DNA from: Macrocystis pyrifera
Taxonomy: Eukaryota; Sar; Phaeophyceae; Laminariales; Laminariaceae
Length of the DNA stretch: 64,000 nucleotides
Assembly: GCA_031763025.1 (NCBI GenBank)
Contig: JASSKH010000001.1
Location: 18,143,142-18,207,141 of the forward strand
Reading direction: 5' to 3'
The notes below the pieces were generated by a model. It did not search any database and was not told the origin of the DNA. It saw only the letters and a list, made by a program, of their open reading frames with translations. Below are positions 1 through 64,000 of this stretch, piece after piece; positions within the stretch are counted from its first letter, which is position 1; every line of letters starts with the position of its first letter. Both the position numbers and the translations under genes were made by a program.

Positions 1-1190
1 TGGCTAGGCGTCGCGTGTGCCTCGAGACACGAGGGAATTATGGGCTCCGTCTGGCCTCCTGGTGTGGTTCCGGTTATACTACAGTATGTACGAGTCTAAA
101 AGGGTCGTTTCGATATGCAAAATAAAATTCAAGCAGTGCTTATTTTTTCAGCCAATCTCAAGTTCACAGAGAGAACTACGCAGAGAACTAGTTTGAGCAC
201 CAACATTGTCGAGCTGGCGAACGAGGTCCACGGCGAGCACCGGGCTTTACGCGAGGCGGGCGACAGGGCTGACTGTGGCAGCGAGGGAGGAAGGTAGGAA
301 GGTTACCCGGACCGAATCAGTGGCGAGATGGTCGCGAGAGGGGGGGGGCGGCGTACGAGACTGAGTGAGAACCTTTGCTGTTCGATTTTTTTTCTTTTTT
401 TCTTTTCGACCGGTGTAAAGTGTTCCAATCGGGCAGGAAATTATCACACAAGAGGGGACGGGGATTTTTTTTTCTTTCCGAAATTTTCGGTTTCATTTTA
501 TATTGTTTTTGCGGTGCTGCTGCTGTGCCGTGCTGTGCTTTCTCTTTCGTAGATGCAAGTACAGGCATAGACCATATAAAAAAGCAAGTAAATACCTACC
601 TGGGGTACGTACGTACGACATGTAAGAGAGCGTAGCGGGCGCTTCGCGAAGGGTATGTGGCGTCCGAGCTGTTGCCTCCTGAGGCATGGCGGCGGGACTC
701 TTGGCATTATCAGGTCGCCAGTTTGCAACTACAACCATAAAAAAACAAAATTCAATCATGGACCTCTCTCTGTCCGCTTCGCATAATTTGATATGCTTTT
801 CCTTCCTGAGCGAAGCGCCTTGGAAACTCATGTTTAAATTATTGAGTCCGTGGTTGCAGGACAGGCTCCAAACTGGAGCGGAAAAACACCTAGTGGACAA
901 AATATAGCCAAATCAAACAATATTTAAAACCAAACCAATACTCAAATCTAGGAAGTCGTGCCTACTGTAGGCATGATGAGTCTTCTCGTTTTTAGAGTGT
1001 TCAGCGATTTCGAACGATTTGCCGAGTTGCCAACTTCGATTGCTAAAAAAAATAGCGTAACGCGTCTGTGTCAACGATGTGTCAACGACTCACGCCCGCA
1101 ACCCGCTCTCGCTCACCGACTTTCGTCTTCCGGTTGCCCCTTTCGTTTAGTTCTCGAACGGGATCACGAGTCATCACCTAATTTACATTC
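1..1190. other. 3' flank, no recognised gene
   Basis: AT- and T-rich simple sequence with T runs near 390-530. No exon-like open segment with splice sites or a family motif was seen on either strand. Confidence 0.4.
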
Positions 1191-1194
1191 TCGA

Positions 1195-1482
1195 GTTGGA
1201 CACCATGTTACAAAATAATTTCTCAGATTGGACACCATTAAACAACACACTTCTAACTAACTCTCGGATTGGGCACCATGCAACAAATTGTCGGATTGTC
1301 GGATTGGACACCCTGTTTCGCTGATATCGGATCAGACACCATGCTACATACGCAATGCTTGGATCGGACATCATGTTGTAAACATGATGATCGGATTGAG
1401 CACCATGTTACGAACGAAGCACAATCATCGGATTGGACACCATATTGCAATCTTATCTCGGATTTGACACCAAGTATGTTAC
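1195..1482. repeat. Degenerate minisatellite, ~30-40 bp unit
   Basis: About nine imperfect units built on TCGGATTGGACACCATGTTA, in direct orientation, with variable spacers. The unit carries a stop in most frames, so it is not coding. Confidence 0.8.
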
Positions 1483-4400
1483 AAACATACGGCATGGTTT
1501 CCATCTTTCATGACGGTTACGGTACAGAGGCCATTCTCGCCGTGTGGACGTGTCGTTATCATATTGACATAAGTCCTCCAAAACCCTTGCACAGATTATC
1601 ATCCCCTGTCTTCAGCTCTGCAGTGTGCTGCCCAATCCGAAGGTGCACCTCCAACACCTCAAAGATTGTTTGTTGTCGAGTCCATGCATAGACTACTGTT
1701 ACCTGGCGGAGCGTAGTCTTGACGGCCTGGGGGTCCTATTTATCAAGGGTCTCCTTCTCGTTGATTAAACTTCAGTAACGCCTTTGCCATATTCGCTGGC
1801 TCTTGATTCTAGGAAAGTGGAGGGGAGCATTTAAGAAATACAAGAAGTGACTAAAGAGGGGCTACAAGCTTCCTGGTTGCATACGCAGGAATATTTTGGT
1901 TCCCCGATTTTGGTACATCATTGCCCCAGTATACCGCTTCTGCCACGATCCAGTCGGAATCCCTGCCTGGATCCACTGAAATGACAGAATGCCGTACTCG
2001 TAGAAGCAGAGAGTTTTACTCCACGCGTCTGTGCCCGTGGCCCATGCCCACCACACACTCTCGAGCCGAGCAAGAAAAACATGGTTTGTTTTTCAGAGAC
2101 GTCAGTTGGCACTGGGATTGCACCGAAGTACACAGCTGCCAGGTACAGGTGTGACTCCTGCGCTTGGTGCAATAAACCGTGCGACAACGAAAACCCAAAG
2201 CTGGACAGAAAAAAAAAAACTCAGCAAACATCTTGATAGCATGGAAGTATGAATTTATGTTTGTCGAGAGCCGATGTAGTCACGTCACTCGTTGATTGAC
2301 TACCCGCCACACCCACCCAGCGTCGTGTTGCACCTCCTCATGCATGCACCGTAACCAGACGCTACACAATAAAAATAAATAAAAACTGTGGCATAACACT
2401 ACGTAGCCGTAGTATAGTAGCAGTCGTAGTCAGTAGAAGTACTCGTAGTGCCCTCCTACAATAATATATAATACCTGGTAGATATAGCGCTACCACCCAA
2501 AACAGCAGCAGCGGCAGCAGCACTAGTACCAGAGCGGTAAGGTCCCACTCCCCAAACGGAGAATCAATCACCATGGTTGACCAACCAATCGACAGCGAGC
2601 GATAGCCGGCGCGGGCAATTGCTACGCCTTCTACGGCACGTTGTGTAAACAATTTACCTTGTCACCACACACATGATAGACAAACAAGAATGAGAATATA
2701 TACGTACGTACGTAATCAAAAGAGAACTTACTGTAGAAGAATGGGTGTACACAGTAATACAGTAATACATCGAGCCGGGGAGGAGGACTCCACGGCGCCA
2801 CAGACAGCACTTCGCCGCGGAGGGGAGTGATGATGCGCTACGCTAGCTAGAGGGGCTACCGTTATACCTGCATCTGCATCTAGAAAAAGCAGCAACGCAC
2901 AGCAAAAAAACTACACACCAACAGGCGGCACCAAACACTGAATGCAGCATTCGCAACAAGCAGCCCTCACAGCAGCACCATACACCACCACCACCACCAC
3001 CATCAGACCATCAGCGCTCGCTGCAGGCAGCGGTGGCATATCGGGCGTCACAATATGCAGCGTACGAACGAAAACGCTTGGGCACTTTCTTCTTTTCGCA
3101 CGATAGACGCGAAGGTGACGAAAGAAGAGCAGGACAACCCGTCCACGGGTCTGCCTGCCTAGTGTTCTACAGGAGTAGCGGTCAACGCAAAAAATCATCC
3201 GAAAGCAAGCACGATGCTTCCGACGCCCTTCAGCTCCCGCAACGATACCGCCCACGTTACACGTAAGAAAAACATCCCATGCACCACATAGGATGTCACA
3301 GCTTACGGCAAACCCCCGCTTCCTTTAGGCTACGTAGTGCTAACCCCTCTTTGCCACCCTCACGCCTCCCCTCCCCGCACGCAGCCTATCGACGCAGCAG
3401 AGCAACAGCCAAAACAACTAATTTCTTCCTCTCACTTCCTCTTGCTCTTTCTCCCTTGTCCTTCGAAACACTCATAGCGATAAAAATAAAAACAACACAT
3501 TCACTCATCCATTCACTCACTAAATGCTACCCTTTTCCCAACGGTTCACATGCTTTTTTTGCTGTGTTTCGCCATGCACGTAGCACTACCACTACTTACT
3601 ATCGCTCGCCTTCACACGAATACGAAAGCCAACCCGCCATGTTTAGAGAGGGCTGAGACATCTTCTGCCGTGAGAGCGCAACTGACTTTCACTCATCGCT
3701 CACTCAACTTGTTCATTGCATTAGCCGCATCAGACAGTACCCCCATCATGGCACAACAGCCGGCCAAGATGCCAGCGTGGTAAAAAAAAAAAAAAAAAAA
3801 AACGGAACCGTACGCACGAATAGACATGCACGCGCCACAGCAAGACTTAGTCGTGCTTTAATGCATGCATGCAGGTGCCCGTTCGAACGAACTTGATAAA
3901 AAAAGCACGCAAGACTCAAGAAGTACACAACATGACCGGCCACTAGTCTCCTTCTTCTATTGATCGGGAACAGAACAGCACTTTTGACAGTTATTACGCA
4001 ATAACCCAGACCACCTCGCCACGTGTAGAAAGCCAAAAGCAGCGCGTGGCCATTCCTCCGACAAGTCCAACAATGCTCCAACACCAAAATATCAACCCAA
4101 CCAACGAACCAACCCACCAAAGCTGCCCACCCCCACCCACCCACCCACCCATCCACTCGTTCAATCAATCAGTCAAATCAACAAACCCATCCACTCGTTC
4201 AGTCACCCCATCAAATAATCGTGTCCCCCCATGATCACCATCATATAACCCACCCCATGTCAGATAGCAATTCACGCAGCAGTCAAAACATGCCGTAAAA
4301 CTCGCGGCAGAAGACGTCATATCATAAAAAACTCCAGCCGCAGCTTCCAACACGCAGTGGAGGTAGGCCAGGCCAGGCCAGGCCACCTTCCTTCTTGCTC

Positions 4401-5882
4401 TGCCACCCAAGTCAAACAGCGACGTTTCTCATAAACATGCGCCTCGGCCAATCAGGAGGCAGCGACAAACGAAGTCTATCTCCACTTTCTCCCGTCAGGC
4501 CTACGCGCCACTCGCCACTCCACTGCACACATCCATCAATCCATCCACCCAACCAAAGCCCAGAACAAAACCTAAACAAAAAAAGTCACCCCCAACCAAG
4601 CCATGAATGGCAAAAAAAATTAAAACAAACCAAGCACACTCATGCACGGGTTCGTACGGTAGACACATGTAGCATCCAGCGCATACAAGGAGGACGGACG
4701 ATGCGCTCGTACTAGAGCTACAAATTCCACAGCCAAAATAGGGGATCGATGCGATGCCTTCGGTTCGCGGTCTACGGAGCCATAACACAGCCGCAGATCC
4801 GAAAGCAGATGGATGATGTCGAAAAGACCGACTCCCCCCCCTCCCCCTCCAGACGGAAAAACTAACACTACCACTGCTGCGAGCCTCCCTTCGTAGCAGG
4901 TGCTACCGCGGTGGACCTCAGAGTGTGGGCCCGAGCATTCTCTCTCTCTGCCCCCCCCCCCCCCCCCCTCTCCCCCCCCCCCCCCCGTTTTTTCTCAATG
5001 ACCGCAGCACCATGAAACAATATCTTACCTCACTTCCCCGAAAACCACGCAGTGCTTCCTCGCTAATCAGTGCACAGCACAGCACAGCACAGCACAAACA
5101 CTGCACTGCGTACTACAGTACGTACAGCGGAACGCGCAGATTCCCGGATCGGAAGGAAGCAGTACAGCTGCGGGACACGCCACGCTACGTCACGGCAAGA
5201 CAGACATCCCAGAACAGACGACGAGTGAAGCACGTCGGTAAGACACGCTACATCCATCGACAGCAACGCCAGCAAGCAATGTACGGCATAGTACCGTACC
5301 GCACGACGGTACAAACTTGTACAATACATTATGTTACACTCGTCATTCACCAAGACCAAGCCTCACTCCCTTCTCCCCCTTCTCCAACTCGCACTTCTCC
5401 GCTTTCTTCTCACAAACCACTAAAGACTTGTTGCGCCTGCAATCCAATCCAACCGAGCGGCCAGGACTCGCCCGGCACAACCGCAACAATACACAGCCTA
5501 GACGACGCGGCAGGCTGTACTACACAGCTGACAGTACAGTACAGACTAATAATACCAACCTGAAAGAAAAAATATAGAAGCGATAGAGGGTAGGGACAGA
5601 ACACCATGTTCCGATTGTATCAATTGTAGTCGTAGAAACAGCGGCAGCAACGACACTACCATCACCACCATCACCATCACCATAGAGGGGAGGCGATATC
5701 CGTCTCTGCCACTGTCTCTTTTTCCCTCTCCTCGAACCACGAGCACCGCGAAATGAGGATCGAAACCGATTCTCGATCGATAACCGAGAAGTTAAGTGAT
5801 AAACCGAGGATCGAAACAACGAGAATCGAGGGATCGACAATCGAATTGTCGGTGCCTATCTACCCTGTATGTAGCATGTATG

Positions 5883-5889
5883 CACGTTG

Positions 5890-5921
<32 letters not shown>

Positions 5922-5935
5922 TGCATGTATGCATG
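5883..5935. repeat. TGTA microsatellite
   Basis: About ten near-perfect TGTA/ATGT repeats with TGCA variants at the end. Confidence 0.9.
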
Positions 5936-6122
5936 CGGCACGCCCCTACGCCGCTGGCCGCTCGCGGCCTACCAAAACTTCCCGAGCACGCCCGTTCTAC
6001 AAATATGAAACCTGGTACCAGTATCCTACAGCGACGCCATCAAGGGGAAAAAAAAAAAAAACAGGCACAGCGACATGAAGAATAAAAAATCATAAAAACG
6101 AGCCACAAGTCTGTCTAGCTTC

Positions 6123-6123
<1 letters not shown>

Positions 6124-6156
<33 letters not shown>
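6124..6156. repeat. C33 homopolymer followed by CCCT repeats
   Basis: An uninterrupted run of 33 C, then four TCCC units. One of several very long C/G runs in the window; exact length is probably unreliable. Confidence 0.9.
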
Positions 6157-6159
<3 letters not shown>

Positions 6160-7944
6160 CTCCCTCCCTCCCCTACAGTAGGTAGCACTGTTGTTCCACA
6201 CTCGAATTGCCAAAATAATTAAGTGTCTACCCCGCCGCTGGTCGACCAGTAGCTAGCCTGCTTGCACTACAAGACTACCCCAACACAGTAGAGAGACATC
6301 ACACCCCATCGCTCAAGCGTGATGAGGATACTACGCCCGGAAATCAGACGAGCTAGAGTATCAACAAATACAGCAAAAAAAGAGATTTCTAAGGGTAGCT
6401 GCCAGCGCCCGAGCTCGTACTCGCCAAAAATAAACCCGACAATGCCCCAGTCGACAAGAGGCCGCGGTGCGGCGCTAGATACGTGTGTGATACCCTCCCC
6501 CCACCGAGAGCCTGCTGCTCCACCCCGCCCCCCACCTCCCCAAACGCTGACCAATCAAGAACGGCGTTTTTCCACGCCAGACTCATGGTCCACCATGCCC
6601 ACCCAAAGTCCCAAAATACCTCAGCATTAGAGGGACATTCTGTCCCAGGACTCACTCCATGCCCGATGATCGAGCTGTACGCCCCCCCACCCCCCCCCCC
6701 ACCCACCCCCCCCAACCCCAACACACAGAAACGCCATGTTGCCGCCGCTTGCGTGGAGTAAATATAAAAGCCTGGGGTAAAAAAAAAATCGGCGACGTCC
6801 GAGGAAACTGGAAACGAGAAAAAAAAAAAAAAAAATCCTCGGGAACGGAGGGCGTTCTATAAGCTGGACATGTGTTGATTGTTGTCGTACCGAATCCCCG
6901 TTGGTAGCAGCAACCAACTAACCCGCAACATTAAACAATCGTAATAATCGGTCATCACGGTGCATACGTCCTCCTGTGTCTTTTCCTCTTCTCTTCCCCG
7001 GAATTTCCCCCCATGCCGGGCCTTGCCGCCCCTGGCAATCCGACCCTCCGCTTCCCACCCACCTCCCACCCCTGCCAATCTCTAGTGTTACTTACGTACG
7101 GCAGGCGTTCGGTTCGACTCGAATGTTCGATTCGATTGGATTCGGTCCGAACATTCGATTCGATTGGATTCGATTCAGTCAGTTTGGCCAGAGTTCCGAG
7201 GGAACGTTATTAGCATAAAGGGGAAAATAAAATAACAGGGCAACATGAAGAAGAGAAGAAAAAAAAAGAACAAAAAAAAATAAACGTCACCAACAAAATT
7301 CAAGCATTCGGGAAGCAATGCACACGTTCTCGCGTTCTGCTTGTCGGACAGAGAGTGCAGTGAAAACCAGAGCATGCCGTTTTGCCACACGCACACCAAT
7401 GAAGCTTCAGCATCATTGAAGCCGCGAGCTTGAAGCATTCCTTCATCCAACTTTTCGCCACACTCAGGCCAACTTACTCACCAACCAACCAACAAAAACC
7501 GAAATACTCGGAATTTGTGAGACCCGAGTCCGTCCGTTTTACGGATTCCATCCCCGAAACTACTTTCGGCAACAAACAGCCAGGATCGTCGGCGACCATA
7601 GCGGCGACCTCTGCCCCCCTCCCCTCCCCTTCCCTCCCCTCTCCCCCCCCCCACGTCGCGAAGCACACACCACCTCGCGAACTAGCACTACCGGGTTTTC
7701 CAACCCTCCCACCCACACTCAAAATACTTGGCCACCATCGCGTATCCCGCCACAAACCGTAAACCGCTGTCCACTCCCACGACGACACCATAAAAAAAGA
7801 GCAAAAAAAAAAAAAAAAAAAAAAAACTCGAACCATGGCATTGCACCGCACCGGACTGCACGGACCCACATCAAGTATCTGTCACTCACTGCGTTACGGT
7901 CGCCCCCGAAAAAAAAAAAAAAAAAAAAATCAAATCAAAGCTCA

Positions 7945-8218
7945 TCAGAGCCCCTCGTCCCCAACGCCTTCTGTGTGGTACAACCCCCCGCCCCCAGGAG
8001 GGGCTCCTCCGCTTCCGTCCCCTCCGTCCATGCCTCCGTTGCCACCGGCACCCCCAGCGCCGCTTCCGCTGGGGCCGTGCCCCATGGTTTTGACGCGGTA
8101 GTTGCCGCCGCCGCCGGAATTGTTTTCATCCGGGAGGCCTCCGGAATAGGAAGAGTTCGGGATGGGGCCGGTGTAGATGGTACGGGTGTCACCACCGCCG
8201 GTGTACATGACCTTACCG
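7945..8218 (-). CDS. Terminal exon: Gly-rich C-terminal tail and stop
   Basis: 274 nt from gtgttccag|C to TGA at 7945-7947. Joined in phase it reads ...[22 protein letters not shown], then Ser/Gly/Asn-rich sequence and a Gly/Ala/Ser/Pro stretch ending [15 protein letters not shown] proteins usually stop soon after RRM3, so this ~90-residue tail is long for the family. TGGGDTR and TGP echo a TYTG-like repeat. The pyrimidine tract of its acceptor is essentially a C27 run (8240-8266 as G on plus). Phase 2 agreement supports the join; the tail has no family match. Confidence 0.75.
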
Positions 8219-11200
8219 CTGGAACACCATTGGAGGGGAGGGGGGGGGGGGGGGGGGGGGGGGGGGTGCATATCGTGCCTCATTATAATTATTTATTCGC
8301 TAGCACCAACTGATCAATTGATCAAGCCAACCAATGAATTAGTTGACTAAATAAACCATAACCGCATGTTTCTTCACGCGGTTCACTGACGAATCAAACA
8401 AAGACATTTTCATTGACTGTATACGAACAACTAATCGATGAGCATTCACTCACCAGCAGGGAGGTGAATCGAGAAATGAAAAGTGACTCGGCCGGCTTTT
8501 CGTTTTGTTTTCGAAACGTTAGCGAGTTTCCGTCGATTTATATGAAAAAAAATCGAAACCGAACCGAAACCAGACCGAGCATTCCTCGGTCGGTTTCTCC
8601 GTCCGTTTCTTCGGCGAACTCAGCCAAATGGTTCACAGTTCGAAGGTCTCGGTGTGAATATGTTGGTATCATGTGACGACGTGATCGTACGGTGTCATGG
8701 TGTGAACCGAAAGTGAAAAATGGCTCGGTCGGCTTTTCGTCTTTTCGCCGAAGCGTCGGTCGATTTCGGTCGCTGTTTTTGGGGGGCTTTTATACAGGTA
8801 CGAAGGTAGTTGGGGTAGGGGGCAGGAAAACAAAAAAAACGAATCGTTTTTTTTTCCTGTTCTTTTTTTTTTTTGGCAACCGAAAAGCCGACTCCGAAAA
8901 ACGGACCTTCCGTTTTCCGTTAACAAACCTGTTCCACCGGAATATAAGCGTCTCATTGTTCGCCGCCCACTGGTTCATTCATTATCTCGTGCTGAACTCG
9001 CACCATTTTACAGCGTTCGCAGTACCTGGTACACGTATCATACTTGCAAGCAGAGTGGTGGTCCCTCTATAGTGCCAGCATGCGCTATATAACTAACAAT
9101 ACCGACTGGCCCTATATGTGAGTCAGCTGTACATTCGATGAAAATCGACGAGCAGTGGGAATGCTGAACCCTATGCGCGATAAAAACTAAAGGCACGTAC
9201 CGGGGGGGAGAAGGGACGACACCTGTGACCACGGCTTGTCCAGAAGATCATCTAGGGTAAAACCTCCTACGAGTGGGCTGGAAAGTAAAAAGTGATGATG
9301 AAAAAAAAAACAAAAACAAAAAAATATCTATATATATATCGCGGCAACCGGCACTAAGTACTCCGCACCCTACCTACCACAACGGTGAAAATCCCATCTG
9401 TGCCCAGCGATTCCACAGGCATAATAGCCGGCAACCGGCACTACTCAACCGGCGCTATAGAGGGACTGGAACACTACTGTGCATACGTGTTACCATTCTG
9501 GACGGAAATGTGAGGATCGTTCAGGCTTCCTGTTCTAAATATCTACCACGGTATGATATACCTGGCATCTACCAGGCAAACGTTAACTTCGTCATTTTCC
9601 GTAGTGAGCTAGCTATTAATAGCTCCTCGTACTATTAATACTAGCAACAAACATTTCAGAATTAAGCAGTACACTGGGGGACGGCAACGCAACGCGTACC
9701 GTTGGGTTTGCTCTGCAGTCAACAGTCAACAATCACTATTACGGGGGACCATAGTAAATAGGACCAAATATTGTCAGTAAAAATAGGTAAATATATAGAT
9801 TTTTATGTAAACCATAGGTCTTATTAACTACGGACCCCCGTAATAGTCATAATGTTTCATCAAGTCATTGATTCACTGGGGATGAGGAACGCCGGCCGTT
9901 AGACGTGGGAACATCGGCCGAGTTTTGGTCGGCAGCATGCCAACATCTTGCTCTCTGCAGTGTAGGTGTCCATTCATTGATCCACTAGGGCGTGAGGCAT
10001 GGGAACAGTGCCTCGAGCTTTTCGTCGGCACTGTTGTGTTTTTGCGATCGTTTGCTGCGGAGACTCCTTTCCTCTGCTCATGGAACAAACAGTAGACAGC
10101 ATCGATGGGAGCGGTGCCTCGAGCTTTTTGTCGGCCCTCTGATGTATCTTGGCGATATTTTGCTGGAGAGACTCCTTTCCTCTGCTCATGCCACGAACAG
10201 CAAGCCGACAGCATCATCTTTTTTAGAGAAATTCGCTCATTACTCTACTGCATAATCGCTCTCGACGGAAAATTGAGCAACCCTCGTTCTTGACATGAAT
10301 CTTCACACGGTCCTGATATCTCCGTCGAGAGATGTACCCGGCACATATTTGGTACGCTACTGTCTACTCGTAGTACGACTGCATATTTCGGCATGGCCTA
10401 CTTATTATACTGGCTACGGTGGGTACCCCGACTTGCAAGAGGTGAGGTACAGGCCGAGAACGCCTCTTTCAAGTACGTACCCTTTTCTATCCACAGCAGT
10501 GGGAAATATACTATTTTTATTATAGCTCTAGTACAGGCGAGTTCAGCCGATCTGGCCTCGTTAACAATACCATTCTCTATTTCTTAGCAGTGTGCCCTCT
10601 CTCAAGTCGAGGTACCCAGAGTATATGAACATGCGAATTCTTTTTTATCGTACATATGTCGTGCTGTATCGGTCGGTGATTGGATCACCTGTCGTTAGAG
10701 TGTGAGTGGTACCCACGGAGTTCTGGTGACGAGGGAGCATGGGCCTGGTGGTGCGAGTAGCCGATGCCCAGCCGCCCCGAGCCCCCGTGTAGAGGGGCTA
10801 CGTGCTGCTGCTGCTGCTTGCTGCATCTCTCGCCCGTGTTGCGCGTACCTAGGCCCGTCCTGGTCTCTGTTGGTAGACGCCGACGCAGGCAGGCAGGCAG
10901 GCAGGCAGGCAGGCAAGCAGGGGCAGCGGTTTCGTTTTCGTTTTCGCGCTCAAAACGGTTTCATTTTCGTGTTCAAAACGGTTTCATTTTCTTCATTTTC
11001 ATTTTCATACTCGTTCAGTTTCGTGTTCAGTTGAGTTCAGCTCGTTTTCGTTTAGCGTTTCGATTTCGGTTGCGGTTTCGTGCGTCCAGTTCGGTTTCGT
11101 TCTCATTTTCGTTTACAGAATCGATTTTAGCTTTGATTTCGGCTTCGGGAGTGTTCAGTTCGGTTTCATATTCGTTTTCAGATTCGGTTCCGGTTTTGGC

Positions 11201-14200
11201 TTCAGTTTTTGGGGTATGTACCAGATACACCCCTGGTATGTTCGACTTAAGGCCACGCTGGCACCCAAGCATCTCCTGGTCCCCGGGTTTCCGGTGACTC
11301 TAATATCAATATGTTTTATCGCAACAGAAAAACACATCACCATTGTACACACGCTGCGTTTCGAATTTCGGCTGATTCATGCTTTACCGGAGAGCGACTG
11401 TGACTCGAATAAGGTTCATGGCAGCAGTTTGTGTTACTCTCGAAATTGATCTCCAGCACGATGTCAACAGAGGCCTACACCTCGACTTAGAGGTGCTGGA
11501 GTGGTAGAAATTGGTCGAAATTTGGGGTGCACAAAATGAGACAAAAGACAACCCCCAACTGAATGTTTGCACTTCACTTGCGGACAGCTACATACAGTTC
11601 CTCACAGAAAACTACAGCCCGCAAAATTGAGGGATGCTCCTGATGGGGTGTGTGAGGGCGTCGGGCGCGCCAGACAGCAGTCGTAGGCAGCCAGAAACGT
11701 CTCACGCGGTGTTTTCGTGTACTCCAAGTTGGAAGCGAGCAGCACAAAAAAGCTCGCAAAAACGCTAAAATGTTTCATGTCACGCAAGGGAGCAGTAGCA
11801 CAATGGCCTTCACTAAAACATTGTTCTCTAGGCGGATGATGTATCTCTTTAGTAGTCGTCGTCGAAGATGCTGCGGGAGGAAAACTACCTTCCCATGATG
11901 GGTAGTAAGTTATTGGGCCCAAGAAAGGAAAGAAAAAGGCTAATAAGCTCAGGATTCTTGTAAGATTGCATTAACTATTCTAAATCTACGAAATACGGAC
12001 CTTGGTTGTAATCCCTTCCTCCAATTCCAAGTCGTATGTATATGTTGCCGAAACGCCCACGCGCGGGTACTTGACGCATTCCTGAGGGTGTTATTACGGG
12101 GGACCAAAGTTGATAGGACCTATGACACACACAAAAATCTGTATATTTACCTATTTTTTTACTAGCAATAATTTGGTCATATTTACTACGGTCCCCCGTA
12201 ATAGCGTCCCTTAAACAGAAATCGAAGAAAGAAGAAATACTCCTATTACTGTGCTTACTCGGAGTACAGTGCATCCTACCTTTCTCCATGGTCAGCCTTC
12301 TTATGTTGGACCTTGAGCCTCTTGGAGCCAATCTGGAAGCCGTTCATCTTGCCGATGGCAACCTCAGCCTGGCTAGGGTGGTTGTAGCTCACGAAGCCTG
12401 ATGAGCAAACACGCCATGGTGGGAGCGTCATCGTCAGCAAATACGCCATGAATCTCTGCTATGTGTATGGGACTCGAGAGCGGAACATATGTACGTACGA
12501 CATGTCAAAAATAGACGACGATTACAGCATCGGCCACAGCTGCTTTTGCAGATAGGGTACAGACAGCAGTACACATGATATATAGTAAACTTCAGCCTGG
12601 CGATATGGTGATACTGGACCTGGTACACGCTCTCCTCTCTCTCTAAAAGGGGGGCCATAGTAATACACAGTAACACATACTAGGTGCAGTAATAATCAGG
12701 ACCCACAATGGACCAAAAAACCGCAGACCCCCCTGTGTTTTCACAGGCCGACTTGATTCTGATTATTCTGATTATTCTGACTATTATTGGATGTTCCCCT
12801 GTACTACCGTAGTGTTGCTTGATCAGACCACACTCGTCGAGTTTTGGTCGCGAAGCTATAATCAAGATATACGGGTCCCAAGTGGTTGTAAGATGCAGGA
12901 GACCGCACTTTGACCACGTCGGTCACCGCTGCCAACGCTAAAACCAGTACTGTAAGGTCAAAATAGGCGTTGACGTGCGGTTTGGCCCCTTGAATGACCG
13001 CCCTTACAATACAACCAGTATACTAAGGTCAAAATAGGCCTTGACGTGCGGTTTGGCCCCTTGACTGACCACTGCCTACACTACACTATAACCAGTATCA
13101 AGTCAAAATTGACGTGCGGTTAGGTCCCACGAGCGACCGGTCCTACACTATAACTAGTATAATAAGGTCAAAATAGGCTTTGACGGGTTCCTTGACTGAC
13201 CGCCCCTGCACTACAACCAGTATAATAAGGTCAAAATAGGCCTTGACGTGCCTTTTGACTGACTGGCCCTAGACAGTAAGCAGTATAACAAGGCCAAAAA
13301 TATTAATAGTGTCTTTGACCGCGACAGTTGCAGGCGTTTCACGACATGTGCCTATCCCCAAATCATGGAGATACATCTTCGCGTTCGGGCGAGGTACTCG
13401 TAGGAAATATTTTAATAGAATACTATCAATATAAAATATTAGCACTATCAACACGTACCGAAACCGCTCTTATTTTCTGACAGAATGGTACGGCCTGGGC
13501 CCTTCTCGAAAGGGAAATTTACAGCAATACGGTAGTGAATGAATCCGAGTGTCGAACACATTGTCGGCGCTCACCGAATCCCTTGCTCTCGCCGGTGCGC
13601 TTGTCGAGGAACACCTTGGCGCTCACCACGTGTCCGAACGGCGCAAAAGCAGTCGCCAGGTCGGCATCCGTGAGGTCGTTCGGCAAGTGGTAGATGAACA
13701 AGTTTGCGCCCGGCGGCCCTTGAAAACGACAACACAACGCCAACCTTTGTTACACAAGTTGCACACGGTTGCAGTTAAATATATGGTATACATGTGCGAC
13801 ATAAAAATATGGTACATCTACATATGGAACGGCATCAAACTGAAGTTTTGGTACTTGCGGCATTAAAATACTTCACATCAAAATACGGGACGGATTTACA
13901 GAAGCATTGTAAGACGTTGAAAGACGGCATACTATCAAACTATGGTGCAGACGAATTTGGTACAGTACGAGAAGAAAAAAAAAATGATTTTGAGCGTATA
14001 CGAAGCGGATGTGGAAGCAAGAGTCATGGCCAAGCACGACAACAAGCAGTCGCAAAAGGTGGTCTAAGGGTCTTAAGCATGACAAACGCAAAAGTTTTTC
14101 AACCACGTCGACGGTTGCGGCCACTACAACTACTGTCACCGCTACGGCACGAAACGCGGGTAAGTTGTAAATGCCATCCATGGCAGGTGGTACGGTTCCG

Positions 14201-17200
14201 ATTCCCACCATGGTTGCTAAAATGATTACTACAGTACAATGCAGTACAGCAACACACCGACAAATGGTTGACGATGACAACGGATAGCAAACGGTTGACG
14301 ATATCAACGGATAGCATCACAACGGCAACGGGCGGTTACAAGCAAGAGAATGAAACGGGTCGTGCTCCAACCAAACAATTCAGACCGAGATTGAAATCGC
14401 GGTTGGCCTCGAGATTATCCAGATCGCGATGCAAACTTATATCGAAATTTCCTACCCACCCATGCGAGTGGTAGATAAATGAACGCACAACGCCAAAAAT
14501 TCATGGTCATGGGGTTCAATTCAAGGCAGCAGTGACACCTGCAGCAGCTACAGCTACAATCTACGGGTACATTATAATACAAACGCAGTGACAGGTACCG
14601 TATTCACGGGCAATAACATCCACAGTTACATCTACGGTACTGCCTTCCTAAGGGTTACAGCAAGCATGCGTGCATTGTCCACACCGATGGACGCCCGCTT
14701 TCAGTTTCTCCGTGAAAACTCGGTAAAATACACCCTACACAGCAAAGCACAACACAACAAAGAACATGACGCGACTCAAGCCAACCCAACCGCATCAACA
14801 ACACAGACGGAACACAAAACAAAAAATGCAACCCAACCCCACCCAATTCAAAACCAATACGAGATGTCATGCACTACAAGGTACCTGGTACAACATACCA
14901 AAACACAACAAAATACAAGGCAACCAAAATACATTGCCCGTGCAGCACGAGTCGAACACGCAGTGGCCGTGGGCAGCGAACGGCGAAGCCCTTTATCCGT
15001 CTATGGCATCTACAACCGACAACTCAAGACACCAACACACACCCAACCCATCAAACACCCCTGGCCCTAAATCAACCAACCACGAAATCAACCATCTGTC
15101 CAACCATGAAAAAGTCGTCAACTTCGTACTGTGGCCAATCAACCAATCATCCAAGTGACCAAGCAAGACCGATGAGTCAACGAGCCAACCCGTCTATCGC
15201 GCGTGCATGCTCATCACGCCCACGCACGCACCCGCCCCCCCCGTCCGCCAAAGCTAGCGAAACAAAGAACGCTCTCCCGATTCGATTCCCTCGAGCAGAA
15301 ATATAGAACGGGGGCACATTGATCTAACCTGACACGACCACTCAGCCACGCTTGTCTCGAGCCTCAAGTCTTGGATTGGAGAAAGCCCCCTATGTATATA
15401 TCACCCTATACGTAATATACGTTGGGAGTGCTGCGTGCATCCCCACAACGCGGGGCGTAGTTCTCAAAAAGCTTTTGCAACTCTAATCTTGAAGCAGTTT
15501 TTTTGTTTATCCGGATACAGTTTCTAAAACGTTTTCGTAATCTGCTTTCAAGCAGCGTGCATGTCTGTCCCCTAAACGTTGACGCAGTTCTAACGCGGTT
15601 CAGCTCTTACTCCCAGCACTTTGTCGCCAAAACTCCGATGCAGTTCTAAATCCGGAGAGGTTAACTTAACCCTGGTACAGTAGCACCGCACTGCACACGT
15701 ACTCAACTACTACTAAAACTTCAACTTTTTCGTCTCCACCACGGGACGGCAGTACTATCAACAACAGCAGTGTTAAGTCAACTCTAATCCCAAGTATTAA
15801 TACTTTAGTTTCGTGACCCAAACATGGACATAGTTTTTCGAGGTTTTCCGACTATATTTCCAGCAAGAGTGTCTCCCCAAAACTTGTTTGCAGTTTCGAA
15901 GGGGTCACAATAGCCCCCAAATTCTACGTACGAGCAGGTAGTTTTTTTTTCGCCCCCCAAAGCATGGGGCACAGTTTTGAAGACATTGACTCTGGTTCCA
16001 ACAAGTTTGGCAGTGGTTTGGATTCTCCCCAAAACTTGGGTCCAGTTTTGAAGGCGTTGACTCTATTTCCAAGCAGTACTCTTGTTCGTACCCCGAAAAG
16101 AGGGTGCAGTATTGAAAAGAGTCAACTCTAAATCCCAGTACTCTTGTCCCCAAAACTTGGGGTCCAGTTCTCAAGGAGATAACTCTGAATCCAAGTAGTT
16201 TCTTTTGGCCCCAAGACTTGGATGCAGTTTCGGAGCGGCCGACTCTAATTTCAAGTAGTTTAGTTTGGTTTGTACTCAGAACAAGGGAGCGAGCGGTACT
16301 ACAGGGGTTCAACTCTACTCTAATTCCCAGTAGTTTGGCTTGGCTTGGCCCCAAAACGTCGTGTTGCACGCGTGATCAAACTCAACTTCTGCTTCTAAAG
16401 GTATCAGCCCCAAAACCAAAAGGTGGGCGGAGGTGCGGTTGGGAAGGGGATTATCCTTGGTTGAAACGGTCGGTTTCAACCCCCTAAAGCGGTACTATTT
16501 ATATTATTTATATTAATAGTATATATACCTCGTATTACGTGTAATACTTACGAGCATATCTCCTTGTTGGAAAAAAACTAGTGTAACAAGAACGCCATGG
16601 ACTTGCGTCTCGGGTTACGCCCCCCTTCCCCCCCCCCCCCACAAAAAAAACATTGGGCGGCCTGGTCTAGAAAGTAAAAACTAAAGGGCAGAGGAGTTGT
16701 GGTGGCGGGCGGCAAACATCATAAACCAGGCAAACATAAACGTCTCTCCCTATCCTATGAGTACAGCAGGTGGGTGGGTGGGTGGGTGACTGAACTCAGG
16801 TGTTGGGGAACAACCTACATCGTGTTTAGGGATAACAACGAACTTGTTTTAAACTCCAAAACACCATCCCAAACATCGTAGCTGCCGGTACTCAAATTCC
16901 AAAGTGTTTCGTCCTCTAATTGCGGGTGTAGTGATCAAGGCGTTCCAGGCGAAAAATAAACCACGAGCGTCGTTGGTTGAAGCAAAAGAGTCAAACAGTC
17001 TTCACCAATTCCAAATATTGGGGACAGCCATTCCTCCCTCCCCTGCCTGGTCAGTGAAAACCCGACGTGCTCCGTCCCGGCATTGCAGGGATGCGAGGGT
17101 CTAAGGTCATATGACTACTGTACGGCCACGCATAACATGAGTACACTCCCCCACCACCGTCACCCCAGCGCCCTACCTTCTTGCGGCCTGGTCCCCCCTC

Positions 17201-19842
17201 CCTGGTCCCTGCTATTCGCATCCCTCCCCATATCCACCCTGGGGTCCCTCGGCAAGGGCATGGGCCCTCCCTGAGGAGAGCTGAAGGGCGCTATGCGTTC
17301 CCCCCCTGCGTTCGGTGGGGATAGCGGCCGCTCCGTCTGTGGCGCCAGAAGGACAAAAAGCGAAAGGAAAAGTCGGATAAAAAAACGATGAGGACGCCAG
17401 GGCAAACGCTCAAACTCTCTCTCAAGACGGGGAAGGGAGTGGTCAAACTGACACACAAGTCCTATCATATATAGCACTTTAATGGCCCTTACTTGTTTCT
17501 GGCTGACTTTTAATGTGCTCCTCAACTCAGGAGCTGGTTGACTTTCAGATCGCATTCATCGCCGTCGGAATCCCGTGTGTGCGCTTCGTATGGCATCCGA
17601 AGAAACGCCTACTGTGAATCATGGGGTTGTCGCACAATATTTATTTTCTGTTGAGCTCTGGGTGCTATCTCTCTCTATAGTTAAAGCGCTCCTGAAATGA
17701 GGAGCCTCAGAAGGCAAAAGTAGGTGCTACTACCACTACGCTATCATGCGTCGAACGAAAAAGGTCTCGTGCCAGCGGTTTGGTGGTGCGAGCGACTACC
17801 CTTGTGTGTGGGCTTTGAGCAGCTCGCGTGATGCATCGGCCGCGAACGAATCACAAGTTAGTCGCGAGACGGCTGTCAGTGCGGTGAGGTCCACCACTCA
17901 GGCGCAAGTGCGGCGGGTTAAATGCGCTCTTGTTTTGGCGCGATCCCTCGACGCAGCACCGCAAGCGAGATACCAACACTAGCAACACCACCAGAAACAC
18001 CGTAAACAGCCTCGCCGACAACACCAACATCAGCCAACACCAGGCAACACCAACACTTTTGACGCCACGCTTCCAGGCGACACCAACATTACCGCCGACA
18101 GCGTCAGTACCAACACCATTAGCAGCAACATCACCACCGACACACGCCAACAAACGCCAACACCCGCATCCGCACCATCACTATCACTATCAACATCAAC
18201 ACTAAAACAAGCAGCAGCAACACGCCAACATCACCACCGACGTCACCCACATCAACACCAACAGTACTACCCACATCAATAATGACACCGCTAACACCAC
18301 ACCGCTACTGCCACCATTACCACCAGCACCAGCACCAACATCAGCAACAGCAGCGCGGCAACACTAGTCACCATCAACACTCAACATCAACACCAACAAC
18401 ACCATCACCAACACTTCCCACACTCAACCCCAGCACCACCAACACCCACGGCAACATCAAGACCAAAACCACACCAGCATCAACACCAACACCACCAGCA
18501 CACCGCCCCGACAAGCACCAACGCCTTCACCACCTACACCAGTAACAACAACAACATGACCAACACCAATACCAACACCATTCACGGAAAACGCCAACAC
18601 CAACACCAACATCCACGCCGACACCAACACCAACACCAACACCAACACCAACACCAAGGCAACACAAATATCAGCACCCCCAGCACCCCTAGCACCATCG
18701 CCAACACACCCAACACCCACGTCAACGCCAATACCAGAAGGCACCCCTTACCGGTGGTCCGTAGGGGGCGTTGTAAGAAGAGGGCGTGTACGAGCCGTAA
18801 CCTCCCTGCGGCCTCTGCTGATACTCGTACGGGTGTCCGGGGTACGCCGGCGCCATGTGCGCAGGCGGGTACGCCGCCTGAGGTAAAGTTTTGTCAACAG
18901 GTCAACCACCATCGAGGAGTTCCAAATTATGCCAAGTCGTTCGGGAGGGGGGAAGGGGTCCTCATTTGTTGCTTGCCGTAGTCATTTGACTATTAACCAC
19001 GCATCCCTTTCGAGACAGAGCACCGTTCCTACTCCTATTAATAATAGAGACACCTCCAATAACTGGGCGCTCAGTACGTTGTTTCCATGTATTACATACA
19101 GTATGTTTTTATTGCTAATATTATCCCCTTCCTGTTTCGCCGCCTGTGGTCACCATCTATCTCCTAGGATAGCGATCGTTTTCTCGTTGCTATCTAGTGT
19201 ATCAAACTCCTCTATGTCACATTCGTCTATTTCCCCCATCTGCTTTTCTCACACACCCCATTCCTCTATGTATGTTTCACATTCTCCTACTATGTGAGCT
19301 CTACTCCATTGCTTAGCCACACGGGCACATCTGTGCATCTACTTCCTCCACCTCCCGGGTACTGGTATACCTCTTTCTTCTTTCTGGCAGGTCCAGGTCA
19401 CTTTCACGAAAGCGCAATTTCAACGTTTTCGCGAATTCCATTGGGTCGTGCAAATACGTTGTCATTCCTATTCCTTCCCTCAATCCCCCGCATATATCTT
19501 AAGTGTTTTCGCGATTCCACCTTGTTTTTTAGCGCTAGCCTTTCCCTTCTTGCTGTCATTTCTTCTACTTCTGCCTTGTACCTCCCAAACTTCCCGGCGG
19601 ACATAATCTCTTCTTGGTTTCCCCCTATATCCTTCCGTACTTTCTCAACTACGCCACCCCACCCTATATTCCAGCTCGCCTTTCGTTAATTTCTCCCATA
19701 CAGCTCTATCAACTATTGCTGGCAACCTCTTTTTTGGCATGTTCCTTACTTTATATTGCCATTTCGATTTTCTCATGTTTATTTGTCTTGAGTGGGTGCA
19801 TTCCCAGTTCTGTCCATAATACTGTAATACTAGTCTTATGTG

Positions 19843-19875
<33 letters not shown>

Positions 19876-22800
19876 GAGGAGGGTTGAGGACGGTAAGCAA
19901 GCTCGAAGCGACCGAGGGTACTACACCACATCACACCGCACTGCATTCTGCGCACAAAACTCGACGACGCAACACATAGATGATAGATGATACGAGCTTA
20001 CCCTGCACCAAATGGCGCGGAGTTTTCTGCTGCACTACACTAACCACATCACACTGCATTCAACAATATTATCTAACAGAGCTCTTGACGGGTCGTGACC
20101 TGACCCGTGAGTCGGGTCAATATTTTGAACTCTCACGGGTCGGGTCGGGTCGGGTGGGGTCAGGAGGTCTCTAAACTCTCGCCTATCGGGCCGGGTCACC
20201 CATATGTGACCCAACCCCACCCGCGAGGTTCGACCCGACCCGTGAACAGGCCTGACTGCACAGCTGGTATACACTACCGGTATACCACACGCCACAACAC
20301 TGAACTACACACTACACACAACTACAGCACTTCCTGCCCTCTCTTGAGTGCTCGAGCAGTTCGCGCAGGCCAAGCTCTTCTACTACTGTGTTATTCAGTC
20401 CGGTCATGCCCCCCTCTTCAAACATCCCTACCACGAGAACAAAGCCCGATCAATCGCGCACAAAAAATAGATGAGAAAAACCATACCAAATGCAGATGAA
20501 CCTATAATATGGCAAACTGAAACAAACAAAACGGAATAAACAGATGATATTTTCCCCCAAGAGATGGAGCAAACAGCCCCTCCCCCCTGAAAAAATAAAC
20601 GAACGAAAAAAAAAGGAAACGCCTTCCAACCCCAACAAAGCACTCTGCACAAAAACGGCCAGAGGATCCAAAAAAACAACTCACGTTCTTTGGCGTAAAC
20701 ATTTTTTGTAAAAAAACAAAAACAAAAAAAACAGTGAACCACAAAAACACAAAACAACGGAAGAGAAACAACGATAAAACGAAAACAAAAGTGAGAAAAA
20801 ACGAAGCAAATCTGTGGACGATTCCCAACCCCCCAACTATTAATTACAAAGCATCCACTTCTACTACAAACTCCATACCACGCCATGTCAAAAGTAAATA
20901 ATACCTGATACTGGTACGGCGCAGGGTACACGTCCCGCCCCTTAGGGTAGACATCGCGAGCGCCGCCGCCACCGCCCCCTCCCCCGCCAGGCGGAGCTGT
21001 GGCCTGCCAGTAGTTGCCTTGGCGCATCCCCCCCCCGTTGAACCCGATCGGCGACGCCCCCCTCACGTCCGGCACGAGCCAGCCCTTTGCCGTGTGCGTC
21101 TTCTTTACGTCAGCAAATTTGACCACCAACGCACGGGTTGCTCCCTACGACGAGGCGTCATCAGCGAACGGGGGGGGGGGTGGTACATGAATGGACCCAT
21201 TCGTACGGGAGACAACTGTATTATAGTTCAATTAGGTACCGACAAATAGATGTGCTTGATGAGAAAGATTCGTAGAGCAGAATACGTCCGTTAGCGAGGG
21301 AGGTTGGATCCGTAGGGCAAAATAGGTTCGTACGGTAAAAAGATCCGCAAAGTAGAACAGATCCGTACATCCGTACGGTAAAAACAGATCCAGACGGTAG
21401 AATAGATCCGTCGTACAAGTACGGCAGAGGTAACATACTTGGTATTAATAGGTTCGTATAAGCGGTAGAAAATATTCGGACGGATGTTGAATTACACCAG
21501 TAGGCGTGTGCACTCGTAGTAGGTGTGGTGTGGCGTTGACAAAACATGCTATTACACTGAGACCCCTTGACTAGTCGCCCCGCACCCTACAAACAGCAGT
21601 ATGTAAACCAGGGCCGACAGAAGTCTTGACGCGCCCAAAATGGCCTCTCCGGCGTGTGACTGATCGCCCGCTACACCGACGAGACAAAATAGGCCTTGAC
21701 GCGTCCGATATCGGGACTCTCCCGCGTATAGCAACAGATTTCGTACGTGACTGACCGCCTCACACACTAAAACCAGTATGCTCAGGACCAACTAGGCCTT
21801 GACCGCGGCCAAAAAGACGTTTTCGGTGTGTGACTGACCGACCCCACGCTAAAACCAGTACACGGCCGCAATAGTCCTTGACACGTCAACCAAGACACCT
21901 GTGATGTGACTGACCGCCTCCACACCAACACCATATACTACGGCCCAAATAGTCCTTGACGCGTCAAAAAACCCCGCGGTTTGACCCCTTGACTGACCGC
22001 CCCCGGGCAACACTAGCAGCAGTACTACACGGCCAAAACAGGTATTGACGCGAAAAAAAAAACGGTCTAGCAACGAGTACAGCAGCAGCACCCTTCGGTG
22101 TCTAACTGACCGCTTCCTTACATGTAGGAGTAACAAAACCTCTATACCTCGTACAATATAAGGAAGGCCACAATACCGTCTCCTGATATTAAAAGGTCTC
22201 CTTGGGTGTGTGACTGACCTCCATGGTGCACTTTTCGTGAAGAGCTTCGATGGCGGAGATGGCGGCGCTTCGAGTCGAGAATTTGACGAAAGCGCATCCT
22301 TTCGGGGTGCCGTCCGGGTTGCGCATGCAGTAGATCTGACCGAAAAAAAAAGACACAAGGAGAGGGAGTCGCCCATAAGTTCCAAGAGCAAGCAACACGC
22401 AACTTTGCAGGCACCCAAGTAAGCAAAACCTATTGACAACCCCTGAGCTGTGCAACGGGTCAGCCAGCATGGGAAGCGACTCCGAGGGCAAAACATGCAA
22501 GCAAGCACATGTGCTGGCCGGCCCAGAGCAGATGCTATCACGGGGGACCATAGTAAATGGGACCAAAATTTGTTTAGAAAAAATAGGGAAATATATAGGT
22601 TTTTGTGTGTACCGCAGGTCCTATTTACTATGGTTCTCTGTAATATTAATAGAGTAATCAGTAGGGACGTACTGGACAGCAGTAGTGACGCAATAGTTAG
22701 TGCCTGCCGCCGCTGCTGTACCAGGTACCAGGCACGCCTTTTCAAGCAATAACAAAACCGCACGCCGAACCACTGACGCGCCCGTCAGACAAAAAGGCGT

Positions 22801-25800
22801 AGCACTCCGAACAACCACCTCGTACGAAAAATGGTGAAACGGAAAATTACGGCACGTAACCTACAGTAATAGCAAAATTACGGCACGTAACCTACAGTAA
22901 TAGCAAAATTACGGCACGTAACCAGCAACGAAGGACCTAGCCAACTACAGCAGGATACCAGGTAAAGCAACTAATACCGTATTCCGTACGCAGCAAGAGC
23001 GTTGACTTCGCTGCACAGGGTAGGGTGCGGTCGATTTCACCAGACCGGGAAGGTCAAGGTTGCCAATACCGAACAACCAGTACCGAACAACCAATACCGA
23101 TAAACAATAAAAATGTGTTTTCGGAAAGATCTGACAAGAGAGACTTCCGAAAAAATACTGTTCGACCTCCTGTAGGAGCATTATTGGTTTGTAGGACTGC
23201 AGTCCCGTTTCGGTGACTAAGTACTTGGGATTTGACTGATTTGTCCACACACTCCCAAAACGCGAGAGCAGCCAAACTATTATTACCAACAGCGCTGAAA
23301 AAACGACTGCTTTACCCCTGTGAGCTAGCTCAGCGCTCTTACTCCTTACGGTAGCTGCTAGCTACAGTAGTAACAGTAGCCGTACGTGGCTGTCGACAAG
23401 CAGCGTCCTTGCCGCTTCTTCAACCCTACCAAGTACTACTATTGACAAAAGAGATATACAAGCTGTGTCGCCACAAAACTACGCCAGAGATACTACGACT
23501 ATACTACTACGAGTATACTACACTGCTGTCGTGCAGCAAGCAGAGTACACGACGGAATGTCATGTTCATCGTACTTGAACACACACAAAAACGACGATTG
23601 ACCTTCGATCTCGACATATAATCCACCCACGGTCAACGAGCTTGGTACCGGGCAAGGCCAACGAGTGTAAATTATGGCCTGGGAGGTATAATTGGAATCC
23701 GTGGTCTAGGGGGCGAGAGGTTGGCCGCGGCGTCCTATGCTCTTCGTCAAAGCTTTCAAAATTTTCTGTTTCGTGCCAACGGAGAGGAATCGAGAGTTTT
23801 TGTCGTCTGTTTTCTACACCAGCTGCCAAATATGTTTCTAGTAGACGCCTGGCCCACCCACGACACATATCACCGACCGAGGTGTGAGAACTGTGATACT
23901 AGTGTGGGTCGGAGCCTCTAACCTGTGCGCTTCATTCAGAGTTCGTGACGTAATCGTTGGGTTTGTCGATCCATGTCAAACCCCAAAATTGTCTATTTTT
24001 TGCCATCGGAGAGGGGTAGAGTTTTTTTTGTCGTCTGTCTTCTACAGACCAGTCTCAAAATGTTTTTTTATCAGACGCCTGGTCAGCCCACGCCACATAT
24101 CACCGACCGAGGTGTGAGCACTGTGACACTAGGCTGGGTCGGAGACCTTAACCAGCGCATTCCGTTCAGATTTCATGACGGTGACGTTGGTTTTGTCGAT
24201 CGATGTCTGCCGAGGATTCTCAGAAAAGTTGGCTCTAGTCAATGGGAATGACTATACATTGCTCCAGTACCTGCCAGAACTGGGGTTTTATATACATTGC
24301 GCGGCGCGCAAATAAAGTCCGCGAAAGCTGTCCCGTGACGTATAAAATTTGCCAGGCAGTTATATAGGTAGTACCCCCAATGCTGTTTCTGGAAGTGGCG
24401 GTGCCCACACCGTGCAATAAATGAATTAATTGAAGCTGTCATCCATGTCAGTCCGCCTCACAAGCGGTTCTTAGTATTATAGGATGCAACTCACCCTTCA
24501 CGCGACTCGCCGAACACCTCACGGCGCTTCGCGCTTGATGCAAGCAATGCCTGCCTGGTCGGTGAAAACCCGACGTGCTCCGTCCCGGCATTGTAGGGAT
24601 GCCAGGGTCTATCGTATGGTCATATGACTACACCCCTGCACGATATCGAGCAAACCCCTTCCCTTCCGTGATGGGATACAGGAATGGTATACTACTATTA
24701 ATAGGGTGTATAGCAGTACCTCGGGACAGGCAATTTAGGTGGTCTTATCTCTGTATGATCTTATCTTCTACTGCTCAAACAATTATCCCATACAGATACA
24801 ATTTCCGACTATTCCTAGTAGTTTTTTTTCTCGTGATAGGTGTTATCCACCCGAAAGTTTCCAAGTTTCAAACCGGAGAATATCATTCCTACTTGATACT
24901 TCATATAGCAGCGTCGTGCTCATGTGTGTTACTTCACATCAAACCGCTCTTACATCGACATCCCAGCACACCCAGTCAGCGTCCGTGCCGATCCATCTAC
25001 AAGTAGCAGATATTGACGGTTTAGCCCTCCTAGAACAAACTGGAGATGACCGGCCCGATGTACATGCTAGCAATCCAGATGCGCTCGAAAGAAAAAAGTC
25101 GTCCATGTAACCGGTTTAGAACCGCACCCCCTACGTGTTTGGGGATCAAAAAGATGTAATTGATGTCGGCCATTTTTCAAGTGGTAGAACTGAAAGAACT
25201 ACCAGGTACCAATATTGAATATACTGCTGTACTATAAACCATTTCCGGAAATGTAAGCGCGGTTTGGGTATCACATCAATACTCCAGGGTTCCTTACATT
25301 CCCGCAGAGAGTGGTTAACAGGTACAAGACAGCTAGCAGTAAGTGGTGTCGTACGTTTCAGAGATCAACGACGGTGATGACGTTGCTGATACATGTTCGA
25401 ACGAACAATCAAACACACACAAAACAAAAAAAATGAACGCACAAAAACCGAGCTGAGAAATAGTGAAATCGTTTTTGTAATCAAAACTCCATTTGGTGTA
25501 TTTGTAGTGATATAGTAGTGATACTTCGATAGCCCGTGCAATATAAGGGTGTATAGCCTGTAGCGGTAGGTTTTAGAATGGATGTAGTGATGACCTTGTG
25601 TGTGTCGTCTCCACATTGAACCGTTATTTCTACCCAACTATTAATAGAACACCAGTAAACCCAGTATCATAGCCGTCCTGATCCCTTCTCCTAGAGAGAT
25701 ACTAATAGCATTAATACTGCAGTTCTGAGTCTGTGAGAGAGAAAAACAAGAAAAAAAAATATTGTAGTCGCAACTAAAAACGTAAATCACGTAAAAACGC

Positions 25801-28800
25801 CAACGTACTGGGTACGACAACATAATTACACAAGCCAGATGAAACGAAAAACAACAAAACAGAACGATATAATTATGGAATGATGATGACGTTGCAAGTT
25901 AGCAATAGTAGTACTATTGATAAGTGTTGACGATGACGACAACAACCAGAAGATCACACCGAAGGCGACCATGACGACCATAATAATCATACAACCATGA
26001 CAAAAAAGAACACCGCCACAACGACGGCGATGATGACCATGATGACCATCACGACAACAAAGCAGCTACATGGTGCAGTATAGCCGCAGCCCACGCAAAA
26101 ATATCGTATTTGCGGGCGTCTTGAGGAAATTACATTGTGCAGGCGAGCTGCTCTTTGCACCCTGACCGGTGAGGTAGGTTCCTGGGATCTGGGTGGCTGG
26201 TGGGCCTCCAGCGGCTTCTCTCCGGAGGATTGATTGTAATTCAGCAGTGCAGGGTGCCAGATGGGAAGGGCCCACTGCGGGGTTAAAGCACTAAGCGGGA
26301 GCAGGGTGTGCCTGCGCGAGTTTTTTTTCTCAGCCGCCTTCAATAGTAATTGGGTCGGGAGTCTATGCCCCATCAGCAGCACTACAACAACAAGCGCAGG
26401 CTCTTCTTCGAGCACGGACGAAAAAGGGCCCAACACCCACCCATACGCATATGACGCCACCAAACAACATTGCAACTGGCGACTGCTCACAGGTAAATCT
26501 GGTGAACAAAAGCCGGTAGTCAACACCAGGTACTGATAGTATTACGAGTAGACTCATTACGTTCGGTTACGAATAAACTTATTAACAGCAATAGTACCAC
26601 TCCAACAGAAAAAAACAAATGCTGTACTCGTACTAGGAATACGTAGGCCGTACATGCATGCTTTGTGTTGAGCGCTATTCATAGGCCAACTTCGATACTA
26701 ATGCTGTGCGGCCTAGCCTGCAACGACCGACCTGACAGGACTGACCTCTGTGATTTCTCCGAAGCCAGAGAACACCTCCGTAAGCGTCATGTCGTCCGCA
26801 TCGTGCGGCAGCATCCCCACGAAGAGTTTGTTTTCACGGTCCACCGGGGCTACGCGGGCGTTAGGCCCTACCGTACCCCCAAACACCAAAACATGACATA
26901 CCGTGGCACGATACCATACCACAACATCGTAGCGTAACACCGTAGCATACCACCGTACAGTAAGACGGCCATACCGGAACACACCGCACGAAACGCGAAG
27001 ACAGCGAAAGCAAGGGGAGTTGACGGGATTACTGGCGCTGGACAAGGCATCGTACACAGGCGAGGGACGTTGCAGCGTGTGTTGCTAACGTGGCACAACA
27101 CAACACACCGTAGCATGAAAATACAGCAGTACGCATCGTATGTATAGCACAACACCACACAGAACTAGCAAAAGCCCCCGGAGCGTGCAACGGCTTGAGA
27201 GAGGGGCTGCACTCTTGCGCCAAAAAAATGTCACTGAGACAGGTGCTATTGATACCTACAGTAATGTTCTGATGTCCTCATGTCCTCATGTCCTAATGTC
27301 CTAATGTCCTTGGATCCCATGCATATACTTTCAATGCTTCAATACCTTTCATTGCACACCGAACCCATGGTCACATCGCGTATCGGGATTATGCTTACAA
27401 TATTGATATTTCCCCCCCCCAGACACAGTTGTTGGATGAAACAAATAGGAGTCTCACAAAAAAAAAAGGCGTTACGAACCCGTACAGTAGCCGAACGTCG
27501 TAGCATAGCGCCGTCGAGTAAGACATCCGTAGCGTAATAACACCGACAGACAACGCGGGGAAATAGAAACCAACGGAGGTGGACGAGATACTGGCGAGGG
27601 ACAAGGCATCATCCACAGCCGAGAGACGTTGTTGCATGGTCGCGTAAAGGGCTAAACGGTACGTCGTCGTTGCGTCGCACTCACCATCTCAACCGACCGA
27701 CCCTGAGACATCAAAAGGAAACATTAACAACCGCGCCTGGGGGTATGTGTATTCACCCGACAAGATGCGTGACCTACTGCTGTAATTGTCTCCCTACCTC
27801 TTAACTCAGGGCCACTCCGGTCGTCATTCATTCAATACACAAAACCGTTGGAATATGACCGTTGACACTTCCAACCGCTCTCACATCTCCGTGCAAGAGC
27901 GAAGGACAGCAAGTTTCAACCCTCAAGACTCACGGGGCAAAATATCTGTTGGACTACTGCTGTATATACCGCAAGTAGGTAGGTTGTGCACAAGCACCAA
28001 AAGGTATACTTGAAGAGCGTTGAGTTTGAACAAGGGTGGCTGCGATCGTTTTTCAGTGCTCCAATTTTCCAGAACGGGAAGGCTAGGGATACCACCACCG
28101 AACAGCATTAACCCTTTTAGAGCTGCGGTCATGTTTGGGGACGATCCAGTCTAATTCCAAGTAGGTTGTCCCTCAAACGGGACTGCACTCCTACAGCAGC
28201 AGCGAAATGCTCAAGGTGTTTTTCGGAAAAAAATCTGGTCCACGAGCCTTCCGAAAATATAGCGTTCGACTTTAGTAGCACCCTTTTCCGTTCTTCAAGC
28301 CTTTTAGGACTGCGGTTCCGTGTTTGAGGACAATTGGAGACAAATTGCTTGGAACTTGGGTGCTTTATCCCCCAATCGGGACTGCAGCAGTTTTTGAGGA
28401 GTTGAAGAGAAACTATCGATACCGCTGAAAAACCAGCGCACCCCTTTACTCCTTACGGTACCTACACGACGACCATCAAACACCGGTACGCCAAAAGTAC
28501 GGTAATGAGGAGCACCGCGGTCTTCTCTCTTGGCCTGAATAAACTATCTTTAGTGGAGGCAAGCGGTCAGGCAAGTAGTCAAAACGCGGTCTTCTTTTTA
28601 GACCTGAATATCCTGTTTTAGTGTAGGCGAGCGGTCAGGCAAGGAGTCAAACCGCGGTCTCCTCTGTCGGCTTGAATATACTAATTTTAGTGTAAGAGAG
28701 CGGTCAGTCAAGGAGTCACACCGCGGCCTCCTCTTTTGGCCTTGATATACTATTTTTAGTGTACGAGAGCGGTCAGTCAAGGAGTCAAACCGCGGTCTCC

Positions 28801-31800
28801 TCTTTAAGCCTTGATATATTACTTTTAGTGTAGGAGAGCGGTCAAAGAGGATAAACCGCGGTCTCCTCGCATATTTAACGGCCAGCGCCTCGTCATCGCC
28901 AACGGCTGACTGGTTGTTTCAGTGATCGACACATTGCTCAATTGGTTGATCGATCGATTGGTTGATTTACCATAATTGGTTGATTGGAAAATTGAACATT
29001 GACGTGCAGATGGATGGGCAGATGGATGGAGAACATGTTGGACTGATAAAAAAAAACGAAACAGCTATTGTATGGACGCATGGGTGACGGGACAGCAGTT
29101 TGCGGGAGCTTTCGATGCATTGATGGGTGACTTTCACGAATTTAGTTGACGCAAGACAACAACATTGGCTAACAACTGATGGGCGAACGGATGAGATGGA
29201 ATGATTGTCGATTGTCGGGTGGGCAGATGATAGATAGATCGATGAATGAGTGGTTGGATTAAGTGGATCATGAGGCGACAACTCAAGCTCACCCAGTCGG
29301 TCGTCTCCCATCTGAGAGTCTGCCGGTCTTACTTGTACAGGATTGTGTGCCTGCAAGCAAGCGTCAGCGTGGGGGCGAGAAGGCGAGCGTGCACGACGTG
29401 CAAAGGTAGCGAAGCAGGGGCGTATATACGTCAAGACAAGTATGCCATGTTCCTACTGCAATCAACCCACGATCATCCAAAATCTTGCAGAAAATAACAA
29501 AATCCCACAGCATCTAAAAGCGATGAAGCAGAAGCAGAAGCAGTAGCGGAGGAAGCAACGCCCCCTCCCCCTCCGCGGGAAGACAAGAACCGCCGACCTT
29601 CGCCCTCGCGGCTGTGAGTGACGTGTGTGATATTCCGTGCGCCACGTCGCCTCTGAACGCAACCATTGCATCAACCAATCATATTTGGCAACAAACTCGA
29701 TTCTACTTCCTTCCCTCCGTCACTCAACACCAGCCCTCAGTCCAATGCCAACAACTTAGTAGTCTAACTGCTAATGCTGAAACAACAAAGCTCTTAGCAT
29801 CCAACATCACTGATCTATAAATAATCAAAGCATTTTTTCATCCTTTATTCGTTGTATCGCACCACCTACCGGGCACGGAAACACCTCGATACAGCTGCAG
29901 CAGTATCGATCCTCTCCCGTCACAAAAAAACTCGAAAGAAAGCACCGGCCATCAGGATACTTAATACTTGCAGCAGGTAGTACTGGTTCTGGTAGTACAC
30001 GTATTCAAAACCGCTTCTCTTCACATCAAAAACCTCAGTATCAATAATCTTACGAAGCATCAACACACCAACGCCCTCGGTTCCTTATGACACTTATGAT
30101 ACCGTCAACTGTACCATAGGCTGTCCCACAGTAATACAAAGTATATTACCAGGTACCTATTAATAGTAAGCAGAACCCACGATATGCCCAAAAGCCATGT
30201 ATCACAATATTTAGTTATATGAATAATAAACACAATATTTAGTTATCATTACTTACATATACCTGATATATATTACATGTTCTCCCGCTATAAAGGAGAC
30301 CGCGGTTTGACCCCGTGACTGACCGACCCCCTTGAAAAACCGCCCCTTACACTATTGATAATCCAGTACAGCAAGGACACTATAGATAGACCTTCAGGGG
30401 CCCCAAAATATCGGCCTCCTACTCCAATCTGGTCCGCGAATATAATCACCGTTTGGGCGCTGTTATGTAATCAAACGGATCTTATATCCTCGGCCAGAGT
30501 GGTGCCTATTTTACCGTTGGTTTTCGTGAGACATGAGGCCTCTCCGCTCGGGCCACAACTTGCGTGAAAACGTGAAAACGTGCGTCAACCACTTTTCTAC
30601 CAACCATTCAGGCTTTAGAACCCAGCATGCAATTCATTCAGACTGCGAATATACGCAGCAGCAGCAGAGCTCACCTTACATCTCGAGAAAATGGTTGACA
30701 CGCACTGTGTACTGCTGTGTGTACTGAGACCGGGACAAGGGACTGACTTGACGCTAGCCAATTGTTGATTGGGTCCGATTGGCTTGGCGTTAGGGTTACA
30801 GCAGTATTATTAATAATTGGTCATGCTCGTCTCTCTCGTACACACTGACCCTCAACCATTGTATCGTACTAATAATAGGTGCCAGTCTCGTCAACCGTCA
30901 ACACAAGCGACCACCATCAACAGATGCCCACAACATGCTATTAAGAAAGTACCTTGCATCTACGTTTTCAACTGGTAAGCTGGGGCGCTACAACGTGCAG
31001 TTGCTAGGTACACTGGAGACTGACACCGCTGCGTTAGCTGTGGGCAGCGATTCCACCGTCAAATGCAATGGGGGAGGGGGGGAGGGAGGCTCAACAACGG
31101 CAAGCAAAACCGACAAGCAATAGCGGCAAACAACTGCGAGGAACCAAGGCAATGAGACATAAGACATGATACACAGCCCAAATGTTTGGCGAAGAGGGCA
31201 GAGCGGATACGGCTTCACAACGACAAAACGTTCCAATTTTTCGCTGCAACCAGTCAACTCTCTTATTCGCGTGTTGCACAGAAATAAAAAAAAAAACGAC
31301 TCCAAATTCAAAGCAAAACGTCCACAAACGGGAGCGCAGTCCTACGAAACCGGGTCAAATCAACCCCCAAGCTTCACGCTTCAAAAACCAAGTTCCGCGC
31401 TTCGCTTCCGCCCTCAACGTGCCTCCCCCAAAGCTACACGTTCAAGCTTCATACACACGCCGAAAAACGTTCGATGCTCCGTTCTGCTGCTTCAGCCTCT
31501 GCCTCCCATGACGCGTGTGCATATTTCGGAGGACCATAGTAAATAGGACCCACGATACACACAAAACCCTATATATTTTCCTATTTTTACTCACAATACG
31601 GGGTCCTATTTACTAGGGTCCCCCGTCGTTGCACTACATAGGAACACTTAATATTAAATAATAGTTGATCAGAACCCACGCCACGATCACCAAAACAACA
31701 AGTATCCCCCAATGTTTAGGGCCCACCTGAACGGGGAACACTAAATTTCGTTCCATCAGATGCAAATTGAATTAGGGAAAAAAAATCAAGTCAAATTGAA

Positions 31801-34264
31801 AGAGCCGAAAGTCCTCGATAAGATTGACCCTTAAATTAAATTAGAAAAAAAAATCAAGTCAAATTGAAAGAGCCGAAAGTCCCCGTTAAGATGGGCCCTT
31901 ACACACAACATTTGGTTCTGGTTCCAGTGGTTACCCCGACTCAAGACAGGTGCGGTGCACGCCGCAAGCGCCTCTCTTAACTATTACGGGGGTACATAGT
32001 TAATAGGACCTATGGTATACATTAAAACCTATATATTTACCTATTTTTACTAACAAAATTTGGTCCCGTTAACTATGGACCCCGTAATAGTCTTCTCTCT
32101 TTTCCACAGCGGGAAACACATTAGCTCTTTCGTGTAGGCGAGAGTTCAGTCGATTTGGCCTCTGCTAACGGTACTGCTCTCTTGTTGATATTGAGTGTTC
32201 CTCTCTTAGGCCGGGATATGTACCCACGGTACACTGTACTATGTCCCCCCGTTCCAGTCCGGGTCAGTGCTCGCGCGTGCGAGTTGCTGTTTGATGCACG
32301 TATGCGGGCGTGGTCGAAGAAGGCCAGTGCCTAGTGGCACACGAGGCAAACAACCTAAAAACACGGACTACTACTGTCCCGCCAAACTAAAGCCGTCTGT
32401 GCGAGAATATGCCCCCAAACAAAACCGGTGCACCGAGCCCGCGAGACTGCCTGCTGCAGGTCTCGCCTTATGAGTGCGCAAAACAAGCAAAACTGCGGAA
32501 TCAGGCGTACGAGGTGCAAGCACAGCCAGTGCATAAGTTAATCAGACATTGAGCAGTGCCGGTACAGGCTCTACGGTACTCTGGTTGGTAGCTGTGTTTA
32601 CTCATCGGCACTCTGCGCACCCAGTGTCCGTTCTTAATATTCCCCTTAATAATGGTTAAGAAACGCCCGATATAAGGCCACCAACTCCGAGACAGAGTTA
32701 AGTTCTGAACAGGAACCAACTGCTCAGAGCGCCTAGCGTAAGGTAGGCGCAATTCAACTAAGACGAGAGTCGACGAGGGAAGAAAATGCTGGACCCTTCC
32801 CGCCATAAAAAAATGCAAGCCACAAACCGTGGTGGGCGGGAGGGAGAAGAAAGAACATACCATGTGACTGCGGATCTGAGTTACTATTACGGGGGACCAT
32901 ACGTAGTAAGTAGGACCCAACGGTACACGCAAAAACCTATCTATTTGCTATTTTTACAACCAATATTTGGCCCTATTTACTATGGTCTCCCGTAATAATA
33001 ATTACGACTATGAACAGGAGGGAGAGAAAGCAAAGAGGGGGAAAAACAAACTAAAAAAAAGTACACTCGGTGCCCTGATTCCAAGAAATTACGATAAAAA
33101 TCAACCAACGCAGTGCCCCGCGTGCTTGATACTAGAAGAGCACGTTATGCGCACAACAGAATAGGCTACAATGAATACGAGTGTGTCCGGTACTCACGTT
33201 TGGAAGCTTGACCTTATTGTGGAATTTTGTCCACGGCTCGTTCGCCAGCTTCTCGTGTTTGATACGTCAGAAAAGCACATCCTGTAGCGGGCACAGGCGA
33301 CGTCGACGATCAACGGCCATGCCTTAGAAACACATGAAAAAAAAATCAATACACCAATGCCTGGGAGACAATGCACCTAAAATACGTACGAGGTGACTGG
33401 TACGAGGTGACTGGTACTGCTCACGACGAGCACGGACGTAAGGATAACAGAAATTTTAAACAGCCCCAAAAAACGGACATGACCAACAGATACGGGAAAC
33501 ACAAACAAGAACCAGGCGCAAGAAACAGCCACAACACAGCAAGGTACACGCGAGTAAACAAGAGGATTTTTACCGGACGAAACAAATAAATCACAAGAAA
33601 CAGCCAGCACACGACACGCTACGAGGCAAAGTAAAGTACCCGGTAAAACGGGAGGCGTTTAAGCAAAAACGCAAAAATACACCCGTAACAAACAGACACA
33701 AGAAACGGACATAGGACACGTACACAAGAAACAGACATGAGAAACAGCCACAGCACGAGACGACACGAAGCGAGCGAGAAAACAACATACATACGGGCGA
33801 TCACCGAAGAGGTTGCGGAGCCACGAACACAATCAGTGAGAGTACGTGCAGTCAGTGACCGTACTATACAGACAGTATACAGACAGCACAGGGGACCATA
33901 CTAATCAGGAGCACCATGATAGACACAAAAAACTACATATTCCAGTAATTCCAATATCAATAGGCATATTGGACTCTGGAACCACCTTGTATGTATTACT
34001 ATGTTCCGCCGTGAAGGTGTGCATCAGCATCAGCATCAGCATCAGCACCACTGCCAGTATCATCACCAATACCAATACTACTACCAGTAGACTACAAATA
34101 GTGGGGGTATGAGCTGGAGCACAGTTTGAGTTTAATGGGCATGAATGATGCCCGAGCCCGATCAGCGCAAGGTTTTCGCTCACTCCGATATGACAATGTC
34201 ACCATGCCACAGCAGTGCCACAGCAGTATCACAATGTTGCCATACGACATGTCGCCACGACGGT

Positions 34265-34301
<37 letters not shown>

Positions 34302-37300
34302 CGGGGGGGGGGGGGCGGGTCCGTGTGTCCTGTGCTGGTCCGGTAACAGAGAGAGACAACTGCCAACACAAAAACACGGAACACCAGCAAAACAGCTACA
34401 AACGCAGAAAGACAGAACGGTGGTTAAACATAAATGCTTCTGCTGTCCGCCCTTATGACATTCTTGGAATATTATCGCACCAGGCATATTCTGTTAAATA
34501 CTGCTGCAATGCCAAATCCTACCTGACGCCATCTCACGGCGGTGGTATCATAAATATACCGTAGTCAAATAGGTGCGGTTTGTGCTCTTGATATGTTTAG
34601 AACACCATCGTCAAGTACATAACAACTGCTATTGATAAAAAGGGGTACTAAGAAATGCTACCTATGATACGCCACATCACAGCAAGCTGCTCCTGCTGTC
34701 TGTAGTCTTGCCATTTTTGGTACATCATCGCACGAACGAAAATTAAGCGCTCTTAAAAAAACGTGCCTGGGGCGACGTTACAAGAGCAAAAGCAACCGTC
34801 CCCACCAGGCGCTTGTACTATTAATATCACCAGTGCCAGACATGACAGGCTACCTGGTATGGAGTGTACGCCCATGAACAAGAACCAGCCCACGGTAACA
34901 GCAGTAACCAGAACATGAGGCTCATTTGTTTACTGACGCTATCACGAAAAAACGTACCGAGAAAATGTGCTCAGTCGCAAGCCCTACACCAAATATTATA
35001 CAACAGCTCAATGATGAACAAGGATGGTGTCATGATACGACTGTAAGGCTTGCTCATTTTACTCCGCATGTTTCTTGTTGGCGAGCTCATGCTGTAACCT
35101 ATTACGGGGGACCATTATTAATAGGACGTACGGTACACACAAAAACCTATATTTTTCCCTATTTTTACCAACAATATCTGGTCCTGTTTACTATGGTCCC
35201 CCGTATTAGTATATATATACCGGGCACTGCATACGAGTACACGTGCCAACAACACGAGCAAACATAATTAGACGGGCTTCAGATTCTGTATTATTTCTAT
35301 ACGGAACGTTTATCCTGCGTGAGGCCATACAAATTTCCGCAGTACGCCCACCACTAATTAATAGTGATAGTAGGACACACAGCTTGCAAAGACGAGTCTC
35401 AACGAAGTCCTCGATCTCCCAGCCCTGTATGTGTTTTTCATTCATCTACACAGTCAAACTCAAAACACATCGTAAGAATACACGTACTCGTACCGCGGCT
35501 GCATATACACCTGATTGGGTGAGAAAGGTGCCATCAATATCATTCCAAGTCAGCAGCACTTTACACGTCCCGCGTTCCGTGTTTTCGCTATTAGTAGTAC
35601 AGTGGTCACGTGTGAGATTGAGCTGCTCCCGCTTTAAGTCGTACCTGGTACGTTTTGGTACGGCAGGTAGTTTTATGGGTATGGAACTGGGCCAGATACA
35701 GTTGCCGAGGATGATAGTGATCAGAACCGAAAAAATTGTGGACACACCGGGAGATACATGATTTTTTCGTCTATCATGGGTTCTGATTGCTGTGGTATAG
35801 GCTATATCTGGTACGGCGTAGCACCGAAAGGTGTAAGAGCGTTGAGTTTGCACAGGAGTGCGCTCGTTTTTTAGCGGTGCTTGATAGTTTTCTTTTTCAA
35901 GAACGGAAAGCGTGATAAAATCGAATATTGTATTGTCGGGAAGGCCCTCATCTCGACCAGGTCTTTCCCAAAAACACTAAGTTCGGTACGGGGGACCTTG
36001 AGGTTCTCTCTCGACCAGGTCTTTCCGAAAACACCTCCCTCGTTCGGTATCGGCAACCTTAACCTTCCCTTAGTTCTGGAAGACATCGAGCGCTGAAAAA
36101 CGATCACACTACCCCTGTGCTACTAACGCAACGCTCTTGAGGGAGCAACAGCCTACGGCTAGGGCTACGGCCGCTCGAGTATACTATTAATATTAATAAT
36201 ATACTATCTCGATCCCATGCAATGAAACAATATCGTGGGTATGGCAAGAAGAGAGCGGTATCATGTGTACTATATACCTGAACCACACACCTCTTCGTAG
36301 GTAAAGCTTTCACCTCGCTGTATCTCTCTCTATCCCAGGCAATGCGGCAATACCATCGGTGTCGTATTTGGCGCTATTCTAATGCTGCCTTGCTGCACCG
36401 GGGTACAATACTATTAATACCGCGAGTATACGGTGTCACAATGGTATTTGGGGCGGCTATTACTAATAACAGTGACACGTAATGATGTTCCGGTACACGA
36501 TCCGTTACACCCAGGTAGGTTACCCGATTAGGGGACTACGGTACATACCCTACCAAGCACACCTTAGTGTTACTCACCTGTAACGTGGGGGGGGGGGTGC
36601 TATTACAGGGGTCCATAGTTAACGGGACCAAATTTTGGTAGTAAAAATAGGCAAGTATATAGATTTTTATGTACACCATAGGTCCTGTTAACTATGGACC
36701 CCTGTAATAATCAGAACCGACGGTGGGCCCAAAAACAACATATCCTCGAATCTTACCAAGCACGTTTGGCTCTGAATACAATGCTCCCCCGAATATCAGC
36801 AGTAGTGGCCGAGTCATCACGTCCCAATACCCCCGTATTCGTCATTAAACACCCCGTGTCGGTCAGCTAACAAGTCGAGTTTTTAGTCGATATGAGCCAG
36901 TCACATATATACCGGATACACCGGATACGCCACTCAGGCCGGGAATGTAATCGCCACTTGGACTCTGATAAGAACACTCTCATAACAACATCAAGCGAAG
37001 CTTGTATTCCTCGCCAGAGTGGTCGAAACCAAGAACACGACAAGTGCCGTCATGGCGACCCTCGGTATTGGTATATCAAAAACCGTCGGTAATCGTGAAA
37101 TTGTCCTACGTATGTATCATAGCACGCGTGTCTACGCCGACGCATCGTAGAACCTACAGTATACGGGCCAAGACCCTATGACGGGGGACCACAGTAAATA
37201 GGACCTACCGTACACACAAAAAAAACTATATATTTACCAAATTTTACTACCAATATTTGGTCCCATTTACCATGGTCCCCCGATATAACAGACAGGAAAC

Positions 37301-40300
37301 GTTACTGCCATAGTGCCATACTGGCATAGCCCATAAGTCTCAGCACTACAGCAATGCAAGTGTTGCGCTCGTGTTATTATACCTGGTATATATTTTCCAG
37401 CATTTCTTGTGCCTGCTGGTATAAAAAAGTCTATAACAGACGCGAAATTCTCTCAACCCTCCTATCAATAGGACTGCATTTCCCGTTCGGGGGATAAACT
37501 ACTTGAATTTTAGAGTGGTTCGTCCATAAAAAGGGACTGCAGTCCAACAAGCATTGAACAGTCTGGACGCAACATTGAGCATCCCTTGACCCAGCAGCCG
37601 GGCTGCCGGCCCAGCAGCCCGGCCCATTCTGTGTGTGGCCGACAGCCAATATATAGTAGTGTCCGACCATTTCTACCGCTCAACTCCAGAAATACAAAAA
37701 AATGCAAGAGAAGCAGCAGCAGCAGTAGTGTATAACTAGTATATGCGAATCTGCCAACAGCAGTTGCATCAAGGCAATCGAAAAATATACCCCGAGGTCG
37801 TAAGGTACAGCAGAGTATCACATGATGCGGCAGTCGTCACTAAAACTATACACTGCTGTACCCATACTCCTATGAAATACACTTGTACATACATGGGATA
37901 AAGTATACCAGCGCCACGTACAAAACAAAGTACACCTGTGGACATTATTAATAGTGAAAAAAAAAACCCAGTATATGGCACGGCGTACAAAGCAAAAGTT
38001 GCTGCCACTGAACAGAATGTTAAAAGGCGCGCCTTGCCCGTTAAGCATGTGGCCAATCATCTCCATCATTTTTGTGGCCTACCCACCAATCAACCAATCA
38101 ACCAATCAACCAATCAATCAATCAATCGATCAATCAATCAATCAATCAATCATGTGGTCCATCATCCATCAATCGATGACGATGCGGTCAGTCATTCATA
38201 CGGTCAATCAAAAGTCAAAACAACACGATGCGGTCAATTAGAAATGAGGCCAATCATTTCTATTTTCCTTAACCTCTTTGGTACCGCAGTCCCGATTAGG
38301 GCACAAACCCGTCTAATTCCAAGTGATTTGTCCCCAAAACGGGACTGCGGTACTAAAAGGGTTCAAAGAGGCCTTCGGATTCCGGATGGCTGCGAGTATT
38401 CGCACGTACCGCCAATACCGTAAACAACGCTACTGCTGTACGAATATATGGCTCGAACCAACAGAATACTTTCAACATATCAACATCCCATGCACTGGGT
38501 ACTGTATTATAACATCTTGCCGGGTAAATCCTGCAATCACATCTCATTGGTATATCGTTTAGCAACATTTTACTGGGTACTGCTGTATTCTAACATTTAC
38601 CGCGTAGTATCTACTGTTTAGAACGGGTTACAGGGTTGTACTTGGCATCAATGCGAATACAAACACGAGCACTACCCGATTGTTCGCCGATGCAGCACTA
38701 CACTGCAACCAGGTGCCGAGTGCAAGCGATAGGAACGTTGGTCTAGCCGCTACATACACTACCAGGTGCTACAAAGCAGCAGGCAGGCTGCAGTTGAGTT
38801 GACCAACAACCGGTGGAACACAAGAGCAGGCCTACTACTACTTTTTTTTTTGTAGACCTGCTGCAGCTGTGCACATACTTCGTACGCTGTATACTTCGGA
38901 GTATCTTACCCGGTAAATTTTCTATCGTACCGTCCGAAAGATAACATGCCCCTCGGAACGTAATTTCCAAACCGCTATTCTAGACGACGGGGAGAAGAGA
39001 GGAAACACCGAGCGATGCGTCCACATGAAGAGACCTCGACAAGATATTCTAAAAGACGCTATTTTTGGATGCGGGTGACCCCCTTGCCTTGTTTCGGAGA
39101 GCAATCGGCTCGGGCTTTCATCTTAGTATGTGTGTTGACCTGTGCGTGACGTACACTCGTGCAAGGATAAGGTATACGAAGACTACAGACACTAATAATA
39201 CAGTAGATCGACTACAGCACCTGGAATAGTACAAGGTACCATTTTTTGTTTTTTTAGTTCAACGATTTTACTTCCCAGCCGAACTCGTAAGAGGCCTTAC
39301 TTTACCCTCAATGGCCGATGACCTGGGCAAGGCCTGAAGACAAAATGTCTTCCACCGTTTTGAGTAAGGCGGAAGGACAGATGTCTTCCCCCCTCCCCCC
39401 CCCCCCCCGTGCTTGCCGTTATTTTCATCTCGCTTATTACATTTCCAGCATCCCCCCTGCTCCTTGGTTTTCACCGAAATTCGCTAACTTGTGCTCTCCT
39501 CGCGCTTTTAGCGACATACCAGGTAGAGAAAGAGAAAAGACACACACAGGCATACCAAGAAACATACAGGATTTGAGACCGCCAAGATTCGAACCGCGGC
39601 TCCCACACCGAGAGCGGTCGGTGACTTTGGTAACTTGTTGAACTACAGTAGACGCCACCTGCTATGATATGCTATGATCAGATACACCAGGTATACAGCG
39701 ATCGCGGAATGACACCAACCTTGCAAAAATGAGTGCCGAGGAAAAATTCAATCACATCACATCTCTGTTTTTTTGTACGTAGATGTTTAAGTACTGGTAA
39801 TGCGTTTGCCATCTTCAGCAGCAGTGCCCAGCATGAGCTTCATCATTGATCACTCATGAATATTTCCCCCGACAAAACCAAGGTAAATTGTGTACGAGCA
39901 AAAAGTCAGTGTCAAAAATTATCAAAACCGGGCTAAACACTACGAGCGACTACTGTGGATAAGCATTGATACTTACAACTCCACTTACACTCGATACATC
40001 ATGTTTGAACCAATACCCCAATACTCATGGCCCCTGGCATGGAACTACAGGTACTATCATGCGTGCCAGGTACCTGGTACAACATATACCAGGTATAAAT
40101 ATATATATACACAATATACACCAAATAACCTATCATACAATGACAAATACTCCGAGTGTCAACGACATGAAAGTATGAAGATATGGATATTATTAATAGC
40201 GTCTGTCAAAAGCCGTCCAGAGTTGTAAATCGCTGCTGGACGGAGTAGGCGTCGTATTCGTTAGCGGGCACTGGATCTGCACCTGGCATTTTAGTAAAAA

Positions 40301-43300
40301 AAAAAAGCTCCGCATGTGCAAACTGCGGCAACAGGATGTTCGTTGGGCTTGCGGGCGCGACATAATGCGAGAACAACAACACGACAATGACAACACTACT
40401 CACTCCTACAGCACTTGCGTACGGCATATAGCTACACCACACGCTCCTCCCGACCCCAGCAGACACAGCCAGTGGTACAGCACTAGTATGTTCACCTCTT
40501 CGAGAAAGAGAAACAACAGGAGTGTCTTGAACGCGTGGGGGTTGCGGTATCCGCCGTACGAAGCAGCAAGGGGTTCTATTATTGTTAATTTATTAACAGT
40601 ACAGTAGTAAACTGCAGGGGGCGTATCAGGAGCCAATATGTACTTATAAACACACGGCGCGTGTTCTGATCGTGGTGCTTGTATCATGTATCATACTGCC
40701 TCGAGCTTTCCCCTGAGGTTGATAATACCGCACCTCACCTTCAATAGGTCGCGATACTACTGGTGTAATCAAGTAACAGCGTAATAGGGGTAATGGATAC
40801 TGGAGGCTATACAATTTCAACTATCACCTCCTATACACCGGGGGGGAGAAGGGACGACATCTGTGACCACGGCTTGTGCAGAAGATCGTCGAGGGTAAAA
40901 CCTCCTACGAGTTGGGCTGGAAAGTAAAAGCGATGACAAAAAAAAAAAAAAAAAAAAAAAATACACGTCGGATATGACGAGAGCACTTTTACTCGTATCG
41001 CAAGACCAAGTGTCGCCGTAATTGAAAGCATAACGACCGGAGAAAATGCTGCGTATCGCACCAGATAGAAAGGTACTTGTTACCTGGTATATTCAGGTAC
41101 ATACTACGATGAGAGTGACACTTGAAACATTTTTTAGGCAATTTTCGGTGTTCTTGCGTTTTTTTTTCCAATGACTTCGTACTTGACTCTAACGAATAGA
41201 GCTTAATCGAATAGTACTACATTCCATACTGGTTGCTGTGGTTTCGAGTTCAGGCAACATCAAGGACACGATTAGCATGGTAAGCAGTTCTACGCTGTGC
41301 AGTATTGGGTAAACCAAAGCTACCTGGCTACCCACGGGTATAATATCTCGGTCCCATGATATGAAATATTATTGTGGGCACACAAAACACTCGGGGAGGG
41401 GGGGGGGGGGGGGGGTACTCATTGTCATGCATGGCCGTAGTCATATATCCATATCGCATCCCTACAATGCCGTGACGGAGCACGTCGGGTTTTTACCGAC
41501 CAGACAAACATTGTGTGCGCCAAGCCCAAAGCGCTGTAAGGTGTTCGGCGAGTCAAATGAAGGGTGAGCTGGATCCTATCAAGAACCGCTTGTGAGGCGG
41601 ACTTGCGCATGGTTGACATCTTCAACGAGCTGATTAAATTTCCGGTGTGGCCACGGCCACTTCCAGAGACAGCAATGGGGGTAATATGTAACTGACTCGT
41701 GGGTGCCTCACCATAAACACTACGAGTACGTGATGCGATCATTCCCTTCGTGTGGAGTAAAGGTTCTCTAACCCGCACAAATGATGCAACTCGATCGGCA
41801 GCTGTGACCGAGCGTCGAAAAAAATAAAATAAAAACGGTACCCAGGTTGTCTACTTTAGCTGACGTAGTGAGCGGCATGTTTTACAGTGTCGTTGCCAAC
41901 CGACGCCAACCCAGCGGAGGGGGGGCATACATATTTACGGGGAACCATAGTAAATAGGTCCTACCGTACACACAAAAACCTGTATGTTTCGCTATTTTTA
42001 CCAACACTATTCGGTCCTACTTACTATGGTCTCCCGTAATATTAATAGTACAGTCAGCGGTATACCACTAGAACAAAGCAGTATTCATAGTGGTCCCTCT
42101 AAAGTGCCGGTATGGTATGCACCAGCCAAACTATACTGGCACTATAGCTATAGCGGCAACCGGCACTAATCCCTCCGCACACTGGTTAATCCCATTTGTG
42201 CCATGCGGTTTCACCAGCACTATGGCGCGCAGGCGGCACCACTCAACTGGCAAGATAAGAGGGACTACTGCCGTATACCTATGGTGCCCGACTGCCCCAG
42301 TATCATCATCTCGATCCCAGCGCATGTCGTAGGTATAGTATTGGGGGGCGTCAAATTTCCAGGTTTGTGATACAAGGGGGGCTCGTAGACACCCGGGACG
42401 GCTGCCATGAAGCCCAAAATGTTCAAGAGATGTGGCGAACGATGGAGGGCAGATCTTTAGCGCTTAGAGGGAAATGAACTGAATTGGAAGTTTAAAGGAA
42501 GGCGTGATGATAATTAGTACCAGGTAGGCCGCATAGTAATTGAGCATACCGTACAAAACCGCAACGCCATACGAGATTGGCACGCTCTAGAAAAACATGC
42601 CAGGTGTACCTCACACGGAGCAGATATAGTAAGCTCAACGCGGAAGGAACCTTGAGGAAGAAGGGAGCAAAAGCACACAGGTGCATGGGTACGCGATCGC
42701 TTACTCTCCTAGCTGCACGCCCAGAACAACGCACATACCGAGCAAATGCGGATCAAGTGAAAAAATGACACTCAAAAAGCAGCCACCCTGTGCCGTGGTG
42801 TTGTGGCCGCAGATATTTCATCTCTCTAGGATGAACAATCGGCAGGGATGCTGGGTGTGCTGGGTGTTGACAGCAAAAAGAACGGTTTAATGTGAACAAC
42901 ACGCATGCTTCGAGCTCTTTCCTTTGAGACAGCCACGGCACACAGCAGCAGCCACCGCGATTCAAGATATTTCCTATCCACGGACCGTGCTCCTGTGTGT
43001 GTTCTTCTCCTCTTGCCATCCAAAACAATATTAAGAGCGGTGCAAAAGACAACTGGTTTCGATTTGGGGATACCGTAGAGGCCGCGCAGGACGATGCAAA
43101 CCCGCACCTTCACTGAACTGCAGCCGCGCTTTCCTTTGCGACACATCTACACTAGCAGCAGTACCAATATCAGCCTTCCAAATATCAAATAGAGTGCTCT
43201 CGAGAATGAGGGTGGTTGCTGTGTCTGACGCGTATCTTTGGGCAAAGGTATGATAAGATGTGCAGGCGTTTTTTGTTATTTTCCCACAGGCGACAGTCCG

Positions 43301-46300
43301 TGTGGACTCGTACTAGACGTCTCTCCGTATTTTCCGTGCGTGTGAATTGTCGCAGGTCTTGAGTTGAAGTCACCCACCCGTACAGGCCCTCCGGACAGCG
43401 GCGCCGGCAGGGGGGTTGACGCTCCCGGGAGACCGGGATTCTGAGGGCGGGGACCGGAGGAGGTCGGGGATCACACGCCCGAAGGAATCACGCGAAACAC
43501 GCCTCCTGTCGTGGGCACGACTCAAGCGACGCGCCAGATCGCCAAACCACAAAAATCGTCGACACGGAGGGACAAAGGAAAGCCTTCACTGCTTGCGGAG
43601 AACCTTCCCGTCGTATATGACGACCTCGAGATAGCACGGGTGGCCGCGGGCGGCGCTGCGCTGCAGGAGCAGGCCCGAGGCGCCGGTCGGCGCGGCCCAG
43701 ACGGGGGTGCGCCCCGGCAAAGAAATGCCGTGAAAAAAGGAGGTCGGCGGCAGGAGAAATCCTCGGAAAATTGGCCAGCTCACGCTACGCCTCAAGACTG
43801 GTGTACTGATACAGAGTACTATCAATAGTTCAAGGATTGTTTTCAAAAGTTGTTGGATACCATTTCATATCACCCCCGTTCGTATGCTGTCGCACATGCC
43901 GAGGGATGTTCAAGAGGAATGTAGGGCGAGGGTAAAAGACTTGACACGACGTACGAGCCAAAAATAGATGCCAGGTAACCAGTAGACAGACACTTGCGAC
44001 CACGGCTTCAAAAAAAGACATCGTTACGTGAAAACAGGAGTAAAGTCCGTGCGAGCAGATCTGGAGGAAAAAAATGAATACGAATAATGACGTATCACAT
44101 AATACATACAGGTACAACAGTAGTAGACTAATGCATGATTACATTATTCCGGTGTGAGAGCAGCAGGAGCGGCAGCCGCAGCAAGGTCTTGACTCTATGC
44201 TACTAGACTGTGCACGGTAGACCCTAAACTTCTACCGCTAGAGCTACTCGCACATCAAAACCGCCTAACCTTCACAAAATTGCAGCAGCAGCAGCAGCCG
44301 CTGGAGCGTTACACTGCACTGATCAAAGTGCATGTGGTATACCAGAAATACCAGATCACCAAGCAAAGCACGACCGTCGGACTTGGAACGGAAAAAAAAA
44401 CAAAACAAAAAATGAACACCAACAACACACATTCTTAAGGGCGGTATTACGGGCATTACAATAGTGCGTGGCTTGCTGCAGGCGGCACTCCGCATGACCC
44501 ACGCAATAGGGTGCTGTCGAGCTTGGGGTACGTACCATGATATCGAGGTACTAAGGTAGCTGGTAAAGACAGAGCACACGCGGTTCTTGACTTCGGCTGT
44601 AGCGTGTGTACATACACTTGGTGTAGCTATTTATACTACACTTCGCGCGCTCGTTTTTAAACTGCAGTCCAGTCAGGGTTAATACCCGTATTGTCCTGCC
44701 CTATGATGATGTTTTTGGCGCACGTGGCTATACAGCATTTGTCTGTTTTACTAATATTGATATTAATAGCATTTGTACAATACTCGTAGGCCGTGGAAGT
44801 GGCTGTCATTCTCGTAGATACCCCGGCTGAGATTTGTCGGGTTTTCTCTACAGCAACACATATATATGATACCTAGAATACCTACCTGTAGACTATCAAG
44901 TATACATAGGCTGCATGTGCCTTTTGATGACGACGGGCTATAATAGTCTACAGGCAGCAGCACATACCAGCATACAGATTGGGTCAGTCGGCTACTGCGA
45001 AATCAACCAAAACAACCACATGCAAGTACCAAGTAAACTCGTGTCATGCTGCAGGAGCATACCACTATCACTTGAAAGTAGTATGGATAGATTAAAGGCG
45101 ATCCGGAGATCAGGACAGACAGCAGTGCGTATTCGTACATTACGAGTGTATGGAACAACGTACCAGGTGCACATACAAGTGGTTTAACTAACTCAACAGG
45201 AAACGTTCGCAGATGGTATGGTACGTACGATATTCGACCGTAGACATGTATTATATATTAAATATATTACATACTGCTTGCACATTAAATATATTGAATA
45301 TATATACCTGGTATATTTTATATGATGTATGTGTGTACGTACAGTATGTGTTTATGTGTTGATCGCATTATAAACATCAAACCACTATTTCGACCCATCG
45401 CCATCATCGCCATCCAGCACGCCGTGCTGATTCGTACTGGACAGATACCAGCTCTGGTGGTCACAAACAGAAAATACCAGACACAAAATACATCTTACGT
45501 CGACAGTACTCGGTACAAAAGGACAATATATATACAGTGAACATTTTTCATCAACATATCATACGCCAAATATTAGATAGTAGGCTACATAATAAGGGAG
45601 TGGTGGTGGGGGGGGTGGGGGGGGATGAAAGCGGGGTGGGTGTTGGGGGTGAGTGGGGGGTGGGTGGGGGAGGGTGAGGGTGGGGGAGGGTTAGGGTGGG
45701 GTAAGGTGGGGGAGGCAGGAGGTGAGGGTGGGGGCGGGAGGGAGGGGGGTGGAGTGGGGGTGGGCGTGAGGGTGAAAGGGGGGGGCGTGGATACAGTGGC
45801 ATTAGTATACAACCACGAGGGGCTAGTGACAGTACGTTCTTCGTACGTATCATGGGGGATATTGTTTAGGGGTGCGTTACGCGTTGCGAGTTAAGCACCA
45901 CTAGAACGTATATATCGTCTGCACGCGTACAATTTTACAGCAGCAGCAGTGAAAGCAGGACATGCAGTGTTGCGGCACGTGCAGTTACAACCATTGATGG
46001 TAGTATAGCTGCATTGGTCTCGTATTATCAACAATAGTTGCAGTGGGTTGAGCTGACATGACACGGCACCGGAGAGGAGAGGAGACATAACGGACAACGA
46101 CTGCTGTATACCCGCACCGCTACAATACGAACTCCTTTTACGTTTTATCAGAGGACAAGTTGCTAGAACTACTGCTGTGGAGTGAAGATGTCAGGACACA
46201 GCACTTTCACCCCTTGGCAGACAGCAACTTTGCCTTGACATGTCTTGACTGGCACTAACCATTAATACTAGTTTTTAGCGTGGAACACTCTGCCCTATAT

Positions 46301-48633
46301 AAACCCTAGACAACGCACGTGTTGCATAGCTAGACATGTCTCCTGACATCTTTTGCTGTAATCCATTTTTTCCAGTTCTAACGTTACGAATACATCGACA
46401 ATTACATACAGTACCAGGCACCAGTAAATACCCTGCTGGTGCCTTGGGCCAGGTACCTCTTATTAATGTCCTGCTTGCAGGTCGGTTTTGGAGGACAAAC
46501 TATTAATACCTATAATTTGAGTGACTTATCCTTAAAACGGGACTGCTGTGGTTCAGAAAGGGATAAGTAAAGTGACCCGTGGAATACCAGCCAGTATGGT
46601 ATGTGTGTACCAGTATGTCAACCCTCGAGAAGCCATTTACCGTAGACAAGGATTTACAACACCTTGCATATGCTCGCAAATATGAGTTTCGAGTAAATGC
46701 TCGATCTCACAACTTCGATTTATAAGTATACTTCTCCATGTATGCCAGACGTATTGAATTGTATGGTTGGTACAGGGCAATCTTTGCAGCAGCGTTTATA
46801 GTCATGACTCACGAACCAACGCATTTTTTCAGCCGATGCAACCGTATTCGTGACCGCAAAAACAAGAGGAATTAAACCTGATAGCGGGGGAAAAAAAAAT
46901 AACGTGTCTCACGAAACTCAGATGTTTACGGGGCTACCCATCCAGAAAAAAAACAAAGACTGGCCAACATGTGTCAAAAAAATGAGTCATTTTTCGGTTA
47001 AATGATGAACATCTCACGTAATTTCGCTTTTGTGTGGAAAAACCCAGAGAACACCAAGCTCACCTCAACTAGACGAACCCTTGAATGTGGCCAATTTCTT
47101 TTGTTTCGCATGGTTGATTACGGCGTGTATTTTCAACTCGAACGACCTTAGGCTTCTAGATCCACTTGTTTTTCCAAAATCTCCGTCAATACTTCAATAA
47201 TTTGAAAAATGGAAACATGCCCAGTCCCACATACCAAGAGCCGGGCAAAAGTCTGGTAAGAATAAGTGGATGGACAGCACAACACTATACCGAGCGCGGA
47301 TTTAACCGTTTTTTGCAATCAAGAAGCAGAACAATGAAAGTGTTAATAGCAAAGTACACAAAGCATGATTACGATCGTAGCGGTGGCCGAAACTGGACGT
47401 TTTAAGCGTGGTTCCGACTTTTCCAACAACCAACCCGATCCTGAGAAAAGTGTACCTTGGTGCCGGGTAGGTTTTTGGAATTATTCGGCCAGAGAAAAGT
47501 GTACCTTGGTGCCGGGTAGGTTTTCGGAATTATTCGGCCAGATGGACTATATATTCGTACATACAACGTACCTGGTACAGCAGTAGCTAGGCATGGGCAC
47601 TGACTGATTCAGTGAGTAGCGATTATGCTGTGGTCGAAACCAATCAGTATACTGGATTGCAGCAGAACACTGGCCACGCTCGGCGACTCAGCCTCCCCCG
47701 GATTGTGAGGGGGTCCGCTGGAGGTGCTGCAGGTTGCCAACCAAACACAAGCGTTTTCGCTTTGTTTCCCATCATAATCGAGGCTCAAAAACTGCGGGCC
47801 AGGGGTGATCGCGGTCACGACACGGGAAAAAAAATAAAGAAAAAAAAAGGGGTTGTCCTGGGCCAATGGTCCGGACCGGGCCGAGGACTTCGAAAAATTG
47901 ATGCGCCGGGCCGGGAATATGATGAGGCCAGGCCGGGCCGCGGCCCACCAAATAAAAAATCTATGGGCCGGGCCGGGCCGCTGTCCATAAGATGCGAGCT
48001 CTACGTAGGCCGCTCCGCCCCGCCCATGAGGCGACCAACGTGTTTAGACGGGCCGGTCCGGGCCGCTGCCCAAAAAGTATACTACGGCTACTACTACTAC
48101 GACGTCTACCCTACCCTGCCCGTGAGGCGGCCCACGTGTTCTTAGGGCCGGTCCGGGCCACGGCCCATGGCATATGGTGAACTACTGCTGCTGCTACGGC
48201 GCCCGCCCATGCTGATCCGCTGTTCGTGGTCCTTGTACGAATGCCTTATCATGGCCTTGGTGCCGCTGTGCGTGTAGAGCCGTCAGAGGACGACACTCCT
48301 TGCCATCTCCGCGACACGGGCAACATTTCACATTCTTCCCCTGGTTCGGCCCGGACGGAACAGCCGGTGAAAACTTGGTCAAGCACACGCCCAGAAAGGG
48401 GACATCTTCGGACCGAAATTCGCAGCGACGTTCACCATCGTGTGTGTGCGTGTGTGTGTCGTTGTCGAACCTGCAAGGAGAATTTGTGCTGCTGGTGTTG
48501 CTGCAGTGTGGGAAGCCCCCGACAAAGATCGCTGGCGGTGTGATATGCTCCCTTCGGATGAGATATCGATACGTAGAAAAACAGGTACTGTTGCAGGAGC
48601 GGGGGTTGCACCAGCAGGTGTAGCAGCAGCAGG

Positions 48634-48664
<31 letters not shown>

Positions 48665-51600
48665 GGCGTCGCAACAGCACAAGGAGGTGGTAGTCTACCA
48701 ATTCGCGCGGAATCCATCGGACTGGGCCGTTGGTAGAGCAAAAGTGTGTGGGTACAGGGTACAGGGTACGTGTGCCTCGTGGGTAGCTATTCGTGGGCCA
48801 GAAGCAGCTGGACCCTTGGATCCAAAAGGAAAAAAACGAAAAACATGGAAAAAAAAACCTGAAGCGCGTATGTATCACCTTTGGTACGGGATAATACATG
48901 GACCGGCCCGTCAAATAAACGGGCCGGTCCATGTTTTTGGGTGGTCTGGCCCGTGTAGAGCCAGGATGTTATGGGCCTCGCTCGCTGCCAATTTGATGGG
49001 CCGCGCCGGGCCGGGAATTTAGGAAATTTGATGGGCCGGGCCGGGTCTGGTCAGGAATTTTTCAAAAAATCATGAGCTGGGCCGGGTCGCGACCCACCAA
49101 GTTAAAAAAATGACGAGCTGGCCCGGCCCGGCCCAACCTCGGGCCGGCCCATCAGCGTTGCCCCATGACATCGCACGAAAGAAATCAACAAGTTGCATTC
49201 AATGTGTGACGATGACGTGACGATCTTCCTCTCCTCCCGAAACGAATCGGGTCGTTTTCCGTACATGGCGGGTTTCTTGGACGTGCGTGATACGACAACT
49301 ACTCAAGAATATACTGGCCGAGTCAAACAGGAGATTACTACTGCCAGTACATACTCTGTGCCGTGCCCGGCCCTACCAGTAATAGGACGTGAGATGGGTG
49401 GTAATCATACATAGTTCCACTACTATTAACATTAAGAGTATCAAATAGAAAGCCGGTATGATAGCTACGTGACTATATTTCGACGCCGGACGTTGCGCGT
49501 GGCATGGCCTGGAAAGCTTGAAAGTTGAAACCCCTGTCTCAGCCTCGAATGGCTCATCAACACATCAACACATCACTCATCACTCATATCGCTGTAATCG
49601 TATCACGTACCAGTAGCTACAAGGCGGTGCAATACGCACCGGTATGAGAGCACGCGACGTGTTACTGACGGAAACGTCTCCGAAGATCGTATCAGCATGA
49701 CGAGACAGGCAGATACCTGGTACGTACTAGTACAGGGGACCATACTACATAGGACCTGCGTTACACACAAAAACCTACACATGTTGCTATTTTTACTAAC
49801 AATATTTGGTCCTATTTACTATGCTCCCCCGTAATACGAGTATGAGATCACGTGACGTGCTACAGAGTGTGACGGGTACGTCTGGTGGATTGTATATGTA
49901 TGAAGGTATGAAGGTACATGGTTCACGGGACAGTCTGGCACTGCGACTATCCCCCTCTGCCGCACTCTGGTTCTTGCACTCTATCATATCGCTCAGCTCT
50001 CATGAGACAAGCAACAAGAAGAACTTTACCAAGAAGAAACCTCATGACGAGGTGTGGGGTAGATTTATAGTTTCATTTAGTTCGTTTCGAATAGCCTCAC
50101 CTTCGACTCCCTTTTCCGATTTCTGGGATGACATGTTCGTCATCCTCTGATCGTCGGGTGGTGTGCATCTACGACTATTCAGGATGGGCTAATGTGATGG
50201 TATCACGTATCAGTAGCTATAAGGCGGTACAATACGCACGAGTATGAGAGCACATGACGTGTGACTAACGGAAACGTCTTCGTAGATCGTATCAGTATGG
50301 GGAGGCAGCCAGATACGTATTACGAGTATGGAGATCACGTGACGTGCCATTAATCACAACGAATAGGTCTGGTAGATTGTGTACCCGGTGTGAAGATACA
50401 AGGGGGAATACGAGTATCCGCCGGCAGCCTGGACGCCGCCGGTCGCAGACTCGCGCAAAGGGAGCCTATGAAGTAGAGGAGTAGGAGGAGGCTGCTGAGA
50501 CTCGATGCCAAGAGATTGAGAGCGTGCGCTCCGCACTCCACTCTGAGAAAGTGTGAGATCAAGTTATTGTATGTCTTACATAAGCTGTAAGATAACAGCG
50601 AATCAAGAAATTAAAAGGCGGCAGAATGCTGACGATTACTTGCCGATTAACCGAAAAGCGGCGGAATACTAGAAGGCGGTGTAACTAACTTCTAACTCAG
50701 GGACTACGCGATGGCCGACAGCGAAGCTCCGTAGAAATGTGCCATCATGGCAGCTGATTTAGCAGTACTGCTGCAGCTGTACATCTCCGCAGTCACGTAG
50801 TAGAGCTCCACTGAAGCTGCCGCTATACGATAGCGTACACACCATAAGTGCTGCTGGCCGTCATAAGTTGCGCTAGCTGTAGGTGACATGCGATATCTCT
50901 CATATATCCCGGCATACTTTTTTTATGGTTGGCAGTTCTCAACCAAGCCTGGGTGGCATGTGCTATCGGGGCGCTACATCGATGTCCCAGATACAGCCAC
51001 CCGCGCAGGCCCCCACAATGGCGACGCCGGCCGGAGAGCTGACCCTCCCCATAGGTCGGAAGTCGGAGAGGGCGTGCCGGAAAGAACCACGCGAACGCAT
51101 ACACTCTGTACAAAGGCCATGGACCAAAACACTGACAGGGCAGAGATTTTCGGAGATTCTTTCGCAAATCTCCACGTCAAGGCTTCGCGCAGGCGCTGCG
51201 CTGAGCGGGCGGATCCTCCGACGCCGGGCGTTTCAGGCGTGGAGGGGGCACGCCCCGGCGAAGGAGCCGCGCGGAAAGACGGTCAGAAGCGTGAGAGATC
51301 CGCCGACCAAAAACGGATTGGATCAGGCTGAGGATCATCATACTGCTGTACTGCTGTAGTCCTGTAGTATATTTATATTTACATTGTTCAGGGGACAGTC
51401 TGGCACTGCGACTCCTCTGTCGCATTTTGATCTCGCACTTCATCATCGAGCTCCAACAGTGAGAAAGGAAACAAGAAAAGCTTTACCAAGAAGAAGCGTG
51501 TCCTCCAAGAAGAAGCGTGTCCTCGCCAGCATCGACATTCCTGCGTCCTCCTCCATTGGGGATACCATTACATAAATCAGCTTTAGAACTGCGCTCATAT

Positions 51601-54600
51601 TTCATATTTTAGGTTCTATTCACTTCGAGTTAGAGTTGGTTGATTTTTGCATATCCTGTATGATGTGACACTTGTACTCCAGTAACATTCCGACACTCTG
51701 GATGGGAATAAGATCCCCTTTGGGACTTGTTATGAATGTGAAACGTGGATTATATTCGCGGCCGAAGAGTCATCACGTTGAGATATGAGGGCTGTCGACC
51801 AGAGCAGATAATATTTCATCATATAGCATATAGCCGGGGGAGCTGTCTAAAAGGAAGGATACCAGGTTCCATACAAGTACCAGTCACCAGATATACCTGG
51901 TACCTGACCTGGTATATTTTCGTAAAATTGAGGTACCAGGTGTTTGATACCAGTATCCTGGTGTGCTGTTGGCTGTACCCGAGGTGCCGTACGAGGGTAT
52001 GCAGACTGCCCAGGGGTACCAGGTATCAACCAGTATATGTCAGTGTATTAAGTACGCAAGAGGCAGTATGCGTACTCACTCTCAGTCGTGAGAGGCAACA
52101 AGAGGAATGTCATCCACCTGCCACACGAAAACGTACCCAACAAGGGCCTCTTCCCGCGACCGTCTGGCCCGAGGTAAAGAAAAAAATCTCTACTACTGAA
52201 CCAGATACTACCCAGATATTGCATCGCAAACAACAGCCAAAACTTTCATGAAAACAAAGAGAAAAAACGTTCACTTGGAAAAGAACTCGTCGTGCTGCTG
52301 ATCTGCTGATAATGTGTGATGCAGCAGGCACGCAGACCAGCAGCCACCTTCCGAGTCAGTCCCGCTGGAGGCGGCGATAACTAGCGGTCAGGAGCAAGCA
52401 AAGCTTTGAAGCCACGTGAAACTGGTGACCTTGCTCCCACACCGACGAAACGAGTACATAGGAATATCATCACATCGTACGACACCTGGGATTCTGGACC
52501 TCGCTAAACCTGTAATCGAATATCTGAATATCTATACTATGTACCACACCTACTGGTAAATATTTACTAGTTGTATGGTATTTGCTGCATCCGCTGTACT
52601 TTGCATACCAGGTCATCACACAAGTATTATACCCGGTACAACCACAACAGCAAATAACTTGTTCAAGTATTCCAACCCGCTCTGAACTCTGGACTCGCAC
52701 AATACAACAATAAACATATCTTGCACGAAAAACGAAGCAGCAGCAGCAGCAGCATTATGATCTCAAACAGTTGATCTTACTCGTACACGAAGAGAAGACG
52801 CCACCCGTCGTCGTGTGACCTAATCCAACATGTTGTATGCGGAGCTGCTGTGCACAGCAGCAGCATCACCTGCTACACCTGGTACATACCCAAGTAATGA
52901 CCAGTCTACTCGTACTTCAGGACTATATCATGCATGCTTCCGCTGTTCTCGTATCGTGCACGTCCAATACACCCCACGTCGAAAAACCCCACGCCAACTC
53001 GGACGACAGTATCCGACTACGCTCGCTCGCCCGACGACTGCTGCGCTTCCTCAGGAGGGACCAGCGCACCAAGGCCTCGTGGCCGATCCCCGGGCAGCTT
53101 CCGCCCCGACACGACACAAAACAAATCCGCAATACACGTGGTCCGAGAGTGCTTAATTCCAGTACAGACAGGAAGTACAAGACGCAGTAAAAGAATCCGA
53201 GCCAAGGCACATATATATGTTCAAACACGTCACACTGGCTCCAACTTAGTCAGCACACACATCCTCGGCCGTGATGTGATACACAAGCAGTGCATCGGAA
53301 TTACAGAAGAGGTCAGGCTTCTTGGGAGTGGTGATGTGGTGATGCAATGATAAATATGTACTACGCAGTGGAGGTGGGCAGTGAGCAGGAAAGAAAGGTT
53401 ACCGGTCAAGGGTCGAGTAGTTCGGGGGGGGTCTTTATCTCTTGGTCTACTACTCAGATATAGATACGTGAATCAGGATACTTGTAAGTGTTGCTGATCA
53501 GTAGAAAGATATCGGCATCGTAATTGCACTGCATTGCTGCCCGAGCCGGAACGGAAGGAGGTACGTAGGGAGAGCGGGAAGGGGCAGGGCCGCCAATTTG
53601 ATGACAACGTATTGGAGACAACGGAGGCCGACTCACGTAAGCTGGAAGTTTTTGGAACACGAAAACAGAGCAATTTACTACCACCACGATCCACACGACG
53701 ATGACGATGGCGAAAACGAAAACGAAATCTCCTGTGTGATATGAAACAAAAACGTCGAAACAAAACTACGCCCGCTACTGCTGCTGTTGCCGTGCGAGAT
53801 AGAGACGGAGAAAAGGACGAGAAAAAAAGCGAGAAAAAGACGCACAAACACGAACGAAAAGATGAAACAAAAGCACCAGACCATTATTGATAGTGAGTAC
53901 AGCTTGCTTGCTGCCGACTACGAGTCACCTGCTATGAAATATGTACACACATGGAGCATGGAGGTGTTACATCATTGTTGCCCGAGGCAAGGGAATGCCA
54001 GTAGAGTTCCTGCCTTCCTTCTTGTCTATAGTTTCTCACCGCGATGAGCATCCGTTTGTCGATCTCTGATGACCATGATGTGGGCTATTGGTCCGGCCTG
54101 CTCAAAAAGAGGTCGCAGCTGATCCTCATCCATATCCTTGGGTACCTAGGTGCCGTACCATTGTGTCGGTGCGAGGGGTGCAAGAAGAACGTATGTATGT
54201 ACACCAGCCACGATGCAATGCCACAATTGCATCATTAGTCATTCGTCCCGTGATACGATACGTATTGATGGCCGTAGTCGCAATGCAAGAGGTGCGTCAA
54301 AATGTTAGCAAGATCACATCAACACTGGCAGAGACGTGGAACTAACGCTGGAGGGAATAAACAAACGGAGAAACGCGTCTTTGAAGAACGGACTGCTTGT
54401 CGTGCATGCTCCCCACCCTTTACAGGGACAGAGACATCGACGTTCGATTTTATATGGATAAAAAATGAAAAAAAAAAAAAAAAAAAAAACGCTACCGGTA
54501 CAGACCGCCGTGCATCTGTGATCTGTGAGATTTCGAAATCGGGGTGAAATATTCCAAGTGAAGCGTTCGCTCTTCGCAGCTCGTTGCCGACGCTGTCTGT

Positions 54601-55113
54601 GCAAAAGCGCACGCAATCCAGGATTGTCGTATGCAAGGGTGCATTGCGATGACAACAACAGCACAGGTATCGAGCGAGGTCGCAGTTTCGGGTCGGTACA
54701 GCAGCAGCAGCAGCAGCAGCAGCAGCTGTTCTCCCCTCTATTCGCGCGTTCGAACCTGTTGTTGTTGCGTATTGAAACTGCACTGCTCCTGTGCACGGCT
54801 CCGACAAGCCGACAGCAGCAAATACAGCTACAATACTGCCAGAAGAACAGAATGAGTTTTTGACGCGGGTGAGACAACAGAGACTTCTTTACACTCCGAA
54901 ACGAAGAACGACAGCTCAGCTTTGTGCCAGCTCGACTGCAACTTCGCGAGTCTAGAGTCCAACAAGCCACGCTGATCCGCGGCGCTTGGTCGGCCACCAG
55001 GCCCTGCCCTCGGCACGGTGCACAACTCAACCCACCTGCCCCACGAACAGCTTCAGGGGCTGCTCCGACCTTGGCTCGCTCACAGGACCGTAGTGTGGCG
55101 CGTCCATAGCCAT
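7945..55113 (-). CDS. CELF/Bruno-like RNA-binding protein gene, spliced (whole gene span)
   Basis: Spliced gene assembled by eye from 11 exons; the join is 55036-55113, [unfound exon(s)], 33198-33281, 29293-29350, 26746-26867, 22219-22335, 20905-21144, 18752-18877, 17177-17270, 13575-13718, 12280-12397, 7945-8218. The product has RRM1 (RNP2 LKLFVGQ, RNP1 KGCAFLTY), RRM2 ([15 protein letters not shown]), a linker of about 150 residues, RRM3 ([30 protein letters not shown]) and a Gly-rich tail. This is the architecture of CELF/Bruno proteins, which bind UGU/GU-rich RNA and control splicing, translation and mRNA decay. Introns are GT-AG, with phases 0/?/0/1/0/0/0/0/1/1/2, and the phases agree across all adjacent recognised exons. 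Recognised coding sequence is 1455 bp; adding a typical RRM1 middle gives roughly 520-530 residues. Oddities are a 1-nt frameshift in RRM1 and an unlocated RRM1 segment. The family call is secure; the gene model is incomplete. Confidence 0.9.
9058..9468. mobile_element. TIR element interrupted by a retroposon
   Basis: The left end TGGTCCCTCTATAGTGCC and right end GGCGCTATAGAGGGACT are inverted repeats. Interior CGGCAACCGGCACTA and the right half match the shorter copy at 42090-42266. The left part is longer here and is interrupted by a poly-A element at 9199-9323. Confidence 0.65.
9199..9323 (+). mobile_element. Poly-A-tailed retroposon copy, nested
   Basis: About 90 bp nearly identical to 40837-40961 (ACCGGGGGGGAGAAGGGACG ... 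GGCTGGAAAGTAAAA) and ending in an A-rich tail. The tail and dispersed occurrence suggest a SINE-like or truncated LINE 3' end; no coding sequence remains. Confidence 0.65.
9737..9845. mobile_element. Palindromic MITE, copy 1
   Basis: TATTACGGGGGACCATAGTA at the left mirrors the right end, with a TA dinucleotide at each edge. The AT-rich core reads AAAATAGGTAAATATATAG. Confidence 0.9.
9890..10215. repeat. Tandem duplication, ~105 bp unit, 2-3 copies
   Basis: Units share GGTGCCTCGAGCTTTT.GTCGG and GAGACTCCTTTCCTCTGCTC; the two at about 10006-10110 and 10108-10215 are clear and a diverged one precedes them. Confidence 0.75.
10887..10919. repeat. CAGG microsatellite
   Basis: Eight CAGG/CAAG units. 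Confidence 0.9.
10925..11210. repeat. TTTCG/TTTTC-rich minisatellite
   Basis: Degenerate repeats of GTTTTCGTTTTC and GTTTCGTGTTCAG type. All units lie in the same orientation. Confidence 0.75.
12092..12203. mobile_element. Palindromic MITE, copy 2
   Basis: Same inverted ends (TATTACGGGGGACC ... GGTCCCCCGTAATA) with core in the opposite orientation to copy 1. It ends 77 bp from the RRM3 exon. Confidence 0.9.
12280..12397 (-). CDS. Exon: second half of RRM3
   Basis: 118 nt from tgctcatcag|GC to AAAG|gtaggat. It completes RNP1 (KGFGFVSY) and encodes [20 protein letters not shown] then [14 protein letters not shown], the conserved end of a CELF RRM3 (family pattern MNGFQIG.KRLKVQ.K). The exon ends in phase 2, splitting a Ser codon with the last exon. 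Confidence 0.95.
12398..13574 (-). other. Intron within RRM3
   Basis: 1177-bp phase-1 intron, gtgagc...atcag. Its centre (12893-13285) is a 70-bp tandem array. No coding segment is seen inside. Confidence 0.8.
12893..13285. repeat. ~70-bp tandem array A (5-6 units)
   Basis: Units contain CTTGACTGACCGCC, ACTA.AACCAGTATA and AAGGTCAAAATAGG, recurring every 66-71 bp (for example the TTGACGTG segment at about 12971, 13042, 13108, 13242). Same family as the arrays at 21560, 28505, 30295 and 63105. Confidence 0.85.
13575..13718 (-). CDS. Exon: first half of RRM3
   Basis: 144 nt (2 + 47 codons + 1). It encodes (G)[19 protein letters not shown] and continues to the second strand [15 protein letters not shown], ending in the first base of Gly. 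NLFIYHLP is the hallmark RNP2 of CELF RRM3. Acceptor gttttcaag|GG, donor TTCG|gtgagc. The strongest single family match in the window. Confidence 0.95.
15430..16400. repeat. Degenerate ~60-70 bp tandem repeats
   Basis: Repeated pattern CCCCAAAACTTGGGTCCAGT then TTGACTCTAATTCCAAGTAG, about a dozen diverged units. The motif CTAATTCCAAGT also occurs near 28150 and 38310, tying this field to the GGGACTGCAGTCC-type inserts there. Confidence 0.7.
17043..17145 (+). repeat. Dispersed repeat E, 3' portion
   Basis: GCCTGGTCAGTGAAAACCCG ... GGGATGCGAGGGTCTA, ending near GAGTACACTCCCCC. Same family as 24367-24650 and the cluster at 58.7-59.5 kb. Confidence 0.75.
17177..17270 (-). CDS. Exon: last linker segment before RRM3
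   Basis: 94 nt with acceptor cagctctcctcag| and donor AAGAAG|gtaggg. It encodes [20 protein letters not shown] and ends TRPQE plus the first base of Gly. Spliced to the next exon it gives [17 protein letters not shown], which matches the family's conserved [13 protein letters not shown] entry into RRM3. That match and the phase (0 in, 1 out) make this otherwise featureless exon convincing. Confidence 0.85.
17271..18751 (-). other. UGU-rich intron after the Tyr/Pro exon
   Basis: 1481-bp phase-0 intron, gtaagg...ctcag. The first ~740 nt in transcript sense (18730-17990) is dense in UGUUGG/UGGUGU units, written on plus as CCAACACCAACACC. CELF proteins bind UGU/GU-rich RNA, so this may be a self-binding site; that is inference. 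Confidence 0.7.
17990..18730. repeat. CCAACA/ACCAAC simple-sequence block
   Basis: Long imperfect hexamer-like repetition of CCAACA and CACCAA, most regular at 18590-18660. It gives open frames in several registers that are artefacts of the missing stops. Confidence 0.9.
18752..18877 (-). CDS. Exon: Tyr/Pro-rich linker segment
   Basis: 126 nt, 42 codons, phase 0/0, between ttacctcag| and CCG|gtaagg, both strong sites. It encodes [19 protein letters not shown], then [11 protein letters not shown] and [10 protein letters not shown]: a low-complexity Y/P/G/Q segment typical of the divergent CELF linker between RRM2 and RRM3. The intron following it is UGU-rich over some 700 nt in the sense orientation. 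Symmetric phase and length make it a good cassette-exon candidate. Confidence 0.85.
19844..19874. repeat. G31 homopolymer
   Basis: Uninterrupted G run preceded by TGC. Confidence 0.9.
20080..20240. repeat. GGGTC-rich palindromic block
   Basis: CGGGTCGGGTCGGGTCGGGT and the complementary CGACCCGACCCG face each other. It resembles the GGGCC blocks at 47.9-49.1 kb and could be the remnant of a DNA transposon with GC-rich subterminal repeats. Confidence 0.5.
20905..21144 (-). CDS. Exon: end of RRM2 and start of the linker
   Basis: 240 nt, 80 codons, phase 0/0, from cgtag|GGA to CAG|gtatta. It opens [24 protein letters not shown]-x-LVVKFAD across the junction is the conserved end of RRM2 in Bruno-like proteins. 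The rest is disordered linker: a Gly9-type run and two copies of a DVYP-containing motif ([18 protein letters not shown]). The acceptor lies about 26 nt from a C11 run on the coding strand that may serve as pyrimidine tract. Frame-preserving if skipped. Confidence 0.9.
21260..21420. repeat. Short GATCCGTAGGGCA-type repeats
   Basis: Six or so units of about 25 bp built on (A)GATCCGTA..GTA.AA.A, direct orientation. Confidence 0.6.
21560..22217. repeat. ~70-bp tandem array B (about 8 diverged units)
   Basis: Units contain GTGTGACTGACCG, ACTAAAACCAGTA and AATAGTCCTTGACGCG. The last unit ends TGTGTGACTGACC directly at the exon/intron border, so its complement supplies the donor sequence GTCAGTCACACACC. 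Confidence 0.8.
22219..22335 (-). CDS. Exon: second half of RRM2
   Basis: 117 nt, 39 codons, phase 0 at both ends. It starts [13 protein letters not shown] and continues [18 protein letters not shown], ending [11 protein letters not shown]1 is KGCAFVKF. The acceptor follows a T9 tract (tttttttttcggtcag|). The donor GAG|gtcagtcacacacc is 14 nt identical over GTCAGTCACACACC to units of the tandem array that fills the intron beyond it (21560-22217). Being a multiple of 3 with symmetric phase, this exon could be skipped without shifting the frame, though skipping would destroy RRM2. Confidence 0.92.
22536..22645. mobile_element. Palindromic MITE, copy 3
   Basis: Ends TATCACGGGGGACCATAGTA and ACTATGGTTCTCTGTAATA. 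The right end is diverged. Confidence 0.88.
22995..23340. mobile_element. TIR element C, copy 1 (346 bp)
   Basis: Left AAGAGCGTTGACTTCGCTGC and right GCGCTGAAAAAACG ... CAGCGCTCTT are inverted repeats of about 45 bp with mismatches. The interior contains paired AATACCG units and a GGACTGCAGTCC palindrome. Confidence 0.7.
23755..24235. repeat. ~235-bp tandem duplication
   Basis: Two units sharing GCCAACGGAGAGG/GCCATCGGAGAGG, TTTTTGTCGTCTGT.TTCTAC and CACATATCACCGACCGAGGT, in direct orientation, with a third partial unit after 24115. Confidence 0.8.
24367..24650 (+). repeat. Dispersed repeat E, near full length
   Basis: Begins AGTACCCCCAATGCTGTTTC, includes CCGCCTCACAAGCGGTTCTT, CGACTCGCCGAACACCTCAC and the GGTCGGTGAAAACCCGACGT block, and ends near ACTACACCCCTGC. 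Confidence 0.8.
26746..26867 (-). CDS. Exon: first half of RRM2
   Basis: 122 nt encoding (G)[19 protein letters not shown] and on to the helix-1 region ending [15 protein letters not shown] is the RNP2 of RRM2. The acceptor is most likely ggtag| at 26868, because it gives phase 1 and joins the previous exon's Gly codon; another AG lies 18 nt inside. The donor is GAG|gtcagtc, unusual in having C at intron position 3 and shared with the next exon's donor. Confidence 0.88.
28013..28452. mobile_element. TIR element C, copy 2
   Basis: Left AAGAGCGTTGAGTTTGAACA with GATCGTTTTTCAG; right CCGCTGAAAAACCAGCGCAC then CCCCTTTACTCC. The right terminus is decayed, so the end point is approximate. Confidence 0.6.
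28505..28875. repeat. ~70-bp tandem array C (5-6 units, inverted relative to A, B, D)
   Basis: Units contain GAGCGGTCAGTCAAGGAGTC, AACCGCGGTCTCCTC and TATACTA.TTTTAGTGTA. It lies in the opposite orientation to arrays A, B and D, hence antisense to the gene. Confidence 0.88.
29293..29350 (-). CDS. Small exon: end of RRM1 and RRM1-RRM2 linker
   Basis: 58 nt between acceptor gcttgcttgcag| and donor CTGG|gtgagc. It encodes [19 protein letters not shown] plus the first base of Gly. NPVQVRPAD is the conserved last strand of a CELF RRM1 (compare the family's QVKPAD/QVKYAD). Phase 0 in and phase 1 out match the flanking exons. It was found by looking for this segment, but both splice sites are strong and the phase agreement is independent support. 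Confidence 0.85.
30295..30410. repeat. Fragment of the 70-bp repeat family
   Basis: GGAGACCGCGGTTTGACCCC then GTGACTGACCGACC, about one and a half units. Confidence 0.75.
31522..31627. mobile_element. Palindromic MITE, copy 4
   Basis: GGACCATAGTAAATAGGACC at left and GGTCCTATTTACTAGGGTCC at right; the outermost bases of the ends are diverged. Confidence 0.85.
31770..31905. repeat. Direct repeat, two ~65-bp units
   Basis: AAAAAAATCAAGTCAAATTG and GAGCCGAAAGTCC recur about 70 bp apart. Confidence 0.8.
31982..32089. mobile_element. Palindromic MITE, copy 5
   Basis: TATTACGGGGGTACATAGTT ... AACTATGGACCCCGTAATA. Confidence 0.9.
32885..32997. mobile_element. Palindromic MITE, copy 6
   Basis: TATTACGGGGGACCATACGT ... 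TACTATGGTCTCCCGTAATA. Confidence 0.9.
33198..33281 (-). CDS. Exon encoding the end of RRM1, with a +1 frameshift
   Basis: The acceptor ccgctacag|GA and donor AAC|gtgagt bound an 84-nt exon. It opens [20 protein letters not shown] (K and first base of G come from the previous exon; RNP1 = KGCAFLTY). The frame then meets ATT CCA CAA TAA. In the next frame the same DNA continues FHNKVKLPN, exactly the FHN..xLP segment expected after the RRM1 second helix. The two readings join if the AAAA at about 33225-33228 were AAA. With 83 nt the exon would end in phase 0 and join perfectly to the next exon. So the exon is real by homology, but broken by one base as given. Confidence 0.85.
33891..33945. mobile_element. 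Palindromic MITE, partial copy 7
   Basis: GGGGACCATACTAATCAGGA and ACACAAAAAACTACATATT resemble the left half; the right half is absent. Confidence 0.55.
34267..34315. repeat. G35/G13 homopolymer tract
   Basis: G35, one C, G13. It produces spurious poly-Gly/poly-Pro frames. Confidence 0.9.
35100..35207. mobile_element. Palindromic MITE, copy 8
   Basis: TATTACGGGGGACCATTATT ... TTACTATGGTCCCCCGTATTA. Confidence 0.9.
35835..36138. mobile_element. TIR element C, copy 3 (304 bp)
   Basis: Best preserved: left AAGAGCGTTGAGTTTGCACA with GCTCGTTTTTTAGCG; right CGCTGAAAAACGATC ... CAACGCTCTT. TIRs are about 48 bp. The interior carries two CTCGACCAGGTCTTTCC units. Confidence 0.8.
36601..36709. mobile_element. 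Palindromic MITE, copy 9
   Basis: Near-perfect: TATTACAGGGGTCCATAGTT mirrored by AACTATGGACCCCTGTAATA. Both ends share compensatory differences from the family (ACAGGGGTCC), suggesting terminal symmetry is maintained. Confidence 0.92.
37177..37287. mobile_element. Palindromic MITE, copy 10
   Basis: TATGACGGGGGACCACAGTA ... ACCATGGTCCCCCGATATA. Confidence 0.88.
38081..38155. repeat. CAAT/CAAC microsatellite
   Basis: Alternating AATCAACC and AATC units. Confidence 0.9.
38268..38362. repeat. Palindromic GGGACTGCGGTAC element
   Basis: CTTTGGTACCGCAGTCCCG and CGGGACTGCGGTACTAAAAG are inverted with CTAATTCCAAGTGATTTG between. Related cores occur at 28130-28200, 37450-37540 and 46490-46560. Confidence 0.65.
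39569..39656 (-). repeat. tRNA-like sequence (possible SINE head)
   Basis: The minus strand contains GCGGTTCGAATCTTGG, a good pol III B-box/T-loop, preceded by CACCGACCGCTCTCGGTG, which folds as a stem-loop where an anticodon arm would be, and TAGTTCAACAAG as a weak A-box. Stems do not pair well enough for a functional tRNA. Confidence 0.45.
40837..40961 (+). mobile_element. Poly-A-tailed retroposon copy
   Basis: ACCGGGGGGGAGAAGGGACG through GGCTGGAAAGTAAAA with an A24 tail; about 90% identical by eye to the nested copy at 9199. Confidence 0.75.
41396..41690 (-). repeat. Dispersed repeat E, minus copy with G tract
   Basis: A G19 tract then GTACTCATTGTCATGCATGG and the complement of the family (CACGTCGGGTTTTTACCGAC, CCGCTTGTGAGGCGGACTTG), ending near GCCACTTCCAGAGACAGCAA. 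Confidence 0.8.
41932..42041. mobile_element. Palindromic MITE, copy 11
   Basis: TATTTACGGGGAACCATAGT ... ACTATGGTCTCCCGTAATA. Confidence 0.88.
42090..42266. mobile_element. TIR element D, uninterrupted copy
   Basis: GTGGTCCCTCTAAAGTGCCG at left and a decayed ATAAGAGGGACTAC at right. The interior matches the right half of 9058-9468. Confidence 0.65.
43384..43745. repeat. GC-rich conserved block, copy 1
   Basis: Much more GC-rich than its surroundings. Collinear similarity to 51007-51275 includes GTCGG.GA, GAA.CACGCGAA, GGCGCTGCGCTG and GCGCCCCGGC. Open segments exist on both strands (minus reads ...[14 protein letters not shown]-stop). Function is unknown; it could be a decayed exon or transposon ORF. 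Confidence 0.55.
45598..45790. repeat. G/T-rich minisatellite
   Basis: Runs of GGGTGGGGG and GAGGGTGGGGGAGG with many G tracts of 3 or more; potential G-quadruplex former on the plus strand. Confidence 0.85.
47440..47540. repeat. Perfect-type direct repeat, ~53 bp unit
   Basis: GAGAAAAGTGTACCTTGGTG CCGGGTAGGTTTT then GGAATTATTCGGCCA occurs twice in tandem with one or two differences. Confidence 0.85.
47862..49165. mobile_element. GGGCCGGGCC-bounded region, possible DNA transposon remnant
   Basis: GGGCCGGGCCG motifs crowd both sides (47870-48070 and 48900-49150), including the palindrome at 48899-48935. The middle has a CTG tract and open frames without family match. GC-rich inverted subterminal repeats of this kind occur in some hAT-type elements; the assignment is inference. 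Confidence 0.4.
48632..48662. repeat. CTG microsatellite
   Basis: Ten CTG units; gives poly-Ala, poly-Ser and poly-Gln frames on the minus strand. Confidence 0.9.
49731..49836. mobile_element. Palindromic MITE, copy 12
   Basis: TACAGGGGACCATACTACAT ... TTACTATGCTCCCCCGTAATA. Confidence 0.85.
49920..50040 (+). repeat. Duplicated segment, copy 1
   Basis: GGGACAGTCTGGCACTGCGA to TTTACCAAGAAGAA, repeated at 51387-51495 in the same orientation. Confidence 0.75.
51007..51275. repeat. GC-rich conserved block, copy 2
   Basis: Homologous to 43384-43745, about 80 bp shorter. Minus strand reads ...[13 protein letters not shown]... and plus strand has overlapping open frames; neither matches a family I recognise. 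Confidence 0.55.
51387..51495 (+). repeat. Duplicated segment, copy 2
   Basis: Counterpart of 49920-50040, followed by two AAGAAGAAGCGTGTCCTC units. Confidence 0.75.
54467..54489. repeat. A23 homopolymer
   Basis: Uninterrupted A run, followed shortly by a CAG repeat at 54700-54724. Confidence 0.9.
54700..54724. repeat. CAG microsatellite
   Basis: Eight CAG units inside the interval between exon 1 and the RRM1-end exon. Confidence 0.9.
55036..55113 (-). CDS. Exon 1: start codon and RNP2 of RRM1
   Basis: Reads [15 protein letters not shown] then [11 protein letters not shown], 26 codons, ending phase 0 before the donor GCAG|gtgggt. LKLFVGQ is the RNP2 strand of a CELF-type RRM1. The start at 55111-55113 is the first ATG after an in-frame TAG near 55171-55173; a second in-frame ATG lies two codons later and could also be used. 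The exon sits in a GC-rich stretch unlike the AT-richer introns, as do the other exons. It was assigned to this gene because the RNP2 motif, strand and order fit; the next exon that would prove the join was not found. Confidence 0.75.
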
Positions 55114-55560
55114 CCCGGAAGCTTCCCGTGACGGAGCCACCCAAGACCAAAAGCGCAGCTGTCGCAGCGACTATCGCCAGCGAGTCCCGATCCTATCCCA
55201 CTGCGGTTCGATGCCCGAGGCAGCAGTCGGCAAGCAAGCACGCGTGCAATAGCCGATGGGTCGTCGACTTATTTCTTTCAAGCAGGGGTCCTCGCGAAGA
55301 ACCGGGGTATGGATGCGCAACCGAACGGATGATAATTTCGACGCTAAACGCGCACTTTTCGCCCACGCGCGCCGCGCAACTGCACTCCCCGTCCTCCCTG
55401 CGTGAGCCGCCCGGGCGCCTCGCGTGCCAGCTCTCGCGGCAGCAGGCGAAAAGGTCAGAGTCGGGAGGGAAGCAGTAGCAGGTAGCGGCTAGTCGGCGTC
55501 GGCGGGTGAAGGTCAAGAGTTTCTTGTGGAACAACTTCGGATTTTGGTGAGAGACGGGAA
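55114..55560 (-). promoter_or_regulatory. Probable 5' UTR / promoter-proximal GC-rich region
   Basis: GC- and CpG-rich DNA directly upstream of the start codon, in contrast to the repeat-rich DNA beyond 55.9 kb. It contains the in-frame stop that bounds the first coding exon. No clear TATA box or transcription start can be read. A non-coding upstream exon is possible. Confidence 0.35.
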
Positions 55561-55709
55561 GAGGAGGAAGAGCAGCGACACCACACTCGCGTGGCGCTTG
55601 CTTGCCTTTTCTGTTTTGTTTTCTCTCTTTCTTGCTTTTGCGTGCGAGGTTTTCTCGCTCTTTATTTTATGAAATATTATGCTGTTTGGCGGGTGGCGGC
55701 TATGCTGAA

Positions 55710-55725
55710 CGCTGATTGGCTGAGC
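55710..55725 (-). promoter_or_regulatory. Possible CCAAT box
   Basis: The minus strand reads TCAGCCAATCAGC here, with the CCAAT core at 55715-55719, about 600 bp upstream of the ATG in gene orientation. A CCAAT box with this flanking (CCAATCAG) is the usual NF-Y site. One short match is weak evidence, but the position before a GC-rich 5' region is reasonable. Confidence 0.3.
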
Positions 55726-57170
55726 GGAATATTATTTAGCGGCAATATTGGGCACCTGCACACACCGCCCAAAAAATCAGCCAAAAATAAATCAGAAAGA
55801 TACGGCGGAGGTCGTTGTTGTTGTGTGCTGCTGCAGGTAGCCAGCCTCTGGGATGCGGAGAGGGGAAGAGTGCTGTAATGCAGACCTCTAAACGGTTGCC
55901 TGAGCGGGTTAGGGTCATGGATGGTGTGGGGGGCTGGACTGCGTGGCATGACACACAGGGTTTGGGATGGCAATCCGAGACCTTACACATAAAGCTGTCA
56001 ACTGAGCCTCTGTGAGCTATACACGAATAGTCGTTATTATATTGCTCCCTCTCTCCCTGCTCCTCTCCTCGCCTCTCCTCTCCTCCCCACCCTCCCCCTC
56101 TCATGCCTGCCGCCCACCATCATACGAATATATTATCATGTATCTCCAGAAATGGCCCATACCAGGTATCTAAGTGTCAACCGATATTACTTAACGCGTA
56201 ATTCATCAATGAATTTTGTGAGATTATACTATTAAACATATAATTACTGGTATAATCTAATAGTCTGTACACCTCAAAAATGAAAATCGCAAAAAAATAG
56301 TATTAAATATTATTGACTATTTCAATGGAGCACTGATTTTATTCATAATCCAAGAGTGTCATAAAAGTCATCAGCTGATCCAAGAGTGTGTGTCATGAGT
56401 CATCAGGTACCTGGTACCTGGTACGTGGTACCTGCTATATAGTCCCAGTACTGGAATATATTTCTCGTTCGTAGAAAAAAACTATGGAGGTATCGTACGG
56501 TTACTGATGGTCGGCATTGCTGTGCATTTTGGTTCATTTTCAAAAAGAAAAACTGTTCTTCCTCAGCCATGTATATGGCTCGGCTCATTTTTAGATCGGA
56601 CTTTCGGCCGTCGTGTGTATTAATGTTATTAATAATACTGATGTAGTATGTACTAACTACTGCTGTAGAAATAAAAATCAAATTTGAATTTGATACCGGT
56701 ATCATATTTATACATGCATACATACCAGGTACGTAGTAGGCACTTTAATCAACTGAAAAAAAAATCGAGTTTGAACTTGATTGCATGCATACGTACTACT
56801 AATATAATTTAATTAAGAGTATATACAACAAGTATACCAGGTAGCAGCTACTCTGGCAGCTTCATACGAAAATATACCAGCTGATGAATACCCTAATCTG
56901 TATGTATGTACTCTTCGGGCGGGTACCCGGGTATGATATCTTATACCCACGGGCGGGTATTCCTTAGCATCGAACGACGAGTTTTTCTCGAATGGCGTTA
57001 ATATTATTGACCCCCAGTGTACCATTTACTTTCTTTCCGTACAGTAGTATTACAAAAGTAAGTCTGATACGGCAGCTACATACAGTATATACCCGGGTAG
57101 TAGTGACGCATTCAGTCGGGTAGGTCTTACAGTGTTCCGTACATATTGCGTAGTAGCGCCCCTACTCGTA

Positions 57171-57372
57171 CATACATATACCTAACCGTGGCCTTGATTA
57201 TGCATGAATGGGTTTACTCTTGTTTCTCAGCGGGTGGAACGGCGTAGAACCTGCGAACGAGCGTACCTGGTCCCCTACTTACATACATATACCTAACCGT
57301 AGCCTTGATTATGCACGGGTTTACCGTGGTTTCTCGGCGGGTGGAACGGCGTAGAACCTGCGGACGAGCATA
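57171..57372. repeat. Tandem duplication, ~110 bp unit
   Basis: CATACATATACCTAACCGT, GCCTTGATTATGCA and GGGTGGAACGGCGTAGAACC occur twice in order. Confidence 0.9.
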
Positions 57373-57509
57373 ATACCTGGTATATTATTGTGCCCATCAG
57401 AAATAAACAAAATCTAAACTCTGGGGTATACTCGGGTATACTCGGGTAGCTTTTTCAGTAGTTGACCCGAAATACCACATTGATATGTCACAAGGTTAAC
57501 CTGAGCGCG

Positions 57510-58100
57510 TATCATTCAAAATGTGGACGAAACCCTGCCGCCCCGTGGGTACACGACAGACTCCGTGGTCTTGTCCTGCAGAACACATATATTGAATATA
57601 TCCGGTACCAGCAGTGCATCACGCTGCTCCCCAAGGCACCTCTCCACATTGTAACACTCCAAGATTGTACGGAGCTCATACGCACGCGTAGGCCACCACC
57701 TGGATGAGCATCTGGCCGTCGTATGTCTGGGCTCCCGGACCCCATAGCTGGTCCTTTCCAGAAAACTAGAAGATAGGGGCAAGAAGTTGTGAACCTTCAT
57801 AGCACAACGCACCGTGTCTATATATGCACGGACGCTTGTTTCCCCGGGGACCACTCGTGATTGTCCCCTTTCCCTGCCATCAAACCTCAACCGGAAACCC
57901 CGCTTGGATCCACAGTGAATCTAAGAGAACCATCGCAACATACTCCCCAGATGGTTGGCCAGGGACAGGACAGCCACGCGATACAACTAACAGGACCACC
58001 ACAACATCCTCCCCAGCGGGTTGGCCAGGAGTAGGACAACCACGCGACACAACCAAGAGATACACCGCAACACAACCCCCCCGCTAAACTACCCAGATAT
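57510..58100 (-). pseudogene. Degenerate coding-like segment, family unknown
   Basis: Minus strand carries YELRTILECYNVERCLGEQR and on to ...VVYPRGGRVSSTF-stop (57516-57680), with YDGQMLIQVV just upstream in another frame, as if frame-shifted. Further upstream a ~66-bp unit encoding VVSRGCP.PGQP.GE is duplicated. No family recognised; possibly a decayed transposon gene, or chance. Confidence 0.25.
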
Positions 58101-58714
58101 AATTCCCTACCTATAAACACACTACTAGGCTCATAATGTTGTTCGCGAGTAAGTATGAATGGTATGTGTACCCGTGTCATATATGAATATGAGCACCGTA
58201 AATAATTGGTGGCAAATAATACAATGAGTGTAGGGCGGCATGGGACCCAGACTACTACTTACCGTGTTACTTTTAATACTTTGCGGATTTTGTCTCTCAA
58301 TCATGTTTGACCACGCTCGCACAGGGTGCAACACTCAAAACGATACTACACTGATTTACTCCCCCCAAGCAACGCAATGAAACGCCCAGATGTTGGAGTT
58401 GTCTCTATTGGGAGAGTAGGAACGGTGTCCCGTCTCGAAAGGGATGCGTCGTCAATGGTCAAGCGACGAAGGCAGGCAGGCAGCAAATGAGTACTCCTCC
58501 CCCCCGTTTACGTATAGGTTGGGCTGGCATCGGTTGGCAAGGACACTCTGTGTATAACATGGCGCTTACTACTACAGTAGACAATCAGGGTACAGTTTTT
58601 TTTTTCGGCGGTCAGTCACAGCTGGCGATCGAGTCACATATTTTGTGCGAGGTAGAGAACCTTCACTCTGCACAAGGGGAATTATCGTATCTCGCAGTGT
58701 TTGCGGTAAGGCAC

Positions 58715-59000
58715 CCACGGAGCAGTTACATAGTATCCCCAATGCTTCCTCTGGAAGTGGCCGCACCGGAAAATAAGTCAATTCGTTAAAGATGGCATCC
58801 ATGTGCAAGCTCACACACACGCGATTCTTTGTAGGATACAGCTTACCCTTCATGCGACTCGCCGAACACCTAACGGTGCTTCGCGTTTGATGCATGCAAT
58901 GTGTGCCTGGGCGGTGAAAACACAACGTACTCCGTCCCGGCATTGTCGTAGGGATGCGAAGGTCTATGGTCATACGACCACTGCCGTACATGATGTCGAG
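58715..59000 (+). repeat. Dispersed repeat E
   Basis: From ACCCACGGAGCAGTTACATA and CCAATGCTTCCTCTGGAAGT to GTCTATGGTCATACGACCAC and GAGTACACCCC. Confidence 0.82.
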
Positions 59001-59009
59001 TACACCCCA

Positions 59010-59190
59010 TGCAACTCACCTTTCATGCGACTCGCCCAACATATCATGTGGCGCTTTGCGCTTGGTGCAGGCAGTGTCTGCCTGGTCGGTGAAAACCCGA
59101 CGTGCTCCGTCCGGGCATTGCAGGATGCGAGGGTCTATGGTCATACGACTACGGCCATGTATAATATTGAGTACCCTTCCCCCCCCGCCC
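59010..59190 (+). repeat. Dispersed repeat E, truncated
   Basis: Starts at CAACTCACCTTTCATGCGAC and ends GAGTACCCTTCCCCCCCCG; the 5' third is missing. Confidence 0.8.
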
Positions 59191-59204
59191 CCACCTCCCC
59201 CGTG

Positions 59205-59505
59205 GCAGTTACATAGTACCTCAATTGCTATCTCTTGAAGTGACCACACAGGGAAATAAATTAACTCGTTGAAGCTGCTATCCATGTGCAAGTCCGCCTC
59301 ACAACCGGTTTTCAGAAGGTTGCAGCTCAGGCACCCTTCATGCGACTCGCCGACGCCGAACACCGCACGGTGCTTCGCGCTTGGTGTACGCAATGTCTGC
59401 CTGGTCGGTGAAAGCCCGACGTGCTCCGTCCGGGCACTGTAGGGATGCGAGGGTCTATGGTCATACGACTATGGTCATGCATGATAACGAGTACACCCCC
59501 CACCA
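59205..59505 (+). repeat. Dispersed repeat E
   Basis: Full-type copy ending CGAGTACACCCCCCACC; third in a direct cluster. Confidence 0.82.
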
Positions 59506-60598
59506 GTTGTAGTTGCTTTAGCATCTCGTTGCGATTGTTGTGTGATGTCTTCTGACCAAAGAGGCCGGCGATTGATTCCTCTCATTTTCAGAGAGAGATA
59601 GAGGCAGTTACGCCGTTAGAGATACAGTTGATACCTGGCACACCGTATATACTAGGAAACAGTACAGGGCCTCCAATGAGGAACACCTAACGTGAGCAAG
59701 GCTTCTATCCTTTTGTGGCACTATCCTTGAACAGCTTCGGTCATTCGTTATCATATACCAGGGTGTTTGGAGATATATAGTGCAGGGCTCGTCGCTTCGC
59801 ACGATTTCTGTATCCCTATTTCGCAGCGTCTTCCCGAACAATGAGCTCAGTGTTGCTATTATAGTAAGATAGCTCTTATCCGCAATATTGTTTTGTAGTA
59901 GTCAGCGCTGACTCCTGACAAGTTAGCTGACGCGCGCGACGATAGAAGTAGCATATTTCCGCTAAATTGTTTAAATGATTGACGGGGTACCTTATCCCAA
60001 ATTGTCGGAATGCCATATTGTTTGGAAAAATGACGTTTTTTGTATACCTGGGCCACGGGATTGTTCATCGGGATGCAATCTGATTTTTGCTGAAGTCAAG
60101 TTTCGGGTGAGGTGTGGAGCTCCTTAAGGTCAAGTGAGGAGCCTCGGCAAAAAAATAGTGCACCTCTGCTGTAGCATGCGCCAATCTGTCATCTTCGTTC
60201 ATGGAGGACAAACCACCAAGCCGCTCTGTCAGCGCTGACTGAGTGGCTCAGTGGTGTATCCTTTTATAAACGAACACGTCAGCGCCGTGATTGCTAGAGC
60301 TTGGTGGTTCCCACGGGTTCGGTTAATCTCTCACTAGCGCCCTCCTGAAAAAGACGTCTTATGTACGGGAGGACACCGCACGGGTGGGTGGGCGAGACCC
60401 CTGCCGCAAGGTATGGGTCGCCCGATACCGCACAATATATATATACATATGCCTGTATCAACTGTAGATGCACCTATCATACCTCCGTACAGCGTATACG
60501 CTCAACGTCGGGAACGCTCAGCAACACCGAGTGCCCGACGACCTCGTGGGACATTCTCAACGTAATCACAGATCGGGCAGTTCATTGTCTCGATCAAC

Positions 60599-60706
60599 TA
60601 TTACGGGGGGCCATAGTAAATAGGGCCCAACGCTGTTTGTACAAATAGGGAAATATATAGGTGTTTGTGTGCACCGAAGGTCCGATTTACTATGGTCCTC
60701 CGTAAT
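60599..60706. mobile_element. Palindromic MITE, copy 13
   Basis: TATTACGGGGGGCCATAGTA ... TTTACTATGGTCCTCCGTAA. Confidence 0.9.
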
Positions 60707-61460
60707 GCAGTCGATCCAAACCTGCGGTTGTGAGACATTATACACGATCTGTACGATACCGTTCCTACCCGGCAACATGAGCTAGATCATACAGATCATA
60801 CAGATACATCAGGAATACGATCTGCTCTGAAATATCTCGATCGTAAAGTGGGGATCAGCGATTTGTCCGACGTGCGACTTATCATTCGGCCCAACTTCCG
60901 TGCAGCAACGCCGGGTTGGAGTGACTGGACCTTTTCGCACACAATTTTGTTTCCCCGAGCGCTCCCTTCTCTTGCCAACGTTTTCCCCACTTTGCACCCA
61001 CACCAAGACTATTAATAACACTGTTAATAGTAACCTCTGGTAACCTCTGGTACGAAGCACTTATAGCAACCAGTTGGAAAAACCGAGATATACATATACC
61101 ACGATATCAGTATACTGGTATCATGTCCTGGTGTGATGCAGCCTTCTCAACGCTTGCTCCATTTCTCGACCTTGATTGATCCTTACGCCATACGTACTGT
61201 AGCCATTTTTTTCCCTCTGTTGCGGCCTTCTAATAGGGGGCGGGGTCTGTCCGCCCATGCCTTTGACCATTCGTACGCGAATCGAAGATGCGGCTCCACA
61301 AAAAACGACTCCCACGGCTCTATTTGACGCTACGAGGCTGCGATGCATCTTCTGCTGTAAAAACACATTGAAGAGTGGAAAACGAAAATAACCCTACCCT
61401 AAGGAACTCGAAAACGTCTTGAACCCGACGTAAGTTTGCCACATCCCCAGCGAGGCGCGC

Positions 61461-61740
61461 GGGGGGGGGGGGTACTCATGCCATGCATGGTTGTAGTCAT
61501 TCGAAGAATGACGATAGAACCCCGTCGTCATAGTCGTATGGCGATAGACCCTGGCATCCATGCAATGCCGGGACGGAGCACGTCGGGTTTTCACCTACCA
61601 GGCAGACATTGCTTGCACCAAATGGGAAGCACCGTGAGGTGTTGGGCGATTCGCATGAACGGTGAGGTGCATTTTACAATGAACCGCTTGTGAGGCGGAC
61701 TTGCATATGAATGGCAGCGTCGAATTAAGGGGGAATGTAC
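61461..61740 (-). repeat. Dispersed repeat E, minus copy with G tract
   Basis: A G tract then GTACTCATGCCATGCATGG, the complement of the CCGACGTGCTCCGTCCCGGC block, and CCGCTTGTGAGGCGGACTTG. It carries a short internal duplication of the CATAGTCGTATGGCGATAGA region. Confidence 0.8.
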
Positions 61741-62269
61741 CCATGCTATGCACGGCCGTAGTCGTGAAGAAGGCGTGAAGAGGGAGGGGGGGAGGCGAAA
61801 ATGTGTTGTCGAAACAAGTCAGATCACAAAAATAACCCGCAATCATGCGCCCTAGCATAAGCGGCCAGACTACACACAAATAACCACCCCGGGAAGGGTC
61901 GTCAGCATAGGACTAAAGCAGAACCGGCAATAGGCGAAAACACGGACGGAATACACGAGGCAAACTCGCCACAAGAAATCCTGGATACACACGCAGATCG
62001 AATGATATAGGTACAAATAACTACACAATCAAGCCGGTGACAATAGTGTATGAAATGTCTACTACGCGGACAGGTGGAGGGACCCACGGACCCGCCCCCC
62101 TCCACCCCCTTGACACAAGCGGGACCCACCGACCCGACCCTCTGGACGCCTTGTTTTGGTACAAAAGGCTCACAACGCCCGTACGCTCAACGTCACGAAC
62201 GCTCAGGGCTGGCAAAGTCCGAGCGCCCGAGTACCTTGGGGGACACCTAACTTGGTGTTAACGTATCAC

Positions 62270-62520
62270 ACGTCGGATAGATCATCCATAGATCATATAG
62301 ACCAGATAGATCATCTGTATCCTAACCTGCCGTAATGATGAGCTGTGCAGGATCTGTATAGTATAGGTCCAAACGAAGTGGAAATATTTCCTAGATCATG
62401 CAGGTTGTACGGCCCCCACCCTAAAACATGAGCTAGATCGTACATATCATGAACTTATCTTCCCTGAAAGATCTAGATCATGATCTGTAGATGATCTGTA
62501 GATAATCTGTCCGACGTGTG
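62270..62520. repeat. GATCATCTGTA-type short palindromic repeats
   Basis: Many GATCAT, AGATCAT and GATCTGTA words in both orientations; a weaker patch lies at 60780-60840. Confidence 0.6.
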
Positions 62521-62961
62521 CAAGGTATGACGGTGCTCAAAGTCCGAGCAACGCCTGATTTATTGGGACCTTGGCACACCATTCCACTGTCTCGAGCGCT
62601 GCGTATTCCCGTTTTCCTCCGTCGGTCGTTGTCAAAAACGGAGTTGAATTCTTCACCCGCAACAAGATTATTTATAAACCAGTAGCCTGCTTGCATAGGG
62701 GAGATGGGAGTAGCGCGATAGGTGAGACATGCTACTCCGGTTGCACCAACGCAGCTTCTCCGATGTCATGTTTACAGTAGCACGGCGAGACGTTGAGCGC
62801 TTCATGGAAGGAGCTCAGATGATTAGCCACCACCCTTATTTGCCGTGGTATTGCCCATCTACTCTACTGCTTCGCCCTGCCGCGCATCGTCTCGCGAAAC
62901 GCCTGTATCATGCTGACGTGGACCTCACCCTACGCCGACGCATGCCGGGTGCGTACGCCAG

Positions 62962-62984
62962 CCCCCCCCCCCCCCCCCCCCCCC
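62962..62984. repeat. C23 homopolymer
   Basis: Uninterrupted C run. Confidence 0.9.
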
Positions 62985-63104
62985 AAGCGAATATGTTTAC
63001 GAACATGACCACTCGAGTACGTCTACTCTACCAGGTACATTAAATGTGGGGCTCGGTCTGAGACCCTGGCTATTCGGTGCTGAACTATAGGCGACATCCT
63101 CAGC

Positions 63105-63905
63105 CAATACTCTGGGAGACGACGGTTTGACTTCCTTGACTGACCGCTGTCCTACACTAAAAATATAACATTAAGCCCGAAGGAGGAGACCGCGGTCTGA
63201 TCCCCTTGACTGACCACTCTCATACACTTAAAGTAGTATACGAAGCCTGAAAGAGGAGACCGCGGTCTGACCCCTTTGACTGACCGCTCTACTACATTAA
63301 AACCAGTACATTAAGCCCGAAAGAGAAGACGGCGGTTTGACCTCCTGATTGACCGCTCTCCTACACTAAGACTGGTATATTAAGGCTGACAGAAGAGACC
63401 GCGGTTTGATCCCCTTGACTGACTGATCTCCTACACTAAAAGTAGTACGTTAAGCCCGAAAGAGGAACCCGCAGTTTGACCCCTTGACTGACCGCTTTCC
63501 TACGCTAAAACCTGCGTATTAAGCGCGAAAGAGAGAATGGTGGTTTGATCCTCGTAACTGACTGCTCTCCTACACTAAAATTAGTATAACAAGCCCGAAA
63601 GAGGAGACCGCGGCTTGATCTCCTTGACTGACCGCTCTCCTACACTAAAAATAGTACATAAAGCTCGAAGGAGGAGACCGCGGTCTGATCCCCTTTAATG
63701 ACCGCTCTCCTACACTAAAACTAGTACATTAAGCCGGAAAGAGGAGACCACGGTTTGATCCCTTGACTGAACGCTCTCCTACACTAAAAAAAGTACGGTA
63801 CATTAAAGCCAAAAGAGGCCCTGACGTGCCCAAAACGATCACCCGTTACACTAAAACTACTCTACGAGTATTTAGTATATTACAGCATTTTTTAGTACAT
63901 TAAGC
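63105..63905. repeat. ~70-bp tandem array D (about 10 units)
   Basis: GAGGAGACCGCGGT recurs at about 63188, 63258, 63328, 63397, 63467 and onward, giving a 69-70 bp period. Units also have CTTGACTGACCGCTCTCCTA and CTAAAA.TAGTA. The most regular array of the family, outside the gene. Confidence 0.92.
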
Positions 63906-64000
63906 CTTAGGATATTGAGCTTTGCCTGCGAGTCGATGGTTCCGCGGTGTGCACCGCTTGAATATATTGATCGGCTAGATAATCTTGTGACGTTGACGTA

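Follow-up and report, generated by a model that had tools for sequence, protein, structure and literature searches.

The closest described precedent is the human IFI6 gene (6-16, G1P3), in which a minisatellite is described as the source of multiple splice donors (Turri et al. 1995, cited in PMC4526556). Two further systems link repeats or duplications to introns: introners (Gozashti et al. 2022, PMC9860276), whose families are presented as consisting of similar whole introns, and the potato RdRp gene, given as a case of intron gain by tandem genomic duplication (PMC4974935). The locus analysed here, within a 64,000-nucleotide stretch of Macrocystis pyrifera DNA (the window), resembles the first in that units of a tandem repeat may act as splice donors, the second in that a repeated sequence is able to carry splice signals and the third in that tandem duplication is tied to introns. 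In the potato model, new splice sites reportedly come from duplicated coding sequence, whereas at our locus the exon tail bears no match to the array. Introners, as characterised in the introner paper cited, differ from the present case, which involves a tandem array within an intron and a family found also upstream and in antisense; within the window its copies are head-to-tail arrays or a fragment, none of them a whole intron. IFI6 thus offers a precedent for a repeat-derived donor, although its units are reported, in the description cited, as used alternative donors, while here the terminal copy alone appears to be used and internal donor use would meet a stop. A donor supplied by a repeat is an already known sort of event and not a new kind of intron. 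A literature search combining introner elements and brown algae returned no paper, to which we attach little weight.

One gene was recognisable in the scanned parts of the window, encoding a CELF/Bruno-like RNA-binding protein on the minus strand and spanning ~43 kb (55.1 kb down to 12.3 kb) with large introns. Pfam was searched in three frames at 10-40 kb and 49-64 kb on the minus strand, at 1-10 kb on both strands and at 54-64 kb on the plus strand, and in one frame only at 49-64 kb on the plus strand; the RRM_1 matches belong to this gene, and all others fell below the curated cut-offs. With some RRM pieces taken from RRM_1 matches and other exons and RRM pieces read by eye from the reading frames, the gene displays the order RRM1-RRM2-linker-RRM3 with a CELF-type RRM2. 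Joined over both introns, RRM2 aligned without gaps to the RRM2 of the solved CELF2 and CELF1 proteins, its best matches in the PDB (best E 3.6e-33), which supports the exon border after ...CTME and the start of the next exon as mapped (Table 1). CELF proteins are described as acting in alternative splicing (PMC8537729), and the gene product is probably a splicing regulator. Rfam gave no match at gathering scores within the window, and a literature search on the age of the RRM2 intron position found no exon map of CELF genes. In the RRM1b exon (33198-33281), the reading frame changes near 33220, with HNKVKLPN falling in the second frame, which points to an error in the assembly or to damage in the gene.

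Table 1 Features at the CELF-like locus and of the repeats around it (positions within the window; a slash marks the border between exon and intron).
Feature	Position	Strand	Basis or remark
Donor word GGTCAGTCACACACC, last exon base and 14 intron bases	22205..22219	-	exact copy at 21825-21839
Identical copy of the donor word inside the intron, at the core of a unit of array B	21825..21839	-	sequence match
Array A, six units, donor-like word in gene sense, RRM3a-RRM3b intron	12898..13299	-	nhmmer, TRF
Array B, degenerate units	21566..22219	-	core and unit comparisons; missed by Tandem Repeats Finder
Array C, five units, donor-like sense on the plus strand	28526..28867	+	nhmmer, TRF
Array D, ten units, ~8 kb before the first identified coding exon	63115..63815	-	nhmmer, TRF
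Single family fragment, another intron of the gene	30294..30335	-	nhmmer, E 1.3e-8
CELF-like RRM2 second-half exon, 39 codons, IYCMRNPDG...CTME	22219..22335	-	translation and PDB alignment
Intron after the RRM2 exon, up to the next exon	21145..22218	-	in-frame stop at codon 10 without donor use
Next exon after the RRM2 intron, donor CAG/GTATTA	20905..21144	-	frames and PDB alignment
RRM2a exon (...GEITE), donor GAG/GTCAGTCCTG	26746..26849	-	no family match by profile
Copies of the ~110-bp element	9736, 12092, 22535, 31522, 31982, 32885, 35100, 36600, 37177, 41935, 49726, 60597		

The second-half exon of RRM2 opens after the acceptor CGGTCAG/ and ends at the donor ATGGAG/GTCAGTCACACACC, with base 22219 as its final base. 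The original prediction held that units of the array filling the downstream intron contain the complement of this donor sequence. Indeed, the last exon base and the first 14 intron bases, GGTCAGTCACACACC, recur exactly on the minus strand within that intron, as the core of a repeat unit. When up to two mismatches were allowed, the word had five sites in the window, four of them in the RRM2 intron (the donor and three others) and one at 16781, as compared to a window-wide shuffle expectation of 0.16 on average and 2 at most. With up to three mismatches, six of the eight sites in the window fell in array B, the donor itself counted. Likewise, GGTCAGT in transcript sense was present five times in the 1.07-kb RRM2 intron (donor excluded), twice in each of two introns and in none of the other five. 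The longest local match among the seven other mapped donors was 10 bases. Among 1220 minus-strand GGT positions examined, 15 (~1.2%) had a local exact match of at least 15 bases, as did 263 of 20000 random positions; a 15-base local match is thus roughly a 1% event per site, with eight donors examined. By sequence comparison, the predicted donor of the exon, its junction backed by the CELF alignment, is at the same time a word of the repeat unit. As an observation apart, GGTCAG stands on both flanks of the exon, in the acceptor CGGTCAG/ATC at 22335 and in the donor GAG/GTCAGTC at 22219.

The array in this intron belongs to a wider family. An nhmmer search of the window, using a profile of 18 units drawn from arrays A, C and D, recovered these three arrays and one fragment; array C was opposite in orientation to the gene, as had been predicted for one of the arrays. 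Exact family patterns had no match in the viral and the bacterial and archaeal collections. Tandem Repeats Finder reported arrays A, C and D and missed array B, whose cores (plus-strand positions 21656, 21747, 21830, 21906, 21989, 22102 and 22210, with a decayed core placed at 21566) are irregularly spaced at 76-113. Applied to array B, the same profile matched the unit at 21974-22038 strongly (E 2.4e-10), two others at E 6.4e-6 and 6.6e-4 and some further units marginally. Given that Tandem Repeats Finder missed it and that most of its matches to the profile are weak, array B is the most decayed of the arrays. Six of its unit bodies are still mutually related (z 4.4 to 10.6), and the decayed unit at 21566 showed similarity not above shuffles (z 0.27).

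Whether the donor lies inside the last unit of the array, as originally predicted, can be affirmed, by sequence, for the first 15 bases of the donor segment, which are clearly shared; the remaining 93 match the units weakly and yield no local signal. As a whole, the 108-base donor segment scored 37 against the rest of the array in a Smith-Waterman alignment, and 3 of 500 shuffles did as well. Bases 16-108 on their own, however, reached a local score of 22, which 284 of 500 shuffles equalled or exceeded (their mean was 22.6), and with the first 15 bases held fixed, 202 of 1000 shuffles were as good. A global test of bases 16-108 gave a weak signal (z 2.7, none of 300 shuffles as good). The donor copy escaped the profile of arrays A, C and D even at E up to 10, and the donor segment gave no match to a profile made from the other six B units, which themselves score 12.7-40.1 bits when left out in turn. 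On the exon side, the tail of the RRM2 exon scored 15 against the array, with a shuffle mean of 18.1 and 463 of 500 shuffles as good. As judged from these alignments, similarity to the array ends at the exon border. Such an ending is expected if the protein holds the exon in place and the repeat took over the edge of the intron, and would also result from a chance match of the donor word.

The balance of these comparisons inclines towards a repeat-derived donor. As to the specific course of events, we rate at slightly better than even the chance that the donor was supplied or overwritten by an old ~70-bp minisatellite family, by way of the decayed array in the RRM2 intron. A dispersed, ageing family with the core GGTCAGTCAAGG (donor-like sense) populates introns of the CELF-like gene and its upstream region; a strongly decayed array would extend to the exon border in an intron presumably older than the array itself; and the final exon G with the first 14 intron bases would be the array's own core word. 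The repeat would thus have supplied or overwritten the working 5′ splice site, through recruitment, unequal exchange or conversion. The terminal copy would be spliced, joining RRM2 in frame, while the internal copies, probably idle, would persist as latent or decoy donors whose use leads to an in-frame stop at codon 10. This course is supported by the exact 15-base match, set against the chance mean of 0.16 sites at up to two mismatches, by the concentration of GGTCAGT in the RRM2 intron, by the junction E/G, which matches RRM2 of CELF1 and CELF2 ungapped, by the occurrence of the family elsewhere, away from the RRM2 border, together with the halt of similarity at the exon, and by the stop on read-through. 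Of the two directions of descent initially proposed, recruitment of the splice site from the repeat fits the wider presence of the family and the limit at the exon, whereas the same points weigh against growth of the array from the splice site. Should the donor be repeat-derived, a dispersed minisatellite would have replaced a splice signal that a conserved gene depends on, and the gene would have stayed intact; the case also carries a prediction on the use of internal donors in a gene whose product is probably a splicing regulator.

The main alternative is coincidence, i.e. that an ordinary GTCAGT donor merely resembles the core of the array and the first segment of the intron is not homologous to the repeat. 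The eight mapped donors, a set that may be incomplete as the 7-kb linker intron may hide further exons, read GTGGGT, GTGAGA, GTGAGT, GTGAGC, GTCAGT (RRM2a), GTCAGT (RRM2), GTATTA and GTGAGC. RRM2a and RRM2 share GAG/GTCAGTC, in agreement with the original prediction, and GTCAGT accounts for two of the eight. The RRM2a donor and the family core have an 8-base word only in common, and no array is attached at RRM2a, which argues that donors of the form GTCAGTC may just be common in this organism. Since the donor segment beyond its 15 bases is only weakly unit-like, a chance or convergent donor-shaped word might arise in a repeat-rich intron, and the rate of such local matches at GGT positions, with eight donors examined, likewise speaks against recruitment. 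On the other hand, the match runs on through ACACACC, the form found in array B, the sites with up to three mismatches cluster in that array, and the segment has a weak global similarity to the units. We regard coincidence as unlikely, yet as an alternative to be taken seriously.

A separate observation concerns how well the cores of array B are kept. In a gapped comparison that left the donor copy out and involved few units, the B core TGACTGACC (plus strand) was conserved at 0.85 and the rest of the unit at 0.64 (ratio 1.33, bootstrap 1.15-1.50), but six of the seven B units compared were placed by their core, a bias in its favour, and the same aligner gives 0.58 to unrelated sequence with only the core in common, so that 0.64 is little higher. 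The corresponding ratios were 0.93 for A, 1.11 for C (bootstrap 0.99-1.24) and 1.08 for D (0.96-1.23). These figures replace those of an ungapped comparison (A 1.48, B 2.13, C 1.09, D 1.14), which handles the flanks of A and B poorly on account of their indels. The splice-like signals within the units point the same way: in array B, the acceptor-like TAG was kept in 4 of 8 units and GGTCAGT in 6 of 8 (4/7 and 5/7 without the donor copy), whereas array D reverses this pattern (TAG 9/10, GGTCAGT 5/10). Selection might therefore have kept the B cores as decoy or alternative U1 donors. Given the stop at codon 10, internal donor use would yield an mRNA whose coding sequence stops a little beyond the RRM2 exon, making such use regulatory or harmful rather than a coding alternative, and stop-bearing mRNA could conceivably control the dosage of the CELF-like protein. 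With the core clearly better conserved than the remainder in array B alone, but with the bias of unit placement and a bootstrap range that overlaps those of C and D, we hold such selection to be quite improbable, and read the better-kept core as a hint at decoy donors rather than as a finding. Little credence goes to the fuller proposal that the B cores form a selected bank of U1-binding decoys tuning CELF-like splicing, the terminal copy serving as the real donor and internal copies giving stop-containing mRNAs.

The reverse direction of descent, in which the array grew out of the splice site by tandem duplication, would account for the identity of the donor word and one unit over 15 bases. 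However, the exon tail has no match to the array, which makes growth from a segment across the border improbable, and the family also occurs in other introns, in antisense and some 8 kb ahead of the first identified coding exon. This origin is very unlikely.

Finally, the original prediction had placed an acceptor-like TTTTAGTGTAG shortly before a donor-like GGTCAGTC in each unit, so that the period would resemble a mini-intron with both borders. Counting any TAG in a 12-base stretch at the expected position as acceptor-like, and including the donor copy, which is preceded by exon sequence, we found TAG in 23 of 29 units, GGTCAGT in 15 and both in only 10 (A 2/6, B 2/8, C 2/5, D 4/10). The acceptor-like part was kept least in array B, the very array attached to the donor, which, with the joint count, argues that the period does not consistently form a mini-intron. 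That the repeat period is an introner-like element with its own donor and acceptor is hardly credible and was rejected: TTTTAGTGTAG or a near form does stand a few bases ahead of the core in many D and C units, but the two signals coincide in a minority of units and the copies in the window form head-to-tail arrays or a fragment, intronic or upstream, with one array antisense and none constituting a whole intron.

A hairpin function of the repeat was also considered. The plus-strand consensus of the array D units contains a hairpin, GGAGAccGCGGT...ACCGCTCTCC, and array C units show one of this type by eye. Among the seven sequences folded as RNA, this consensus beat its shuffles (z -2.7), with a leaning the same way for one C unit (z -1.9) and for the donor segment (z -1.5); z was -0.06 for the gene-sense consensus, -0.24 for an A unit and -0.5 and 1.0 for two B units, none of which stood out from shuffles. 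The candidate was dropped, most of the seven not going beyond shuffles.

Two other repeats were seen in the window. A partly self-complementary element of ~110 bp, which we take to be MITE-like, has 12 copies across it, one of them 200 bp upstream of the RRM2 exon. A second dispersed family lies at 24369, 41400, 58731, 59200 and 61540, its matches spanning ~140-520 bp at 75-85% identity.
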